Origin: Planctomycetales bacterium 10988
GTDB taxonomy: Bacteria > Planctomycetota > Planctomycetia > Pirellulales > Pb10988
Assembly (NCBI GenBank): GCA_009664345.1
Contig: CP043547.1
Location: forward strand, 1,550,001-1,614,000
Direction of reading: 5' to 3'
DNA length: 64,000 nucleotides
Of the stretch, positions 1 to 64,000 are shown one piece after another. The notes beneath the pieces were generated by a model, which was given only the letters and a program-made list of their open reading frames with translations, ran no database searches and was not told the DNA's origin. Numbering within the stretch: position 1 is the first letter of the stretch; each line of letters starts with the position of its first letter. A program made the translations under genes and the position numbers.

Positions 1-551
1 GTGCGAGCGGGAGTATAATGATGTTGAAAATAGTCCCGCATCTGCTCGGCGGTTAGCTGCTTGATAGTACTTTCGGTTCCCAGGACACTTCCCGCGAGAG
101 GGTGATCTCGGAAGAAAAGGGCTTTGCAATAATCATCCGCTCCAAAAGGAGGTTGATCGGCATACATCCGAATCTCTTCGAGAATCACCTGTTTTTCGGT
201 TTCGAAATCTTCATCTCGCAAGCTGGGCCGCAGTATATCACTCCAAAGTTCAATCGTCCGCTCTAAATGCTCGGGCAAAATAAAGGCATAATAATAGGTG
301 CTCTCATCGCTAGTCGCCGCATTGTAGTAAGCACCGAATTCATCAAACTCCCGATTCACATCATCCGCGGTTCGCTTGGGGGTTCCCTTGAAAACCATGT
401 GTTCCAGAAAGTGACTGACGCCGGAAACCTCCGGGGTTTCGTCGCGGGCGCCGGTTTCGACATAAAAGCAAACGGCGGTCGAATGGGCCAAGGGATTCGA
501 TTCGGCAATCACCCGGAGGCCATTACTGAGGGTTGTTTCAAAGAACTGCAT
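1..551 (-). CDS. M16 family zinc peptidase, catalytic subunit (partial, runs off window start)
   Basis: Only the N-terminal 183 or so residues lie in the window; the gene continues past base 1. The translation from the ATG at 551 contains HFLEH (near residue 45) within a GVSHFLEHMVFKGT context, which is the inverted HxxEH zinc motif of M16 (pitrilysin/processing-peptidase) enzymes, so this subunit should be the active one. The family cleaves peptides inside a two-lobed chamber. It starts 14 bases before the end of the preceding M16 gene, which implies translational coupling and a two-subunit enzyme. Substrate cannot be read from sequence. Confidence 0.9.
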   Translation of the reverse strand, partial: MQFFETTLSNGLRVIAESNPLAHSTAVCFYVETGARDETPEVSGVSHFLEHMVFKGTPKRTADDVNREFDEFGAYYNAATSDESTYYYAFILPEHLERTIELWSDILRPSLRDEDFETEKQVILEEIRMYADQPPFGADDYCKALFFRDHPLAGSVLGTESTIKQLTAEQMRDYFQHHYTPAR

Positions 552-1797
552 GGCTGACCTCCAAAGGCTCGGCACCCAAAGTAAAACAAGTGAAATCCTT
601 CGCTGGATGTTCAGCTAGATATTGATTTAAAACATCCAACTGCAAGCCGTCGATCTGGGCTTGGATTTCGGAAAGCGTGCGAACTTTCTTGCGGAAGAAC
701 CATTCTTGAGCCAGGAAAGAGGACCGTGAAGAACTTGACTCTTGCTGCATAATCAGGGCACTTTTGTATCGGGCCTTCATTCGGGTAAGTTCCGAAAGAT
801 CGATCCCTTGCTGTAATCGTGCGAGTTCGGACAGCATCACATCGAGCGTTTCTTGTGCCCGGTCGGTGCTGGTGCCTGCATAACAAAGGATGCCAGCGGT
901 ATCGATCAGCGAATGATAACCAGCATACACGCTGTAGCAGAGGCCCCGCTTTTCCCGGACTTCCGTGAACAATCGCGAGCTACTTCCCCCACTGAGAATA
1001 CTCACACTCGCCGCGGCTTTGAGATAATCAGGATTACTAAAAGGCAAAGTCGGATAGGCCAAACCGATCTGCGTTTGGTTCGAATCATATTGCAAATGAT
1101 CGGTTTGCGGCTTAGGTGGTTGGGCAGGCAAGGGCGGCAACGCTTCCCCGGGCCAATCGCCAAAAAGCGTTTCTACCTGTTCACAAAGCGGTTCCCAATC
1201 GAACTTTCCAGCGATCGCGAGAATCGTTCCTTGCGGAGTATACGTTTTCTCGAAATGCTCTTGGACATGCTCAATCGTCATCTTCTTGAGATCGTCCCCT
1301 TTTCCCTGAGAAGGACGGCCCCAAGGAGAGTGATAAAAGCGGCGTTTCAGTTCGAGCATCACTTTCGATTGCGGATCGTCCTCCAAACCGTGAAGTTCTT
1401 GCAACATCACCCGGCGACCGGCTTCAAGCTGATCAGCAGGCAAATGCGGACGGCGAACCAGATCGGCATAGATTGCCAAGGCAGCAGGGAGATTTTCCGC
1501 CAGCATGGCCCCATTCAAAATGGTGTAAGCCTCATCGACGTTTTCATTTCGGTCAACGCCGAGGGAATCGAGATCCTCGACAAACTCCCGGCTATCACGA
1601 GGTCCGCAACCCCGCAAACTCATCTCACAAACAAGCCCGCTAAGGCCTGCTCGATCTTCCGGGTCATAAACGCTGCCGCAGGGGAGCAAAAGAGTAAAAG
1701 CCGCAGATTCCATCCAAGGCATCGATTCCGCAAGTAAAGTTAAACCGTTCGATAATTGATGAGAACGGATCGGGTTATCCACACACAACTCCCTCAA
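538..1797 (-). CDS. M16 family peptidase-like protein, non-catalytic partner
   Basis: 419 residues, the usual length of a bacterial M16B subunit. Around residue 55 the position of the zinc motif reads GLVCEMSLRG, so both histidines and the catalytic glutamate of HxxEH are gone. The C-terminal half keeps the family's conserved SSRLFTEVREKRGLCYSV stretch, including the Arg/Tyr residues that in two-subunit M16 enzymes sit in the inactive partner and help hold substrate. The downstream gene (551 to 1) encodes the HxxEH subunit and overlaps this one by 14 bases, so the two probably form a catalytic/non-catalytic heterodimer. No signal peptide is evident, suggesting a cytoplasmic complex. Start is the first ATG; no strong ribosome binding site was seen. 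Confidence 0.88.
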   Translation of the reverse strand: MRELCVDNPIRSHQLSNGLTLLAESMPWMESAAFTLLLPCGSVYDPEDRAGLSGLVCEMSLRGCGPRDSREFVEDLDSLGVDRNENVDEAYTILNGAMLAENLPAALAIYADLVRRPHLPADQLEAGRRVMLQELHGLEDDPQSKVMLELKRRFYHSPWGRPSQGKGDDLKKMTIEHVQEHFEKTYTPQGTILAIAGKFDWEPLCEQVETLFGDWPGEALPPLPAQPPKPQTDHLQYDSNQTQIGLAYPTLPFSNPDYLKAAASVSILSGGSSSRLFTEVREKRGLCYSVYAGYHSLIDTAGILCYAGTSTDRAQETLDVMLSELARLQQGIDLSELTRMKARYKSALIMQQESSSSRSSFLAQEWFFRKKVRTLSEIQAQIDGLQLDVLNQYLAEHPAKDFTCFTLGAEPLEVSHAVL

Positions 1798-1998
1798 ACG
1801 AAGAAAAAAAGCTGGGAGAAATTAATTTAGAAGCTCTGACAAAACCAATCTGAATTAATCGAATACACTCGAAGAAGAGCAAATTGATCATTGAAGATCA
1901 TATAGTCAGAGCAACTAAGAAACCCTTATTTTACTCGGGCAGAGGCAAACTGACAACGCTTGCAGATTTTGTAAGGAGTCGAAAGGGAAAGAAAAAGA

Positions 1999-2070
1999 GC
2001 GGGCGAAGGGATTCGAACCCTCGACGTCCAGCTTGGGAAGCTAGCACTCTAGCCGCTGAGTTACGCCCGC
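1999..2070 (-). tRNA. tRNA-Gly (anticodon CCC)
   Basis: The minus strand folds as a complete cloverleaf: a 7-bp acceptor stem GCGGGCG/CGCCCGC, a D stem ACTC/GAGT, an anticodon stem CTAGC/GCTGG with loop TTCCCAA (anticodon CCC), and a T arm GAGGG-TTCGAAT-CCCTT. The total is 72 nt. No 3' CCA is encoded, so it must be added post-transcriptionally. Confidence 0.95.
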
Positions 2071-2245
2071 TTTTGATGAGAAGGAATTCTCAGAAGTGAT
2101 GATTGAATTATAATTGGCAAAATAGGAAAGTAAAGAGAGTAAAACAGTCTCACCTAGAGAAATGTCTCGTCCAGATGAGACTGTGTTTACGTCTTTAATT
2201 TAGAGAGCAAACGAACAGGATGGGTTCGCGAAATAAGCAAAGAGA

Positions 2246-3847
2246 TTATTCACGACGATTCTTGGAGGCGTTCGCCTGCAAGTCCTTGGCATAACTAATG
2301 TTTGTCTCTTGTGCCCACTCGATCCAAGCTTGACTCATCTTGGCGACACGTTCGGGATATTCATCCGCCAAGTTGTTTAGCTCGGTGCGGTCTTGATCAA
2401 GCCGATACAATTCCCACTTTTCAACTCCACGATCCCAGGCCAATTTCCAATTGCCTTGCCGAATTGCCCGGTTTCGGGACCATTCCCAACAAAGGGTCTT
2501 GTGGGCTTTTCGAGACTTTCCTTCCAAAATCGGAACGATACTTTTTCCATCAACAGGTAGAACTTTCGTCTCGTTAAACCTTTTAGGATAATTGACTTGC
2601 GCTAAATCAAGACAAGTGGGCAGCAGGTCAATAATGTGAGCAACGTCGTTGACGAATTCGCCTTGTCGCTCGATTCCCGGACCTGCCGCGATGAAGGGCG
2701 TGGCGATTCCGCCTTCGTGAACCCATTGTTTGTAGCGGCGAAACGGCGTGTTCTGTGCCCAGGCCCAAGCCGGTCCGCAAGTGGTATAAAAATCTTTTGG
2801 CCCAGGAATCGCGGTCGGATCGGCTCCGCCGGGCTCTTCGGCACAACCGCCGTTGTCGGAAAGAAACATGATAACAGTATTGTCGAGGACCCCGTTTTTC
2901 TCTAAGGCTTTCATAATCTTTCCAACGCCTTGATCCATCGAATCGACCATGGCCGCATAGACTTCCATCCGCCGGGTTTGCCAATCTTTGTTGGTTTCCT
3001 CCTCCCAAGGTCCGACCTCACGATCTCGAGGGGGCAACTCCCACTCTTTTTGCAAGACGCCCATTTCCAATTGACGTTGATAGCGTTCTAGGCGGAGTGC
3101 CTCCCAACCTGCATCGTAACGGCCTTCATACTTGGCAATATCTTCCGGCTTGGCATGCAGCGGATAATGCGGGGCCGTGTAACAAACATGCAAAAAGAAG
3201 GGCTTTCCCTTGGCCGAGAAGGTATCGATCAATTCGGCTGAGTAGTTGCTAAACGCATCCGTCGTATAAAAATCCTCAGGAAATTCGGTCATTCGTTGAT
3301 CTTCCCTGGCGAAGACTCGCTGGCGATTTCCTTTGAAATCGGGATCAGGAATCGAAGGATCAAAGAAATTGCAACAACCATCCAACAGTCCGAAGAAGCG
3401 ATCAAATCCCCGGTCGATAGGCCGATGCGGAGAAGTGTCCCCGAGGTGCCATTTGCCACTTAGCCCGGTTTGATAGCCGGCTTGCTTCAACCCTTCGGCA
3501 ATGGTGATCATATTCTCTTTGAGCAATTTCCCTTTCCGCCGAGGATAAAGCCCGGTGATCAAGGAAGCCCGCGTCGTGGTGCATTTGGCATTATTATAAA
3601 ACTGTCGGAAGCGAATGCCGCGTTTTGCCAAAGCGTCCAAATTCGGCGTCGCAATCTCTCCGCCATAACAGCCGATATCGGAATAGCCCATGTCATCTAC
3701 CATGATCAACACAATATTCGGCGGGGTTTCCTTGGCCGTTTCCTGCTCGGCGGCGATGGCTTGTTGGAGTCCCCCGAAGGCCAGAACTCCGATCACCAAG
3801 GCGGCTGCCCTGCTCTTCCAACCATTTCTGAAATATTGATCACTCAT
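2246..3847 (-). CDS. Secreted sulfatase (arylsulfatase type, formylglycine-dependent)
   Basis: 533 residues from the ATG at 3847. A longer frame runs upstream to 4045, but it enters the tRNA-Arg gene and has no leader-like start, while the ATG at 3847 follows a purine-rich GGGAGCAGAG and begins a signal peptide (K/R then a hydrophobic stretch ending near AIAAEQ). The body starts with NIVLIMVDDMGYSDIGCYGG, the metal-binding N-terminus of type I sulfatases. The formylglycine signature is KCTTTRASLITG, with Thr where the classic C-x-P-x-R has Pro. FLSDNGG and the C-terminal subdomain are present. It hydrolyses sulfate esters, in planctomycetes usually on algal polysaccharides, in the periplasm. 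No maturase or glycoside hydrolase lies beside it, so the substrate is unknown. Confidence 0.93.
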   Translation of the reverse strand: MSDQYFRNGWKSRAAALVIGVLAFGGLQQAIAAEQETAKETPPNIVLIMVDDMGYSDIGCYGGEIATPNLDALAKRGIRFRQFYNNAKCTTTRASLITGLYPRRKGKLLKENMITIAEGLKQAGYQTGLSGKWHLGDTSPHRPIDRGFDRFFGLLDGCCNFFDPSIPDPDFKGNRQRVFAREDQRMTEFPEDFYTTDAFSNYSAELIDTFSAKGKPFFLHVCYTAPHYPLHAKPEDIAKYEGRYDAGWEALRLERYQRQLEMGVLQKEWELPPRDREVGPWEEETNKDWQTRRMEVYAAMVDSMDQGVGKIMKALEKNGVLDNTVIMFLSDNGGCAEEPGGADPTAIPGPKDFYTTCGPAWAWAQNTPFRRYKQWVHEGGIATPFIAAGPGIERQGEFVNDVAHIIDLLPTCLDLAQVNYPKRFNETKVLPVDGKSIVPILEGKSRKAHKTLCWEWSRNRAIRQGNWKLAWDRGVEKWELYRLDQDRTELNNLADEYPERVAKMSQAWIEWAQETNISYAKDLQANASKNRRE

Positions 3848-4021
3848 TTTCTCTGCTCCCGGTGGAATTGGATCGATCAGCGAATTATTATTTGTTGATG
3901 AATCATAAGTATCGCAGTTATCATACTGCGTCAGAGAGCGAATTGCGAATGGATTGGAATTTTTTCGCAAGTCGAAACCAACCAAAAATAAAGTCACGAA
4001 TCGGAGCATGGTAGAAGAAAG

Positions 4022-4093
4022 CACCCCCACGTGGAATCGAACCACGATAGCCGGTTTAGAAGACCGGTGCTTTATCCGTTAAGCTATGGGGGC
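4022..4093 (-). tRNA. tRNA-Arg (anticodon TCT)
   Basis: The minus strand gives a cloverleaf with acceptor GCCCCCA/TGGGGGT (a G-U pair at the end), D stem GCTT/AAGC, anticodon stem CCGGT/ACCGG with loop CTTCTAA (anticodon TCT), T arm CGTGG-TTCGATT-CCACG and a discriminator G. It is 72 nt with no encoded CCA. It lies just upstream of the sulfatase gene on the same strand. Confidence 0.94.
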
Positions 4094-4348
4094 GTATGCG
4101 ATTTAATCGGCAGTGACGGAAGTGAAGTCGAAGGGCTTGTATTATGGAGAGATGTTAAAAAGAGATCAAGCGACTAGAAGAGGAGACAACCTCGTTTCAC
4201 TTGAAGTTCGAATCGTTTACAATTCTTGAGATTTTTGAGTCCAAGAAACGCGAATGCTTGTCGTGTGTGAATACAGTCCCAGCGTTTTAACTCCTGCGAT
4301 TATACTCGGACAATTGGAATTGTCATCTCTTGATTTAGAAAGATTGCT

Positions 4349-5620
4349 ATGAAAAACATTTCGTTTGGGAAATTTTTTCTCCTGGGAGCGGTTCTCCTGG
4401 GGAGCTGTTTGCTTCCTGCCCCGGTTTCAGCACAAATTCAACAAGCGAATCTCCCCTATCGCTTGGAACCGGCGTTTCCCAGTTTGAATTGGAACGGTTG
4501 GGAACCGATTTCGGACGATGGACAAATCGTTCCGCTTCGCCCGATCTCCTTAATTCCTTGTGGAGATGGGAGTAATCGCCTTTTCATGATGACGCAACGT
4601 GGCGTGATTCATGTCTTCCCCAACAAGCCGGATGCCACTGAAACCAAGGTGTTTCTCGATGTGCAGGACCGTGTTCGTTACTATGACAAAGAAAATGAAG
4701 AAGGGCTGTTGGGCTTAGCTTTTCATCCTGATTATGCTGAAAACGGTGAGTTCTTCGTTTATTACACCACGAATTCTACTCCGCATACTTCGATCATTTC
4801 ACGATTTCGTGTCTCTCCAGATGATCCCGACAAGGCTCTCGCGGATTCGGAAGAAGAGATTTTTCGCCTTGAGCAACCCTTTTGGAATCATAACGGTGGT
4901 CGTATCACGTTCGGTCCCGATGGCTATCTCTATGTCGGTTTAGGAGATGGCGGCAAAGGAAATGATCCTTTTAACAATGCTCAAAACCTGGGAACCTTGC
5001 TCGGATCGATTTTGCGAATTGATGTTGATAGCAAGAGCGAAGGCAAAGGTTATGGCATTCCGAAAGACAATCCCTTCGTTGATCAAGAAGGGGCCTGTCC
5101 GGAAATTTACGCCTATGGGCTTCGCAATGTATGGGGGATGGAGTTTGATCCAGAAACCAAAAAACTTTGGGCAGCCGATGTAGGACAAAATGTTTGGGAA
5201 GAAATTAACATTATTGAAAAAGGTGGCAACTATGGGTGGAATCTCCGTGAAGGTTTCCATATTTTTGCCGCAAAAAATAAAGAGCCAACTGAGGAAGCCA
5301 ACCAAAAGCGGGATGATTTAAAACTGCCCGTCTGGGAATATCATCACGACATTGGAAAATCGATCACCGGGGGCTTTGTTTATCGAGGAAAAAAATATCC
5401 CGATTTACAAGGGGCTTATCTTTATGGCGATTATGTCACCGGATTGGTTTGGGCACTTTATTATGATGAAGAATTAGAAAAAGTAACTTCCAATAAATTA
5501 TTAACACGGATTACTTTACCTTTAATGGCTTGGGGACAAGATGAACAAGGTGAACTTTATTTACTTTGTCTTTCCAATCAAGGCAAAGGGGTCTATCAAC
5601 TCGTGCCTGTTCAAAAATAG
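4349..5620 (+). CDS. PQQ-dependent sugar dehydrogenase (soluble GDH / sorbosone dehydrogenase family), secreted
   Basis: 423 residues with a clear signal peptide (MKN, hydrophobic core, cleavage near PVSAQ). The mature protein matches the six-bladed beta-propeller of soluble aldose dehydrogenases: GLLGLAFHPDY near residue 122, NHNGGRITFGPDGYLYVGLGDGG near 180, IYAYGLRNVWGMEFDP, and GYNYGW-like GGNYGWNLREG. These are the repeat and catalytic-histidine stretches of the family, which oxidises aldoses in the periplasm using pyrroloquinoline quinone. Many environmental members have unproven substrates or cofactors. The last 250 bases of the gene are markedly more AT-rich than its start. A terminator hairpin follows at 5669. 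Confidence 0.88.
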   Translation: MKNISFGKFFLLGAVLLGSCLLPAPVSAQIQQANLPYRLEPAFPSLNWNGWEPISDDGQIVPLRPISLIPCGDGSNRLFMMTQRGVIHVFPNKPDATETKVFLDVQDRVRYYDKENEEGLLGLAFHPDYAENGEFFVYYTTNSTPHTSIISRFRVSPDDPDKALADSEEEIFRLEQPFWNHNGGRITFGPDGYLYVGLGDGGKGNDPFNNAQNLGTLLGSILRIDVDSKSEGKGYGIPKDNPFVDQEGACPEIYAYGLRNVWGMEFDPETKKLWAADVGQNVWEEINIIEKGGNYGWNLREGFHIFAAKNKEPTEEANQKRDDLKLPVWEYHHDIGKSITGGFVYRGKKYPDLQGAYLYGDYVTGLVWALYYDEELEKVTSNKLLTRITLPLMAWGQDEQGELYLLCLSNQGKGVYQLVPVQK

Positions 5621-5668
5621 AAATCTATCTGTTTCAATGTGTTGATCACACGAATAGAGATTGAGTGA

Positions 5669-5706
5669 AGAAGCCGCTTTCAACGAAGAAGGCGGCTTCT
5701 CTTTTT
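5669..5706 (+). terminator. Rho-independent terminator after the PQQ dehydrogenase gene
   Basis: A perfect 9-bp stem, AGAAGCCGC (5669-5677) with GCGGCTTCT (5692-5700), 14-nt loop, followed by CTTTTTA. Confidence 0.85.
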
Positions 5707-5782
5707 ACATATTCTTGTACGAATGATGATTCCTTAATCCAATGGACATTCCCCCTTTGCGAAGAAACTTCAACTCGCTAGG

Positions 5783-6391
5783 ATGCAAGAACCTTCAAGC
5801 TTAAGCACAGAAACAGAGTTAACACATTCAAGGCACGAACTCCCGATGAAGCGTCCCCCATTTCGTCCAGTTATTCGTGAAATTACCTTTCAAAGAACCT
5901 GGTCCGTTTGGCTGGCGACCGGGTTTGGAAGTGGATTTAGTCCTCTTTTCCCCGGTTCGGTAGGCGGTTTGTGGGGGATTCCATTAGCATGGCTTCTCTT
6001 TGAGCTTACTCCAGAGAGATATGTCGGCTGGGTTATCCAGATTGTAACGATTTTAATCTTAGCCTGGCTCGGAGTTCCGCTCTGCACCAAAGCCCAAAAA
6101 GATTTAGGGGGCGAAAAAGACCCTGGCATGATAGTTTATGATGAAATTGTCAGCGTGCCGATTACGTTTCTTTTTCTTTCCCCTGATTTATTGTTGATGC
6201 CTGCGGTTTGGGTTGTTGGTTATTTATTGAATCGTGTGTTTGATATTGTTAAACCTTACCCTGCTCATCAATTGGAAAAGTTGCCTTATGGAAAAGGGAT
6301 TATGGCGGACGATCTCTTCGCTGGTATTTATTCTTGTATCACCCTTCATCTTTTAATAGCAGTTGGATTTTTTCACTTATTTTCATTTTAA
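5783..6391 (+). CDS. pgpA: Phosphatidylglycerophosphatase A
   Basis: 202 residues. From residue 43 it reads WLATGFGSGFSPLFPGSVGGLWGIPLAW, the PgpA N-terminal signature, followed by a membrane segment, then DPGMIVYDEIVSVPITF with the conserved acidic DExxG-type site, and VKPYPAHQLEKLPYGKGIMADDLFAGIYS near the C-terminus. The enzyme dephosphorylates phosphatidylglycerophosphate to phosphatidylglycerol in the inner membrane. Residues 1-40 are an N-terminal extension; an internal ATG at 5846 would give a more typical length, and neither start has a strong Shine-Dalgarno. It lies 33 bases upstream of folD and may share its transcript. Confidence 0.9.
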   Translation: MQEPSSLSTETELTHSRHELPMKRPPFRPVIREITFQRTWSVWLATGFGSGFSPLFPGSVGGLWGIPLAWLLFELTPERYVGWVIQIVTILILAWLGVPLCTKAQKDLGGEKDPGMIVYDEIVSVPITFLFLSPDLLLMPAVWVVGYLLNRVFDIVKPYPAHQLEKLPYGKGIMADDLFAGIYSCITLHLLIAVGFFHLFSF

Positions 6392-6424
6392 ACTTTAGAT
6401 TGAATTGTTGAGAGAGTAGAAATT

Positions 6425-7291
6425 ATGAGTGCGAAGGTCCTCGATGGAAAAGGGTTTGCAGAATTATTACGAGGCAAATTAAAAGACCGAGTTCAAGCTT
6501 GGTGTGAACAAGGGAACCCACGCCCTCAATTGGCAGCTGTGCTGGTGGGAGAAGACCCCGCAAGTCAAGTTTATGTTAGAAATAAACAAAGAGCTTGTGA
6601 GAAAGCCGGCATTGCCAGCCAGCTTATAAAATTAGATGCTGACACTTCCAGCCAATCTTTATTGGATTTAATAGAAAAATTAAATAACCAACAAGACGTT
6701 CATGGTATTTTAGTGCAACTTCCTTTACCTCCTCAAATGGATGAAAAAAAAGTTCTTGATGCCGTGCATCCTTTGAAAGATGTAGATTGCTTTCATCCTG
6801 AAAATGTCGGCTTAATGATTCAGGGAAGACCGCGGTATTTACCTTGTACCCCATCGGGTGTCTTGCAGCTTTTAGATCATTATGATTTTGATCCCGCCGG
6901 GAAACATGCGGTGGTTCTAGGGCGAAGTGAAATCGTTGGAAAACCAATGGCCAACTTGTTATTGCAAAAGGCCAAAGGGGGAAATGCCACGGTCACGATT
7001 TGTCATAGTCGTACAGAAAATTTAGCAGAGATCACAAAGCAGGCCGATTTATTAATTGCTGCGATCGGGAAGCCGAAATTTGTCACTGCCGAGATGGTAA
7101 AACCTGGGGCGATCGTCATCGATGTGGGAACGAATCGAACTGAAGAAGGACTGGTAGGCGATGTTGATTTTGCTGCCGTGAAAGAGATCGCCTCCGCGAT
7201 TACACCGGTTCCAAAAGGGGTTGGACCGCTCACGATTGCCATGCTTTTGGAAAATACTTTTCAAGCAGTCCAAGTGCAGAGCCAGGCTTAG
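6425..7291 (+). CDS. folD: Bifunctional methylenetetrahydrofolate dehydrogenase / methenyltetrahydrofolate cyclohydrolase
   Basis: 288 residues, the normal FolD length. Diagnostic stretches are AAVLVGEDPASQVYVRNKQRACEKAGI (with the catalytic YxxxK Tyr-Lys pair), GILVQLPLPPQ, KDVDCFHPENVG, PCTPSGV, and the NADP-binding VVLGRSEIVGKPMANLLL. It interconverts 5,10-methylene- and 10-formyl-THF in the cytoplasm for one-carbon metabolism. It follows pgpA closely. Its stop overlaps by 4 bases the stop of the convergent gene at 7288-7728. Confidence 0.97.
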   Translation: MSAKVLDGKGFAELLRGKLKDRVQAWCEQGNPRPQLAAVLVGEDPASQVYVRNKQRACEKAGIASQLIKLDADTSSQSLLDLIEKLNNQQDVHGILVQLPLPPQMDEKKVLDAVHPLKDVDCFHPENVGLMIQGRPRYLPCTPSGVLQLLDHYDFDPAGKHAVVLGRSEIVGKPMANLLLQKAKGGNATVTICHSRTENLAEITKQADLLIAAIGKPKFVTAEMVKPGAIVIDVGTNRTEEGLVGDVDFAAVKEIASAITPVPKGVGPLTIAMLLENTFQAVQVQSQA

Positions 7292-7728
7292 CAAGGCAAT
7301 TCTTCAAACCAATCTTGAAGGTCTTCAATTTCGTTCATTTCCGTGAATAGGGCAAATTCTCGTCGAGCGAACTCGTCGAAATCAACCAAGGCTTCGCAAA
7401 AGAGGGCCAAGTCCTTGGATTGCTTCGCCAGAATCAGTTGATTTTCTTGCTCTTGCCAACGATTTAAAGAGACCGGGAATTCATAATCACTTGGGCATGC
7501 TTGAGAAAGCTCTTCAATCAGATCGGCCAAAAGTTGCTTTGCCAAAGATTCATTCCAATATGGAGCCGATTCTTCCAGTTCCGTTGGTTCGAATTGGGTA
7601 GCTTCATCCCGTTTTGGAAGGATATCGACACGAATTTGTTGATGAGGGCGATGTGTTTCAACCTGAGGGGCCGAAAGAAGCAACACATCTTCGAAATCCG
7701 AAAAAAATTGAATGAACGAAGTTGTCAT
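7288..7728 (-). CDS. Hypothetical acidic protein
   Basis: 146 residues, no recognised family. It is acidic, rich in Glu, Leu and aromatic residues, with no signal peptide or membrane segment, and ends EDLQDWFEELPC. The middle (from about residue 50) looks helical, with repeated charged/leucine spacing. The ATG at 7728 is the first in frame, preceded on the minus strand by a purine-rich AGAGAGGTAATCGCC. It converges on folD with a 4-base overlap of the two stop ends, so no terminator separates them. Coding is supported by frame length and protein-like composition only. Confidence 0.6.
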   Translation of the reverse strand: MTTSFIQFFSDFEDVLLLSAPQVETHRPHQQIRVDILPKRDEATQFEPTELEESAPYWNESLAKQLLADLIEELSQACPSDYEFPVSLNRWQEQENQLILAKQSKDLALFCEALVDFDEFARREFALFTEMNEIEDLQDWFEELPC

Positions 7729-8093
7729 GGCGATTACCTCTCTAAGGTATTGAATTTAAAAGATTTAAGTCGATAAGTGAGGTTATGGAGCTGTTTGGTT
7801 GTCTCTCTTCCCCTCTCTCCTTGCTTTAAGATACGAATGGCCAGTGACACGTTTGGTCACGCCCAAGAATCTTTTTGGAAAAAAGAAAAAATAAGTTTGG
7901 ATTTCTCCAGAAGGAGCAAGGAATCCCTTGCGAAACCCTAAGATGGTGAACAAGTTAGATAGAACAGGTCGTGGGGAACAATCGGGGCAGGCAATGACGT
8001 ATTAGAGAGAGCGTTAGTATTTTTGAATGATTATTCTGAATTTTGTGCGTGAATGCCGCCAGCTCTCAATGGGTGAAATGAGACGAATCACTG
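7729..8093. other. Intergenic region, divergent (about 365 bp)
   Basis: Lies between the start of the minus-strand hypothetical gene and the start of the plus-strand FAD/Fe-S dehydrogenase, so it should hold both promoters. I see no open frame, tRNA or strong hairpin; only a short GTGAC/GTCAC dyad near 7856 with a 7-nt spacer. Confidence 0.5.
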
Positions 8094-11054
8094 ATGGATG
8101 AAGAACGAGCCAAGATTCAAGAAGACCTGCGGGGGCTCTTGTCTTGCGAAGTACATTGCGATGATGTGTTTCTGCAAATGTACGCGAGTGATGCCAGTAT
8201 TTATCAAATCCTTCCTTTAGGCGTCATCCGTCCCCATTCGACCGAAGATGTAGTGGCTTGTGTGAAATATGCCCGCGAGCACCACTATCCCCTTCATGCC
8301 CGCGGGGCAGGAACCGGACTGGCCGGGGAGTCCCTTGGTCGTGGGTTGGTCCTCGACTTTTCCCATTCGATGCGGCGTGTGTTGTGGTATCAAGGGAATC
8401 AGGTCCGCATTCAGCCCGGTGTCACCCTTCATCGCTTAAATCGTTTTTTGAAAACGCATGGGCAACAATTTCCCATCGATCCAGCGAATCGCACCGTGAC
8501 GACGATGGGGAGTGTCATTTCTCTCGATGCGGCAGGAAGTCATTCTCTAAAGTATGGAACGGCAAGGGATTATGTCGAAAGCATGCAGGTGGTCTTGAGC
8601 GATGGGCAGATCATCGAATTGAAGCGAGGCCCTCAAGAAGGTCTACGCAGTGGGGAAGAATCGATCCCACAGAGGTTGGCGTATGCTCTTCGTGAGGAAT
8701 TCAAGAAATATGAACGTCCGCTCAGGCGGTATAAAACCAAGGTCCAATTCAATCGGTCTGGCTATGCAGTTTGGGAGAGTCAGACGGAGGAATCGGTTGA
8801 CCTTTGTCGGTTGCTGGTTGGTAGCGAAGGGACTTTGGCTCTGATTACTGAAATGACTCTGCGAACGGTGCCTTTGCCAAAGAGCCGGGCGGTTTCTCTT
8901 CTCTTCTTTCAGTCTTTGGAAAGAGCCGCCACGGCTGCCTTGGAAGTGAAGAAGTTTTCGCCGAGTGCCTGCGATTTACTCGACCGGCGTTTGTTAAGTC
9001 TCGCCCGGGATACCGATTCTCGCTTCGAATTGCTGATTCCCGCGAATGTGGAAGCGGCCTTACTAGTGGAACAGGAAGGGGATTCGCAGGAAGAGGTCCG
9101 TGAAAAGTTGCAGGCAGTGGTGGAACGTATCTGTTACGACCTCAATCAAGCCTTCGATTCGCGAGAAGCTTACGACGAAAAGCAAGTTCACCTTTTCTGG
9201 CAATTGGCTCAAACCGTTGTCCCGACGCTTTATCGGATGAAGGGAAATACGCGGCCCATTCCTGTGGTGGAAGATTTTGCGGTTCCTCCCGAGTCATTGC
9301 CGGAGTTTACCCTCAAATTACAAAACATTCTGAAAAAGCACCAAGTCACCGCTTCGCTCTTTGCTCACGCTGGACATGGGCAGTTGCATGTTCGTCCCTT
9401 CTTTGACTTGACCGATCCACAGGATGTTCGCACCGTTCAGGCTTTGGCAAATGATCTCTATAGTGAAGTTTTTCGGATCGGCGGAACGATCAGTGGGGAA
9501 CACGGCGATGGCCTTAGCCGAACCCCGTTTGTGGAAAAGCAATACGGTGATGTCTATCCGCTCTTTCGCGAGATCAAACGGATTTTCGATCCACACAATA
9601 TATACAATCCGGGCAAGATCGTTGGCGATGACCCTTTCGCAACCATTCGCTCTCTGCGGACGGATACCTTGCAGCAACAGAAGGTCACCGGGCAAACCGA
9701 AGAGGAGGCCCCGCCTACTTTGGTGACATTGCAACTTGATTGGATTGTGGATGAGGTCGTTCAGGCTTCTCGCTTATGCAACGGTTGTGGACAATGCCGA
9801 TCGACGGAACAAGGGACGCGAATGTGCCCGATTTTTCACTTTGCCCCGGCGGAAGAAGCGTCGCCTCGGGCGAAGGCCAACCTCATGCGAGCGAGTTTGG
9901 CGGGAAATTTGTCGCCGGAAACTATGGTCAGCGACGATTTCAAAAATGTGATGGACCTCTGTGTGAACTGCAAAATGTGCCGCCTGGAATGCCCTGCCTC
10001 GGTGGATATTCCTCGTTTGGTTTTGGAAGCGAAAGCGGAATACGTGGCCCATCACGGCTTGCGTTCGACTGATTGGCTTTTGACTCGACTTCCTGAATTA
10101 AGTGCGTTCGCCAGTCTCATTTCGCCGGTTTCCAATTGGGTGCTGACGAATCCGCAGGCACGTTGGCTCTTGGAAAAGGTTTGGGGATTGGCACAGGGTC
10201 GAAAACTCCCGCAGTATACTTCCCGCCCTTTTCTTTCAAGAGCGGCCCGACGCGGCTGGACGCGGCCCATTCCGGGGAACCGGCGGAAAGTGGTTTTCTT
10301 TGTCGATCTCTATCCGAACTATTTCGATCCGGAATTGGCGGAAGCCGTGGTCGCGGTATTGCGAAAAAATGGGATTCCGGTCTTCGTGCATCCGGGGCAA
10401 ATCCCTTCCGGCATGCAACTTATTTCGCTCGGTGCCGTTGATCGTGCTAGGAAAGTCGCCAAGCACAACGTCGCTTTATTAGCCGAAGCGGTTCGGAAAG
10501 GGTATGATATTATAACGGCGGAGCCTTCTGCGGTGCTGTGCCTGCAAGAAGAGTATCCGGCGATCTTGGACGACCCGGATGCGGACCTCGTGGCGAAACA
10601 TTCGTATGAAATTGGCAACTATCTCTGGAATTTGCATCGCGAAGGCGGTTTGCGACTGGATATGAAACCGATCGCCCGACGCTTGTTTTATCATGAGCCC
10701 TGTCATCAAAAGGCCCTCGGCAACTCGATGGTGAACCTTCAACTTTTGCGTCTCATTCCGGAACTTGAAGTTATCACCCAGGACCTAGGCTGTTCGGGAA
10801 TGGCGGGGACTTTTGGGCTGATGCAAAAAAATTATCGCATGAGCCTCAGAGCGGGATGGCAGCTAATCTCGCAAATGCGGGAGGATACCATTCAAGGCGG
10901 GACAACCGAATGTAGTTCGTGTAAAATGCAGATGGAGCAAGGAACGCGGAAACCGACGATTCACCCGATGAAACTTTTGGCACTTTCTTATGGGATGATG
11001 CCAGAAATCGAGCAGACTCTCACCACCCCCGGCGATGCGCACACCGTCACCTAG
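8094..11054 (+). CDS. Fused FAD-linked oxidase and Fe-S (CCG domain) dehydrogenase, glycolate/D-lactate type
   Basis: 986 residues, a natural fusion of GlcD-like and GlcF-like parts. Residues 40-220 are a PCMH FAD-binding domain (HARGAGTGLAGESLGRGLVLDFS; GSVISLDAAGSHSLKYGTARDYV); residues 230-525 are the FAD-oxidase C-terminal domain with HAGHGQLHVRPF and SGEHGDGLSRTPF. Two [4Fe-4S] motifs follow: CNGCGQCRSTEQGTRMCP near 562 and CVNCKMCRLECP near 623. Two cysteine-rich domains end the protein, with HEPCHQKALG near 867, LGCSGMAGTFG near 899 and ECSSCKMQME. Such enzymes oxidise a 2-hydroxyacid and pass electrons to quinone or another carrier at the membrane. Exact substrate is not determined. 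The stop is only 15 bases before moaD, suggesting a shared transcript. Confidence 0.92.
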   Translation: MDEERAKIQEDLRGLLSCEVHCDDVFLQMYASDASIYQILPLGVIRPHSTEDVVACVKYAREHHYPLHARGAGTGLAGESLGRGLVLDFSHSMRRVLWYQGNQVRIQPGVTLHRLNRFLKTHGQQFPIDPANRTVTTMGSVISLDAAGSHSLKYGTARDYVESMQVVLSDGQIIELKRGPQEGLRSGEESIPQRLAYALREEFKKYERPLRRYKTKVQFNRSGYAVWESQTEESVDLCRLLVGSEGTLALITEMTLRTVPLPKSRAVSLLFFQSLERAATAALEVKKFSPSACDLLDRRLLSLARDTDSRFELLIPANVEAALLVEQEGDSQEEVREKLQAVVERICYDLNQAFDSREAYDEKQVHLFWQLAQTVVPTLYRMKGNTRPIPVVEDFAVPPESLPEFTLKLQNILKKHQVTASLFAHAGHGQLHVRPFFDLTDPQDVRTVQALANDLYSEVFRIGGTISGEHGDGLSRTPFVEKQYGDVYPLFREIKRIFDPHNIYNPGKIVGDDPFATIRSLRTDTLQQQKVTGQTEEEAPPTLVTLQLDWIVDEVVQASRLCNGCGQCRSTEQGTRMCPIFHFAPAEEASPRAKANLMRASLAGNLSPETMVSDDFKNVMDLCVNCKMCRLECPASVDIPRLVLEAKAEYVAHHGLRSTDWLLTRLPELSAFASLISPVSNWVLTNPQARWLLEKVWGLAQGRKLPQYTSRPFLSRAARRGWTRPIPGNRRKVVFFVDLYPNYFDPELAEAVVAVLRKNGIPVFVHPGQIPSGMQLISLGAVDRARKVAKHNVALLAEAVRKGYDIITAEPSAVLCLQEEYPAILDDPDADLVAKHSYEIGNYLWNLHREGGLRLDMKPIARRLFYHEPCHQKALGNSMVNLQLLRLIPELEVITQDLGCSGMAGTFGLMQKNYRMSLRAGWQLISQMREDTIQGGTTECSSCKMQMEQGTRKPTIHPMKLLALSYGMMPEIEQTLTTPGDAHTVT

Positions 11055-11069
11055 CCCCAACCCTTCGAC

Positions 11070-11333
11070 ATGAATCAAGTAAAGAGCATACACATTGAGG
11101 TCCTGTTTTTTGCATCCGCCCGTGAAATTACCGGGTCTTCGAACTATCGGTGTGAACTTCCTGAGGGGGCAACAATTGAGGACCTCACCGCACACTTGAT
11201 CGAGAGATTTCCAGAACTCGCCCAACGACTCCCGAGGTGGCAAATCGCACTTAGACAAGAGTACGTCAACCCGCAGACTCCACTGAGCGATGGGGCCGAA
11301 GTTGCCTTAATCCCGCCAGTGAGCGGGGGCTGA
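11070..11333 (+). CDS. moaD: Molybdopterin synthase sulfur carrier subunit
   Basis: 87 residues with a ubiquitin-like fold pattern and the required C-terminal Gly-Gly (ALIPPVSGG), which is adenylated and thiocarboxylated before sulfur transfer. ILFFASAREITG-type N-terminus and LPEGATIEDLTAHL are typical of MoaD. It is followed by moaE and moaA, giving three steps of molybdopterin synthesis in one run; moaC and later genes are not in this window. Confidence 0.94.
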   Translation: MNQVKSIHIEVLFFASAREITGSSNYRCELPEGATIEDLTAHLIERFPELAQRLPRWQIALRQEYVNPQTPLSDGAEVALIPPVSGG

Positions 11334-11377
11334 TCCTTGGCGACCTTCGAACGATAACGAATTGAAAAGAACTCCTT

Positions 11378-11818
11378 ATGGTGGAATTGACCGAAAAGCC
11401 GATTGATACCGAAGCTATTTTGCAGGCGATTTCCGATACCCGCTGCGGTGCGGCTCTCCTGTTTCTTGGAAATGTTCGTGAATGGACCGGCGATCAGCAG
11501 ACCAATCATCTTGTTTATGAAGCCTATCGCCCGATGGCCGAAGCAAAAATGAAGGAGCTAGAAGCCGAAGCCCGCCGACGTTGGGAAATACTTCAATGTT
11601 CGATCGTCCACCGCTTGGGAAAATTGGAACTTGGCGAAGCGAGTGTCGCGGTCGCGGTTTCTTCTCCCCATCGCCGGGATGCCTTTGAGGCCGGCCAATG
11701 GCTGATCGACACCTTAAAGGAAGTCGTTCCGATTTGGAAACAAGAGGTCTGGGCAGATGGTTCTGCGGAATGGGTGCATCCTGAAAACGAATCGAACCCT
11801 ACCCCGGAGTCCTCTTAG
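11378..11818 (+). CDS. moaE: Molybdopterin synthase catalytic subunit
   Basis: 146 residues. Key stretches are CGAALLFLGNVREWT (family GAxxxFxGxVR), LVYEAYRPMAEAKM, IVHRLGKLELGEASVAVAVSSPHRRDAFEAGQWLIDTLKEVVPIWKQEVWADGSAEWV, which carries the catalytic lysines (PIWKQE). It converts precursor Z to molybdopterin with thiocarboxylated MoaD, whose gene is 44 bases upstream. Confidence 0.96.
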   Translation: MVELTEKPIDTEAILQAISDTRCGAALLFLGNVREWTGDQQTNHLVYEAYRPMAEAKMKELEAEARRRWEILQCSIVHRLGKLELGEASVAVAVSSPHRRDAFEAGQWLIDTLKEVVPIWKQEVWADGSAEWVHPENESNPTPESS

Positions 11819-11868
11819 CGAATCTTCCAAAAACCGCTTTTGGTTTTTCAACTTACATTGATGAGTCC

Positions 11869-12879
11869 TTGAACCCGATGCCTGAAACGCCTCCGTTGCT
11901 CGATTCCTATGGCCGACCTCATGCTGATTTGCGAATCAGTGTGACGGATCGGTGCAACATTCGTTGTTTCTATTGCATGCCGAATGAGCACGTGATTTTT
12001 CAGGAACGCTCGATGTTGCTGACGTTTGAAGAGATCGAACGCTTCGTGAAAGTTGCGGCGAAATTGGGCATTCGGAAGCTGCGGCTGACTGGTGGCGAAC
12101 CGCTCGTTCGTCGGGAATTGCCGGTACTTATCGAGAAATTGGCGAAGATCGAAACCATTGAAGATATCGCATTAACGACGAACGGACTGCTCCTAAGTCG
12201 TTATGCACAAGCTTTGAAAGACGCCGGACTTCATCGATTGAATATCTCGCTCGATGCCCTTTCCGCGGAGAAATTCGAACGGATTACCCGTCGCAAGGGT
12301 TTTAGACAAGTCCTCGATGGGATTCATACCGCCCAAGCGATTGGCTTTGAAAAGATCAAAATCAATGCGGTTGCCATCGCGGGGTTGAGCGAGGAAGAGA
12401 TTGTCCCCTTTGGACACTTTGCTAGAGAACAAGGACTTGAGGTTCGCTTCATCGAGTTCATGCCACTGGATGCAGAACAAAATTGGCAATCCAATCAAGT
12501 TCTCTCGGGCGAAAAAATCATCACGATGTTGAGCGAAGCGATCTTGCCTTTAGTTCCTTGTCCACGACCCGACCCCAGCCAGCCCGCTACCGATTATCAA
12601 TTTGAAGATGGTCGAGGGAGAATTGGCTTCATCAACCCCGTAACGCAGCCTTTTTGTTCCACTTGCAATCGCTTGCGGATCACCGCCGAGGGACAAATTC
12701 GCAATTGCCTTTTTTCCCAAGAAGAATGGGACGCACGTTCTTTGATGCGAAAGGGGGGAACGGATCAAGAACTCAGCGAATTGATACGAGCTTGCGTCCT
12801 GGCCAAAAAAGCAGGGCATGGTATCCATTCCGAAGACTTTCATCGTCCTGCACGGGCCATGTATCAGATTGGTGGATAG
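11869..12879 (+). CDS. moaA: GTP 3',8-cyclase (molybdenum cofactor biosynthesis)
   Basis: 336 residues from a TTG at 11869 or 333 from the ATG at 11878; neither has a clear Shine-Dalgarno, so the start is uncertain by three codons. The radical-SAM cluster is CNIRCFYCMP near residue 27, with LRLTGGEPLVR for SAM binding. The C-terminal second cluster is FCSTCNRLRITAEGQIRNCLF, and the protein ends in the conserved Gly-Gly (YQIGG) tail needed for activity. It makes cyclic pyranopterin precursor from GTP. It closes the moaD-moaE-moaA run. Confidence 0.96.
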   Translation: MNPMPETPPLLDSYGRPHADLRISVTDRCNIRCFYCMPNEHVIFQERSMLLTFEEIERFVKVAAKLGIRKLRLTGGEPLVRRELPVLIEKLAKIETIEDIALTTNGLLLSRYAQALKDAGLHRLNISLDALSAEKFERITRRKGFRQVLDGIHTAQAIGFEKIKINAVAIAGLSEEEIVPFGHFAREQGLEVRFIEFMPLDAEQNWQSNQVLSGEKIITMLSEAILPLVPCPRPDPSQPATDYQFEDGRGRIGFINPVTQPFCSTCNRLRITAEGQIRNCLFSQEEWDARSLMRKGGTDQELSELIRACVLAKKAGHGIHSEDFHRPARAMYQIGG

Positions 12880-12892
12880 GAGCGGAGCAAGC

Positions 12893-13216
12893 TTACTTTT
12901 CGTTATGAAGATCGATTGAACAGCAACCGAAGTGAATTTTGCGAATCTCTCCTTGGGGCGAACCCTCCGGAATCACATCAGGATGGACTTGATAATAAAC
13001 ATAACGTCCATCTTTCTTGGCGAGAACCACCCCGGCATTTCTTAAAACTCCCAGGTGATGAGAAATCTTCACAATTTCATCGCCCAAATCCGTTGCCAGC
13101 TGACTTACACTCTTCTCGCCACCTTCGAAAAGGCTGAGAACAATCCGCAATCGTTCAGGGTCCGCAAGTGACTTGAGACGACTGGCACACTCTTCAAATT
13201 CTTGCTTCTGACGCAT
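12893..13216 (-). CDS. ArsR/SmtB-family transcriptional repressor with C-terminal vicinal cysteines
   Basis: 107 residues with a winged helix-turn-helix: LADPERLRIVLSLFEGGEKSVSQLATDLG, then the recognition helix VKISHHLGVLRNAGVV and the wing KKDGRYVYYQV. The classic ELCVC metal motif of helix alpha-3 is absent (SVSQLATDL). Instead a cysteine pair, C98-C99, sits in the C-terminal tail (HFGCCSIDL), with another Cys at 10. C-terminal Cys pairs form the As(III) or organoarsenical site in some atypical ArsR repressors. It is divergent from the TonB-receptor gene across a 587-bp gap, so it may control the block from 13804 to 19512. What it senses is inferred from context. Confidence 0.85.
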   Translation of the reverse strand: MRQKQEFEECASRLKSLADPERLRIVLSLFEGGEKSVSQLATDLGDEIVKISHHLGVLRNAGVVLAKKDGRYVYYQVHPDVIPEGSPQGEIRKIHFGCCSIDLHNEK

Positions 13217-13803
13217 TGAAGCGAATCCTGTACTATTTCCTGAACGAGACTACCAGAGTGTCGGAATCATCGCCGCAAACGATGCTGAAAAGTCCGAGAA
13301 GTGTCCTGAGCAGGATATTCATTGAGTTGCCGTACTTTGATCAGCACGCAACAGAACCAAGAGCCGATAGCCAAAAACTGTCAGAAAAAGAGTAATTCTC
13401 TGAAATATGATTATCAAACAATCATTGACCACCATCCCTACTCTCAGCATAGCAAACTTTTTCTGAATTCTCTAGTCTGCAATCCTTGATCGAGCCTAGG
13501 ATTCCTTGATTTCAGGAGGAAGGCATCGTTCAAGCTTTAATAAAATTAATTCCGATGGAAAATTATCAAACTATTGTTCATGCTTCAAGAATTAAATTTG
13601 TATTCATTTAAATAAACTTGCCAAGCTTTCTTGTTTATTTTCCAGTGAAAGTCGAGTTTATTTCTCTACTTCATCCAGCACAATCATTTTACCTGATTCC
13701 TAACAATGACTAGCCTGGATCTATAGTGAGAGATATATATTCTTAAATTCGTAAGAATGTCTGTGTGTGAATGAGAGACGGAACCGAAGTAGGAGATAGA
13801 GAC
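13217..13803. other. Divergent intergenic region between arsR-like and TonB-receptor genes
   Basis: About 590 bp, clearly AT-richer than its neighbours, no convincing open frame. It contains a perfect 7-6-7 dyad at 13739-13758 (listed separately) and a weaker 6-bp dyad ATGATT/AATCAT at 13407-13425. It should carry the promoters for both flanking genes. Confidence 0.6.
13739..13758. promoter_or_regulatory. Inverted repeat upstream of the TonB-receptor gene, candidate operator
   Basis: ATTCTTA (13739-13745), 6-nt spacer, TAAGAAT (13752-13758): perfect 7-bp arms, ending 45 bases before the preferred ATG at 13804. The position suits a repressor site near the promoter. The binding protein is not known; the divergent ArsR-like protein is the obvious candidate. 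Confidence 0.45.
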
Positions 13804-16092
13804 ATGAAGTTTCATACTCAGGACGTCCCTTTTTTGTTAGGATGCAGGATGCAACATCACTTGTTCACTTCATATCCATTGAATGCTTCCATTTTAACCT
13901 TGGTAGTATTACTAGGTACTTTACCCTCCTGGGCACAGGAAACCGACGAAGATCCACTAACGCTTCCTGAAACGATCGTAGAAGGTGAGCAAGAATCCGA
14001 CCCGGACGAGGAACCAATTGCTCCCCCTCAGATACCTTCGCCGGTGGATTTCCAACCTCCATCGATAATCCCACCGCCCAATCAAACAACACCGGGCTCT
14101 TTACTGGAAGGAACCGTTTTTTCCAGCCCTGCTGTGGAAGGGTACTATGCTGAATCTTCCACAACGGGAACACTGCTAGATATCCCAGATTTAGAGCTGC
14201 CGATGACCGTGGATGTTGTCTCAGAAGAAGTCATCGAAGATCAACAAATTTTAAACTTTACAGAAACCTTGCGAAATGTGCCTGGCGTTGTTCAAGCAGG
14301 GGATGGAATTTTTGGAGATCGTTTCTTCATTCGTGGGCTAGAAGTACGGTCGCGTGACTTTCGCAAAAACGGCTTTTTGGATCCGACCTATACACCCCGA
14401 GATTTTGCAAATATAGAACGTGTAGAAATTTTAAAAGGTCCCGCTTCGGTTCTCTATGGCTCCGCGGCACCTTCCGGGACAGTGAATGTCATTACAAAAA
14501 AACCGCTCGATGCAGAGTTTACGGACTTTAATTTTCAATTCGGAAGTTTTGGACAAGATCGCTATGTACTCGACAATAATGGCTACGTGACTTCCGATGG
14601 AAAAGTCCTTTATCGTTTTATAGGCGCTTATGAAAACACAGGTAGTTTTCGTGACTTCGCCTCGACCGAACGCTTTCTATTAGCCCCATCCATCCGTTGG
14701 TTGGTAAGTCCCGATACGATGATCACTTGGGAAGTTGAAATCGCCCGCAACGATCGCCTCGGTGATACTGGAATTCCTGCTATCAATGGGGACCCGTTAG
14801 CGCTTCCCATTGAGCGCTATGTCGGTGAGCCGGCGAATGACTTTTTACATACAGAAGACTATCGAACTTCAGTCGTGTTAAATCATCGTTTCAATGAAGA
14901 TTGGTCTCTCTATGCCGGAGCAAGTACGGTCTTCTATGAGTTCCCCGGTTCCCAAACGTATCCGGTTGCTCAAGTCGGACCGACGCAGTTTTTTCGCTTA
15001 CGTCAAGATTTTCAAGATCAAGAAAATTCAAGCTCGCTTATTGTTAACTTGACCGGTGATCTCTGTTTAGGGGGACTCAAGCACAAAGTACTTTTTGGAA
15101 CGGAACAAGTTTACTATGACACCGAATCCTTCTTTGGGGGGAATAACCTCGATTTCTTTGATGCGGCAAACCCTGTCTATAATAATCCTCCAGTTGGCCC
15201 TGTAGCTTTCAGCACCAACTATCCGGTCTTTCGCCAGGTCCGCCATGGCTATTATTTCCAAGATTTAGTTGAACTTAATAAACATTGGCAAGTGTTAGGT
15301 GGTGTGCGATTTGATGAAGTCGATCTCACGTATGATCGAAATATGATCCGAACCGAGCAACGATTCGAACGAACGACTCCTCGGGTGGGTGTCGTCTTTC
15401 AACCGATTCCCGATACCCTTATGACTTATTTTTCCTACAGCCGTTCATTCAATCCTCCCGGTGGGGGTGGATTTGGGCCGACCAACGATCCTCGTTTGGC
15501 GGAACTAGGGGAATCCTATGAAGTCGGAATCAAAACCCGCTTTTTGGATTACCTGATTTTACACGCGGCCGGCTATCACATTACGAGAGAGAATGTTCCT
15601 TACCAGCAACAGGTTCTTCCCTTTGGTTTCTTTCAAACGGGGACCGAGCGAAGTCAAGGGGCCGAAATTGAGTTGGTTGGCAAAATTTCCGAGCGGTGGG
15701 ATTTGATTGCGAATTATGCTTACACCGATACTCGGCTAACCGATGCCAGCAATCCTGATATCTTCTTTGGGCAACGACAACGAAATGTTCCTTACAATCA
15801 ATCAAGCATTTGGAGCCGCTATGACCTTGTAGATAACGGTTGCCAAACGATTGGTGCCGCTTTGGGTTATGTCTATGTTGGAGATCGAACCGCCGATGTT
15901 CCCGGCACGGTGATTCTCGATTCTTATACCCGGTGGGATGCCGGCATGTATTACCGACAAGGCCCGATTGATGCTGCGTTGTATCTAGAAAATATCTTTG
16001 ATATTCGCTACGCGGCGAGTTCGATCAATGAATTCCAAATCTATCCCGGTGCTCCCTTTAGTGCCCGTGCGCAGATCGGAGTTCGCTTCTGA
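13804..16092 (+). CDS. TonB-dependent outer-membrane receptor (siderophore-receptor type)
   Basis: About 762 residues from the ATG at 13804, chosen because AGGAG at 13791 sits about 8 bases before it; the frame is open upstream to 13771. A signal segment (ASILTLVVLLGTLPSWAQ) is followed by an acidic, Pro-rich linker, then the plug domain: IEDQQILNFTETLRNVPGVV, FFIRGLEVRSRDF, IERVEILKGPASVLYGSAAPSGTVNVITKKP. The rest is a 22-strand-type barrel with alternating aromatic residues, ending in Phe (QIGVRF) as outer-membrane proteins do. It imports a scarce substrate using TonB energy. It heads a co-directional run with a PhyH-type oxygenase, an MFS transporter and an ArsI-like fusion, so the ligand may be an arsenical or a metal chelate rather than a classic siderophore; this is inference. 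Confidence 0.92.
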   Translation: MKFHTQDVPFLLGCRMQHHLFTSYPLNASILTLVVLLGTLPSWAQETDEDPLTLPETIVEGEQESDPDEEPIAPPQIPSPVDFQPPSIIPPPNQTTPGSLLEGTVFSSPAVEGYYAESSTTGTLLDIPDLELPMTVDVVSEEVIEDQQILNFTETLRNVPGVVQAGDGIFGDRFFIRGLEVRSRDFRKNGFLDPTYTPRDFANIERVEILKGPASVLYGSAAPSGTVNVITKKPLDAEFTDFNFQFGSFGQDRYVLDNNGYVTSDGKVLYRFIGAYENTGSFRDFASTERFLLAPSIRWLVSPDTMITWEVEIARNDRLGDTGIPAINGDPLALPIERYVGEPANDFLHTEDYRTSVVLNHRFNEDWSLYAGASTVFYEFPGSQTYPVAQVGPTQFFRLRQDFQDQENSSSLIVNLTGDLCLGGLKHKVLFGTEQVYYDTESFFGGNNLDFFDAANPVYNNPPVGPVAFSTNYPVFRQVRHGYYFQDLVELNKHWQVLGGVRFDEVDLTYDRNMIRTEQRFERTTPRVGVVFQPIPDTLMTYFSYSRSFNPPGGGGFGPTNDPRLAELGESYEVGIKTRFLDYLILHAAGYHITRENVPYQQQVLPFGFFQTGTERSQGAEIELVGKISERWDLIANYAYTDTRLTDASNPDIFFGQRQRNVPYNQSSIWSRYDLVDNGCQTIGAALGYVYVGDRTADVPGTVILDSYTRWDAGMYYRQGPIDAALYLENIFDIRYAASSINEFQIYPGAPFSARAQIGVRF

Positions 16093-16121
16093 TCAGCGTT
16101 GACAACCACGAAGATTGACAA

Positions 16122-16197
16122 GAGGCCACGGAGGATGATAAATTTATAACGTTCTTAATAACGTTAGATTATCCTAAGGAGCATCCCCCGTGGCCTC
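16122..16197 (+). promoter_or_regulatory. Long inverted repeat that would bury the start codon of the PhyH-type gene
   Basis: Left arm 16122-16138 (begins GAGGCCACGG) pairs with right arm 16181-16197 (ends CCGTGGCCTC): 10 perfect base pairs, one mismatch, then 5 more. The GTG start at 16190-16192 lies inside the stem and its ribosome site AAGGAG (16176-16181) sits at the loop edge. There is no T-run, so it is not an ordinary terminator. As RNA it would restrict translation initiation; regulation by a ligand or protein is inferred. Confidence 0.6.
16147..16166. promoter_or_regulatory. Perfect 7-6-7 dyad inside the loop of the larger inverted repeat
   Basis: TAACGTT (16147-16153), spacer CTTAAT, AACGTTA (16160-16166). 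It could be a nested hairpin in the mRNA leader or a DNA operator. It has the same geometry as the dyad at 13739 but a different sequence. Confidence 0.5.
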
Positions 16198-16978
16198 ACT
16201 TACTTCCACGACTCAGCCGATCTCGCCGGAAATGATTGCTCGCTATCACGAAGAAGGCTTTCTCATCGTTCGTGATCTCTTTTCTGCAGAAGAAGTCGGA
16301 GCATTGGCCGCAGAGGCAGAATCCCTCATCGATCGTCAGGAATTGATTGATTCCGACAACATCCGCTGCCGCTGGTCGAATCATCACGAGACGGAAGAAT
16401 GCCTCTTTGATTGCTTTGATCCGGTGATCGATCTTGCACCCGTTTGTAACTATTTTGCAAACGATAAACGTATCCTTTCAATTTTAAACGCTATCTATCA
16501 AGAACCTGCTCACCTCTTTAAAGATAAACTCATCTTCAAAAAGCCTGGTGTCCGCGGCTATGCCTTACACCAAGACTATATTGGATGGGATAGCTTTCCT
16601 GAAAGTTTTGTTACCGCCATCGTTGCGATTGATAAAACAACAAAAGAAAACGGCGCGACAGAGGTCTTTCCTTGCCTCCATCAACAAGGTTATCTCTCGC
16701 CTCGGGACGGCCAGTATCACGAACTTTCGCTTGAACATATTGATGAGTCGCAAGGGGTGCCTTTAGAGCTTTCTCCTGGTGATCTTGCACTTTTCAGCGG
16801 ATTTACTCCTCACCGCTCCTCGCCGAATTATAGTGACCAATGGCGCCGTCAGTTGTATTTAAGTTACAATTCGGCTTCCGATGGAGGAGATCAAAGGAAA
16901 GCGCACTATCAGGAGTTTCATCAATGGCTTCACGAAAAGTATGCAGAATATGGAAAGACGGAAGTTTATTTCCAGTAA
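16190..16978 (+). CDS. Phytanoyl-CoA dioxygenase (PhyH) family Fe(II)/2-oxoglutarate oxygenase
   Basis: 262 residues from a GTG at 16190 with AAGGAG 8 bases upstream. The N-terminus reads YHEEGFLIVRDLFSAEEVGALAAEAE, as in PhyH proteins. The iron-binding HxD is HQDYIGWD near residue 126, and the distal His and 2-oxoglutarate Arg lie in LSPGDLALFSGFTPHRSSPN and RRQLYLSYN near 205-225. It should hydroxylate a small organic substrate in the cytoplasm. It stands 97 bases after the TonB-receptor gene and 48 bases before an MFS gene, in the arsenical-type block, so its substrate may be a compound imported by that receptor. The start codon lies in a stable hairpin. Confidence 0.9.
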   Translation: MASLTSTTQPISPEMIARYHEEGFLIVRDLFSAEEVGALAAEAESLIDRQELIDSDNIRCRWSNHHETEECLFDCFDPVIDLAPVCNYFANDKRILSILNAIYQEPAHLFKDKLIFKKPGVRGYALHQDYIGWDSFPESFVTAIVAIDKTTKENGATEVFPCLHQQGYLSPRDGQYHELSLEHIDESQGVPLELSPGDLALFSGFTPHRSSPNYSDQWRRQLYLSYNSASDGGDQRKAHYQEFHQWLHEKYAEYGKTEVYFQ

Positions 16979-17026
16979 ATAAATCCTTACTTCAAAATCC
17001 TTTAGTTGGATTGGATTAAGTTGTTT

Positions 17027-18346
17027 ATGTCAGCGGAAAAAATTAAACAAAACCGTAAGCGTTTTTCAATTTATTACGGTTGGGTCATCGTGGTTCTGGC
17101 TGCGATTGCCATGGCGGCGACACTCCCCGGAAGAACGCACGGACTGGGCTTAATCACGAAGCGTTTGCTGGAAGATTTACATCTTTCACCAGCGAACTTT
17201 GCCTGGATGAATGTCATCGCCACATTAATCGGAGCGGCATTTTGCCTCCCTTGTGGCTGGATGATCGATCGTTACGGAATTCGTCGTGTTTGTGGAATGG
17301 TGTTTCTGCTGTTAGCCTTGGCAGTGTTAGGACTCAGCTCAATTTCTGACACTCGGATTTTACTCATTTTGCTGACTTTCACACGAGGATTTGGACAGAG
17401 CATGCTCTCCGTGGTAAGCATTACCATGGTCGGCAAGTGGTTTCATCGACGGATCGGCCCAGCCATGGGAGTCTATTCGGTACTGCTGAGTTTATTGATG
17501 GCAGCAGGAACAGGATTACTGGGATCAGAAATTATCCGAGTCGGCTGGCGAGAAGCCTGGGCCTCGCAAGGTTGGATTTTACTCTGTTGTGTTCCGTTCA
17601 TGTTTTTATTAGTCCGTAGTCAGCCGCGTGATTTTTCAATAGAATTTCAAACGAAACATGAAGCGTCTTCGTCCACTTGCCAGCCGGTCGGAGCAACATT
17701 AGTTCAAGCCCTCCTGACACCATGCTTTTGGATGTTTGCGCTGAGTATCTCCTTTTTTGGATTGATCAGTTCGGGACTTTCTTTATTTAATCAATATGTG
17801 TTGGAAGAACGAGGCTTTTCTGAGGAAGTGTTTCATTCTGTTCTAGTGATAGGTTTGCTTTTTGGAATGCTCGCCAATCTAGGTGCCGGTTGGCTTTCGA
17901 AGAAAATTTCCCTTGAAAAGCTTCTGTGTTTTTCCATGTTGTTATTAGCGGGAACGCTCTTCTGTTTTCCTTTTGTACAAACAATTTTTCAAGTTTACGC
18001 TTATGCGGCAGTGAAAGGAATTGCAGGTGGAATTCTGACAGTTCTTTTCTTTGCCGTCTGGAGCCACGGCTATGGAACCACCCAATTGGGACGCATTCAA
18101 GCTGCTGCTCAAATGTTAACAGTTCTCTTCTCTGCCGTGGGTCCGATCTTTGTTGAATCCTCTCGAAATTATACCGGTTCCTATATGCAAGTTTTTTTCT
18201 TGGCAGCAGGGATTTCTGCCAGTTTCGGAGTTTTGGCTTGGTTTACACAGGTGCCAAGTGTCGCCCGAGGAGATTGGCAAGAAAAGAATTCCGAAGACAA
18301 TCTTTCCAATTTAACACACACTGAAATTTCAGGGAATCTTCAATGA
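17027..18346 (+). CDS. Major facilitator superfamily transporter, monocarboxylate-porter-like
   Basis: 439 residues from the ATG at 17027 (a TTG at 17006 is possible). About 12 hydrophobic segments; begins RFSIYYGWVIVVLAAIAMAATLPGRTHGLG, the YYGWVIV opening seen in MCT/oxalate-formate type MFS carriers, and has the loop motif CGWMIDRYGIRR between TM2 and TM3. A hydrophilic central loop (QTKHEASSSTCQPVG) divides the two halves. It ends by overlapping the next gene's ATG (18343) by 4 bases, so the two are translationally coupled. Context suggests export or import of the substrate handled by the PhyH and ArsI-like proteins. It resembles neither ArsB nor Acr3. Confidence 0.88.
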   Translation: MSAEKIKQNRKRFSIYYGWVIVVLAAIAMAATLPGRTHGLGLITKRLLEDLHLSPANFAWMNVIATLIGAAFCLPCGWMIDRYGIRRVCGMVFLLLALAVLGLSSISDTRILLILLTFTRGFGQSMLSVVSITMVGKWFHRRIGPAMGVYSVLLSLLMAAGTGLLGSEIIRVGWREAWASQGWILLCCVPFMFLLVRSQPRDFSIEFQTKHEASSSTCQPVGATLVQALLTPCFWMFALSISFFGLISSGLSLFNQYVLEERGFSEEVFHSVLVIGLLFGMLANLGAGWLSKKISLEKLLCFSMLLLAGTLFCFPFVQTIFQVYAYAAVKGIAGGILTVLFFAVWSHGYGTTQLGRIQAAAQMLTVLFSAVGPIFVESSRNYTGSYMQVFFLAAGISASFGVLAWFTQVPSVARGDWQEKNSEDNLSNLTHTEISGNLQ

Positions 18347-19512
18347 CTCAAAGCACTGTGAATACTTCGATTGAACAGGATGTAACAAAGAAAAATCTGC
18401 CTACGAAATTTCATCTGGCGATCAATGTGGCTGATCTGACAAAAAGTATTGACTTTTTTTCTATCGTCTTTGATTGTGGACCCGCAAAAAGTCGGAGTGA
18501 TTATGCGAAGTTTGAATTGGAAAACCCTCCGGTAGTGCTTTCATTGGAACCTGTCGCTCCTGAAAGTTCTGGAGCTTTAAATCATTTAGGGTTTCGTGTT
18601 CCTGATTCCGGTCAACTTGTGGAAATGCAACGTCGTCTAGAGGCAAATGGAATTGAAACGAATCGTGAAGATGGGGTCGAATGTTGTTATGCTCGTCAGA
18701 CGAAATTTTGGTTTCATGATCCAGATGGAAACTTGTGGGAAGTTTATACACTTGATGAAGACCTCGACCACCATGGGCATGGGGAATCGACCAACTGTCA
18801 GACTTCCACTTCAGAAACTCCTTCCACTTGTGGAACAAGCGGAAAAGAAACACCACTAGCCACGCTTCAAACGCTACCGAAAGCGAACAGTTCCCCTCCA
18901 AGGGCTTTATCGCTGTGGTCACATCGCATGGGTCAACCACTTCCAAATCAACTTTATATGTTGGATGGGACGGTGGATGAGGCGCACCTTCAAGGGAGTT
19001 TCAATCACCGTTGTTCCACTTCAGAGAGGTCCAATTTATTTCATGAAATCTTTCGAGTTTTAAAGCCTGGTGGAAAACTACATGTTCATGTATTGACAGC
19101 TGATCGAGAGGTGCTTTCTGACACTTTAAATTTGCCAGGTCCCGCAGCTTCGATTGATTTCGTACCGGCAACTTCTTCGGTCGTAAAAGAAATGGAAGCA
19201 ACTGGCTTTCAAGCCGTTCAATTATCGCGTTATCATCGTAAGCCATGCTTCACCCGAGATGGAATCTCGATGCGCGAGACGATAATTGAAGCTTGGAAAC
19301 CTTTATCATTGGAAAGTAGACAAAATCTGATCGAAGTCGTTTATAAAGGTCCGTTTCAAGAAATTGCTTTAGATAATCGACACACCTTTCGCCGGGGGGA
19401 GTTTGTATTGGTTGACCAAGCGACGCTTCAACTGATTGAGCGTGCTGCGCAAGATGCCTTTACAATTGTTTCTGTGGAAGAAGCGGCGCCCGATTGCGGT
19501 AGTTTGCATTAG
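18343..19512 (+). CDS. ArsI-like C-As lyase (VOC) fused to a C-terminal ArsM-like methyltransferase fragment
   Basis: 389 residues. Residues 22-140 are a VOC domain closely resembling ArsI/CadI: KFHLAINVADLTKSIDFFS, RSDYAKFELENPPVVLSL, LNHLGFRV, GVECCYARQTKFWFHDPDGN, LWEVY. The metal triad would be H24, H81 and E133, and C114-C115 matches the vicinal pair that binds trivalent methyl- or aryl-arsenicals in ArsI. After a His/Cys/Ser/Thr-rich linker (141-185), residues 190-389 carry NLFHEIFRVLKPGGKLHVHV, a post-motif III of class I methyltransferases, and VVYKGPFQEI with RRGEFVLV and a terminal DCG, reminiscent of the ArsM C-terminal region. The SAM-binding motif I is missing. Activity expected: Fe(II)/O2-dependent cleavage of a C-As bond; role of the second half is unknown. 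Confidence 0.82.
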   Translation: MTQSTVNTSIEQDVTKKNLPTKFHLAINVADLTKSIDFFSIVFDCGPAKSRSDYAKFELENPPVVLSLEPVAPESSGALNHLGFRVPDSGQLVEMQRRLEANGIETNREDGVECCYARQTKFWFHDPDGNLWEVYTLDEDLDHHGHGESTNCQTSTSETPSTCGTSGKETPLATLQTLPKANSSPPRALSLWSHRMGQPLPNQLYMLDGTVDEAHLQGSFNHRCSTSERSNLFHEIFRVLKPGGKLHVHVLTADREVLSDTLNLPGPAASIDFVPATSSVVKEMEATGFQAVQLSRYHRKPCFTRDGISMRETIIEAWKPLSLESRQNLIEVVYKGPFQEIALDNRHTFRRGEFVLVDQATLQLIERAAQDAFTIVSVEEAAPDCGSLH

Positions 19513-19665
19513 TGGACGGTTTTTTCTTTGTTTCGAACGATCCAACGAGCTTTTCTTCCTCTAAGTTGCCCCTTGACTTTTCGTTCTATCCATGAGATTT
19601 TTTGAGCGTTCAAAGGTTGAAAACCTGTTGTGAAATGTTGGATAGGACGACTAAAGGGGCTAATT

Positions 19666-20835
19666 GTGTGGATTGAAGTTGATTATCAATTTCCTGAGCA
19701 TTTGGATGCGGCGAAGCAAGCTAAAGTACTGGCGATCGGACAAACCGCAGGGACTTGGGATGAGCGTTTTGCCGCTCAGGCGGAGGCTTTGCAACAACAT
19801 CTTGGTGAGCCTGGCGAACTCGTGCGGAATGAGGATGGAACACAAGTCGCTACGGTTTGCTATCCTTTGATGAATGTCGAAGGGGATATTGCCAGTTTAT
19901 TGACGATGATCTTTGGCAAGTATTCGATGGCCGGTCCGGCGAAGATCGTTGCCATTCGGCTCCCAAAAGAGTATGGCACCAAGCCCAAATTTGGAATCAA
20001 AGGGCTTCGTGAGTTGACCGGCGTGAGCGGGCGACCTTTTGTAATGGCGATTCTCAAGCCAGCCTTTGGCTTGAAGCCCGAGCAACATGCCAAGATCGTC
20101 CGTGAGGTGGCGGCAGCGGGTTTGGACTTTCTCAAAGATGATGAAATCCTGGTAGAGACAGAAACATCACCCGTTCAGGAACGTTTGGCTGCCTGCCGTG
20201 AGGCCATTCAAGCAGCAAAATCCGAGACCGGCCGCGAGATGCTGTACGCGGTGAATCTCACAGGTCGGGCCGATGAACTTCAACAGAAAGCTCGCGAATT
20301 GGTCAAGTTAGGGGCAAATGCTCTGCTCTTTAATGTCTTGGCATACGGATGGAGCGTGATGGAATCGCTTGCAGCCGATCCTGAGATCGACGTGCCGATC
20401 TTCTTTCATCCGGCCTTGGCAGGGGCGATATGTGCGGCCCCCGATTATGGCTTTCGTTATTCCGTTCTCCTAGGAACCCTTGCCGCCAGGTCAGGGGCGG
20501 ACGCTGTTCTTTATCCGGCATCTTATGGAAGTCTCCCCTTCGAAGCTTCGGAAGAAGCGGGGATCCGCACCGCTTTGCGAAAACGAAATGTGATGCCGGT
20601 TCCCTCAGCGGGCATTCATCCCGGCGTTGTGCCTCAGGTGTTGGCTGATTATGGGACCGACGTCGTGTTAAATGCCGGAACTGGAATTATGGACCATCCG
20701 CTCGGGCCGGGGGCCGGAGTGAAGTCTTTTTTCGAAGCACTTGATCGCTGTCAGGCGGGACTTCCGATGACTGTGGATTCCGTCGAGGAAGGACCTTTGA
20801 AGGAGGCGTTGAGAAAATGGGGTGGCTCTGCATAA
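19666..20835 (+). CDS. mtnW: RuBisCO-like protein, probable 2,3-diketo-5-methylthiopentyl-1-phosphate enolase
   Basis: About 389 residues from a GTG at 19666, preferred because AAAGGGG lies 7 bases upstream and family alignment begins there; the frame opens upstream to a GTG at 19630. RuBisCO large-chain fold markers are RPFVMAILKPAFGLKPEQHA and AGLDFLKDDEILV, whose Lys157, Asp159 and Glu160 match the carbamylated Lys/Asp/Glu magnesium site. FGKYSMAG places Lys85 at the position of the MtnW catalytic base. HPALAGA and NAGTGIMDHPLGPGAG (phosphate-binding) follow. Residues of true RuBisCO are not all kept, so it is form IV. The next gene is mtnX-like, which fits the methionine-salvage step after MtnB. 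Confidence 0.86.
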   Translation: MWIEVDYQFPEHLDAAKQAKVLAIGQTAGTWDERFAAQAEALQQHLGEPGELVRNEDGTQVATVCYPLMNVEGDIASLLTMIFGKYSMAGPAKIVAIRLPKEYGTKPKFGIKGLRELTGVSGRPFVMAILKPAFGLKPEQHAKIVREVAAAGLDFLKDDEILVETETSPVQERLAACREAIQAAKSETGREMLYAVNLTGRADELQQKARELVKLGANALLFNVLAYGWSVMESLAADPEIDVPIFFHPALAGAICAAPDYGFRYSVLLGTLAARSGADAVLYPASYGSLPFEASEEAGIRTALRKRNVMPVPSAGIHPGVVPQVLADYGTDVVLNAGTGIMDHPLGPGAGVKSFFEALDRCQAGLPMTVDSVEEGPLKEALRKWGGSA

Positions 20836-20890
20836 TAAGTGGGCAGCTTTGAAACTATCTTCCGCTTCTACTTCATGAGGATTGCGATTC

Positions 20891-21598
20891 ATGCCCAGTT
20901 CGACCCCTTCGATCTCCGAGGAGTTTTCCGAGTCCGATCAGCGTCCTACCAGAGCGGTGTTTTGCGACTTCGATGGAACGATTACCGCGAGAGAAACTTT
21001 CGTTGATGTCCTGAAAACCTTTGCTCCGGAGAAGTCGGAAGCTTTGATCCCGGAAATGTATGCGTTGCGGCTGACCTTGCGCGAAGGGGTCCGGCAGATT
21101 TTAGAATCGATCCCCAGTGCTCAACTTCCCGCCATGTTGGATCGGGTACGTTCTGCCCCATTGCGGCCCGGAGTTGCTGAGTTTCTACATTTTCTGCAAG
21201 AACAACAAGTTCCGTTTGTCGTTATCTCTGGCGGTTTGGAACTCTTTGTTCGCGAGGTGTTGCAAGAGTTCGAGCCTTTCATCGCCGGGATTTATGCTGG
21301 AAAAATCGACAGCTCGGGGGAATATTTGCGGGTTTTTTCCGATTTTGAAGACGAGCAAGAGTTGATCTCGAAAGTCAAAGTCATGGCCGAATATCCAGCC
21401 GAGGAATCGATTGCGATTGGCGATTCCGTTACGGATTTACAAATGGCTCAAGAAGCGGATCGGGTTTTTGCCCGGGATCGGTTGGCAAAGTACCTGATCG
21501 AGCGAGAGGTTACCTTTGAACCGTGGGAAGATTTCCATCAAATCCAAGCCCGGCTGAAAAAACTTTGGGAGACGAAAGTCGATTCCCTTTCTTCATAA
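20891..21598 (+). CDS. mtnX: HAD-family phosphatase, probable 2-hydroxy-3-keto-5-methylthiopentenyl-1-phosphate phosphatase
   Basis: 235 residues from the ATG at 20891, which follows GAGG at 20877-20880; a TTG at 20882 is in frame. The HAD nucleophile motif is FCDFDGTITARET (D26, D28), motif II is VVISGGLELFV, motif III Lys lies before AEYPAEESIAIGDSVTDLQMAQEAD (motif IV). This is the PSP/MtnX type of HAD enzyme. It sits 55 bases after the mtnW-like gene, so the pair would carry out the two steps done elsewhere by MtnC. Residues 1-20 are a disordered leader. Confidence 0.85.
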   Translation: MPSSTPSISEEFSESDQRPTRAVFCDFDGTITARETFVDVLKTFAPEKSEALIPEMYALRLTLREGVRQILESIPSAQLPAMLDRVRSAPLRPGVAEFLHFLQEQQVPFVVISGGLELFVREVLQEFEPFIAGIYAGKIDSSGEYLRVFSDFEDEQELISKVKVMAEYPAEESIAIGDSVTDLQMAQEADRVFARDRLAKYLIEREVTFEPWEDFHQIQARLKKLWETKVDSLSS

Positions 21599-21771
21599 TT
21601 CCTGCATTTCGATCCTCCCGAAAACCGGCGTCTCTCAGCACACTCTGCGTGAACGAGTTGGGCGGAGTTCATGTCCTTGACGAAGAACCCTTGGAAAAAT
21701 TACGATGACCCTCGGACGAGCATCGAGTTGGCATTCCAAGGCAACAAAAATACAGAACGGATTGGAATCGA

Positions 21772-23103
21772 ATGGAGAAAACCAAAGTTGCTTTGGTGGG
21801 CATGGGCACTGTCGGCAGTGGAGTGGCGAAACTGCTGCTTGATTACGGAGATCGGACCGCGCGGCATGCCGGCAGAACCCTCTGGCTGGAGAAGGTTCTG
21901 GTTCGAAATCCAGAGCGTGTGCGAGCGGTGGAACTCCCGGATGGGGTGCTGACCAGCTCTCTGGAAGAGATCACGGAAAATTCTGAAATCAAAGTGGTCG
22001 CCCAACTCATCGGGGGCCTGGAACCCGCTCGCACGATCATGCTGCAACTGTTGGAAAGCGGGAAGGATGTCGTCACTGCGAACAAGGCACTTCTGGCCGA
22101 GCATGGGCCGGAACTCTTCGATCGAGCCCGCGAACTTGGCCGGTCGATCGCTTTCGAGGCAGCCGTCGGAGGTGGCATTCCGATCATTACTCCTTTAAGT
22201 CAATGTCTGACCGCAAACCGGATTGAATCGATTCATGCCATTCTTAATGGGACGAGCAACTTCATCCTCGATCAAATGGACACGCGGGGAAGTAGCTATG
22301 ACTCCGCTGTCCAACGGGCCCAGGAGTTGGGCTATGCCGAAGCTGATCCCACAATGGATGTCGATGGGTCCGATGCTGCCCAGAAGCTGGCGATCTTAGC
22401 TCATATCGGGATGGGATTGAAAATACATTGGTCCGAGATTCCTTGCCGTGGGATCGATTCTCTCGATCCTTCCGATCTTCAATATGCCCGTCGGTTGGGT
22501 TATCGGGTTAAATTGCTGGCGACGGCTCAGATGGTTGAGGACGATTTAGAACTGCATGTCGCTCCGACCTTGGTTAAAATGGGAACGCCGCTTTCGGAAG
22601 TGCATGGGGCTTACAACGCAATTCGCGTCGTCGGCGATGCTGTCGGGAAGGTGTTCTTTCATGGCATGGGAGCAGGGCAGATGCCGACGGCTTCCGCGGT
22701 AGTAGCCGATTTGATTGATACAGCCGTTGGCCGGGCGGCGATCACGTTCCGTACGCTGAAACTCTGGAGCGAAAACACCCCTCGCGTGACTCCGCGGCAA
22801 TATGATCAAGTGCCGGGGCGATATTACCTCCGCATGCGGGTTTTGGATGAGCCGGGCGTTATGGCCAAATTAACGGATGTCCTCGGCCGCCAGGGCGTTT
22901 CAATTGCCTCTATCATTCAACATGAAGAAGAGACGACCGCTACGGACACCAGCCCTGCAAAAGATACGAATAGCCAGGCGATTGTCCCGATTGTGATTAT
23001 GACCCATGAGACGAAAGAAGGGGCACTTCGCAAAGCGGTTGAAGAATTCGACCAGCTGGAATGTGTCTTCGGCGGTTGTATTCGCATGCCCGTGCGAGAG
23101 TAA
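21772..23103 (+). CDS. hom: Homoserine dehydrogenase with C-terminal ACT domain
   Basis: 443 residues. The Rossmann start is VALVGMGTVGSGVAKLL, followed by VVTANKALLAEHG, the signature AFEAAVGGGIPIITPL, ILNGTSNFILDQM, and AQELGYAEADPTMDVDGSDAAQKLAILA, which carries the catalytic Asp/Lys. An ACT domain (YYLRMRVLDEPGVMAKLTDVLGRQGVSIASI) closes the protein and probably mediates threonine feedback. It reduces aspartate semialdehyde to homoserine. It is followed 102 bases later by an apgM-like gene. Confidence 0.97.
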   Translation: MEKTKVALVGMGTVGSGVAKLLLDYGDRTARHAGRTLWLEKVLVRNPERVRAVELPDGVLTSSLEEITENSEIKVVAQLIGGLEPARTIMLQLLESGKDVVTANKALLAEHGPELFDRARELGRSIAFEAAVGGGIPIITPLSQCLTANRIESIHAILNGTSNFILDQMDTRGSSYDSAVQRAQELGYAEADPTMDVDGSDAAQKLAILAHIGMGLKIHWSEIPCRGIDSLDPSDLQYARRLGYRVKLLATAQMVEDDLELHVAPTLVKMGTPLSEVHGAYNAIRVVGDAVGKVFFHGMGAGQMPTASAVVADLIDTAVGRAAITFRTLKLWSENTPRVTPRQYDQVPGRYYLRMRVLDEPGVMAKLTDVLGRQGVSIASIIQHEEETTATDTSPAKDTNSQAIVPIVIMTHETKEGALRKAVEEFDQLECVFGGCIRMPVRE

Positions 23104-23204
23104 AATCGGCAATGGTTCCCATCTGCAATAAGCAATTTAAAACCTTCGATCAGAAATAAACTACCGGATGGCAGCCCCGAACGACTGCCGTTAAAGGATA
23201 TGAA

Positions 23205-24416
23205 ATGAAATATGTCATCGTGATTCCTGACGGCTGTGCAGATGAAACTGTGGAGAGCCTTGGCGGAAAGACGCCGCTGCAAGCCGCGAACGTTCCGTGG
23301 ATGGATCGGATTGCGGAAGCCGGTGTGGTCGGGCGAGCCAATCATGTCCCGCCGGGTTATACGCCTGGTTCGGATGTGGCAAATTTGAGTCTCATCGGAT
23401 ACGACCCTACGGTGTATTTCACTGGCCGTGCCCCGCTCGAAGCCGCCGCGCAAGGCATTGAGCTGGGGCCTGCCGATTGGGCCATTCGTTGCAATCTGGT
23501 TTCGATTCAAGATCAGATCATGAAAGACTTCACCGCGGGCCACATTTCCACGGAAGAAGCAACCGAATTGCTGAAGTCCATGCAGGAATCTTTGACGGAA
23601 GATTACCTCGAATTTGTGCCGGGGGTCAGCTATCGAAACCTCTTGCTCTACCGGGGCGAGTCAAAACCTGCTCCCTTTAGTCGAGACACCCGTTCGACGC
23701 CTCCGCACGATTTGACCGATGATTCGGTGGCCAATGACTTTCCGCGAGGGCCGGGCAGCGATCTTCTCAATCGGTTGATGAGTGAAAGTCTCAGTTTATT
23801 TGAAAAACACCCTGTAAATGAAAAGCGTCAGGCTGAGGGAAAGCTCCCCGCCACCAATGTCTGGTTATGGGGATTGGGTCAGGCTCCTGATCTTACCCCG
23901 TTTGCGGAACTCCATCACGGCATCCGTGGCCGCATGATTACGGCGGTGGATTTGTTGCGAGGCTTGGCGGCGCTGGTCGGTTGGCCTCGGATTGAAGTCC
24001 CGGGTGCCACCGGATATCTCGATACCGATTATGGGGCGAAAGGACAATATGCCCTCGAAGCGATTCGGCAAGAGGAGGTGGATTTAGTTTGCGTTCATAT
24101 CGAAGCCCCTGACGAAGCCTCCCACGAAGGTCGAGTGGATGAAAAAGTAAAAGCCTTGGAAGCAATCGACCATCATATCGTCGGACCACTCTACGAATTG
24201 CTGAAGGAGATGGGTGAGTTCCGCATGTTGGTCACGCCCGATCATCCAACCTTTATTCGCACCAAAACGCATTCGCCTGGCTTTGTCCCTTTCACGATTG
24301 CCGGAAGCGATGTTACCCCGGATGAAGCAAAGTCCTATGATGAAACCGTCGCCGGCAAATCGGATCTGAGCTTCGAACCGGGTTTTCGGTTGATGGATTT
24401 TTTCACCGGAAGCTAA
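23205..24416 (+). CDS. ApgM-type phosphoglycerate mutase-like protein, possible homoserine kinase
   Basis: 403 residues of the alkaline-phosphatase superfamily, archaeal-type cofactor-independent mutase branch. Metal-site motifs are VIVIPDGCADE, PPGYTPGSDVANLSLIGYDP (with the nucleophile Ser), HIEAPDEASHEGRVDEKVKALEAID and LVTPDHPTF. A subset of this family, found next to homoserine dehydrogenase, is annotated as proposed homoserine kinase on context. Here hom is immediately upstream and no GHMP-type ThrB is seen, so the kinase role is plausible. Glycolytic mutase activity remains an alternative. Confidence 0.85.
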   Translation: MKYVIVIPDGCADETVESLGGKTPLQAANVPWMDRIAEAGVVGRANHVPPGYTPGSDVANLSLIGYDPTVYFTGRAPLEAAAQGIELGPADWAIRCNLVSIQDQIMKDFTAGHISTEEATELLKSMQESLTEDYLEFVPGVSYRNLLLYRGESKPAPFSRDTRSTPPHDLTDDSVANDFPRGPGSDLLNRLMSESLSLFEKHPVNEKRQAEGKLPATNVWLWGLGQAPDLTPFAELHHGIRGRMITAVDLLRGLAALVGWPRIEVPGATGYLDTDYGAKGQYALEAIRQEEVDLVCVHIEAPDEASHEGRVDEKVKALEAIDHHIVGPLYELLKEMGEFRMLVTPDHPTFIRTKTHSPGFVPFTIAGSDVTPDEAKSYDETVAGKSDLSFEPGFRLMDFFTGS

Positions 24417-24659
24417 GTCCCAACCGCATCGGGAATTGTATTCTTCGTTCTCGACAGAAGTTTTCTGAAAACTTTTGATCGATTGCTTGGCGTTTTGCGT
24501 TCTCTTTGATAATGATAGCTAGTATGCCTGCATTGATCGGCTGCTAGCGAAATGAAAGTGATGGACCCCTTTGAGGCACGACGTAGTTGAGACGCTTGAG
24601 CTTTCATTTCCGAATTTCTTAAAGAAACAAAGCTCTAGAAGCTCTTACGAGGGAAACCG

Positions 24660-25871
24660 ATGTCGAATCCCTTTGATCCTTATCATCGATGGCTAGGCAT
24701 CTCCAAAGCCCAGCAGCCGCCCCATCACTATCGCTTGCTTGGCTTGGAACTTTTCGAATCGGATCGGGAAGTCATCCGCGACGCCGCCGAACGCCAAACG
24801 ACCCACATTCGAAAATACCGCCTTGGACCCTATGCGGAAGATTCTCAACGCCTTTTGAATGAAATCTCCAAGGCAAAGGCTTGTCTCAGCAATGAAAATC
24901 GTAAAGCGAATTATGATAATGATTTGCGGAAAGAATTAAAGCTGCCTCTCGAAGAAGCGGCCTCGGTAGCCTCAACTTCGATCGATGCACAAGTCAATAG
25001 CCCCCTTCCTGATCAATCCGTTGGAAACGCAAGCAACGGCAAGTCCATCACCGAAAGCGATGCCGAACTTGAACTGCTTGAATCTTCCTTCTTTCCAACT
25101 TCTCCGGTCTTGAACGAGCCTTCTCCTTCCCAATCTAAGGAAGAACAAAAAGAGCCAGAGTCAGAGATTTCACCAGAGTCGGACGCTGAAGCTGCAGACG
25201 AACCGGCAAAAGTTGAAGAAATGGTGGAAGATGCCGACCTGCCGGGGGTTTCTAACTTCGAAGAAGTGAATACGATTTTACCTCTACTCGAATCAACCGA
25301 TCAGAAAGAGGAGGAAGTACCTCTTCAAAGCGAACCTCCACGGCAGAAAGTTGAATCTTCACCGCCTATTCGTCAGGGCTCTGTTCCTGAAATTAAATAT
25401 ATCGACCAATCCAAGCAGCAACGAAATTCGAGTCCTCAAACAAAATCAAGTTCGAAGCTGACAATCATTTTGGGGGCAGTCTTCCTGGTGGTGTCAGGAA
25501 TTGTCCTTGGGTTGATGTTTCTTCTTCCAGGAGACGGAGCTTCACTGACACTCCTTCCAAAAAGGGAATATCTCCCTCCTCAAGTTGAATCTGTGGAAGA
25601 ACAGACAGCCGTTTTCGGAGCATCTTGGGAATTTCAAGTGAAGGCAAGCGACCAAAATGAACCGGAGGTAGGAGTGCGATATCAACTCGGCGAAGGAGTT
25701 CCAGCCGAGATGCGGATCGATCCCGACAATGGCAAGATTGCCTGGAAGGTGAATTTCCCGCCAGGGCGTTATCCGATTCCTGTCAAAATTCGTTTGGCAG
25801 CAGAAAATACCTCTACAAAGGAAACCTCTCTCATTATCCCTCTCCGTATTCATTCTCCGAAAAGCAATTGA
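24660..25871 (+). CDS. Planctomycete J-like domain protein with one membrane span and Ig-like ectodomain
   Basis: 403 residues. Residues 5-100 (NPFDPYHRWLGISKAQQPPHHYRLLGLELFESD onward, ending SKAKACLSNENRKANYDNDL) resemble a J domain in layout, but the HPD tripeptide needed to stimulate DnaK is absent. Residues 100-265 are an acidic Ser/Glu/Pro-rich linker. One membrane helix (LTIILGAVFLVVSGIVLGL) lies near 270-290, and the last 100 residues form a cadherin/Ig-like fold with VRYQLGEGVPAEMRIDPDNG. Topology would place the J-like part in the cytoplasm. This N-terminal domain recurs in planctomycetes, often joined to kinases. Function is unknown. Confidence 0.75.
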   Translation: MSNPFDPYHRWLGISKAQQPPHHYRLLGLELFESDREVIRDAAERQTTHIRKYRLGPYAEDSQRLLNEISKAKACLSNENRKANYDNDLRKELKLPLEEAASVASTSIDAQVNSPLPDQSVGNASNGKSITESDAELELLESSFFPTSPVLNEPSPSQSKEEQKEPESEISPESDAEAADEPAKVEEMVEDADLPGVSNFEEVNTILPLLESTDQKEEEVPLQSEPPRQKVESSPPIRQGSVPEIKYIDQSKQQRNSSPQTKSSSKLTIILGAVFLVVSGIVLGLMFLLPGDGASLTLLPKREYLPPQVESVEEQTAVFGASWEFQVKASDQNEPEVGVRYQLGEGVPAEMRIDPDNGKIAWKVNFPPGRYPIPVKIRLAAENTSTKETSLIIPLRIHSPKSN

Positions 25872-26041
25872 GTGTTCTTCCAAGAATGTTCACTGTTGTC
25901 GAGATTTGAATGGAAAAAGAGAAAATCTTCAACCTTAGATCTTTGTTAATGGTGGTATAAACGATAATATCGAAATGATGTTCATAATATGTTTATTGTC
26001 GCGAACAAGAAGGAAAGATGATAATTTATTTTCTTTGACTA

Positions 26042-26062
26042 CCGATTCACTGCTAGAATCGG
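26042..26062. promoter_or_regulatory. Perfect inverted repeat upstream of the response-regulator gene
   Basis: CCGATTC (26042-26048), 7-nt spacer, GAATCGG (26056-26062). It starts just after a TTGACT at 26035 and lies about 97 bases before the ATG at 26159. It could be an operator over the promoter; no protein is assigned. Confidence 0.4.
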
Positions 26063-26158
26063 CTTGCGTTTCGCTTCTCAACGATCACAATGATTACAGA
26101 GAGAATCATTGGAGAGGTTCTTCTGTTGTAGTCAGAGAGACAACTAAAGGTTAGTGAG

Positions 26159-27103
26159 ATGGGGCAAGCTTCACGAGCGTTCCAACAAGGCATGATGGCA
26201 GCTCGCGCTGGAAATCGCCTGCTGGCGATGCACTATTTTCGTGAAGCGACCAAAGATCAGAAGATGACGCCGGATTCTTTGCTCTGGCTGGCTTGGTTGT
26301 CTGACTCCCCACTACAGGGTTTGCAACAAATCGAGGCCCATCCTGAGAATCAGAAAGAACTTCCCCCTGAAGTTCTCAAAGCGGCGAAAACCTTTCTCAA
26401 TTGGCTTGCTGGGGATATTGCTCAGCAAGAAGCCAGTCAACACTGGGCCAAACAAAATGCAAATGCCTCTCCGGAAGAAGAACAATCGTCTGGCTCCGGT
26501 ATTTTGAAATCGAACCATTCTTCCCCTGTTGGGGAAGCGGAAATAGCTCCCATTCTCACGCGTCGTAGCGCTAAGCGAAGTTCGACTTCGACAATCTTGA
26601 TTGTTGATGATAGCTCTACGGTTCGGAAGAAGCTTTCGGTCTCCCTGGGCAAATTAGGATATCGAGTTGTCGGTGCTTCTTCGGCGGAGGATGCATTGCT
26701 TTCGATCGAAAGTATTCATCCTGATTTGATTATGATGGACTTGCTTTTGCCGAAGATGTCCGGGTTGGAACTCTGTACACATCTTAAAACCTCCGACGTG
26801 TTTCAAGAGATTCCAATTGTCATTTTAACGACGAAGAATGGTTATTTTGATCGTGCTCGGGCTCGCCTGGCGGGTTGTAATGAGTATCTGACGAAGCCTG
26901 TTCCGGCTCAGGCATTGTTGCAAATCCTTGATCGCTATGTACCTAGAGATTTCGTTCTTGCTTCCACCGAAGCTCATTCTCAGGATGAGAGCTCTGAGAC
27001 CGAAGAAAACAACGGTGAGCAAGAAGAGGCAGACACACAAACAGAGGGAGAGTCCTCGAAAACAATCGCTCAACCGAAGGATGCCTCCATTCGTCCCACA
27101 TAG
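26159..27103 (+). CDS. Response regulator with N-terminal helical-repeat domain and acidic tail
   Basis: 314 residues. The first 90 (FQQGMMAARAGNRLLAMHYFREA and following) look like one or two tetratricopeptide-type helical hairpins. Residues 143-260 are a CheY-like receiver: STILIVDDSSTVRK, phospho-acceptor D194 in LIMMDLLLPKMSG, the conserved Thr in PIVILTTKNG, and the Lys in EYLTKPVP. The last 45 residues are a Glu/Ser/Thr-rich tail. There is no DNA-binding domain, so output is probably by protein contact. No kinase is adjacent. A perfect dyad lies upstream at 26042. Confidence 0.88.
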   Translation: MGQASRAFQQGMMAARAGNRLLAMHYFREATKDQKMTPDSLLWLAWLSDSPLQGLQQIEAHPENQKELPPEVLKAAKTFLNWLAGDIAQQEASQHWAKQNANASPEEEQSSGSGILKSNHSSPVGEAEIAPILTRRSAKRSSTSTILIVDDSSTVRKKLSVSLGKLGYRVVGASSAEDALLSIESIHPDLIMMDLLLPKMSGLELCTHLKTSDVFQEIPIVILTTKNGYFDRARARLAGCNEYLTKPVPAQALLQILDRYVPRDFVLASTEAHSQDESSETEENNGEQEEADTQTEGESSKTIAQPKDASIRPT

Positions 27104-27226
27104 TTGATCGCTGAAATTCGAAAATAGCTCCGGTCGGAATGCTTGGCATTACCCTCTCCACACGTCGTTCGATTTTCGCCCATTGGCTTCATATTTCACT
27201 TGCTTTCAAAGAAGATAGGAATCGGA

Positions 27227-28090
27227 GTGGCTGTCGATTCTCCTACCGCGGAACATGTCATTCGCGCTGCTGAAGATGCTAGCAAAATCAATCGAGAGCT
27301 TTCCTTTCGGCACGGCAATGTCGTTTACCTCGATACGAGCCTCGCCGATGAGGTCATGATCACGGCTGACTTGCATGGGCATCAGGATAATTTTACGCGA
27401 ATTATGCAGATTGCCGATCTTGAGAATCATCCTCGCCGGCATCTGATTCTTCAAGAAGTCTGCCACGGTGGGCCAACTTACCACGATTCGGCAGCTTGTA
27501 AATCTCACTTGATGCTCGCGGAGGTGATTCAACTCAAGTTGCAATACCCGGAGCGAGTTCACTTTATTCTAAGTAATCATGAACTCAGCGAGATGACCGG
27601 CTTTCAAATTCGCAAAGATGGTCGAATGATCAATCTGACCTTCCAGCTAGGTTTGCGGCTTGAATATGAAGAACGCTGGGATGACGTTCATGAAGCTTTG
27701 AAGGGTTTTATCGGCTCGTGCCCTCTGGGGGTTTTGCTGCCGGACAATACTTTTATTTGTCATAGTGTGCCCGAATCTGTCGATAGCCAAGGCTTCGATG
27801 TCGGCGTGCTCGATCGCGAGTGGACCGAAGAAGACCTCAATAATGGTGGTGATGTCTTTCGCCTTGTTTGGGGCAGAGATTACCGACCTGCGAATGCGGA
27901 GACGTTTGCCAAATTGTTAGGAACCCATCTTCTGATTAACGGCCATACGCCTTGTGAGCAGGGATTTCAGGTTCCCAACGATTGGCAGGTGATTCTTGAT
28001 TGTTGCAGCCGACCGGCCAGTTATGTCTTGCTGCCACTCAATACTTCACACAATCAACAGGCCCTCATTCAACGAATTCAAATGCTCTAA
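27227..28090 (+). CDS. Calcineurin-like metallophosphoesterase
   Basis: About 287 residues from a GTG at 27227 with AGGA upstream; the frame continues up to a TTG at 27143, and the start is not certain. Metal-binding motifs are VMITADLHGHQDNF (DxH), FILSNHELSEMTG (NHE), FICHSVPE (H) and LLINGHTPCEQGF (GH). The usual GDxxDR is replaced by LQEVCHGG, so the second metal site is atypical. Substrate unknown. It ends 300 bases before the ABC importer genes; a second phosphoesterase of the PPP branch follows that importer. Confidence 0.8.
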   Translation: MAVDSPTAEHVIRAAEDASKINRELSFRHGNVVYLDTSLADEVMITADLHGHQDNFTRIMQIADLENHPRRHLILQEVCHGGPTYHDSAACKSHLMLAEVIQLKLQYPERVHFILSNHELSEMTGFQIRKDGRMINLTFQLGLRLEYEERWDDVHEALKGFIGSCPLGVLLPDNTFICHSVPESVDSQGFDVGVLDREWTEEDLNNGGDVFRLVWGRDYRPANAETFAKLLGTHLLINGHTPCEQGFQVPNDWQVILDCCSRPASYVLLPLNTSHNQQALIQRIQML

Positions 28091-28389
28091 CCGCGTTTTC
28101 TCAAGGGATTCCATTCGTAGTCTAGAGCGGCTTCTATAATGAATCTCTTCGGTCCAATCGTTATAAATCCCTTCATTTCTAAACCGATTTAGGCTGAAAG
28201 TGCCTAAATGTGGCAACTTCCACTTTCTCTTGGACTTTTTGGTGGTTAGTCTGTGAGATGATCAAAGGTAGAAGCATTTCTCATGAGAATTGCCTTCACT
28301 CTCTCTACAAAACCGCTTTAAGTTCCGGCAGTGAGACTCTGAGCTGCCTCAAGATAAATCGCCACGCGTTTGTTCGGAAAAGGATCACT

Positions 28390-29427
28390 ATGAAGACGAC
28401 CCCCCCACGCATTGCGTCAGTTGCCCAGCGATTCGCGTTAAGTTTCCTTTTCGGTTGCCTTGTCATTATTGGTTGCAATTCGGGAAGTACTTCCTCAATC
28501 CCGAGCTTGGCGTTTGTAACCAATGGCGATGCTTCTTTTTGGGTCATTGCTGAAAAAGGAGTGAACGCCGCTGGGAAAGAATACAATGTGCAAACGCAAG
28601 TGATCAAACCCGCCGACGGGGCCGATCAGAAGCAAAAAGTGGAAGACCTCCTCGCTCGCGGAGTCGATGGAATTGCCATTAGTTGCATCGATCCCGATAA
28701 CCAAACCAGTTTGCTGAACGAGGCGGCTGCCACCACGAACTTGATCACGCAAGACTCTGATGCCCCGCAAAGCGATCGAATCTGTTATGTGGGCATGGAT
28801 AACTACGAGGCTGGTCGCATGTGTGGGGAATTGGTCAAGGAAGCCATGCCCGATGGCGGCACCGTGATGATCTTCGTCGGCCGCATCGAACAGCTGAATG
28901 CCAAACTTCGTCGACAAGGGGTCATCGATGAATTGCTCGATCGATCGATGGACCGAGAACGGTACGATCCGCCCGGCGAGCCGTTGAAAGGTGAGAAGTA
29001 CACCATTTTGGATACCCGAACCGATCAATTTGATTTCGGTCGGGCGAAATCTTTGGCTGAGGAAGCCCTGAGTCTTTATCCCGATTTGGGCTGCATGGTC
29101 GGGCTATTTGCTTACAATCCACCGAAGATTCTTGAAGCTGTCAAAGAGGCAAAGCGTCTCAACAAAGTGAAGATCGTCGCTTTCGATGAAGAAGATGGAA
29201 CATTACAAGGGATTCAAGACGGCCACATCCATGGCACGGTGGTTCAAAACCCTTATCGTTATGGAGTCGAATCGATTCGCATCTTGACAGGTCTGGCCCG
29301 CGGAGATCGATCCGTCCTTCCCGAGGATGATTTTTTAAATATTCCCGCCCGAAAAATTACTCAGGAAAATGTAGAAAGTTTTTGGGAAGAATTGAAAAAG
29401 TTGACTTCTGACAGTCCTGCTACTTAA
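28390..29427 (+). CDS. ABC importer substrate-binding lipoprotein (ribose/sugar type)
   Basis: 345 residues from the ATG at 28390, which has AAGGA 6 bases upstream and starts a lipoprotein signal (FLFGCLVIIGCNSGS-like; predicted acylated Cys in VIIGCNS). The frame is open upstream to 28210 but that part lacks leader features. The mature part is a periplasmic-binding-protein-1 fold: FVTNGDASFWVIAEKGVNAAGKEYNVQ, GVDGIAISCIDPDNQ, YVGMDNYEAGRMCGELV, IVAFDEEDGTLQGIQDGHIHGTVVQNPYRYG. This is the RbsB/sugar-binding family. ATPase and permease genes follow, completing a ribose-type importer. The sugar is not identifiable. Confidence 0.92.
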   Translation: MKTTPPRIASVAQRFALSFLFGCLVIIGCNSGSTSSIPSLAFVTNGDASFWVIAEKGVNAAGKEYNVQTQVIKPADGADQKQKVEDLLARGVDGIAISCIDPDNQTSLLNEAAATTNLITQDSDAPQSDRICYVGMDNYEAGRMCGELVKEAMPDGGTVMIFVGRIEQLNAKLRRQGVIDELLDRSMDRERYDPPGEPLKGEKYTILDTRTDQFDFGRAKSLAEEALSLYPDLGCMVGLFAYNPPKILEAVKEAKRLNKVKIVAFDEEDGTLQGIQDGHIHGTVVQNPYRYGVESIRILTGLARGDRSVLPEDDFLNIPARKITQENVESFWEELKKLTSDSPAT

Positions 29428-29493
29428 ACATCCTATTCTATTGATCGCCTTAATTGAATCGTAAATTTTATAAACAGGTGAGTGTGCGATTTC

Positions 29494-31038
29494 ATGGAGA
29501 AAACTTCTTCGACGATAGAAACGAGCAGCGAAGATTCTCCCTTGTTGGAAGTTCGTCAGGTTTGCAAACGCTATCCAGGTGTTTTAGCGTTGGATGGTGT
29601 TAATCTTCAACTTTATCACAATGAACTTTTGGCAGTCATTGGAGAAAATGGTGCTGGCAAAAGTACCTTGATGAAGATCCTGGCTGGCATTCAACAGCCC
29701 GATGAAGGCGACATCCTTCTCAATAACAATTCTATAGAATTAGATTCTGTGCAAGCCGCCCAAAAAGCGGGAATTGCTTTAATTCATCAAGAGTTGAACT
29801 TAGCCGGAAATCTATCCATTGCCGCGAATATTTTTCTAGGTAGAGAATTCCAAACACTAGGCTTCATGCATCTCCGGTCGATGGAGAAAGAGGCTGATAA
29901 ACTTCTAAAACGTGTTGGATTAAATCTTTCACCCCGGACTTTGGTGGATTCTTTATCGGTCGGACAACAACAGTTGGTGGAGATTGCTAAGGCGCTTGCT
30001 GTTAATGCTCACATTCTGATTATGGATGAGCCGACGAGCAGCCTTTCACAGCATGAAACCGAAAAGCTTTTTCAAGTCATCTCGGAATTAAAAGCCTCTG
30101 GCGTCAGCATCATTTACATTTCCCATCGCTTGGGCGAAGTTTACGCACTTGCCGATCGCGTGACGGTTCTGCGAGATGGAAAATCAGTCGGTGATTTGGC
30201 TAAAAAAGAAATCGATCACGACACGATGGTTCGGAAGATGGTCGGTCGTGATATCTCCCAGTTTTATGATCGTACTCCTCACCCAACTGGCGAGGTGGTA
30301 CTGGAAGCCCGTGGGATCGTGACTCCTTCCCATCCAACTCAAAAACTCAATCTGACCTTGAGATCTGGTGAAATTGTCGGCCTGGCAGGTTTGGTCGGAG
30401 CGGGAAGAACGGAACTTCTCCGCGTTTTAACCGGAGTGGATCAACCGATGTCAGGCAGTTTGTCCGTGCATCAGAAAGAAGTTCAATTTCGACATCCCCG
30501 CCATTCGATTGATCAAGGCATCATGCTAGTGCCGGAAGATCGCAAAGACGCCGGGCTGGTGCTGGCCATGAACATTCGTGAGAATCTAAGCCTTCCTGGC
30601 TTGAGGATTCATCGAATTGCCAAAAGCTTGATCAATTGGAAAGTCGAGAAAGACACCTCCACGACCATGATCGATCGGCTGAGAATCAAGACCCCGGCCG
30701 CGACCCAGCTTGCTCAATTTCTCTCTGGCGGAAATCAACAGAAGATCGTCCTCGGCAAATGGCTGGCACTCGGGCCGCGAATTTTGTTGCTTGATGAGCC
30801 AACCCGAGGAATCGACATCGGGGCCAAAGAGGAAATCTATCAACTCATGGATCAACTTGCCAAAGACGGCGTCGCTATCCTCTTTGCCAGCAGCGAAATG
30901 GAAGAAGTGATCGGCATGAGTGATCGTGTGCTGGTGATGCATGAAGGCCGGCTAGCCGGGGAATTGCCGAAAGAACAGCTTACTGAAGAAAAGATCATGC
31001 AACTAGCCACGGGAGTAAAATCATCTTCTTCAACTTAA
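29494..31038 (+). CDS. Sugar ABC importer ATP-binding protein with two nucleotide-binding domains
   Basis: About 514 residues from the ATG at 29494 (GTG at 29482 also in frame). The N-terminal domain has Walker A GENGAGKSTLMKIL, signature LSVGQQQLVEIAKAL and Walker B ILIMDEPTSSLS. The C-terminal domain has a degenerate Walker A (GLVGAGRTELLRVL), signature LSGGNQQKIVLGKWLA and ILLLDEPTRGIDIGAKEEIY. This double-domain layout is that of RbsA/XylG/MglA. It works with the lipoprotein at 28390 and the permease at 31115. A perfect palindrome TAAAAAGTACTTTTTA spans its stop codon. Confidence 0.95.
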   Translation: MEKTSSTIETSSEDSPLLEVRQVCKRYPGVLALDGVNLQLYHNELLAVIGENGAGKSTLMKILAGIQQPDEGDILLNNNSIELDSVQAAQKAGIALIHQELNLAGNLSIAANIFLGREFQTLGFMHLRSMEKEADKLLKRVGLNLSPRTLVDSLSVGQQQLVEIAKALAVNAHILIMDEPTSSLSQHETEKLFQVISELKASGVSIIYISHRLGEVYALADRVTVLRDGKSVGDLAKKEIDHDTMVRKMVGRDISQFYDRTPHPTGEVVLEARGIVTPSHPTQKLNLTLRSGEIVGLAGLVGAGRTELLRVLTGVDQPMSGSLSVHQKEVQFRHPRHSIDQGIMLVPEDRKDAGLVLAMNIRENLSLPGLRIHRIAKSLINWKVEKDTSTTMIDRLRIKTPAATQLAQFLSGGNQQKIVLGKWLALGPRILLLDEPTRGIDIGAKEEIYQLMDQLAKDGVAILFASSEMEEVIGMSDRVLVMHEGRLAGELPKEQLTEEKIMQLATGVKSSSST

Positions 31039-31114
31039 AAAGTACTTTTTAGTTTGAAGATTAAATCATCACTTAATAACTTTTAGACTCGATCAATCTT
31101 AAACGGGCGTAGTA

Positions 31115-32107
31115 ATGAAAAAAGTGTTGGGAATCTTTATTTTGCTTGTTGTCGTCATGGCTTTTACTGCCTCCATGCAACCGCAATTTATGAGTGCCTA
31201 TAATTTACAAAACGTTCTCAAATGGACATCGCTTTACGGAATCCTCGGGATCGGGGTTGCCTTTGTCATTATCACCGGGGGAATTGATCTTTCAATCGGT
31301 TCCGTAGTGGGCTTGTCAGGAGCGATTTTGCCTTTGATGTTAACCTCTTATGGTTGGAGTATTCCTGCCGCCATCGGACTTTCATTGGTGATTTCATTAG
31401 CGATTGGATTACTGCATGGAGTGTTAGTGACCCAGTTAGGTTTACAATCATTTGTAGTGACACTTTGTGGTTTACTTGTTTATCGCGGCGTCGCGCGCTG
31501 GATTACCGGAGACGCAACACAAGGGTTTGGTTCTGAATATGATGACCTCCGCTGGTTGGCAACAGGAAAAGTTGCGCTTCCCGGAATCGAAGGCTTTCAA
31601 TTTCCGGTCCCCTTTTTCATTTTGCTTGCAATCGCCTTACTCGCAGCCTTCTTTTTAAATTTAACTATTTATGGAAGGTATTTATTAGCCCTCGGTCGCA
31701 ATGAGCAAGCGGCTCGCTATAGTGGAATTCCAACACATTGGATGATTTTATTGGCTTATGTCATTTCCGCTTTAACTGCAGGACTGGGAGGAATTCTATT
31801 TGCTTTGGAAATCAATTCCGTGCAGCCCAGTTCTCAAGGAAACTTTTATGAACTTTATGCCATCGCTGCGGCGGTTTTAGGTGGTTGTAGTTTGAGGGGT
31901 GGCGAAGGTTCCATTCTCGGGGTTATTTTAGGAACCGCGATTTTAATTGTATTGAAAAATGCGATTATCTTTCTTAGCATTCCTTCGTCCTTGGAATTTG
32001 CGATTATCGGCCTTGTGATTATCCTAGGTGTTATCACCGATGAAATTGTAAAACGTTGGGCAACCTATCGTCGAACGGTTAAACAAGCAAAGTTGTTGAA
32101 AAGCTAA
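31115..32107 (+). CDS. Sugar ABC importer permease (RbsC type)
   Basis: 330 residues with about 9-10 hydrophobic segments. It reads GVAFVIITGGIDLSIGSVVGLSG near residue 50, the family's conserved stretch, and LALGRNEQAARYSGI near 190 followed by YAIAAAVLGGCSLRGGEGSILGVILGTAILIVLKNAI, the EAA-like coupling region. It is the membrane channel of the importer encoded by 28390-32107. One permease gene suggests a homodimer. Confidence 0.95.
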   Translation: MKKVLGIFILLVVVMAFTASMQPQFMSAYNLQNVLKWTSLYGILGIGVAFVIITGGIDLSIGSVVGLSGAILPLMLTSYGWSIPAAIGLSLVISLAIGLLHGVLVTQLGLQSFVVTLCGLLVYRGVARWITGDATQGFGSEYDDLRWLATGKVALPGIEGFQFPVPFFILLAIALLAAFFLNLTIYGRYLLALGRNEQAARYSGIPTHWMILLAYVISALTAGLGGILFALEINSVQPSSQGNFYELYAIAAAVLGGCSLRGGEGSILGVILGTAILIVLKNAIIFLSIPSSLEFAIIGLVIILGVITDEIVKRWATYRRTVKQAKLLKS

Positions 32108-32147
32108 TCGGTCTTACTTTTATTCTATTTGTTATGGAGTTCATTGC

Positions 32148-32876
32148 ATGGAGTTGGCGAGTGAAGTATCGGGTCCTTTAATCGCGATCGGGGACCTTCA
32201 CGGCCAAGTTCATAAGCTAGAGCGACTTCTCACGAAATTAAAACAACTCCCCGATTGGAACGATCGAACGCTTGTTTTTCTTGGAGATTTTGTCGATCGA
32301 GGAGTTGATTCCAAGGGAACGCTTGATCTGATTTTGCAACTCAAAAAAGAAAAAGAACAACTAACAGCGGTGATGGGGAATCATGATTTCGCCATGCTTG
32401 CGGCGTTGGGCGCGATTCCAACCCATGCTAAAAATTGGAAAACAACTTGGCTTGAAATTTATGATTCTGACAAAACGTTTGAATCCTACGGAGTACCGGT
32501 TGGACAGTTTCAAGCTTTGTTAAATACCATGCCTCAGGAGCATCTCGACTTTCTCCTTGCTTTACCTTGGTATGTAGAACATCCTGATTATTTTTTTGTT
32601 CACGCGGGTTTGCGAAAAAATCAATCTTTAGCAGAGCAGAGAAAAGCTTTAAAAGAGCGGGATTTTGAACTTGAAGATATTCCTTGGTTGTTTATTCGTC
32701 AGTCAAATAATGCAAGTTCGCCCGAGGATTGTTCTCAAACAGTTGTTGTCGGGCATGTCTATACTTCAAGTGTTTGTATTTTTCCTCGACGCATCATGGT
32801 GGATACTACCGGCGGCATGGTCGGTGAACTCAGCGCAGTTCTCTTGCCGGAAAATAAAGTAATCACTTCAGCTTAA
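32148..32876 (+). CDS. PPP-family metallophosphatase (PrpA/ApaH-like)
   Basis: 242 residues. All PPP motifs are present: LIAIGDLHGQVHKLE (GDxHG), LVFLGDFVDRGVDSKG (GDxVDRG), TAVMGNHDFAML (GNHD), FFVHAGLR (H) and VVVGHVYTSS (GH). It dephosphorylates either phosphoproteins or dinucleoside tetraphosphates; the sequence alone does not separate these. It begins 41 bases after the permease gene, so it is probably co-transcribed with the importer. A bidirectional terminator follows. Confidence 0.9.
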   Translation: MELASEVSGPLIAIGDLHGQVHKLERLLTKLKQLPDWNDRTLVFLGDFVDRGVDSKGTLDLILQLKKEKEQLTAVMGNHDFAMLAALGAIPTHAKNWKTTWLEIYDSDKTFESYGVPVGQFQALLNTMPQEHLDFLLALPWYVEHPDYFFVHAGLRKNQSLAEQRKALKERDFELEDIPWLFIRQSNNASSPEDCSQTVVVGHVYTSSVCIFPRRIMVDTTGGMVGELSAVLLPENKVITSA

Positions 32877-32881
32877 ATAAA

Positions 32882-32913
32882 AAACGCCCCCTATAAATTT
32901 ATAGAAGGCGTTT
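32882..32913. terminator. Bidirectional terminator between the PPP phosphatase gene and glyS
   Basis: Stem AAACGCC (32882-32888) with GGCGTTT (32907-32913); the loop holds TATAAATTTATA. The minus strand reads GGCGTTTTTTATT after the stem, an excellent T-run for glyS; the plus strand has ACTTTTAA. Confidence 0.8.
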
Positions 32914-32937
32914 ACTTTTAAGTATAAGTTTTTAAAT

Positions 32938-34554
32938 CTAGGCGTTATTAATTTTTTCGCGGATGGCGTCGACCGCTTCTTCCACAGAAATTCGGGTTTG
33001 TTTTAAAGTGTCACGATCACGGATAGTGATGGTATTGTCTTTTAATGTTTGCCCATCCACCGTTAAACAGTAAGGCGTTCCGACCTCATCTTGCCGGCGA
33101 TAGCGTCGCCCCACGGCTCCTTTATCGTCATAGAAAACATTGAAGTGCGGCTTTAAAGTACGATAAATTTCTTGAGCCTTCTCCGGCATCCCGTCTTTGT
33201 TAACAAGTGGAAAGACTGCCGCTTTTAAAGGTGCGATGCGAGGATGAAGCTGCAAGACCGTGCGGACTTCCGACTTCCCTTTCTTTTCATCCGGCACTTC
33301 TTCTTCCGTATAAGCTTCACACAAGAAAGCCAGCGTGGCCCGATCGGCACCAGCGGAAGGTTCAATCACGTGTGGAATAAACTTTTCATTGGTGACCATA
33401 TCGCGGTAGGTTAAATCTTTTCCACTTCCACGATATTTTGGTTGGCCATGTTCGTCTTTTTCTACTGCAAACCCATCGCCTTCGCGGACCAATTTTCCTT
33501 CCGTATGGCTACGCAAGTCGAAATCTCCCCGGTGGGCGATCCCTTCAAGTTCTCCATAATCCCCTTCGGCAAGGAATGGGAAAGCATATTCAATATCGGC
33601 CGTTCCACAGGAATAGTGGCTAAGTTCTTCGGGATCGTGCTCACGCAATTGTAAGCGATCGCTGGCCAGCCCCATTTTGATATACCATTCAAAACGACGC
33701 TCTCGCCAGAATTGATACCACTTTTGCGATTCATCTGGATGACAGAAAAATTCAATTTCCATCTGCTCGAACTCTCGCGAACGGAAAGTAAAGTTCCGCG
33801 GGGTAATTTCGTTCCGGAAACTTTTTCCAATTTGAGCAATTCCGAACGGAACACGCACACGGGAACTATCACAAACATTTTTAAAGTTCACAAAAATCGC
33901 TTGAGCGGTTTCCGGTCGTAAGAAAGCGGCACTCTCTTCTCCTCCGAGTGCTCCGATGAATGTTTTAAACATCAGATTAAATTCACGCGGTTCGGTGAGG
34001 GTGCCGAGTTCTTTAGCATCCGGTCCAAGGACTTGTGAAAAGTCATCAATCTCCGTTAAACAAATCAACCCTCCATCGTAGTTCAGTTGATCCGCGTATT
34101 TCTTTTTAAGATTGAAAAACTTTAAAGCCTTTTGTTCAACTTCCGCTTCGGCTTCTTCTCCGGTGGATGCGGAAGTAACAAAAACTTTTTTGTCTTTTGC
34201 TTCGACCCAGCGGCCTTCAATTTGATCATGGCGATAGCGTTTTTTCGTTTGTTTACAATCGACCATATAATCATGGAATTGATCGTAATGTCCCGAACAT
34301 TTCCAAACTTGAGGATGGAGAATAATCGTGCAATCCAAGCCAACCATTTGATAAGGGGATGGGGCATTCGGCAGCGTTCCCAAATCATCATGCCCGGTGA
34401 CCATATCTTGCCACCAAGCTTCTTTGATATTCCGCTTCAGCTCGACCCCCATGGGGCCATAATCCCAAAACCCGTTCAGCCCGCCATAGATTTCACTCGA
34501 TTGGAATAAAAAACCACGGCGTTTACATAACGAAACGAGCTTGTCCATTTCCAT
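32938..34554 (-). CDS. glyS: Glycyl-tRNA synthetase, class II dimeric type
   Basis: 538 residues of the single-chain alpha2 (eukaryote/archaeal/Gram-positive-like) enzyme rather than the alpha2beta2 form. The N-terminus is LVSLCKRRGFLFQSSEIYGG and GFWDYGPMGVELKRNI; motif 2 is IGKSFRNEITPRNFTFRSREF and the motif 3 region lies in PSAGADRATLAFL (classic GxDR). An anticodon-binding domain (IAPLKAAVFPLVNKDGMPEKAQEI) completes it. It charges tRNA-Gly, one of which is encoded at 1999. A terminator lies just downstream on this strand. Confidence 0.97.
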   Translation of the reverse strand: MEMDKLVSLCKRRGFLFQSSEIYGGLNGFWDYGPMGVELKRNIKEAWWQDMVTGHDDLGTLPNAPSPYQMVGLDCTIILHPQVWKCSGHYDQFHDYMVDCKQTKKRYRHDQIEGRWVEAKDKKVFVTSASTGEEAEAEVEQKALKFFNLKKKYADQLNYDGGLICLTEIDDFSQVLGPDAKELGTLTEPREFNLMFKTFIGALGGEESAAFLRPETAQAIFVNFKNVCDSSRVRVPFGIAQIGKSFRNEITPRNFTFRSREFEQMEIEFFCHPDESQKWYQFWRERRFEWYIKMGLASDRLQLREHDPEELSHYSCGTADIEYAFPFLAEGDYGELEGIAHRGDFDLRSHTEGKLVREGDGFAVEKDEHGQPKYRGSGKDLTYRDMVTNEKFIPHVIEPSAGADRATLAFLCEAYTEEEVPDEKKGKSEVRTVLQLHPRIAPLKAAVFPLVNKDGMPEKAQEIYRTLKPHFNVFYDDKGAVGRRYRRQDEVGTPYCLTVDGQTLKDNTITIRDRDTLKQTRISVEEAVDAIREKINNA

Positions 34555-34658
34555 GGGAAAGGCCTCTACTTACGATTAGGGGGAACAAATCAGACGGTTG
34601 AAACGGTTCATTTTATCGCTAGTCCCCACCCCTGCAAGGTGGGAAGCATGCTTAGAAT

Positions 34659-35501
34659 TTACGAGAAAGATTTAGGAAGAGGGGGCAAAAGCTCGATTGT
34701 AAATGGTTCATTGAAGGTTGTCAGCCGCGGGACTAAGTTCAAGGAAGAAGCTTGGGCACAGACCCAAAGATCGCTTTCAAAACCTTGCCTTGTGAGATTT
34801 CTTCCACCGAGGGTATTCTTCAAGACAGACGTCAGCCGCTCGGTTAAAGTTCGCTGTTGATCGAGTGTGAGATTTTCCGCGGTCGGGGAAGATTCCAACA
34901 ATGGCAAACAATCCGTTTGTCGAAAGATGTCCTGCGCCATGATCGCTTCGTCATTTAAGATGCAATCAGGATCGATTCGCAGCAAGGCATCGACCATCCA
35001 ACCAGCAGGAACAATATCCTCTCTGGCAATCACGCCACTGACTCCGGCACAGAGAAGGTGAATTTCCTCTGCGGATTGGATCGCTTTGACACAGGCCGCC
35101 AAGTTGGAAAGACAGCCGATAAAGACTTCTTTTGCCTGGACGACCTGCTGCATCGCCCTGGTTCCGTTCGTGGTCGAGAAGATAATTGTTCTACCTTTGA
35201 CGACTTTCGGGCGGTAATCCGGCGGAGAATTTCCCAAGTCAAAGCCTTCGATGCGGATACCCTGTCGTTCGCCACCAAGCAAAGGTTTTGGCTGATCCGG
35301 GTTTTTCTCTTGCCATTGCGAAGCGACTTGACGAACGGTCTCGACTTCCACGCACGCCAGAACTTGCTTGGCTCCTTGGGCCAGGGCGTGGCAGATCGTT
35401 GTCGAAGCTCGCAGTTGATCGATGATGACCGCGGTGGTTCCTTGCAACCGCTCCGGCTCAACGAGTGTCGGTAAAAAATGAACTTCCAGGTGCCTTGGCA
35501 T
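34659..35501 (-). CDS. comB: ComB-family 2-phosphosulfolactate phosphatase-like protein
   Basis: 280 residues. Family features are VIIDQLRASTTICHALAQGAKQVL near the N-terminus, LLGGERQGIRIEGFDLGNSPPDY and IIFSTTNGTRAMQQ, all characteristic of ComB. In methanogens ComB makes sulfolactate for coenzyme M; many bacteria carry a homologue without the rest of that pathway. No comA, comC or comDE lies near, so the real substrate here is open. Start ATG at 35501 follows GGGGGAGAAG on the minus strand, a good ribosome site. Confidence 0.9.
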   Translation of the reverse strand: MPRHLEVHFLPTLVEPERLQGTTAVIIDQLRASTTICHALAQGAKQVLACVEVETVRQVASQWQEKNPDQPKPLLGGERQGIRIEGFDLGNSPPDYRPKVVKGRTIIFSTTNGTRAMQQVVQAKEVFIGCLSNLAACVKAIQSAEEIHLLCAGVSGVIAREDIVPAGWMVDALLRIDPDCILNDEAIMAQDIFRQTDCLPLLESSPTAENLTLDQQRTLTERLTSVLKNTLGGRNLTRQGFESDLWVCAQASSLNLVPRLTTFNEPFTIELLPPLPKSFS

Positions 35502-35626
35502 CTTCTCCCCCTAGGTTGAATCAATCGAGGGTGTATCATAAACAGAATTCGAGACGCTGATAAGGATCACGCCTCGCTTTCCCTCGCAATCAATCGTATT
35601 TTCAAAACCTGTCAGGAGAAACGACC

Positions 35627-36364
35627 TTGGCCTTGCCTAAAGTTTACCCCATCTATACTGAGGATTCCTTTGGAGTGTTTTGGAAACCGCCCGGGGTTTT
35701 GACCCATTCCAACCCTCAAGTGGATAGCTTGGAAAAGCGAATTCAGAAGAATTTGCAACGGATGCGACGAAGTCGAGAAACGCCCTATATCGGGATTGTC
35801 CATCGGTTGGACAGGCCGGTTTCTGGGGCGATTCTCTTTGGAATGCAACCGCGAACGACTCGAAGATTGGCGGAGCAGTTCGAAGCTCGAACAGTGAAGA
35901 AACTTTATTGGGCGTGTACCGCAGGCGTGGTGGAGCCAGAGAGTGGCGAATGGGTGGATGTGTTGCGAAAACGACCTGATGAAGCCTTCGTCGAAGTGGT
36001 CAAGCAAGATCATCCTGAGGGAAAAGAAGCACGCCTCCGCTATCGAACGATTGGGCAGACGCCGTGGGGTTCTTGTTTAGAAATCGAACTTCTCACCGGA
36101 AGGATGCATCAAATCCGTGTGCAAGCGGCGTCACGTGGCTGGCCGCTTCTCGGAGATGTTCAATACGGCAGCAAGGTGGAATTCGGTCCGCAATATGCCG
36201 ATGCCCGACAACGTGGCATTGCTCTACATTCGCGATTTCTAGGCTTTGAACATCCCTTCAGCGGTGCCCCCATCCGTTCGACGGCTTGGCTTCCCGATAG
36301 CTGGGAATGCCTTGAATTACCCTTCTATCAGCAAGAAAGAGCTAATCCTCGATCTCAAAAGTAG
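35627..36364 (+). CDS. RluA-family RNA pseudouridine synthase
   Basis: 245 residues from a TTG at 35627, supported by CAGGAG about 8 bases upstream. The catalytic motif is GIVHRLDRPVSGAILF with Asp62 as nucleophile; LEIELLTGRMHQIRVQAASRGWPLLGDVQYG is the second conserved block. No S4 domain is present, so it is the short RluA/RluC-like type. It isomerises uridine in rRNA or tRNA; which site is unknown. The last codons and the stop lie inside a 12-bp hairpin that also ends msrB. Confidence 0.92.
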   Translation: MALPKVYPIYTEDSFGVFWKPPGVLTHSNPQVDSLEKRIQKNLQRMRRSRETPYIGIVHRLDRPVSGAILFGMQPRTTRRLAEQFEARTVKKLYWACTAGVVEPESGEWVDVLRKRPDEAFVEVVKQDHPEGKEARLRYRTIGQTPWGSCLEIELLTGRMHQIRVQAASRGWPLLGDVQYGSKVEFGPQYADARQRGIALHSRFLGFEHPFSGAPIRSTAWLPDSWECLELPFYQQERANPRSQK

Positions 36365-36382
36365 GGTAGAATTAGCTCTTTC
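36335..36382. terminator. Bidirectional hairpin between rluA-type gene and msrB, overlapping coding sequence
   Basis: GAAAGAGCTAAT (36335-36346) pairs perfectly with ATTAGCTCTTTC (36371-36382), a 24-nt loop between. The left arm is within the last 10 codons of the pseudouridine synthase gene. T-tracts are short on both sides, so strength is uncertain. Confidence 0.6.
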
Positions 36383-36404
36383 AGTTCTTTCGGAAAATGT
36401 ATCT

Positions 36405-37013
36405 CTACTCCTCGGTTTCCTCTGGCTTGTCGGCATTGGTTCGTGGATCGAAGGTTAACGCGGCGGAATTGATGCAATATCGCAATCCGGTCGGAGCGGG
36501 TCCATCGGAGAAAACATGTCCCAGATGGGCATCGCAACGCGAGCAGAGGACTTCGGTACGTTTCATGAAAAAGGTATTATCGGCTTCCGTGGCCACATTT
36601 TCCTCTTCGACTGGTTGATAATAGCTGGGCCAGCCGGTGCCGGATTCGTATTTATGTTCAGAATTAAAGAGCGGTTGGCCGCAGCACACACAACGATAGA
36701 CCCCTTCTTCCTTGTTGTCCCAAAGTTCGCCGGAGAAAGCCCGTTCGGTACCCTTCTTTCGGGTCACTTTGAAAGCCTCGGCGGATAGGCGTTCTTTCCA
36801 TCCCTCTTTGGATTGAGGGAGTTCTTCATCGGTTACAAGATGTTTGATTGCTTTTTGAGTTTCCATTGATTGCCCTTTTTCTTCCGAAGTTGAACTGGTG
36901 AAGGTGCCCTCCACTTGATAAGCGGAGCTTAATTGTATCCCAATAAAGAATCCTAGGACAAATAGGGTGAGAAGAACAAGGAGTTTTCCTGGATGCGCTT
37001 TTAAATTCAGCAT
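36405..37013 (-). CDS. msrB: Peptide-methionine (R)-S-oxide reductase, membrane-anchored
   Basis: 202 residues. An N-terminal hydrophobic anchor (LLVLLTLFVLGFFIGIQL) is followed by a short linker and the MsrB domain from residue 55. Zinc is held by CVCC-type and CSRC pairs (YRCVCCGQPLF, VLCSRCDAHLGHVF), with YESGTGWPSYYQP in between, and the catalytic cysteine is in GLRYCINSAALTF. It repairs methionine-R-sulfoxide in exported proteins. The anchor suggests periplasmic action. Confidence 0.95.
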   Translation of the reverse strand: MLNLKAHPGKLLVLLTLFVLGFFIGIQLSSAYQVEGTFTSSTSEEKGQSMETQKAIKHLVTDEELPQSKEGWKERLSAEAFKVTRKKGTERAFSGELWDNKEEGVYRCVCCGQPLFNSEHKYESGTGWPSYYQPVEEENVATEADNTFFMKRTEVLCSRCDAHLGHVFSDGPAPTGLRYCINSAALTFDPRTNADKPEETEE

Positions 37014-37268
37014 TGAATGACCTCTTCATCATTGGAGATTCCTGATTTCACGGTGGATTTGATATGAGTGGCACCCACCGAGGATTCCTCAGGTCCATGT
37101 TGTGTTCGCAGAAAGGGAAAGACAGAGGGAGAGTTGTCGTGCGAACCAAGAATAAGACGAAATCGTTAACTATTTATAGTCTATCAAAAAGATAGTTTTA
37201 GTGCCAGTATCCATTGCTATTCCACATTGCAACGTAATCGTAGTGATTATTCGACAATGGATAGTCGT

Positions 37269-37928
37269 CTATTGAATGGTCTGTTGATAACAGTAATCAA
37301 ACAACAATTCCCACTCGCGCTGTTGAACAGCTAGACAAAGATCGGTTAATTCTTGATTGGAAGAAGTCGCGGCGTCTTGAACAAGATCGACAAAGGCAAA
37401 AGGGTCCCAGTCATTCTGATCGTTTAACCGTAAAGCCACGGAATGATCAACAGGATGTTCTTCGTATAATTCTTGATATTCCTGGCAAAGGGTTCCAAAG
37501 ACGGGATGACGACCCACACGCCGAAACCAGTACTTGGCATTGGAGTAATCCGGCTCGCGTCGATGCATGATCCCGTGCCAAAAACTCCCCGTTTGATTGT
37601 GAATGTCTTGACTGATTGTATGGGATTCATCCAAAAAGTCAAAATAGAGCCATGCCCCGGAAATACAGCATTGAGCCATATTGGGATGTTTGATCGAGAG
37701 ATTTTCGAACGCCATCGAAGGCGTCAGTTCCTCTAAAAGTGGTTCTTTTGAGCTGTTGGGAGTTCCGGGGCCGAGCGATGCGATCCGAGGCGATTCAAAG
37801 AGCTTTGCGAATTGACTTCCGTAATTGGCAGGTTGGAATTGGAACACAGGCCCCTCATTTCTTTGGGAGAAAGGTAGAAGTTGGCGGGATCGGGAAGCTA
37901 GGCGGTTCGCCCAAACGTCACCAGGCAC
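37269..37928 (-). CDS. Conserved hypothetical protein, planctomycete type
   Basis: 219 residues from a GTG at 37928, overlapping the end of the upstream SpoIIE gene by 31 bases; the start is uncertain because no ribosome site is obvious. Recognisable blocks are MAQCCISGAWLYFDFLDESHTISQ, then SFWHGIMHRREPDYSNAKYWFRRVGRHPVFG, which I recall as recurring in unannotated planctomycete proteins, and a C-terminal WDPFAFVDLVQDA. The invariant-looking His-Arg-Arg-Glu and Tyr-Trp-Phe-Arg-Arg hint at an enzyme or binding protein, but no function is known. No signal peptide. Confidence 0.7.
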   Translation of the reverse strand: MPGDVWANRLASRSRQLLPFSQRNEGPVFQFQPANYGSQFAKLFESPRIASLGPGTPNSSKEPLLEELTPSMAFENLSIKHPNMAQCCISGAWLYFDFLDESHTISQDIHNQTGSFWHGIMHRREPDYSNAKYWFRRVGRHPVFGTLCQEYQELYEEHPVDHSVALRLNDQNDWDPFAFVDLVQDAATSSNQELTDLCLAVQQREWELLFDYCYQQTIQ

Positions 37929-39559
37929 ATATCATCGGACTGGGGAAATTTGCCAGTGAATTCCCTGACGTCATCGAGGATCAATTGCCCTAGTTCTTCA
38001 GCGGTGCCCGAGTGATTGGCCAACAGATGATTCAATCGATCAAGGCCATATAGGTCCCGTTCGCTATTCATGGCTTCGCTAAATCCATCCGTAAAGACCG
38101 CGATGGAATCACCTGCCTCTAGTTTGATGGTGAACTGGCGATAAACCACCTGATCCATCACACCCAGCGGAAATTCGGTCTCCTGATCAAGTTCTTCCAC
38201 AACTCCGGTGTGTCGTTTGAGCAGCGGCGGCATGTGACCGGCATTGACCAAAGTCACTTGATGATGATTCGGGTCGAGGACCATCAGCACCAGGGTGACG
38301 AATTTATCTTCCCAATGAGGACGACAAAATTGCTCATTGAGATACGCCGCCGCGGTCGCCGGACGGTCACTATTTAACAGGGCATAGCGAAACTCCGATG
38401 CCAGCTTGGCAACCAACAAAGCAGCAGGAACCCCTTTCCCAGAAACATCCCCCAGGACAACCGCAATCCGCCCATCTGGAAGTTCGACATAGTCATAGTA
38501 GTCCCCACCGACACTTTGGGCAGGGTCATAAGAATCGAAGAAGGAGTAATTTTCCACTTCGGGACGACTGAAAGGAAGGAAGCCGCGCTGCACCCGGTAG
38601 GCAAATTCCAGCTCTCGCTCGATGGCTTGCTTATTCAGAAGGTCTTCATGGAGTTGAGCGTTCTCAATGGCGAAGGCAGCTTGGGAGGCGACCCCAAATA
38701 AAACGTCCAAGTCATTTTGCTCAAAGCGTTGGTTCTGCTCTTGAGTATCGAGTTGAATGACTCCCAACGGTTGCCCATCACTGGTAAACATCGGAACGCA
38801 GATCATCGAGCGAATACGAAAATCAGCAATACTCGCCGCCATATCGAAACGATCATCATTCACCGCATCCGCCGAAAGAATCCCCTCTTTTTTCCTTAAG
38901 GCTTGGTTGATGATGGTGCGGCTGATTCGCATGTTTTCATCCGAATCCCCTCGCCGTTGGAGAACCGCTTTGGGAATGAGATTTCCCGAGGCATGATCGA
39001 CAAGAAGCAGAAAGCCGCGATCCGCCTGCACAAAAACCTTGAACAGGCTCTCTAAAATTTTCGGAAGGACATCCTCGACCTTGAGGGTATTCGAAAGGTT
39101 CTTCGTAATCTCAAGTAATGCTTTGAGCTTCACCTCAGGGCGAACGCCGACTCTCAGAGACGAGTGTTCATCGGCACTGATCTTCGACATAATCGTCGCG
39201 GAAAGATCGCGATCATCCTCCGCCAACGTGACGCCAAGTTGATTATTGTTCGAAGGTTTCGGCCCAGGTGGCTCATGATGGAAGGTGAAGAGCATATCGC
39301 AAATCTTCACCCGATCGTTTTCATTGAGCTCGGTTTTGCCGTCGATCATTCGCCCGTTGAGATAGGTGCCATTTCGGCTTTTCAGGTCTTCGACAAAGTA
39401 GGTTCCATTTTCCAACAGAATCTGCGCGTGCTGACGGCTGATTGCTCCCACTTCCAACACGATATCGCATTCAGGATGTCGTCCCAAAACCGAGCGATTT
39501 CCCTCTAAGGGAAAGACTTGGCCAGGGTTAAATCCTTTACGCATTTGAAGTACGGCCAT
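37898..39559 (-). CDS. FHA-GAF-SpoIIE (PP2C-type) signalling phosphatase
   Basis: 553 residues from the ATG at 39559, where the FHA domain begins (MAVLQMRKGFNPGQVFPL); a GTG at 39589 is in frame. FHA: SVLGRHPECDIVLE, ISRQHAQI, DLKSRNGTYLNG (residues 15-90). GAF: about 165-310 (DRGFLLLVDHASGNLIPKAV; MICVPMFTSDGQPLGVIQLDT). A helical linker leads to the SpoIIE phosphatase (340-553) with SVGGDYYDYVELPDGRIAVVLGDVSGKGVPAALL, where the Asp residues bind manganese, and NAGHMPPLL and FTDGFSEAMN. It probably dephosphorylates an anti-sigma antagonist in a partner-switching pathway and reads phospho-Thr signals through FHA. Partners are not nearby. Confidence 0.94.
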   Translation of the reverse strand: MAVLQMRKGFNPGQVFPLEGNRSVLGRHPECDIVLEVGAISRQHAQILLENGTYFVEDLKSRNGTYLNGRMIDGKTELNENDRVKICDMLFTFHHEPPGPKPSNNNQLGVTLAEDDRDLSATIMSKISADEHSSLRVGVRPEVKLKALLEITKNLSNTLKVEDVLPKILESLFKVFVQADRGFLLLVDHASGNLIPKAVLQRRGDSDENMRISRTIINQALRKKEGILSADAVNDDRFDMAASIADFRIRSMICVPMFTSDGQPLGVIQLDTQEQNQRFEQNDLDVLFGVASQAAFAIENAQLHEDLLNKQAIERELEFAYRVQRGFLPFSRPEVENYSFFDSYDPAQSVGGDYYDYVELPDGRIAVVLGDVSGKGVPAALLVAKLASEFRYALLNSDRPATAAAYLNEQFCRPHWEDKFVTLVLMVLDPNHHQVTLVNAGHMPPLLKRHTGVVEELDQETEFPLGVMDQVVYRQFTIKLEAGDSIAVFTDGFSEAMNSERDLYGLDRLNHLLANHSGTAEELGQLILDDVREFTGKFPQSDDMCLVTFGRTA

Positions 39560-40283
39560 AGCATCAATCCGAGATGACCTTCTCGTCACCGCTTAAAAGA
39601 AAGAGACCTGATCTAGATAAAGAAAAGCGAAAAGGCCCACGAACCACCCTGAAATCCAACCTTCAGGAAAGCTGATTTTAGAGCGATCGGATAGTCAAAG
39701 TCAACGGCCTCTTGCCGTTTCTGAGGAGGCTTTTGCAGACTTTTCTTGAGTTCAAGCCAGCGGTCAAAACCCTACGGAAATGAGAGATACATGCAAGAGG
39801 TGGCTTTCAAGAAGCCTATGACCCCAAACGCTTAAACTATTTCCCAATCGTCACTTCGGTAAAAAGGTCATAAGGATTGGCCGAGTGGGAAAATCAACCA
39901 GGAAGCCCTGACAAGGTTTGTTCCCCACACATCAGCCACTTTCATGTACATTCGAGCGTAAGGACAGGGAATGAAGTGTCCGAACGATGAAAAGCCACTT
40001 GTATTCTGCTTGTTCAACAATTCGCCAGAGCGATCAACACACAGAAGTTGCTTGTATTGCTAGAAAAATCATTGAATAATAATGTGTATGCCCCGACATT
40101 ATGGTTTGATTGATTTCTTTGCTTGAAACAAACTGGAAAGGCAAGCCATCCATTTAGACCTAATGATCAAAACCTGACAGTATCGGAGAAGTAGTTGGCA
40201 AAAGTGACGATCTACGAACTTTTAATCTCACACTTTTAAAAACTTCTTTTCGAGTTCAATGTGTAGCGAATGAGGACGATTCA
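39560..40283. other. Intergenic region (about 720 bp), divergent
   Basis: Between the start of the SpoIIE gene and the first DUF1559-like gene. I see no plausible open frame, no tRNA and no strong hairpin; it must contain the two divergent promoters. The 3' half is AT-rich. Confidence 0.5.
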
Positions 40284-41267
40284 ATGATTTCTGAACCCGC
40301 CCCTTCCGAAAGTAAACAAAGCATCAGTAAAAAAGCAGTCGCCAGTTTTATTTTGGCCATCCTTTCTTTCCTGTTTTTGTTTCTTACCAGTATCCCTGCA
40401 CTTATTCTAGGGAAACTTGCACTCGGTGAAATTTATGCGTCCGAGAAAAAATTAAAGGGAAAACGTCTCGCTGTTCTCAGTATCTATCTCTGTTACTACA
40501 TCCATATTTTTTCCGTTTTGTTGTTTATAGCAGGCATTCTCTATTGCCTTGCCGATGGTGTTCGCACGGTGGCAGTTATTGCACAGCGAACGAATACCGT
40601 CAGAAATTTTGGCATCTCTGCAATGCAGCATGATGCGGCGAAAGGTTATCTCTTAGGAACGGCCGAACAACCGCAATTTCCACCTGAAGATCGTTTAAGT
40701 TCTATAACGCTTCTTCTTCCATTTATGGAACGTATGGACCTCTATAATCAAATTGATTTTGAAAAAACATGGCATGACCCTCAGCAGTCCAAAGTGATCA
40801 ATGTTGTTCTTCGAGATCTTATTATCCCTGGAGGTCCCCGCGGTAAGCCTATCACAACCATCGTTGGAAATGCAGGCGTAGGCCGAAACGCAGCTTATTT
40901 AAGTCCCGATGATCCTGACGCTGGGATTTTTCTTTACAATGCGAAGACTACTCTTTCAAGTGTTAGTCAAGCTGACGGCACCGCCTTTACCATCCTCGCA
41001 CTTGACACGGAAACGGACCTCGGAAGATGGGCGGCAGGTGGCAGACCGACTGTCAGAGGGTTTGAACCGGATAAAATTTTTACACGAGGGAAATGGGATT
41101 TTTTCCGAACAAACCATCAATTTGGCGGCTTCATTCCAGGCAATGCCTTGGTTGTCTTTGCCGATCAGCATACGAAAACCCTGTATAATGATATCGATCC
41201 CAAAGTACTTCAGACACTCTTCACTAAAAATGGCGGCGAGCCTGTTGATGAAGATATTTTTAGATAG
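40284..41267 (+). CDS. DUF1559-like protein with two N-terminal membrane spans (paralogue 1 of 3)
   Basis: 327 residues. Unlike the two following paralogues it begins with a DUF4190-like membrane part (KKAVASFILAILSFLFLFLTSIPALILGKLALGEI and a second span near 70-90). The remainder matches the C-terminal part of DUF1559 proteins: ISAMQHDAAKGYLLGTAEQPQF, LSSITLLLPFMERMDLYNQIDF, DAGIFLYNAKTTL, GRWAAGGRPTVRGF, FGGFIPGNALVVFADQHTKTL, and the usual DIDPKVLQTLFTKNGGE ending. The type-IV-pilin-like N-terminus normally joined to this domain is absent. GAGG precedes the ATG. Function is unknown, probably envelope-associated. Confidence 0.8.
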   Translation: MISEPAPSESKQSISKKAVASFILAILSFLFLFLTSIPALILGKLALGEIYASEKKLKGKRLAVLSIYLCYYIHIFSVLLFIAGILYCLADGVRTVAVIAQRTNTVRNFGISAMQHDAAKGYLLGTAEQPQFPPEDRLSSITLLLPFMERMDLYNQIDFEKTWHDPQQSKVINVVLRDLIIPGGPRGKPITTIVGNAGVGRNAAYLSPDDPDAGIFLYNAKTTLSSVSQADGTAFTILALDTETDLGRWAAGGRPTVRGFEPDKIFTRGKWDFFRTNHQFGGFIPGNALVVFADQHTKTLYNDIDPKVLQTLFTKNGGEPVDEDIFR

Positions 41268-41309
41268 ATCATGTTATAGACTTGTTAACACACGACACGG
41301 AAGAAAACA

Positions 41310-42197
41310 ATGGCTGAAGAAAACACTTCAACACAAGGTATTAGCTGGGAAGGGGTAGCCGGAATCCTTTTATTAGTGGGCTTTATTGTTTACCTACTTT
41401 GGCCAGGTGTAAATAATGTTAGAACTCCAGCTCGTTCCACCATACGAAGCAATCAAATGAGAAACATGTTGATTTGTGTCACTCAACATGATCTTGCCTA
41501 TGGTTATACACAGGCCACTGCACTTCAACCTCAGTTTGAGCCAGAAGATCGCTTGAGCTGGATTGCGGATTCACTCCCGTTTATTGAGCGGAATGATCTC
41601 CATCAACAAATTGATTTTAATTTAAAATGGAATGATCCTAAACAATCAAAGGCAACCAAGCATGTGATGAAAGTTTTATATGATATTTCCTTTCAATCAG
41701 TGAAACCCGTCACGACGTATGTTGGAGTTTCCGGACTAGGAAAAGATGCTGCCTACTTAAAGCCCTCGGACCCGAATGCTGGAATCTTTCTTTACAATCA
41801 CAAGACTTCACTGGACTCGGTCGCTGAACAAGATGGACTTGCCCATACCTTATTGATACTCCCAACGAATTCTGACATCGGCCCTTGGGCAGCAGGAGGG
41901 AGACCCACCGTTCGAGGATTAGACATCGATCGCCATCCGTTTTTGGGTTTTGGTGGGCAGTTTGGGGGCTTCCATAAAAGAGATGATTATCTGATCATCG
42001 GCTTTGCCGACCAACATATCAATCGAATTTCTACTGACATCGATCCCAAAGTCTTTCGGGCGATGTTCACAAAGAATGGCAGCGAGACGCTCGATCTGGA
42101 TTATCGAAGAGATCCAGAGTGGATGTTAAATGAGAAAGGAAATGAGCAAGAATCTGTAGAGGGTCATGAAGAAAGTAAAGAAAGTTCTGACAATTAA
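41310..42197 (+). CDS. DUF1559-like single-span protein (paralogue 2 of 3)
   Basis: 295 residues, one N-terminal membrane helix (GVAGILLLVGFIVYLLWPGV), then the same body as its neighbours: VTQHDLAYGYTQATALQPQFEPEDRLS, LPFIERNDLHQQIDF, GVSGLGKDAAYLKPSDPNAGIFLYNHKT, GPWAAGGRPTVRGL, FGGFHK, FADQHINRI, DIDPKVFRAMFTKNG. A Glu/Ser-rich tail of about 30 residues is unique to this copy. It begins 42 bases after copy 1, so the three form an operon made by tandem duplication. Confidence 0.8.
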   Translation: MAEENTSTQGISWEGVAGILLLVGFIVYLLWPGVNNVRTPARSTIRSNQMRNMLICVTQHDLAYGYTQATALQPQFEPEDRLSWIADSLPFIERNDLHQQIDFNLKWNDPKQSKATKHVMKVLYDISFQSVKPVTTYVGVSGLGKDAAYLKPSDPNAGIFLYNHKTSLDSVAEQDGLAHTLLILPTNSDIGPWAAGGRPTVRGLDIDRHPFLGFGGQFGGFHKRDDYLIIGFADQHINRISTDIDPKVFRAMFTKNGSETLDLDYRRDPEWMLNEKGNEQESVEGHEESKESSDN

Positions 42198-42276
42198 ATA
42201 TAGTTAAAAGAGTAGGATGACTTCAAAAATCTATAAACTTGAACTTGTCTTTACTCGTACCGAATAGGGCAAAAAA

Positions 42277-43101
42277 ATGGCGGAAAATACCGATGTAAAA
42301 TCTCATGGGCTCGGCTGGAAATCAGCACTTGCCATACTAGGAATAATACTCCTATTAGGATCATTTTTCCTGCCTTCATTTCATCAAGAGGTTCCATATT
42401 TCACTGGTACGCGTAGGGATTGGACTAGAAATGCTGGAATAGCTGTTCTACAGCACGATTTAGCGAAAGGTTATATTCAAGCAACGGCACTACAACCTCA
42501 ATTTGAACCTAATGAGCGGCTAAGCTGGATTGCTGAATTATTACCCTTTATTGAAAGGAATGACATCTTTGTAAACCTGGATTTCGAGAAAAAATGGAAT
42601 GACCCTAAACAGTCTATCGCTACAGAAAAAGTTCTTATTTATCCTTTTGTAGACCCCTATATTAAATACAATACTTACGGGGAATTCAACGAGCCTATTA
42701 CTCATCTCATTGGTGTATCGGGCGTAGGACGTGATGCTGCGAGTTTAAACCCTTCCGATCCTGACGCTGGTATTTTTCTTTATAATCATAAAACCACACT
42801 TGATTCTGTTTCAAAACAAGATGGTCTTTCAACAACCATCTTAATTGCTCCGACCTTTACTGATGTCGGTCCCTGGGCGGCGGGGGGTAAACCAACGGTA
42901 AGAGGGTTAGAAATAGAGAAACAACCTTACATTGGATATGGAAATCAATTTGGTGGATTTCATAAACAAGGGAACTATATAATTGTCTGCTTTGCAGATC
43001 AGCATACAAAACGTATTCCTAAAGATATCGATCCCAAAGTTTTTCGGGCGATGTTTACCAAAAATGGCGGTGAAGAGCTTGATGAGGATGAAATAAGGTA
43101 G
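42277..43101 (+). CDS. DUF1559-like single-span protein (paralogue 3 of 3)
   Basis: 274 residues, one N-terminal membrane helix (SALAILGIILLLGSFFLP). The body follows copy 2 closely: VLQHDLAKGYIQATALQPQFEPNERLSWIAELLPFIERND, GVSGVGRDAASLNPSDPDAGIFLYNHKTTLDSVSKQDGL, GPWAAGGKPTVRGLEI, FGGFHKQGNYIIVCFADQH, DIDPKVFRAMFTKNGGEELDEDE. Its DNA is the most AT-rich of the three. Copies 2 and 3 look more alike than either to copy 1. No prepilin cleavage site. Confidence 0.8.
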   Translation: MAENTDVKSHGLGWKSALAILGIILLLGSFFLPSFHQEVPYFTGTRRDWTRNAGIAVLQHDLAKGYIQATALQPQFEPNERLSWIAELLPFIERNDIFVNLDFEKKWNDPKQSIATEKVLIYPFVDPYIKYNTYGEFNEPITHLIGVSGVGRDAASLNPSDPDAGIFLYNHKTTLDSVSKQDGLSTTILIAPTFTDVGPWAAGGKPTVRGLEIEKQPYIGYGNQFGGFHKQGNYIIVCFADQHTKRIPKDIDPKVFRAMFTKNGGEELDEDEIR

Positions 43102-43423
43102 GGTCTGGTGTTCGACATGTGGTTCGCTGAGCAGGGCGGAGTCTGCTTGACCAAAATGGCCTTGCTGGGTAAGATCACCGGTTCCAATTTTCGTTGTTTT
43201 TGAAGAGCAAAACTTTTGGACGATTCTCCTTCTCTCCGAGGCTGCTGAATCTCTGAAAGGATTTACGATTCGCTCTTAGCTGCGATTTCCGGCATTTCCC
43301 AAACGGGGTTGGTATTTGAGAGGCTTTCACTATATTAAGAGGAATTGCCTGTCGAATTAAATGATACCGGGGTTGATGAGGAATTTCCCTCTTGGAACTG
43401 GAAAGAGATCGAAGTAACTTCTC
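43102..43423. other. Intergenic region upstream of accB
   Basis: About 320 bp. I see no gene or RNA; it should contain the acc promoter. No clear terminator follows the DUF1559 operon. Confidence 0.4.
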
Positions 43424-43951
43424 ATGAGTGATAAAAAGACCACCTCCGATCCTCAGCTTGATACGGGGGATATTTTCGATATTCGGAACTTCCGACGTCT
43501 TGTCAAAATTATGCAAGATTATGAGGTCAATGAGCTTTCCGTGAAGCGTGGGGATCGACGCATGCGGGTTCGCCGTGGTGCTCCGGTTGCCCCGATTGCT
43601 CCTATCGCGTCTGCTCAGCCTTTGCCACCGGCGGCAGCTCCGGCCTCCTCTGCTCCTGCGTCTGCAACGCCTGCGGCTCCCGCGGAAACACCCGCTGCCG
43701 ATGACAATCATCTGTTGATCAAAGCGGAAGCGATTGGAACTTTCTATTCCGCTCCTGATCCAGACTCCCCGGCTTTTGTCAAAGTTGGCGATCACGTTGG
43801 CCCGGAAACTATCGTCTGCCTGATTGAAGCGATGAAGGTCTTCAACGAGGTTTCCGCCCAGGTTTCAGGGAAAGTCGTCTCGATTCTGGTCAACAATGGC
43901 GATCCGGTCGAGTTTGGTCAGCCCTTATTCAAAATCGATCCCAACGGTTAA
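43424..43951 (+). CDS. accB: Biotin carboxyl carrier protein of acetyl-CoA carboxylase
   Basis: 175 residues. The N-terminal part (FDIRNFRRLVKIMQDYEVNELSVKRGDRRMRVRR) is the AccB dimerisation helix region, followed by a Pro/Ala-rich linker of about 35 residues and the biotinyl domain from residue 105. The biotinylated lysine is in CLIEAMKVFNEV near 140, with the thumb region GTFYSAPDPDSPAFVKVGD. It carries the carboxyl group from AccC to acetyl-CoA in fatty-acid synthesis. accC follows 85 bases later, the usual order. Confidence 0.97.
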   Translation: MSDKKTTSDPQLDTGDIFDIRNFRRLVKIMQDYEVNELSVKRGDRRMRVRRGAPVAPIAPIASAQPLPPAAAPASSAPASATPAAPAETPAADDNHLLIKAEAIGTFYSAPDPDSPAFVKVGDHVGPETIVCLIEAMKVFNEVSAQVSGKVVSILVNNGDPVEFGQPLFKIDPNG

Positions 43952-44036
43952 TCCTCTCGAAATCCGTACTCCCTCCGGTTTCGATCCGACTCGATCCTCC
44001 TTCTGCTAGAACCGCGTACCTTGCGGGAAATCTCCT

Positions 44037-45380
44037 ATGTTCAAACGGATCTTAGTGGCCAATCGCGGTGAGATTGCCTTACGTATCATTCGAGCTTGCC
44101 GTGAGTTAGGCATCGAAACCATCGCCGTTTATAGTGAAGCGGATCGAGACGCCCAGTATTTGCGGCTGGCAGATGAAAGCTATTGTATCGGACCTCCGAA
44201 GGCGGCGGATAGTTACCTTCGAGTGAATCGAGTGATCAGTGCGGCGGAGATCGGCAATGCTCAGGCGATTCACCCTGGGTACGGTTTCTTGGCGGAAGAT
44301 CCTCATTTTGCCGAGGTTTGCCGCGATTGCAAAATCGAATTCATCGGGCCTTCGCATGAAGCGATGCGTCGGCTAGGGGATAAAAACGAAGCGAAGAAGA
44401 TCGCCCGGGCGGCTGGGGTTCCCGTCGTACCGGGAAGTGACGGATTGCTGGAAGACGATCAACAAGCGATGAAAGTCGCCCACGAAATTGGCTTCCCCGT
44501 CCTGATCAAGGCGACCGCTGGTGGAGGTGGAAAAGGGATGCGGATTGCCGCGAATGACCTTTCCCTCAAGTCGGCCCTCAATCAAGCCAAGGTCGAAGCG
44601 GAAGCCGCTTTCGGAAATCCAGGCGTTTATCTAGAGAAGCTGATTGAAAATCCCCGCCATGTGGAAGTTCAAGTTCTCTGTGATAATCATGGGAATGCGG
44701 TTCACTTATGGGAGCGCGATTGCACCATTCAACGTCGGCATCAAAAATTAATCGAAGAAAGCCCGTCGCCGAACATTGGTCCGGAAACCCGCAAGAATCT
44801 TTGTGAAGCGGCCGTTCGTTTGGTGAAAGAATCGAACTACAGCAATGCCGGAACCGTTGAATTTCTTGTCGATAAAGATGAGAATTTTTACTTCATCGAG
44901 GTCAATGCCCGGATTCAAGTGGAACACCCTGTCACCGAGATGATCACCGGAATCGATCTCATCAAAGCTCAAATCCGGATCGCTTCCGGGGAACCGCTTT
45001 GGTTCACGCAAGAGGATATTCCTCAACGTGGTTGTGCCATTGAATGCCGGATCAATGCGGAAGACCCCAAGAAAAACTTCATGCCTTGCCCTGGGCTGAT
45101 CAAAGAGATGTTTACTCCTGGTGGCTTCGGCGTGCGGTTCGACTCACATATTCACAGCGGTTATCAAGTCCCTCCTTATTACGATTCGATGCTCGGAAAG
45201 TTGATTGTCTTTCAACCAACTCGGCGTGATGCAATCAATACGATGCAACGGGCCTTGAAAGAACTCCGCATCGAAGGAATCGAAACGACCATTTCTCGGC
45301 TCGATGAGATTCTAAGCCACTCGGCCTTCGTTGAAAATCGCGTCGATACTACCTTTGTGGAACGCACTTGGCCTTCGTAA
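44037..45380 (+). CDS. accC: Acetyl-CoA carboxylase, biotin carboxylase subunit
   Basis: 447 residues, the standard AccC length. ATP-grasp motifs are [50 protein letters not shown] (the glycine-rich loop), [56 protein letters not shown] and RINAEDP. It carboxylates the biotin of AccB using bicarbonate and ATP. The carboxyltransferase subunits (accA, accD) are not in this window. Confidence 0.98.
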
Positions 45381-45687
45381 GTGGGCTGAATTCGTTGCAT
45401 CGTGTAGAACTCTGCATTCCCTCTAGGAATCCGTCCCGCCCTTCTTGTTGTTCCGACAAGAAACGCCTATCTTTACCAGTAGAATTGTTGCGATCGTTAG
45501 CAGGCTAAGTATCCGATTTCGTTGAGGATCGAACGCCAGTCGGCGAGAGATCACAATTTCCCAGCGTTGATTCTACTTTGCTTGAAAAGGAATGCCTGCC
45601 CCAATCTTAGGGTAATTCTTTTCGAGATTGGTACCAGAACGATCCTCTTCATAGTGATCGATCCCCCCAGCGTACGAAGGAAGCGAT
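45381..45687. other. Intergenic region between accC and the phosphofructokinase gene
   Basis: About 306 bp. I see no gene-like frame and no strong terminator; the promoter for the kinase gene is presumably here. Confidence 0.4.
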
Positions 45688-46998
45688 ATGTCTTCGACCG
45701 AAAACACCCCCTCCATTCAGTGTGTGGCCATCCTTTTCTCCGGTGGACCTGCCCCTGGAGCGAATGCAGTGATTTCCGCCGCGGCGATTTCTTTTATCAA
45801 TCAAGGAATCCGCGTAATCGGCATCAAGCACGGCTATTCCAGCCTGATGAGTTTCTCCCCGGAGCGAACATTGGAGGAAGGTCAGGACTATGTGGTATTC
45901 GATCGGCATAAGCTCCGCCGTACGCGTAATTCACGCGGAATCATCATCGGAACCGCCAGGGCCAACCCAGGGAAATTGATCACAACCGAGGCGGACCTCG
46001 ATGATTCGAAGAAAGTGAAACCGTTGCTCACCGTTCATCGGGCCTTGCGGTCGTTGAATGTCGATGCGTTGATTTCGATCGGCGGCGACGACACCCTGAC
46101 GACGGCCAATAAATTTGTCACTTGCCAGCGGAATCATTTGCAAGAAGACGAAAAATTGATTCGCGTTGTCCATGTTCCCAAGACCATTGATAATGATTAC
46201 GAAGGCATCGATTTCACTTTTGGTTACTTTACCGCGGTTGATTTCTTGGCGACGGAAATTCAGAACTTGCTCTACGATGCGGAATCGGCGAATGGCTACT
46301 TTGTCGCGGAATCGATGGGACGCCGGGCCGGTTGGCTTGCTTATGGCGCGGCGGTTGCTGGCGAAGCGAGTTTGGTCTTCGGCGTCGAAGATTTGATGCA
46401 TCGACCCAAATATTTGCAAAAAGATGTTGAAGAAATTGACCCCAATACCGGGGAAAAAATTGTTCGCGACGTGATGAATGTGGAGAATGTCGTCAATCGA
46501 ATTTTGCGAACGATTTATGCCAGAGAGGAACATGGGAAGCATTTCGGCGTCATTGTTCTCGCCGAAGGATTGGCCGAATATCTGCCCATGTCGTATCTCG
46601 AAGGCGTCACGCGGGATGAACACAACCATATCAATTTCTCAAATCTCAATCTCTGTGAAATCTTCACGGATTTGATTGCAGACGCTTATAAAAAAGAAAA
46701 AGGCCGAAAGAAAAAGGTCGTGGGGATTCAAATTGGTTACGAATGCCGTTGTGCCAAGCCGCATGCTTTCGATGTGATTTTGGGAAGCCATCTCGGGGCT
46801 GGAGCCTTTCGTGTTTTTCAAGAAACGCAAGAGACTGGAGCGATGGTAACCGCCCGCAATCAACTTGAGTTTCATTATCGTCCCTTTGAAGAATTGATTG
46901 ATCCGCAAACGATGCGGCCTCGGGTTCGCTTTATCGAGCCAGGTTCAGACTTTCATAAACTTGCCCGTATGTTAGAGACCGCTGTTGAAGAAGAGTAG
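45688..46998 (+). CDS. pfp: Phosphofructokinase, pyrophosphate-dependent type
   Basis: 436 residues, longer than the 320-residue bacterial ATP enzyme. Motifs are LFSGGPAPGANAVISA near residue 14, SIGGDDTLTTANKF near 130, VPKTIDNDYEGIDFTFGYFTAV near 164, and SMGRRAGWLAYGAA. The GGDD sequence (Asp where ATP-dependent enzymes have Gly) together with Lys in PKTIDND is diagnostic of PPi use, which makes the fructose-6-phosphate step reversible. The next gene, after a hairpin, is pckA, which fits a glycolysis/gluconeogenesis role. Confidence 0.93.
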   Translation: MSSTENTPSIQCVAILFSGGPAPGANAVISAAAISFINQGIRVIGIKHGYSSLMSFSPERTLEEGQDYVVFDRHKLRRTRNSRGIIIGTARANPGKLITTEADLDDSKKVKPLLTVHRALRSLNVDALISIGGDDTLTTANKFVTCQRNHLQEDEKLIRVVHVPKTIDNDYEGIDFTFGYFTAVDFLATEIQNLLYDAESANGYFVAESMGRRAGWLAYGAAVAGEASLVFGVEDLMHRPKYLQKDVEEIDPNTGEKIVRDVMNVENVVNRILRTIYAREEHGKHFGVIVLAEGLAEYLPMSYLEGVTRDEHNHINFSNLNLCEIFTDLIADAYKKEKGRKKKVVGIQIGYECRCAKPHAFDVILGSHLGAGAFRVFQETQETGAMVTARNQLEFHYRPFEELIDPQTMRPRVRFIEPGSDFHKLARMLETAVEEE

Positions 46999-47092
46999 TA
47001 TTTTTCATAGCAAATTCTTTTCAGGTTACTCTTTATTTTAAAGCGAATAACCTATTTAAATTTTGTATAGTTTTTCAACTTTTTCCAATCTT

Positions 47093-47132
47093 TCGATCTG
47101 TCAGAAAACTTTAGTATCATCTGACAGATCGA
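47093..47132 (+). terminator. Perfect 13-bp hairpin between pfp and pckA (terminator or leader element)
   Basis: TCGATCTGTCAGA (47093-47105) pairs exactly with TCTGACAGATCGA (47120-47132), 14-nt loop, then ATTTTCTTCTC. It ends 36 bases before the pckA ATG, so it could terminate pfp transcription or act in the pckA leader. Confidence 0.7.
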
Positions 47133-47168
47133 ATTTTCTTCTCAACTTTCATTTTCAAGAGTCGACCA

Positions 47169-48773
47169 ATGACTACTCCATTGTCGTTAAATCAATATGG
47201 AATTGTTGTCACCAATTTTCATCGCAATTTAAGCCCTGCCAAACTGTATGAAATGGCCATTAAAGATGAAGGGGCCGGGATTGTATCTACGGGGGCGCTT
47301 GCAACTCGTTCAGGGATCAAAACGGGCAGAAGCCCTAAAGATAAGCGAATTGTGGCTGCTCCAGAAAGTAAAGACGACATCTGGTGGGGAGAAATCAATA
47401 TCCCCATGGAAGAAGATATTTATATAAAAAATAGACAACGGGCACTCGATTATTTTAACACTCGGGATTATCTCTTTATTCAAGATGGATACGCCGGCTG
47501 GGACCCCAAGTATCGCATTAAAGTGAGAGTCATTTGTTGCCAGGCCTATCATGCTTTATTTATGCATAATATGTTGTTGCGGCCAACACCTGAAGAATTG
47601 GAAGATTTTGGAAACCCCGATTTTATCATCTTTAATGCAGGCCGTTTTCCAGCTAATCCCTTCACTACGGGGATGACTTCACGCACCAGTATTGATTTAA
47701 GCTTTGAAAAGAAAGAGCTTGTGATTCTGGGGACCGAATACGCCGGAGAAATGAAAAAAGGCGTCTTCACGGTGATGAATTATTTAATGCCGAAGCGGGA
47801 TGTTCTTTCGATGCACTGTAGTGCCAATGAAGGAAAAGATGGGGATGTTTCGCTCTTTTTTGGATTGTCAGGAACGGGGAAGACAACGCTTTCCGCCGAT
47901 CCTAAGCGGCTTCTCATTGGGGATGATGAACACTGCTGGACCGAGGAAGGCATCTTCAATATCGAAGGCGGTTGCTATGCCAAGTGCGTTGGCCTGACGG
48001 AAGAGAACGAACCGGAGATCTATCATGCGATTCACTTCGGGGCGGTTTTAGAAAACGTCGTCTTTGATGAAAACAGCCGGGAGGTCGATTACACCGATTC
48101 CTCCATCACGGAAAATACCCGAACGGCCTATCCGATTGAGTTCATTGAGAGTGCGAAAATCCCCTGCATTTCAGGGCATCCCAATCATATTTTGCTTTTA
48201 ACATGCGATGCCTTTGGCGTGTTGCCTCCGGTGAGCCGTTTGAGCCCGGCTCAAGCGATGTACCATTTTATCAGTGGATATACGGCAAAAGTTGCCGGAA
48301 CGGAGATGGGGGTTACGGAACCGTCCGCGACTTTTTCTGCATGCTTCGGAGCGGCGTTCCTCGTTTGGCCTCCGACAAAATATGCCGAGATGCTGGCTGA
48401 GCGGATTCGCAAACAGAATGCTCACGTTTGGCTGATCAATACCGGCTGGACGGGTGGAAGCTATGGAAAAGGAAGCCGAATGCGGCTTTCACACACACGC
48501 GCGATTATTGATGCCATCCACAGCGGAGAACTAGAAAAGGTGGATTGCGTGAAGGACCCGATTTTCCAATTTGATATTCCTCAGGAATGTCCTGGAGTTC
48601 CTGCGGGGATTCTACAACCTCGACAGACTTGGTCGGCCCCTGAGGCTTATGACAAGATGGCTATCTCGCTCGCCGCACGTTTTCAAGCCAATTTCCAACA
48701 GTATACCGAGATTGCCAGCGAGGAGATTCTCCAAGCCGGCCCCGTCTTGCCTGAAATCAAATCGGCCAGCTAG
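47169..48773 (+). CDS. pckA: Phosphoenolpyruvate carboxykinase (ATP)
   Basis: 534 residues. Kinase-1a motif [16 protein letters not shown] near residue 233, kinase-2 [29 protein letters not shown], and the C-terminal [32 protein letters not shown] are those of the ATP-dependent (not GTP) enzyme. It converts oxaloacetate to phosphoenolpyruvate in gluconeogenesis. It sits with a reversible PPi-PFK gene upstream. The ATG at 47169 is the first in frame. Confidence 0.98.
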
Positions 48774-48878
48774 TCTCTATTCACACCAATGCAAGAAGGC
48801 CGGACTGTCATTGAAGACAACCGGCCTCTCATGCACGCAATAAAACAGGCGGACGAAAGTTTCACGTTGGTCAGGGAG

Positions 48879-48946
48879 AAACTTCTCCTAGGTTCACCCT
48901 CGGTGAGAGGAAACTTACGAGAAGTTTATTCCCTTCTTTTTTAGAG
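48879..48946. terminator. Terminator region between convergent pckA and TPR-lipoprotein gene
   Basis: AAACTTCTC (48879-48887) pairs with GAGAAGTTT (48919-48927); a TTCACC/GGTGAG-type inner stem fills the loop; ATTCCCTTCTTTTTTA follows on the plus strand. A second, T-poor stem AGGCCGG/CCGGCCT lies at 48797-48827. Confidence 0.65.
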
Positions 48947-48973
48947 ACCATCTGCTCTCCCAGACGGGCCTAC

Positions 48974-50185
48974 TTACTCTCGTTCACTTTGGTAACGGTC
49001 TCGTAAGAGCGAACCCGGTGCGAACTCAAGTTCCGGGCTTTGCGGTGCAACCTGCTTTACCGGAGCCGAAGGAGCCAGCGAAGACTGACGCGGTTCGGCT
49101 TGGGTGGCGGGTGCTTCGGGTTGGACCGTTACTTGCGACGTTTGTTGGACAACCGATTGTTGGGAAACCGGAAGAGCCGTGGGGATTCGTACAACTTCTT
49201 GGCTGGGTTGTTGAATCGCAGCCGTTTTCGGAGCCGTTGGACGTTGAATCACAGGCTTATCGATCGGTTTCGGTAATCGTTCCAATTTGGCTTCCGGTTT
49301 GGAAACCTGATGAATTGTCGATTTCGGAGCTGTCAACAATCCTTCTGGACGAGTCGCCGGCTTGGGCGGGTCTTTGCGGGCCAACTGTTCACCCGATCGC
49401 ATGCCAGGATGACCTTGTTGGAACCGTTGATTGACTCGATCAAGTCGAGCCAGGCCCATTTTGGCGGTTTGCGAACCTGGATTGGCATTGAGAGCATATT
49501 CGTAATGCTCACGTGCTTTTTCCAAATTCCCGTCCATGGCCAATCCGACGGCGATATTCGTATGGACTTCTTCTTCGGAGCAGCCACCGCGATGGAAGCA
49601 GGCAACCGCTTCGTCCACTTGATTTTGTCGTACAAGGACGAGACCAAGATTGTTGTAGCTACGACCATGGAACTTATCGACCGCTAGGGCTTGACGAAGA
49701 TTCATCTCCGCCTCACTCCAACGACGTTGCAAATACATGCTATAGCCCATGTCGCAATAGATTTCAGGATCGCCCGGTTTCTTTTCGAGAGCCTTTTTAT
49801 AGAACTCGCGAGCTTCCAGGTGTTCCCCGATTTTATCGTAGACAATTGCCATGCGGTGGTAAACTTCCGCATCGTTCTTGCCCAATTTGATGCACTTGTC
49901 ATAAGCACCAAGTGCTTCGGAATTTTTACCTTCTTTTTCCAACGAGCGAGCAATCGTAAATTGCAAAGCTTGTTGAGATTGCAACTCGGTTTGTCCAGCA
50001 GGGCTTCCCGGCCAAGCTGACTCCTGTTGCTTGTGAGCTTGGCGGTTGAGCATTGCTTGCTTTCCACCAGTGCTCGAACATCCCGTTGCAGCCAGCAAGG
50101 ACAGTCCGACAACCGAGAGCCCAGCAGCGTTTAGCCAGGTTCGAGGTCGCGATGTCTGTGACGGCTTTTGGTCAAACTTCCACAT
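48974..50185 (-). CDS. TPR lipoprotein, TadD-like
   Basis: 403 residues. A lipoprotein signal ends in LLAATGCSSTGG. Residues 75-260 hold about five tetratricopeptide repeats (LEKEGKNSEALGAYDKCIKLGKN; EHLEAREFYKKALEKKPGDPEIYCDMGYS; RWSEAEMNLRQALAVDKFHGRSYNNLGLVLV). The last 140 residues are Pro/Gln/Thr-rich and low in complexity. In Tad pilus systems TadD is such a lipoprotein and helps secretin assembly. It is the last gene of a minus-strand run with the CpaC-type secretin at 51102, which supports the assignment. Confidence 0.82.
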   Translation of the reverse strand: MWKFDQKPSQTSRPRTWLNAAGLSVVGLSLLAATGCSSTGGKQAMLNRQAHKQQESAWPGSPAGQTELQSQQALQFTIARSLEKEGKNSEALGAYDKCIKLGKNDAEVYHRMAIVYDKIGEHLEAREFYKKALEKKPGDPEIYCDMGYSMYLQRRWSEAEMNLRQALAVDKFHGRSYNNLGLVLVRQNQVDEAVACFHRGGCSEEEVHTNIAVGLAMDGNLEKAREHYEYALNANPGSQTAKMGLARLDRVNQRFQQGHPGMRSGEQLARKDPPKPATRPEGLLTAPKSTIHQVSKPEAKLERLPKPIDKPVIQRPTAPKTAAIQQPSQEVVRIPTALPVSQQSVVQQTSQVTVQPEAPATQAEPRQSSLAPSAPVKQVAPQSPELEFAPGSLLRDRYQSERE

Positions 50186-50212
50186 GTTTTAACCCTTCCC
50201 GTGAGTAAAACC

Positions 50213-51040
50213 TTATTGTTCTGTGCTCGCTTCAACACCACCGCCACGGAATCCACGAAGGGAATAGCCGCGGGTCTGGACGTCTGTCAAAATGTTTTGA
50301 TCCACCAAGAGGGCTTCATCCGAGGACATTCCCGGAGTCAACTCGTGGGAGACCAAGACTCGTTCCGGCGGAACTGGGACCCCGTTTCTTGCCAAGGTCG
50401 CGATTACGAATTGTCGGCGAGCTTCGTTCAGTTCGGGACTTCGGTAATCTCGTTGAATGACAATGGGGAAGAAGTTTCGCACAGACATATAGGCGATCTT
50501 TTCCAGTTGACGAAGTCCACGGGGACTCAACTCTCTGCTATCCAGCTCGAAGTCATACTCATAGAGCGTCATGCGAACTGCTTCACCATTGGCAACCATC
50601 GTTTTGAAGTTGGCATGGACATAGTAGCCAAGGGGTTTTTCACAGAATTCTTCCGGGTAACCCCAGTGAGATTCTTGCAGACCCGGCTTCCAGTAGTTTT
50701 CCCATTTAAACTTCAATCGTTGCCAGAGAGTCGGTTTCTCTCCTGGGCAGAGATCAGGGTAGTAACGTTGAGGGGCAGCACCCGGAGCACAGTCAGTGCA
50801 TTCCCCAGCGGGGACGCTGTGAGAGTGAACCACTCCCGGAGCGGGCATCGCCGTGGAATGACTGACGGGTTGGCTGGTTTGTTGCATCTTCGGAGCCGAG
50901 GGCGTCGAAGGTGCCTGCCGATGTTGCGGGGCTCGTCGGCTGGAGGCAGGATTTCCTGCTTCCACCGTATTCGGTAGAACCCAAACCGCACTTAGTGCTA
51001 AAGCGGTGGTCAGAGTTCTTAGTGTCCATTGTTTAAGCAT
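50213..51040 (-). CDS. Secreted protein of unknown function between cpaC and tadD-like genes
   Basis: 275 residues with a signal peptide (TLRTLTTALALSAVWVLPNTVEAG). A Pro/Ala/Ser/His-rich stretch (30-80) contains GECTDCAPG. From residue 90 the text reads YYPDLCPGEKPTLWQRLKFKWENYWKPGLQESHWGYPEEFCEKPLGYYVHANFKTMVANGEAVRMTLY, then LSPRGLRQLEKIAYM and a C-terminal part with ARNGVPVPPERVLVSHELTPGMSSDEALL that may be OmpA-like. I know similar planctomycete proteins only as hypothetical. Position between two Tad genes, 28 bases before one and 61 after the other, suggests a pilus-related envelope role. Confidence 0.75.
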   Translation of the reverse strand: MLKQWTLRTLTTALALSAVWVLPNTVEAGNPASSRRAPQHRQAPSTPSAPKMQQTSQPVSHSTAMPAPGVVHSHSVPAGECTDCAPGAAPQRYYPDLCPGEKPTLWQRLKFKWENYWKPGLQESHWGYPEEFCEKPLGYYVHANFKTMVANGEAVRMTLYEYDFELDSRELSPRGLRQLEKIAYMSVRNFFPIVIQRDYRSPELNEARRQFVIATLARNGVPVPPERVLVSHELTPGMSSDEALLVDQNILTDVQTRGYSLRGFRGGGVEASTEQ

Positions 51041-51101
51041 AAGACCAATCTCCCGAGGAGGGTGATAGGGAAATTCTATATCTAGGTGAGTTCAATTTCT
51101 C

Positions 51102-52763
51102 TTAATTCGAGAAACCACAGTTTCCTGACAAATGACGCTTTTCGAATTGAAGGATACGAGTCAGTTGGAATCGATCATCCCACTCGACCGTACTACGGAA
51201 GTCGCGTCCGGTACGTCCTTCAAGACGTTGCAGCAGGTAAAATTCCAAGTCATTTGGCATGTTGACCTCATCACCTGGAACCCCGGGAACTTGTTTTTGG
51301 TTCATCGGTTCGACGATGTATGGCGTAACCGTGACAAGCAATTCCGTTTCATCTTGGCTGGTTTCCGCATCGGACCATAAGACGCCGAGGTATGGAATAT
51401 CACCCAAACCAGGAATGACTTGTTTGGTGCTCGAACGTTGTTGTTGAATCAACCCTGCCAGAGCCAAGGTTTGTCCTTGACGCATTTGCACGGTGGTTTC
51501 CACCCGGCGAGTTTCAAACTGGAAGAGTTGAATCCCTCCCAAAGTCCCTGCGGGAATCGGATTGGAAAATTCGGGACGAATCGTCAAGCGAATTTGTTCT
51601 TCATCCAAAATGTAAGGAATAAAGCTCAGCAAGGTACCGAAGGAACGATATTCAATCGTGATGGTATCCAAACCACCTGGAACCGGGACGGGAACTTCAC
51701 CACCCGCCAGGAACGAACCTTCTTGACCGTTCATACAGACCAAGTTCGGTTCAGCGAGGATGCGGCCCATCGTGTTATCACGCAAGGCTTCCATGGAGAA
51801 ATCACCGATGGCAATTTGTCCGCCGAGGCCGGCATTCGCTTCCAAGTTCAGGTTGATATCCGTGAAGTCCAGGTTGGCGGCAATTTGACGCATCGCCATG
51901 CGGCTCAGTTCCGCCACGCGAACTTTGAGTAGAACTTGTTGGGAAGTTGGGATGCGAATCAAGTTGATCAATTGCGGTGCGGCAATTTGATATTGAATAT
52001 TTTGCAACCCTCCTACTTCCGGGCTGACGGGATCGCCTTCGACCTCATCATCACCAGCAGGGGCTTCTTGAGTTTCTTCGCCTTCCGTTTCTCGGCTCAT
52101 ATTGGCTCGCATGGATTCCAAGTAGGCGAGAATGGTGTTCTCAATCGCTCGAATCTGAGCGGCATCCCGGGCTTGCCCTTCGACAACGACATGCTCACGA
52201 ATTTGAGCCAGTCGTAACATGGCATCGGGAAAGATCGCTCGAAGTTGAGCTCGTAAGACATCCAAGTCATACACGACTTGAACGCGGAAGATGTAAGGTT
52301 CGCCATCTTCCAAAATAACCGTCAAGTCCGTGACCCCGGCAGCGAGGCCAATAATACGGATTTGACGAATGCTCAATACATCCACGTCGATCAAGGCAGG
52401 GTCCCCGATCGCGATCTGGACACGTTCGTTGGCTTGTCCTAAGTCTCGCTTCAAGGTCAAGACCCGAGGACGGCCTAAGACGACTTCGATTACCGTATCG
52501 GCATCTTGACTCGTCACACTGTCAATGAGATTGGCAACTCCATCCGGACCTTGGAAAGGTCGAGGGTCCGCAGTAGGGAGTTGAGGAGAATTTGGAGGAA
52601 ACCCTCCAATTGTTCGCGGTGCCGACTCGCCTTCTTGTGCTTGTCGAGGTTGAGCCTGAATCGGATCAACCATTGTGACACCCCAAGTGAGCAGCCCAAG
52701 AGCGAGGGCGGTAACCCATCGCAGCGACTGCCTCCTGGTTCTTCCGTGCATAAGTTTCATCAT
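51102..52763 (-). CDS. cpaC: Tad/Flp pilus secretin, CpaC/RcpA-like
   Basis: 553 residues with a signal peptide (WVTALALGLLTWGVTMVDPIQAQ). Residues 60-150 are the pilus-assembly N-terminal domain (VLGRPRVLTLKRDLGQANERVQIAIGDPALIDVDVLS; GLAAGVTDLTVILEDGEPY). A BON-like part follows (HVVVEGQARDAAQIRAIENTILAYL), then an acidic insertion, then the secretin domain: MGRILAEPNLVCMNGQEGSFLAGGEVPVPVPGG, RSFGTLLSFIPYIL, and VETTVQMRQGQTLALAGLIQQQ to GLGDIPYLGVLW. It forms the outer-membrane pore for Flp pili. tadA/B/C and flp are outside the window. It is the first gene of its run. Confidence 0.93.
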   Translation of the reverse strand: MMKLMHGRTRRQSLRWVTALALGLLTWGVTMVDPIQAQPRQAQEGESAPRTIGGFPPNSPQLPTADPRPFQGPDGVANLIDSVTSQDADTVIEVVLGRPRVLTLKRDLGQANERVQIAIGDPALIDVDVLSIRQIRIIGLAAGVTDLTVILEDGEPYIFRVQVVYDLDVLRAQLRAIFPDAMLRLAQIREHVVVEGQARDAAQIRAIENTILAYLESMRANMSRETEGEETQEAPAGDDEVEGDPVSPEVGGLQNIQYQIAAPQLINLIRIPTSQQVLLKVRVAELSRMAMRQIAANLDFTDINLNLEANAGLGGQIAIGDFSMEALRDNTMGRILAEPNLVCMNGQEGSFLAGGEVPVPVPGGLDTITIEYRSFGTLLSFIPYILDEEQIRLTIRPEFSNPIPAGTLGGIQLFQFETRRVETTVQMRQGQTLALAGLIQQQRSSTKQVIPGLGDIPYLGVLWSDAETSQDETELLVTVTPYIVEPMNQKQVPGVPGDEVNMPNDLEFYLLQRLEGRTGRDFRSTVEWDDRFQLTRILQFEKRHLSGNCGFSN

Positions 52764-53717
52764 GAGTATCCTGCTCCGTTTTTCTTCCGTGCACTATGTA
52801 GAACTAGAGAGAAGTAAGTGAGGAACAACAATCGTAATAACCCGTTTGACCGTCGTTCTCTATCTCACCGCTTTTACTAGCTTTAGCGGAGTGTTTCCAT
52901 CCGCGTATTCCGTACCGTTCGCTGTTTTTAGTTCGGCTAGGTGAGCGTCGTTCTTGATAGGATTTTCGGCCTGCTTTCTTCTTACGCAAAAGAGGTAAGG
53001 TTTAACTGACACGAAGAACCCTTTGGATTAGGTGGAAAACATAGGAACCTAAGAGCTGTTAGCTTCTCTACAACCTACACACTTCACAAAAAGAATGCCG
53101 AAACTATTGATTTTCAACTCTAGGTGAAATAGAGTCCGTTTCAATAAAATAAAATTTCCATAAGGTGTTTTAATAAAATAACTTACATCAATATGATGTT
53201 CCATGGCCAATTTATACAAGCTAATACATCGGCTTTATTGTGAAAGTCTAACGGTTAGGAGAACTCCTTCTTGAGATTTCTACCTAGGGATCAAGTCAGA
53301 AGACTGGCTTGCGGGCAATGGGTACTTTTTGAGGGTTCTGGCAGTCAGAAAAGGGGCAAAAAATTTTTTAGAAAATTTCCAGCCAGAGGGAGTATGAAAA
53401 GAGTGTGGCACCGTTTCGAATCTGCTACTTCCCTCGAATCTGCCCGAGGAGGGAGATGGGGGTACTTAAAACAGCTGTATGATGCAATTATCTGTGTCAG
53501 GCCCGATAGGGACGAGTTTGGGGTGGGCCTTTTGGAGAAATGAGAGATCGATGAGTACTAAAGCCAGTGATCAAAACCTTCCAAGACGGGGAAAAACTGA
53601 AGGAGATAACGTTCAATCTACTTTTGAACACCTGGTTTTAAGAAAAGTTTCGAACATGAAAGTTTGCCGTTCGAAAGGAAGTGAAATGAGAGCGGATGGG
53701 AAGATAGCGATGATTCC
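52764..53717. other. Gene-poor stretch (about 950 bp) upstream of cpaC
   Basis: No reliable gene. Several frames of 60-90 codons start at rare codons and have non-protein-like, very basic composition. The part from 53080 to 53220 is AT-rich and likely holds the promoter of the Tad run. No Flp pilin gene was found on either strand. Confidence 0.5.
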
Positions 53718-53754
53718 ATAAAAAAAGGGTGCCCCATAGTTTGGGACACCCTTT
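53718..53754 (-). terminator. Strong terminator of the thioredoxin-YHS gene
   Basis: On the minus strand AAAGGGTGTCCCA pairs with TGGGGCACCCTTT around a 5-nt loop (one mismatch), followed by TTTTATGG. It lies about 50 bases after the stop at 53805. Confidence 0.85.
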
Positions 53755-53804
53755 GGTGTTTTCATTCCGAAATCGATGCTGGTTTCGGAAAGGTTTTTTG
53801 TAAC

Positions 53805-55343
53805 TTAGCGGGGGAATCGGTTTTGTGGCATTCGAGCTTGTAAGGCTTCAATGGTGAATCGATCTGGATTTTCCGAGAATCGGTTGAGAGTATCTTCCGA
53901 GGAGAAGAGGAAAACTTGACCTTCAAAGATCAAACCAAATTGACGATTCCCCGTGACCCAGCGGCCTTCTTCCAGTGCAACAACAGGATCACTTCCTTGC
54001 AAGACCGGGGCATAAAGTTCTGGACGAGCCAAGAAACGTTGTTGTTCTTCCGGTCCGGCAAACAAGAACGTTTGGCCACGATGAATGGCTCCCCAGCGGG
54101 CATCGCCGGGAGTCCATTGACGACGTTCGACCAATTGTACAGGGCAATAGCCGTCCAAACCAAACTGAGGTTGGTTCGAAGTGGGCTCAGGTTGATCGGC
54201 ACTTGGGGCGGTTTGCTCTTCCGTGGGTTCTTCCGTAACTTCAACCATTTGACCATTCGGGTCTTTTTGATAAGTCCGCATTCCAGCAGGGTTTTGGTTG
54301 ATCTTACGCGATCCATACCCGGCATAAGAATCGGGATTAAACCCTGATTGTTCGGGAGAGGCTTCTTCCGGAGTCGAAGCTTCTTCCGATTCCGCCTGTG
54401 GTTCGTATTGGGAGTAACGATCATAGGCTTGGGATTGTCGATTCACCTGTTCTGGGGTCATCGTTGTTGTCAACGGTTGTTCCGGTTGGCTTGGCGGAGT
54501 TTGCGACTCTTCGGGATTGGTGGCAACTTGACCAAACCCAGGTACATATCCTTGTGGGGATTGATTGCTGTTTTGACGGTAGTTTGGATTGTAACCAGAA
54601 TAACCTTCCGGAGTCGCCGGAGCTTGTGCCTGTGGCTGAACCGCAGGTTTGGAGCTGCTCGGCATTCCCGGTGGTGTCCAATTTGCATACCGATCCCCTA
54701 GACCTTCTTCAGAAGTCGAAGCTTGGACAGGTGTACTTGCTTGTGGATTCGTGACAGGTGGTCCAGCCGGAGTTTGCGGTTGATACTGAGATTGCGGCTG
54801 GTACTGGGTTTGATATTGTTGCGGAGCCGTTTGCGTAGGTGCTTGTGCAACCATTTGTGGTTGAGGCTGAGTTTGGTTCGGTTGAGGGTTTCCTGCCGGA
54901 AAGAACCGGTTCGAAACTTCACTCAAAGCCAAAACATAAGAAGTCGCAGGACGATACCCTTGCAGCCGTTTGATAACGGTTCCATCGGGGCTGAGTACCA
55001 AGTCCGTGGGGAATTTGTTGATTTGTAAGGTTTCCGCATCCGCGCGGTGCTTATCATAATCCAACTTCACCGGGACAAAATTCGCTTCGACGATGTTCTT
55101 GACCTCGGCACGAGGGAAGACATCAGCCTCCATTTTCTTACAAGGTCCGCACCACTCGGCACCACAGTGAACCAGGATGAGCTTCCCGGTTTGAGCGGCT
55201 TCCTGTTGGGCCTGTGAGAGGGAATGAATCCACCGGATCCCCCCCTCCTCTTGAGCCATCGCATTCAGAGATGTGAGAAGGAGGACCCCAATGACAAGTG
55301 TGCCAAGGTAACCCGACCGCGGAAATATTCTTCCGATCAACAT
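53805..55343 (-). CDS. Secreted thioredoxin-fold protein with Pro/Gln-rich linker and C-terminal YHS-like repeats
   Basis: 512 residues. A signal peptide (LVIGVLLLTSLNAMAQE) precedes a thioredoxin domain (35-150) with active site HCGAEWCGPCKKMEADVF and the cis-Pro in INKFPTDLVL. Residues 160-395 are low-complexity Pro/Gln/Thr/Ser. The last 115 residues contain two similar units, GYCPVQLVERRQWTPGDARWGAIHRGQTFLFAGPEEQQRFLARPE and DPVVALEEGRWVTGNRQFGLIFEGQVFLFSSEDTLNRFSENPD, which look like YHS domains; only the first keeps the Cys of the family. It probably reduces or folds disulfides in the periplasm and may bind metal. Typical planctomycete design; function not known. Confidence 0.85.
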   Translation of the reverse strand: MLIGRIFPRSGYLGTLVIGVLLLTSLNAMAQEEGGIRWIHSLSQAQQEAAQTGKLILVHCGAEWCGPCKKMEADVFPRAEVKNIVEANFVPVKLDYDKHRADAETLQINKFPTDLVLSPDGTVIKRLQGYRPATSYVLALSEVSNRFFPAGNPQPNQTQPQPQMVAQAPTQTAPQQYQTQYQPQSQYQPQTPAGPPVTNPQASTPVQASTSEEGLGDRYANWTPPGMPSSSKPAVQPQAQAPATPEGYSGYNPNYRQNSNQSPQGYVPGFGQVATNPEESQTPPSQPEQPLTTTMTPEQVNRQSQAYDRYSQYEPQAESEEASTPEEASPEQSGFNPDSYAGYGSRKINQNPAGMRTYQKDPNGQMVEVTEEPTEEQTAPSADQPEPTSNQPQFGLDGYCPVQLVERRQWTPGDARWGAIHRGQTFLFAGPEEQQRFLARPELYAPVLQGSDPVVALEEGRWVTGNRQFGLIFEGQVFLFSSEDTLNRFSENPDRFTIEALQARMPQNRFPR

Positions 55344-56384
55344 GACTTCTCTAACCCCTCGTTAAGATGACTCTGAGGCAACTCGTACTTAGTGAAAACA
55401 AGCAGAGGCCGGCAAATTGATAGTTAAAGGAACAGAACCGCTTGGCCATACCCAGGTGTTTCCCAGGACTGAAGGAGAAAGTGGTCCGTTCTTTGGCTTT
55501 TATGGAAATGAGAATGGGTCGTTCATCAATCTGATAATCTCGTTAAACTCAACGGAATCGAACGTTGTGAGAAGATATCGGCATGTTGATGCGGAGAACT
55601 TGGAACGAATTTTGACGGATACACCGTTTTTAGATGATTTGGCCGAAATACTTGAGGGTTTCTCCCCGATTTTCTGCTTGACTTCTAGGAATCTTCATTT
55701 TCCCACCTCGCCGGAGGTACCCCTTTTAACGGGTGAATTGACCAATTTGCTAGACTGCCTATTAAGATTACTCTCCAGAATTTGTGGCATTTTTCCTTGT
55801 TTTACAACCTCAAAATGAGCCAAAGTGAGGTTTGAAACGTAGTAATTTATAAGAAACCTCGTTTCACACGCAAAAAAAGTCTCGATCGGGATTGCTCGAA
55901 CCTATCTCTCTAGGTATGGTGCTAATGCTCTGTGAATTGACACCTCACCCGATTGGTCAGATCGTTAATTCTTAAAGAGTTGCTTCCTCGCACATTGACA
56001 GAGCAATCTACGAAGCTAAGATAAATTATCTCAAGAAGTAGCTTACACCTGCGTAAGTTCTCTTATTCTGCCGTCCTTAGTTTCAGAGATTCCGAGCTAG
56101 AAGCAAAAGTTCCATTCCGGGGTTGACTGATTGGAAACGTTCTCTTCTGCGGAACATCATTCTTCACAGCCCTGTTTGACGGCATTCGATGTTTAACTGT
56201 TATGTTTTCGGTATTCGGAATCATTAAAATGGCCTAATGGGTGGTGAAAACCTACTCTCACCCTTAGCCTCTCACGTTCCCTCCACCTTCTTTGTCGTGG
56301 AGGATGGTCTCGCTCCTTGATGCACTTAACACTTCCGTTCGTTTCAGTGCATGAAGCCCTCCGATAATCCCCATATTCAGGGTA
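55344..56384. other. Gene-poor stretch (about 1 kb) ending in the rho leader
   Basis: A 133-codon frame from a TTG at 55417 has no ribosome site and an odd composition, so I do not call it. The remainder shows only short AT-rich segments. The last 180 bases are the leader of rho. Confidence 0.5.
56251..56294 (+). promoter_or_regulatory. C-rich, G-poor segment in the rho leader (candidate rut site)
   Basis: Between 56251 and 56290 there are 21 C and only 2 G in 40 bases, with little scope for pairing. Rho binds such RNA. It lies about 100 bases before the rho start, where autoregulation by premature termination would act. It is a prediction from composition only. Confidence 0.5.
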
Positions 56385-57719
56385 ATGAAAAGTATGGTAC
56401 GAAAGAAGCATGCCCGTAGCCGCAATACCAATTCAAGTGGCGGTCAAGGTGGACGCTCCAATTCTTCCTCTTCTCGCTCTCGCTCAGGTGGTAGTTCCAG
56501 CACCCGAGGAGGCTCACGTCGTCCTACCAAACGATCTTATCAACCACGACGGAATAATAACCGTTACCAAAATCAAGACGATTTCTCGCAACAACCCCAA
56601 GGAGAACCTGAAGCGGTCTCCGGCGTCCTAGAGCTGCATCCCAACGGATATGGCTTTCTTCGAAGCCCCAAAAAGAACTACATGCGAGAACGTACCGATG
56701 CGTTCGTTCCAGCGGCATTGATTGAAAAACACGGCCTTCGTGAAGGGGTTTTGATCAAAGGAACCGCACAACAGCAACGTCGCCAGCAAGGCCCTCGCCT
56801 GATCGAAATTGAAACCATCGAAGGAAAAACGCCTGATGAATATATGGAAGTTAAGGATTTTGATACCTTAACTCCGATCAATCCCGAAGATTGGCTGCAA
56901 TTGGAAACCGGCCCACAACCACTTTCCGCCAGGGTGATCGACTTGATGACGCCACTTGGAAAGGGTCAACGTGCCCTCATTGTGGCCCCGCCGCGAACCG
57001 GAAAAACGGTTCTTTTGCAGCAAATTAGCTCTTCGATTTCTAAGAATCACCCTGACTTGAAGCTCTTCGTCTTACTCATCGATGAACGGCCTGAAGAAGT
57101 CACGGAAATGCAACGGCTGGTCAATGGGGAAGTGGTCGCCAGTAGCCTTGACCGCGATGTGGAAAGTCATATCCGCTTGGCACAACTCATCGTGCAACGC
57201 TGTCGCCGACTAGTGGAAGCCGGCCAAGATGTCTTCCTCTTGATTGACTCGATTACCCGGCTTGCCCGAGCTTTCAATAAAACCAGTAACGGCGGCCCCG
57301 TGATGACCGGTGGGGTTGGCATTCGGGCGTTGGATATCCCGAAGAAGCTCTTTGCGACCGCCCGATCTTTTGAAGAAGGCGGCTCTTTGACCATCGTCGC
57401 GACCGCTTTGATTGATACAGGCAGCAAGATGGACGAACTCATCTTCCAAGAGTTCAAAGGAACCGGGAATATGGAACTGGTTCTGGATCGCAAACTTGCC
57501 GATCGCCGAACCTGGCCCGCGATTGATATCTCGCAATCCGGCACCCGGCGGGAAGAAAAATTGCTGACTCCGGTGACCATGCATGCGGTGAATATGCTCC
57601 GTCGGACACTTAGTAGCATGGGGCATGTCGAAGCGATGGAACAACTGACAAGCACCTTGCAAAAGTTCGGCTCCAATCGCGACTTTATCGAACATATCGT
57701 GAGCGCTCGCTCTCGCTGA
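56385..57719 (+). CDS. rho: Transcription termination factor Rho
   Basis: 444 residues (an ATG at 56394 is also possible). The first 75 residues are Arg/Gly/Ser/Asn-rich and disordered. The cold-shock RNA-binding domain follows with VLELHPNGYGFLRSPKKNY, then the ATPase domain: Walker A VAPPRTGKTVLLQQI, Walker B VFLLIDSITRLARAFN, Q loop GGVGIRALDIPKKLFATARS, and FKGTGNMELVLDRKLADRRTWPAID. It is a hexameric RNA helicase that ends transcription at unstructured C-rich RNA. A C-rich segment precedes the gene and a hairpin terminator follows it. Confidence 0.98.
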   Translation: MKSMVRKKHARSRNTNSSGGQGGRSNSSSSRSRSGGSSSTRGGSRRPTKRSYQPRRNNNRYQNQDDFSQQPQGEPEAVSGVLELHPNGYGFLRSPKKNYMRERTDAFVPAALIEKHGLREGVLIKGTAQQQRRQQGPRLIEIETIEGKTPDEYMEVKDFDTLTPINPEDWLQLETGPQPLSARVIDLMTPLGKGQRALIVAPPRTGKTVLLQQISSSISKNHPDLKLFVLLIDERPEEVTEMQRLVNGEVVASSLDRDVESHIRLAQLIVQRCRRLVEAGQDVFLLIDSITRLARAFNKTSNGGPVMTGGVGIRALDIPKKLFATARSFEEGGSLTIVATALIDTGSKMDELIFQEFKGTGNMELVLDRKLADRRTWPAIDISQSGTRREEKLLTPVTMHAVNMLRRTLSSMGHVEAMEQLTSTLQKFGSNRDFIEHIVSARSR

Positions 57720-57879
57720 ATCCCAACGAGGATGCCGCGGCAAGCTGTTCAATAGTATCTTGCGAAGGTGTCCAGCTAGCTTTTGGAAGAAAATCAGCTC
57801 ACTGCTTGGGTTTTCTCTCCCCTCAGAATGGTTAGCATTCCGTCGATTGCTTGCGGAAGGTTTGAAAACAAAGAAAAAT

Positions 57880-57910
57880 GGTCCGGTTCTTGTCTGAGCC
57901 GGCCCTTTTT
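57880..57910 (+). terminator. Rho-independent terminator after rho
   Basis: GGTCCGGTTC (57880-57889) pairs with GAGCCGGCCC (57896-57905) with one mismatch, followed by TTTTT. Confidence 0.7.
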
Positions 57911-57966
57911 ATGCGCGAGTCGGTTATAATAGGAAAAAAATAGACCACAGTATCTGGAGAGATTCG

Positions 57967-59499
57967 ATGGGTTTCGCAACTTTTTTTCCTCGTCGCCAGC
58001 CTTCTGCTTCCTGGCTTCTCCTACTTTTCCTAAGTTTGCTTCTTCCGAATTGGGCGATCGCTGCGGACGCAGGCAAGGAAAAGGAACCCCGGCAATTCGA
58101 GCGCCCGGTGTTAATCAAAGCCGAAGGGGTCATCACTCCGATTTTCACTTCGATGTTGAGTCGTCGGATTCAAGAAGCGAAGTCCTATAAAGCCGATCTA
58201 ATCATCATCGAGATCGACAGCCCCGGAGGAATGGTCGATCCTGCCTTCGAAGTTGCTCATGAAATCCGCAAGATTAACTGGGCTTACAAAGTTGCCTATG
58301 TTCCCGATGAATGCCTGAGTGCGGCTTCGTTTATTGCTTTGGCATGTAACGAAATCGTCCTCCATCCCGATGCCCGCATTGGCGATGCCGGGCCGATTTT
58401 TATGGATGAGGATTCGATGTTCCGGCATGTTCCGGAAAAAATCGTCAGCGATATCGCCCAGCAAATCCGAATTGTTGCCGATACCAACAAGCATTCCGAA
58501 AATCTCGCCGAAGCGATGGTCGATAAAGATCATCTCGTCTATCAGGTGGAAAATCAGCAAACGGGTGAAGTGCGATTTGTTTCTGAAATCGAATTGGATG
58601 ACTGGAAAAACAAGCCGGGTTGGAGTGATCCCAAGCTTGTTCCAGAAAGTCGCGAAGGTCGGTTCCTGGAGTTTACCGGAAAAAGAGCCGCCGAAGTCGG
58701 ACTTGCCAGTTTCTTGGTTGACGATCAAGCAGAACTACAGCAAAAGCTGAAATGGAATGGACCGCTCCATCATTTAGATCGGGGTTGGGTTGATGGATTT
58801 GTCTTCTTCCTTAATCTTCCCTTTGTGACTTTTCTCATTCTTTTGCTTGGTTTGGGTACGCTCTATATGGAGTTACAATTCCCAGGCTTGGGCATCTTCG
58901 GCATTCTTTCGGTAGTCTGTTTTGCCCTCTTCTTTTGGAGTCGCTTCCTGGGCGGAACCGCCGATGTGTTGGAAGTTTTACTCTTTATATTAGGCGTTGG
59001 CTGCGTGGCGTTGGAAATTTTTGTCATTCCCGGCTTTGGCGTGGCAGGCATGGCGGGGGCCGCTTTGTTGCTTTCAAGTATCCTCCTCGCAGGTCAACAC
59101 TCCATCATTCCGGATTCCAGGGAAGAATTCCACATGCTCATTTTGAATATGGGAATCGTAGGTGGAGTCGGGGTGACTTTCGCTTGTTTCGTCACGGTCA
59201 TGAGCCAATATGTAGGAAGTCTGCCGGTCTTTAACCGGATCGTCCTCGTCCCGCCGGAAGATAAAGTGGAAGACGAAGATGCCGAGAGGCTGTTGGGTGC
59301 AAAGTCCTTGGCAATGGGTCAAGAAGGGGTTGCCTTGACGGCTTTACGCCCGATTGGCAAGGTGCGTTTTGGAAAGATGGTCCTCGATGTCGTTGCGGAA
59401 GATGACATCATTCCGCCGAAAGCCACGGTGCAAGTGGTTGAGATGGACGACTTTCAGGTGGTCGTTCGCAGAAAAGTCGAGGAAATGGAGGAAGCTTAA
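57967..59499 (+). CDS. Membrane-bound ClpP-class serine protease, long NfeD family
   Basis: 510 residues. A signal/anchor (WLLLLFLSLLLPNWAIAAD) is followed by a ClpP/SppA-like domain: DLIIIEIDSPGGMVDPAFEVAHEI, YVPDECLSAASFIALACNEIVLHPDARIGDAGPIF, where the Ser of LSAAS is the likely nucleophile. Four or five membrane helices occur from about 275 to 425 (FVTFLILLLGLGTLYMELQFPGLGIFG; GVAGMAGAALLLSSILLAG; GVGVTFACFVTVM). The C-terminal NfeD OB-fold is GQEGVALTALRPIGKVRFG. It cleaves membrane or stomatin-like proteins; no stomatin gene is adjacent. Confidence 0.92.
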   Translation: MGFATFFPRRQPSASWLLLLFLSLLLPNWAIAADAGKEKEPRQFERPVLIKAEGVITPIFTSMLSRRIQEAKSYKADLIIIEIDSPGGMVDPAFEVAHEIRKINWAYKVAYVPDECLSAASFIALACNEIVLHPDARIGDAGPIFMDEDSMFRHVPEKIVSDIAQQIRIVADTNKHSENLAEAMVDKDHLVYQVENQQTGEVRFVSEIELDDWKNKPGWSDPKLVPESREGRFLEFTGKRAAEVGLASFLVDDQAELQQKLKWNGPLHHLDRGWVDGFVFFLNLPFVTFLILLLGLGTLYMELQFPGLGIFGILSVVCFALFFWSRFLGGTADVLEVLLFILGVGCVALEIFVIPGFGVAGMAGAALLLSSILLAGQHSIIPDSREEFHMLILNMGIVGGVGVTFACFVTVMSQYVGSLPVFNRIVLVPPEDKVEDEDAERLLGAKSLAMGQEGVALTALRPIGKVRFGKMVLDVVAEDDIIPPKATVQVVEMDDFQVVVRRKVEEMEEA

Positions 59500-59518
59500 G
59501 CTTTTGCCTCAGCATTTT

Positions 59519-60283
59519 TTAGAAATGATAGACTTTACCCGGCTCGATAATTTCCAAATCCGGTAGCCCGAGTGCCAGCAGTTCTTGCATAATCTCATCA
59601 TGAAAAGATGGCTTGAGATGAAGTGCGATTATCTTGATCGGTCGGTCAATCTTTTGCACTTCTTTTTTCATCATGGAAGGAGTCAAATGCTTCGCGATAG
59701 TCGCTAGCTTCTCCATTCTTTCTGGAAAAGCCGCTTCCAAGAAAACCGCCTTGAGATGAGTGAGGGTATTGGCCTGTTTCCAAAATTCCTCGGTCGGTCC
59801 CGTATCGGAAGGAATGGCAACTGCAACTTCCTCTTCTTCGATCAAAAAACCCATCGTCGGAACCGCATGATTCACAGGAATCGAAGTAAATTGCAATCCT
59901 TCAACTTCAATTTTCTCTCCCGGTTGCAGGACGTGCATTTTGAGAAAAGGAGGGTATTTTTGGGAAAGAGCCACTAAATCCGGCCAGATGGATTCATTAA
60001 AGAAATGATTCTGCAAACATTCCAAAACGTGAGCATTTCCATAGAGCGTCACGCAATCCTGCCCTAGATCGTAAACGTTTTCTAGGAATAATGGTAAAGA
60101 AGCCAGGTGATCGAGATGCGAATGCGTTAAGAAGACATGACGTATTTTTCGCTGTTCCTTGACATCCAATGCCAAGCCAAGCGAACCCGCATCGATCGCG
60201 ACACACTCGTTAATGACATGAGTCGTCACGAAACAATTGCGTGCCGCGGAACCGTTCGAGGTGGCTAAATACGTTACCTGCAT
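59519..60283 (-). CDS. MBL-fold hydrolase, class II cyclic-nucleotide phosphodiesterase-like
   Basis: 254 residues. The metal motif HxHxDH is in VFLTHSHLDHLASLPLFLENVYD near residue 53; further ligands are in VNHAVPTMGFLIEE (H), IPSDTGPTEEFW (D) and IIALHLKPSFHDEIMQEL (H). The N-terminus MQVTYLATSNGSAARNCFVTTHV and overall layout resemble CpdP/PDE1 cyclic AMP phosphodiesterases rather than beta-lactamases. No signal peptide. Its 3' end lies 20 bases from the NfeD gene stop, convergent. Substrate unproven. Confidence 0.85.
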   Translation of the reverse strand: MQVTYLATSNGSAARNCFVTTHVINECVAIDAGSLGLALDVKEQRKIRHVFLTHSHLDHLASLPLFLENVYDLGQDCVTLYGNAHVLECLQNHFFNESIWPDLVALSQKYPPFLKMHVLQPGEKIEVEGLQFTSIPVNHAVPTMGFLIEEEEVAVAIPSDTGPTEEFWKQANTLTHLKAVFLEAAFPERMEKLATIAKHLTPSMMKKEVQKIDRPIKIIALHLKPSFHDEIMQELLALGLPDLEIIEPGKVYHF

Positions 60284-60507
60284 CTTACCCTGCCTTGCCC
60301 CAAATTAATTTTTGTCCAAAATAGAGACTTTCCTATGAAGGGTCAACGGGTTCCATCTCCTTTTGGATTCCCGGAATCCTACCATCAATCATGCAACTTG
60401 GAGAAATCCTACCAACTTTTCGTACTCAAATCATTCCCATTGTCAAATGTCTCTATCTTCCTATCATAGCACGATTTGGAGGAAGGCGGACAACCCAGGA
60501 GTAATAT

Positions 60508-60858
60508 GTGAAGACCTTTATTGCCGCAAAAATTCAGAATATCCGCGTCACTGGCAAATCCATCGATTATGCCGGCAGCGCTTCGATTTGTCCTCTTTTG
60601 ATGAAAAAAGCAGGGATCGAACCTTACGAACAAGTCACGATCGTCAATCTCGCCAATGGACAGCGTTGGATTACGTATGCCATCGAAGCCGAACAAAAAG
60701 GCGATTTTCTGTTGAATGGAGGAGCTGCAAGGTTAGGAGAAGTCGGGGATCGCTGCTTGGTCTTTACTTATGTAACGAGTGAATCTTTCAACGGGGCCCG
60801 CGTACTGTTTACGAATCATCAAAATGAAGTCGAAAGGGAGTTGGAATATCCCCTGTAA
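60508..60858 (+). CDS. panD: Aspartate 1-decarboxylase
   Basis: 116 residues from a GTG at 60508 with CAGGAG 5 bases upstream; an overlapping ATG at 60506 is out of frame. The self-cleavage site Gly-Ser is G23-S24 in YAGSASIC; the pyruvoyl group forms on this Ser. Active-site residues fit: Lys8 in AAKIQ, Thr/Tyr in RWITYAIEAE and Asn in LLNGGAARL. It makes beta-alanine for pantothenate and CoA. Other pan genes are not adjacent. Confidence 0.93.
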   Translation: MKTFIAAKIQNIRVTGKSIDYAGSASICPLLMKKAGIEPYEQVTIVNLANGQRWITYAIEAEQKGDFLLNGGAARLGEVGDRCLVFTYVTSESFNGARVLFTNHQNEVERELEYPL

Positions 60859-61030
60859 GCCATTAAGAGGAGAAGTTGAGAGTTGGAATCCGTTTTGACT
60901 GGAAAGATCCTTAGAAACGAAACAATCCTAATGACTTCACTGGATTCTTCCGATGTTAAAGTCATCGCATTTTGAACGGTGATTTTATCTCAGTTAACCA
61001 ATCCGGTTTGATCCAGTCAAAGGAATGACC

Positions 61031-61225
61031 ATGAAGATTGAAGACCGACACGAACGCATTCATGCTCTCGTAAGTGCCATTCGACCTGCCATGGATCATT
61101 TTATTCAAGAACATCCCAATACCGATTTGGAGGATGTCTTGCGGGCGTTGCAAGAAACCTTTCATCACTATGAATATGCCGATTTCGAGATCAATGTGCC
61201 AAAGGTTTACGCCAAGTCGGCATAG
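61031..61225 (+). CDS. Small hypothetical protein
   Basis: 64 residues from the ATG at 61031, chosen over the in-frame ATG at 61025 because AGGA at 61021-61024 spaces better to it. The sequence (MKIEDRHERIHALVSAIRPAM, then HPNTDLEDVLRALQETFHHYEYADFEI) looks like two amphipathic helices. No family is recognised. It lies 172 bases after panD with no clear terminator between. Confidence 0.55.
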   Translation: MKIEDRHERIHALVSAIRPAMDHFIQEHPNTDLEDVLRALQETFHHYEYADFEINVPKVYAKSA

Positions 61226-61290
61226 GAGGTCTCAATCGTCAGCCAATCCTCGATAAGAACCGATTCTTTGACGAGCTTGAGATGGATCAC

Positions 61291-61980
61291 TCAGGCATAA
61301 GCCACCCATCCGCGAAAAGCGAATCCCATATAAAAAAGGCTGATGTCTGAAAAACCCGCTTCCCGCAGGAGAGATTTCTCATGCTCCGGGGGGAGAATAT
61401 TCAGATGAGATTCGATCGCTTGGCTGGCATTCGCTGCCTTTTGCGGATCGACCCCAGAGGCGACCGCGAAGGACGCATATCGCGCGAGCCACTGAGTTCG
61501 CGTTTTTTGATCCGAAGGAAAACTGAGGTGAGCAATCACTAACGGCGAGTCGGGTTTGAGGCGTTGGTGAATTTCCCTCAGCGTGCGTTGCCGTTCTTCC
61601 GTTGAAAGAAAGTGGAGTGTGAGAAGGCAGGTCGCCCCATCGAATGGCCCTTCAGAAACATCCTCAACATAACCATGGTGCAATCGTACCTTCGATGCGA
61701 GCGGTCCCAAGGTTTGCTCAGCAAGCCTCAGCATCTCATCTGCCGGATCAACGCCGTCGAAAGTCCAGTCGGGATGTTTAAGAGCAAATGTTTTTAGTTC
61801 CAACCCGCCACCGGCTCCCACAACGAGCACGCGTCCTTCGTCTGGGACCCGCTCTGCCAACAAAAGCTCCGTCATCTGATGAAGACTGGCGAACCCAGGC
61901 ACAATGCGGGGCGGCCCCTCGGCATATTGTTCCACGGACTTCGGGTCAGAAAACGCGGATGAGCGGCGATCACGGTCCAT
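61291..61980 (-). CDS. SAM-dependent methyltransferase, class I
   Basis: 229 residues from the ATG at 61980, which follows GGAGG by 6 bases; the frame is open upstream to 62076 but that part is not protein-like. Motif I is GRVLVVGAGGGLELKTFA near residue 50, motif II acidic residue in FDGVDPADEMLRLAEQTL, and motif IV FDGATCLLTLHFLSTEERQRTLREIHQRLKPDSPLVIAHL. This is a small-molecule methyltransferase of unassigned substrate. It is followed on the plus strand, divergently, by a small membrane protein gene. Confidence 0.85.
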   Translation of the reverse strand: MDRDRRSSAFSDPKSVEQYAEGPPRIVPGFASLHQMTELLLAERVPDEGRVLVVGAGGGLELKTFALKHPDWTFDGVDPADEMLRLAEQTLGPLASKVRLHHGYVEDVSEGPFDGATCLLTLHFLSTEERQRTLREIHQRLKPDSPLVIAHLSFPSDQKTRTQWLARYASFAVASGVDPQKAANASQAIESHLNILPPEHEKSLLREAGFSDISLFYMGFAFRGWVAYA

Positions 61981-62238
61981 GTGTGTCCTCCAACGAATGA
62001 TGGAAACCCGATCAACCAGCCTTCGGGCGTGGCCATCCGCCAACAAACAGCTTCGGTAAATTACCCATCTGAACATTTTAACTACCGTCTCTAAACCTCC
62101 AAGTAACCGCTCGCGTCCATCTTCGGCTTACGCAAGGATGTGGCTTACAGCACACTATAGTCTTTTCGGTTGCTACAAGTCTGCAACAGTACAGTTCTGG
62201 AATAGAGATTTCATTTCTGATTGGAGAGGATGACCAGG

Positions 62239-62637
62239 ATGCAAGACCTTTCGATCAAGGCGGTGGAAGCAATTCTCGCCTATCCTTTTCTCCTTATGGG
62301 GCTTTCTCATGTTATCCAGCCGGAGATGTGGAGAAAGTTCTTTGCCGAGTTGCATAAAATGGGGCCTAGAGGAGTAATTTGGCGGACGTTTACTCTTGAA
62401 CTTTGGCCAGCTGCTGCGGTCATTGCATTTCACCAAGATTGGAGCTGGCCTGGAGTGATTTTGACACTCTACGGTCATTTGCTGATGTTGAAAATTTCCA
62501 TTGGCTTGCTCTATCCTCCCCTTGGTTTAAAATCTCTCGCCATGGCTGAGGAACACGGCAAGCGCGGTTTTCAGATCGCCGGTGCGGTGCTAATCGCCTT
62601 GGGCCTCTTCTGTGGATGGCGGGCCCTCACGATCTAG
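62239..62637 (+). CDS. Small integral membrane protein of unknown function
   Basis: About 132 residues from the ATG at 62239 (alternatives at 62221 TTG and 62230 ATG; GGAGAGG at 62223 favours 62239). Four hydrophobic segments: ILAYPFLLMGLSHVI, WPAAAVIAFHQDW, GVILTLYGHLLMLKISIGLLY and IAGAVLIALGLFCGW. The layout is DoxX-like in general, but no motif is decisive. A DUF1801 gene follows 34 bases downstream and is likely in the same transcript. Confidence 0.65.
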   Translation: MQDLSIKAVEAILAYPFLLMGLSHVIQPEMWRKFFAELHKMGPRGVIWRTFTLELWPAAAVIAFHQDWSWPGVILTLYGHLLMLKISIGLLYPPLGLKSLAMAEEHGKRGFQIAGAVLIALGLFCGWRALTI

Positions 62638-62671
62638 CGTGTAGGCAAAAGTAACTTGAAGGAGATAGAAA

Positions 62672-63106
62672 TTGAAAGGGTTTACCGATTCAAAGGTTGC
62701 CGCGAAGTTTGATACCTATCCTTACCTCGTGCGAGAAAAGTTGCTCGAGGTAAGGACATTGATCTTCTACACAGCCGCGGAAACCAACGGGGTTGGGAAG
62801 CTCGAAGAGACGCTCAAGTGGGGAGAACCTGCGTATTTCCCCAAAAATAAAGGTGGAAGCACCGTCCGAATCGATTGGAAGGAACAAACCCCTGATCACT
62901 TTGGCATCTATTTCCATTGTCGAACAAATTTGGTCAGTCGATTCCGAGAGATGTTCCCGCAAGTCTTTCAATTTGAGGGAAATCGGGCACTCTTCCTCCC
63001 ACTCTCCGAAAAGCTTCCAAACGAAGCACTATCAAGCTGTTTCGCCCTCGCTTTCACCTACCACTTAACTAAAAAAGCGAAGCTTACTCCGGTCGATGGC
63101 GGTTGA
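62672..63106 (+). CDS. DUF1801-family protein
   Basis: 144 residues from a TTG at 62672 with AAGGAGAT five bases upstream, a good ribosome site. It matches the DUF1801/YdhG-like fold: [33 protein letters not shown], then [41 protein letters not shown]. The family is cytoplasmic, widely distributed and without a firm function. Its 3' end overlaps the 3' end of the esterase gene on the other strand by 23 bases. Confidence 0.8.
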
Positions 63107-63983
63107 GAAAATGAAGCGCCGCCCGAAAATGTTTTCGATCGAAAAAGACCTTCCCGCCATGTTTTGCCTTTTCAATGAGGATGAGTTTCGCTTCTAATCC
63201 CGCCTCCGTATAGAGCGAGAGAATCCGCTCACTTTGATCGGGAAGGACGACCGGATCTTCCTTCCCCTGGAAAATCAGCAATGGGGGATCGTCTGCCGAG
63301 ACATAGCTCGAAGGACTGGCAAAGCGTTCCATTCTCGGAGTCACTCCCCCTTGCAAACCGCCCAGCAAGGCGAAACTGCCGGATTTCTCGGTATAGGCCC
63401 GATCTGGCTGGGTCTTCCCACGCAAGACAAAATCCGAAGGCCCAAAGTAATCGATGACCGCTTGCACGGAAGAAGACTGATCGGGATGATCTCCCACTTC
63501 TCCCTCCAACTCGGGAACCGCTCCAGAAACTCCCATGAGCAGGGCTAAGTGTCCACCAGCGGAACTCCCCGCCACGGCAATCCAATTCGCATCGTAACCG
63601 AATTGATCGGCATGAGCACGCAACCAGCGGATCGCCGCTTTGCAATCGTGAATCTGTGCGGGAAAGATCGCCTCTTTCGTAAACCGATAGCTGATACTTG
63701 CCAAAGCAAAACCATGTTCGGTGATTTTAAGAAGTTTGGGATTTTTCTTGGAGCCACCTCGCCATCCGCCTCCGTGAATCCAAACAACCAAAGGAGCGGG
63801 GTGATCTGTCTTCGGCAGATAAAGGTCAAGCTTCAAAGCATTGCCATCCACCTCGGCATAAACTAAATCCCGCTCAACCTTCACGGTGCCGGTTTCATCT
63901 GCCTGGGCAATCGTACTCAGCAAGACTCCGGCGAGCGCTGTCCAGATCGACCAGCGAGTGGTAGGCGATGAATGTTTATCCAT
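63084..63983 (-). CDS. Secreted alpha/beta-hydrolase (carboxylesterase / acetylxylan-esterase-like)
   Basis: 299 residues with a signal peptide ([19 protein letters not shown]). The oxyanion motif is [19 protein letters not shown]; the nucleophile elbow is [17 protein letters not shown] near residue 145; Asp is in [20 protein letters not shown] and the catalytic His in AKHGGKVFF. The BD-FAE/HSL-like family deacylates carbohydrates or small esters outside the cytoplasm. It could work with the sulfatase at 2246 on polysaccharides, though they are far apart. Confidence 0.9.
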
Positions 63984-64000
63984 GAAGGCTTCTCCAAACT

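Follow-up and report, generated by a model that had tools for sequence, protein, structure and literature searches.

A conserved cassette with a PhyH-type oxygenase and an ArsI-type lyase

The gene cassette described here, in which a PhyH-type oxygenase accompanies a fusion of an ArsI-type domain with the back half of ArsM, is on balance likely to be an ArsR-controlled system that breaks an organoarsenical down oxidatively and detoxifies it. Orthologous PhyH and fusion proteins occur together in all 24 cassettes counted, including that of the window (the whole 64-kb stretch of DNA analysed), and lie on one contig in 23 of them; these cassettes represent at least 10 families. Among 396 genomes of the order, PhyH was found in 18 and the fusion in those same 18 (Fisher p ~3e-30, for genomes that are related and not independent), a co-occurrence that rules out a chance neighbourhood. 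The cassette is conserved, and its distribution is that of scattered relatives of the source bacterium. A preliminary description of the locus had made its organoarsenic reading depend on linkage elsewhere, and the linkage of cassette genes in 24 genomes leaves it standing. Moreover, the arsenic setting is independently supported, because acr3-arsC-arsI adjoins the cassette in two of the 24 cases, the sister genomes G402 and G291. A scan of genome contigs returned four loci, two titled Planctomycetota and carrying the fusion and two from Candidatus Brocadia matching the ArsM half only, although it used exact peptide patterns and possibly missed other phyla. A plasmid search gave three records with PhyH relatives at 31-37% identity. 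ArsR matches below 60 bits, PhyH matches below 150 bits and fusion matches below 100 bits were left out of the residue counts given below.

Organization of the locus

The five genes all lie where the preliminary description had placed them. The ArsR/SmtB repressor gene is on the minus strand (12893..13216; NF033788, 72.4 bits, cut-off 55). The plus strand carries a TonB-dependent siderophore-type outer-membrane receptor, FhuA/FoxA-like (13804..16092; TIGR01783, 313.6 bits, above the cut-off of 223.5), the PhyH-type Fe(II)/2-oxoglutarate oxygenase (16190..16978; PF05721, 102 bits), a cassette-specific MFS transporter (17027..18346; MFS_1, 141.4 bits), and the fusion of an ArsI-type VOC domain with the back half of ArsM (18343..19512; NF041414 and partial NF040538), the last two overlapping by 4 bases, as had been noted. 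The receptor reading frame is open from 13771, with AGGAG 5' of the ATG at 13804, and PhyH starts with a GTG at 16190 that is preceded by AAGGAG. Of the classical arsenic genes reported there as absent, acr3 and arsC were searched for by tblastn and not detected in the 64-kb window; a second arsI was not detected either.

The ArsI-ArsM' fusion protein

Residues 22-161 of the fusion match the ArsI/CadI model NF041414 with 139.6 bits, above its cut-off of 116, and the same model matches 26/26 fusion copies at E<=1e-5. In phmmer, the VOC domain matches a solved C-As lyase at 2e-25 vs 0.0018 for FosB, and the first seven Foldseek matches are C-As lyases. The three methods agree in placing the domain with ArsI and not outside it, the placement on which the preliminary description relied; by sequence, it is a member of the ArsI C-As lyases, and its own cleavage of trivalent organoarsenicals at that bond is predicted. 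FosA/FosB is ruled out by the profile matches and phmmer, and a catechol dioxygenase was rejected, since the catechol 2,3-dioxygenase matches of 6/26 copies are weak (best 1.2e-7, vs 4.5e-43 for ArsI/CadI). Two structure models are weak (mean pLDDT 58.0 and 55.5, three sequences each), and their fold matches support the families while giving no active-site detail.

Aligned to the solved lyase, the window fusion has the presumed Fe ligands H24, H81 and E133 (His or Gln, then His and Glu, in ArsI/CadI lyases) and the vicinal Cys pair C114 and C115. H81, E133 and C114 are present in 26/26 copies and H24 and C115 each in 24/26, the second Cys of the pair missing in G446 and G599_7636. The fusion resembles ArsI (TcArsI, PDB 5c4p and others) in its VOC fold, Fe ligands, vicinal Cys residues and the Lys after the Cys pair. 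In contrast to ArsI, the cassette lyase carries the back half of ArsM as a fusion partner, is paired with PhyH and has R/K instead of TcArsI V102, beside the Cys pair, in 24/26 copies.

The ArsM part (about residues 180-389) covers positions 185-336 of 356 of the NF040538 profile with 49.9 bits, against a cut-off of 500, and the best model for this domain is arsinothricin ArsM. The preliminary description had not mentioned that no more than this half of the methyltransferase is present. Fusion copies align to the ArsM of the same genome (388 aa) from residue 147 on in the main blastp alignments, or 139 on by tblastn, whereas SAM motif I of that ArsM starts at residue 69, ahead of the aligned part. 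An active methyltransferase is ruled out, since the SAM-binding half with its GxG motif is absent. In the alignments, read by eye, other residues stand in place of the ArsM motifs SNC and SGC, and the aligned cysteines, presumably those that bind arsenic, are gone; because of this loss, arsenic binding by the ArsM half is a guess. The fusion is like the arsenite methyltransferase in keeping its C-terminal half, with the YKGPF..RG region conserved in 21/26 copies, but unlike it has a new conserved Cys302 (22/26). In an unrooted tree, a branch supported at 92/84 has the fusion copies on one side.

The PhyH oxygenase

H127, D129, H208, R219 and R220 are present in 24/24 PhyH orthologues, so that the HxD...H triad and the RR pair are kept. 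The best NCBIfam model is the methylphosphonate hydroxylase PhnY* (NF052437), with 92.6 bits vs 30.2 for the next model, a score far under the 500 bits needed for assignment to PhnY*. Cys60 occurs in 22/24 cassette enzymes and in 0/7 non-cassette relatives; the FKDK lysines were considered as a substrate signature and dropped, being common to the 7 non-cassette relatives. In G446, ArsR and PhyH lie in one reading frame (L082:6208-7302).

PhnY hydroxylates the alpha carbon and PhnZ then cleaves the C-P bond, as described in PMC6581173. The cassette is like the PhnY/PhnZ pair of Prochlorococcus and Gimesia maris in that account, where an Fe/2OG hydroxylase is accompanied by another iron oxygenase whose role is to cleave a carbon-heteroatom bond, a function predicted here. 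However, the second enzyme of the cassette is of the VOC C-As lyase type, whereas PhnZ is an HD-type enzyme.

ArsR and the operator-like palindrome

An ArsR gene lies near 14/24 cassettes, a likeness to arsI-bearing ars operons. The window ArsR has a C-terminal vicinal Cys98-Cys99 (GCC) plus Cys10; the Cys-Cys pair is found in 14/14 cassette ArsRs and Cys10 in 13/14. SpArsR, an MAs(III)-selective repressor, uses two cysteines to sense MAs(III) (PMC13236881), and the cassette ArsR, set against its published description, also has C-terminal vicinal cysteines with no third nearby. It differs in the N-terminal Cys10, which may supply a third ligand.

The palindrome ATTCTnACGatCGTnAGAAT lies 5' of cassette genes in 12/22 loci, and probably serves as the binding site of ArsR. 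Two operator-like sites, neither assigned to a strand, occur in the window: ATTCTTAAATTCGTAAGAAT (13739..13758), 45 bases 5' of the TonB ATG, and GTTCTTAATAACGTTAGATT (16151..16170), directly 5' of PhyH. With the window held out of training, they score 22.8 and 14.7 bits, respectively, and they are the highest and second-highest sites in the 64 kb. The test covered 22 of 25 loci, leaving out the near-identical sisters L061 and L085 and the fusion-only L049. At 16 bits or more, 14 held-out sites lie upstream (12/22 loci) vs 1 elsewhere, upstream sequence making up 3.1% of 417 kb; the remaining 10/22 loci have no such upstream site. The palindrome was missed by a first repeat search, whose minimum arm length was 8 bases. 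In the first held-out run, the best site of the locus was upstream in 16/22 loci, with 2.5 expected, but the real seed reached 18/22 in this best-site measure while shuffled seeds reached up to 18 and random ones up to 17, some of these controls scoring on unrelated motifs. The measure is weakened, the probable cause being a mask that extended 130 bases into the conserved starts of coding sequences, and the later test used a stricter mask and the 16-bit threshold. There, 49/150 random seeds gave a motif and the top six by loci were palindromes, three leading to the same palindrome and three to related ones; none of the remaining 43 covered more than 3 loci at 16 bits. Because the seed was first spotted by eye, in the window and at other loci, the test is not fully blind, and the 13739..13758 site does not count as a blind hit.

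Plain methylarsenite resistance, in which the fusion, as a modified ArsI, demethylates MAs(III) and the MFS serves as the As(III) exporter, with PhyH an accessory (e.g., for by-product removal) and TonB or DUF1559 proteins incidental, is an unlikely reading, even though it agrees with the ArsI identity, the Cys-Cys ArsR and the MAs(III) demethylation known for ArsI (PMC10579292, PMC6205960). ArsI as described in these papers works alone, whereas PhyH joins the fusion in every cassette; in addition, the V102 position is altered in 24/26 copies, and palindrome sites precede TonB or DUF1559 genes in several loci, these genes being cassette-linked or genome-best copies.

Surface proteins, MFS transporter and neighbouring genes

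A TonB receptor is present in 7/24 cassettes, as a homologue of the window receptor in six and as a distant receptor (21% identity) adjoining PhyH of G153 in the seventh; no further one was found in 25 loci, leaving 17/24 cassettes with none. In 14 cassettes, a DUF1559 pilin-like protein takes its place, and both occur together in none. The receptor was rejected as a core part, and the preliminary description, sound as to linkage, ArsI identity and arsenic setting, does not hold in treating the TonB importer as a member of a fixed five-gene set. The course of events that it put forward, from import through oxidation and C-As cleavage to export, and its candidate substrates (arsenosugar, arsenobetaine) are predictions. 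In a search of 13 genomes at 1e-15, the cassette was the sole location of a window-type homologue in 3/3 others having one.

The FhuA-type receptor, plus a CobW GTPase gene in 4/24 loci, could fit metal or siderophore traffic equally. A metal or iron acquisition cassette unrelated to arsenic, with a recruited ArsI-like VOC enzyme and an ArsR sensing another soft metal, would also suit NF041414, which spans CadI besides ArsI, and the many metals sensed by the ArsR family. It is nevertheless improbable, in view of the complete set of ArsI active-site residues with the Cys pair, the ArsM-derived partner domain, the adjoining acr3-arsC-arsI in two genomes and the many cassettes in which no TonB receptor was found.

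The cassette-specific MFS is present in 19/24 cassettes and missing from 5. It has no PDB sequence relative at 0.001, and no match to a model of the arsenic MFS exporters ArsJ/ArsK at E<=0.01 in a profile library that possibly lacks these models. Neither ACR3 nor ArsB has a match in the source genome at 0.001, which leaves room for the MFS as exporter. No homologue of moaA (radical SAM), which adjoins the window cassette, or of the RuBisCO-like and phosphatase genes downstream is present at 15 + 9 other loci. A biosynthetic or metallophore cassette, whose PhyH and ArsI-like enzyme would produce a small molecule, arsenic-containing or other, for export by the MFS and re-import by TonB, is the least probable reading, since its attractions (the siderophore-type receptor, an MFS adjoining tailoring oxygenases, the arsinothricin ArsM model) meet with no backbone-building enzyme in the sampled neighbours scanned for families, a moaA without homologue in 15 loci and an ArsM part with no SAM site.

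Proposed mechanism and significance

From the gene families, conserved residues, linkage and shared palindrome, we infer the chemical and transport steps of organoarsenical breakdown, including substrate, product and direction of transport. A trivalent arsenical bound to the C-terminal Cys-Cys of ArsR would release the repressor from its sites 5' of the operon. The compound would be brought to the cell by the TonB receptor here and by the DUF1559 surface protein in others, and PhyH could then hydroxylate the arsenic-bound carbon. The ArsI domain, with trivalent arsenic bound on Cys114-Cys115 beside Fe(II) (His24, His81, Glu133), would cut the C-As bond, while the ArsM-derived half, a methyltransferase no more, may help in substrate binding or presentation; finally, arsenite or a product could be exported by the MFS.

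Tentatively, the cassette might represent an arsenic counterpart of PhnY-PhnZ, with Fe/2OG hydroxylation of the As-bound carbon followed by C-As cleavage by a dedicated ArsI-ArsM' lyase, dimethylarsenate or a larger natural organoarsenical as substrate, and either a TonB receptor or a pilin-like DUF1559 protein as the interchangeable part for capture at the surface. Genes for breaking down arsenosugar or arsenobetaine are not known to us. ArsI handles monomethylarsenite, but for dimethylarsenic PMC10579292 describes the demethylation mechanism as unclear. With a regulator of its own, this conserved cassette of two enzymes opens the question of dimethylarsenic and organoarsenical breakdown to direct testing. 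In the fusion, a fragment of ArsM seems to have been reused as a partner no longer able to bind SAM in the usual way. The cassette is a good candidate, predicted from sequence, for the missing machinery of organic-arsenic breakdown and, if true, an arsenic counterpart of PhnY-PhnZ would give genes by which arsenicals other than MAs(III) are broken down aerobically.

Gene content and genomic surroundings

Over positions 12893-19512 of the window (G000:C1:1550001-1614000 of a single-contig, 6.65-Mb genome), family models place an ArsR-type repressor on the reverse strand, followed on the forward strand by a TonB receptor, a PhyH-type Fe(II)/2-oxoglutarate oxygenase, an MFS transporter and an ArsI fusion, in agreement with the positions and families that the preliminary description had assigned to all five genes; the reading frames of MFS and fusion share 4 bases. 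Upstream, the stretch 8094-12879 holds a 986-aa protein resembling an FAD oxidase joined to an iron-sulfur protein, and small genes resembling moaD and moaE, as read from sequence, and then moaA, whose identity is backed by a family match, just upstream of ArsR. Directly 3' of the cassette (19630-21598), a RuBisCO-like protein of the MtnW type scores 372 bits where the model cut-off is 409, and an MtnX-like HAD phosphatase reaches 148 bits against a cut-off of 292; neither gene has a homologue at the other cassettes searched.

Elsewhere in the same genome, at ~2.95 Mb, arsR and a plain arsI accompany two arsC-type genes in a separate arsenic locus, and an ArsM-type protein of full length is encoded at ~3.59 Mb. 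At 0.001 this genome gave no match to the ACR3 and ArsB models, which do find matches in 7 and 6, respectively, of 14 control genomes. Among 13 cassette genomes, ACR3 scored above cut-off in four and ArsB, slightly above cut-off, in two (34.9 and 30.8 vs 22.2 bits). In genomes G402 and G291, arsR, acr3, arsC and plain arsI come after the cassette on the same strand within ~4 kb, the families of these neighbours having been scanned in G402.

Conservation of the PhyH and fusion pair

Besides the genome of origin, a PhyH orthologue (48-63% identity) and the fusion occur together in eight of the 57 genomes comprising it and its relatives, and a search of 392 genomes of the phylum added four with both genes and six with PhyH relatives (37-42%) lacking the fusion. 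Across the order, PhyH was matched at 1e-50 in 18 of 396 genomes and ArsI-type proteins at 1e-25 in 19, the match in the single extra genome (G003) being limited to the VOC part. Counting two contigs titled Planctomycetota, 24 cassettes were assembled, the 22 genomes with a handle being spread over 10 families, and PhyH and fusion share a contig in all except G051, where they lie on separate ones. The layout of the window, with ArsR divergent from TonB-PhyH-MFS-fusion, recurs in G508. In G599 the cassette is amplified to TonB-MFS-fusion-fusion-PhyH-MFS-fusion (L080:3887-13058), with two MFS genes and three fusions, which brings the fusion copies to 26; one of these three lacks the second Cys. 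In G446, ArsR and PhyH form one open frame of 364 residues (L082:6208-7302), adjoining a fusion without most of its ArsM part.

The fusion protein and the oxygenase

Residues 22-161 of the window fusion match the ArsI/CadI model above cut-off, all 26 copies match it at 1e-5, and among PDB entries solved C-As lyases rank first in both sequence and fold comparisons. H81, E133 and C114 are conserved in 26/26 copies, and H24 and C115 in 24/26. An unrooted tree of 37 VOC domains places all 26 fusion copies on one side of a branch (support 92/84) and 11 stand-alone ArsI domains, TcArsI among them, on the other. At the site equivalent to V102 of TcArsI (numbered as in PDB titles), 24 of the 26 fusions have R or K, and the 11 stand-alone rows have V in 8, R in 2 and N in 1.

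The second part of the fusion matches the back half of ArsM only. The window copy aligns with residues 192-332 of the ArsM of its own genome and the others with stretches within 147-347, SAM motif I starting at residue 69; model NF040538 was matched at 1e-5 by 17/26. The cysteines of the ArsM SNC and SGC motifs are lost, in an alignment judged by eye, Cys302 is found in 22/26, and the last YKGPF part is missing from five copies. A stand-alone ArsM back half of 157 aa with the same ACF motif is encoded in G423 (L064:9984-10457, reverse strand), a 20-kb locus that gave no ArsI match.

H127, D129, H208, R219 and R220 are kept in all 24 cassette PhyH proteins. Of the named models, that of methylphosphonate hydroxylase comes closest, with 92.6 bits for a 500-bit cut-off, which makes PhyH a relative and not a member. 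Cys60 is present in 22/24 cassette proteins, whereas none of seven non-cassette relatives (35-44% identity) has it. A sister PhyH subfamily of that identity range occurs without the fusion (L065-L071) and has the FKDK motif in common with the cassette enzymes.

Variable components

MFS is found in 19/24 cassettes, being missing in G032, G044 (which has a homologue at the end of a different contig), G051, G446 and G605, and ArsR exceeds 60 bits in 14/24 fetched loci. Homologues of the window TonB receptor occur at six cassettes; a distant receptor in G153 (21% identity; L063:11701-14046), divergent from PhyH, brings TonB receptors to 7/24. A gene for DUF1559 (PF07596, with a pilin-type N-methylation motif according to Pfam) lies within 5 kb in 14/24. 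The two surface genes never occur together, and neither was detected in G051, G459 and G605. Among 13 cassette genomes searched at 1e-15, three besides the genome of origin have receptor homologues, each at the cassette only, and the genome of origin has two additional, weaker ones. DUF1559 candidates are abundant (16 to 184 per genome); of the seven genomes in which the copy of locus L033 finds any match at 1e-60, six have the cassette copy as the genome-wide best, and in G032 the cassette copy ranks second. CobW-type or CobW-like GTPase genes accompany four of 24 cassettes (e.g., L050:12966-14114).

Regulation and proposed function

All 14 cassette ArsRs have a C-terminal Cys-Cys pair, and 13 of them Cys10 too; the GCC motif is absent from the ArsR encoded in the separate ars locus. 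As described in PMC13236881 and PMC11868830, SpArsR senses MAs(III) through two C-terminal cysteines of like kind. The palindrome AtTCtnACGatCGTnaGAaT is repeatedly found 5' of cassette genes, and in the window it precedes TonB (13739-13758, 22.8 bits) and PhyH (16151-16170, 14.7 bits). With each locus left out of motif training in turn, 14 upstream sites of at least 16 bits were found in 12/22 loci and one elsewhere (L086, ~500 bases ahead of the cassette DUF1559 gene), upstream positions making up 3.1% of the 417 kb scanned. Ten loci (L032, L033, L047, L050, L053, L063, L082, L084, L086 and L087) have no upstream site reaching this score. The cassette ArsR would bind these palindromes and, since one precedes DUF1559 in L060, L062 and L046, the exchangeable surface gene seems to belong to the same regulon.

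Searches of an open-access library, to which most subscription papers do not belong, on PhyH oxygenases with ArsR, fused ArsI, ArsI in planctomycetes and TonB receptors for organoarsenicals turned up no description of this gene set, as judged by title or start of abstract. The mechanism of DMAs demethylation is described as unclear in PMC10579292. The gene linkage, the conserved residues and the shared palindrome are observed, and the reading that they best support is that PhyH and the ArsI fusion could carry out an ArsR-controlled oxidative breakdown of organoarsenicals, in which PhyH and then the fusion would act in sequence, a scheme proposed here by analogy with PhnY followed by PhnZ, as presented in PMC6581173.
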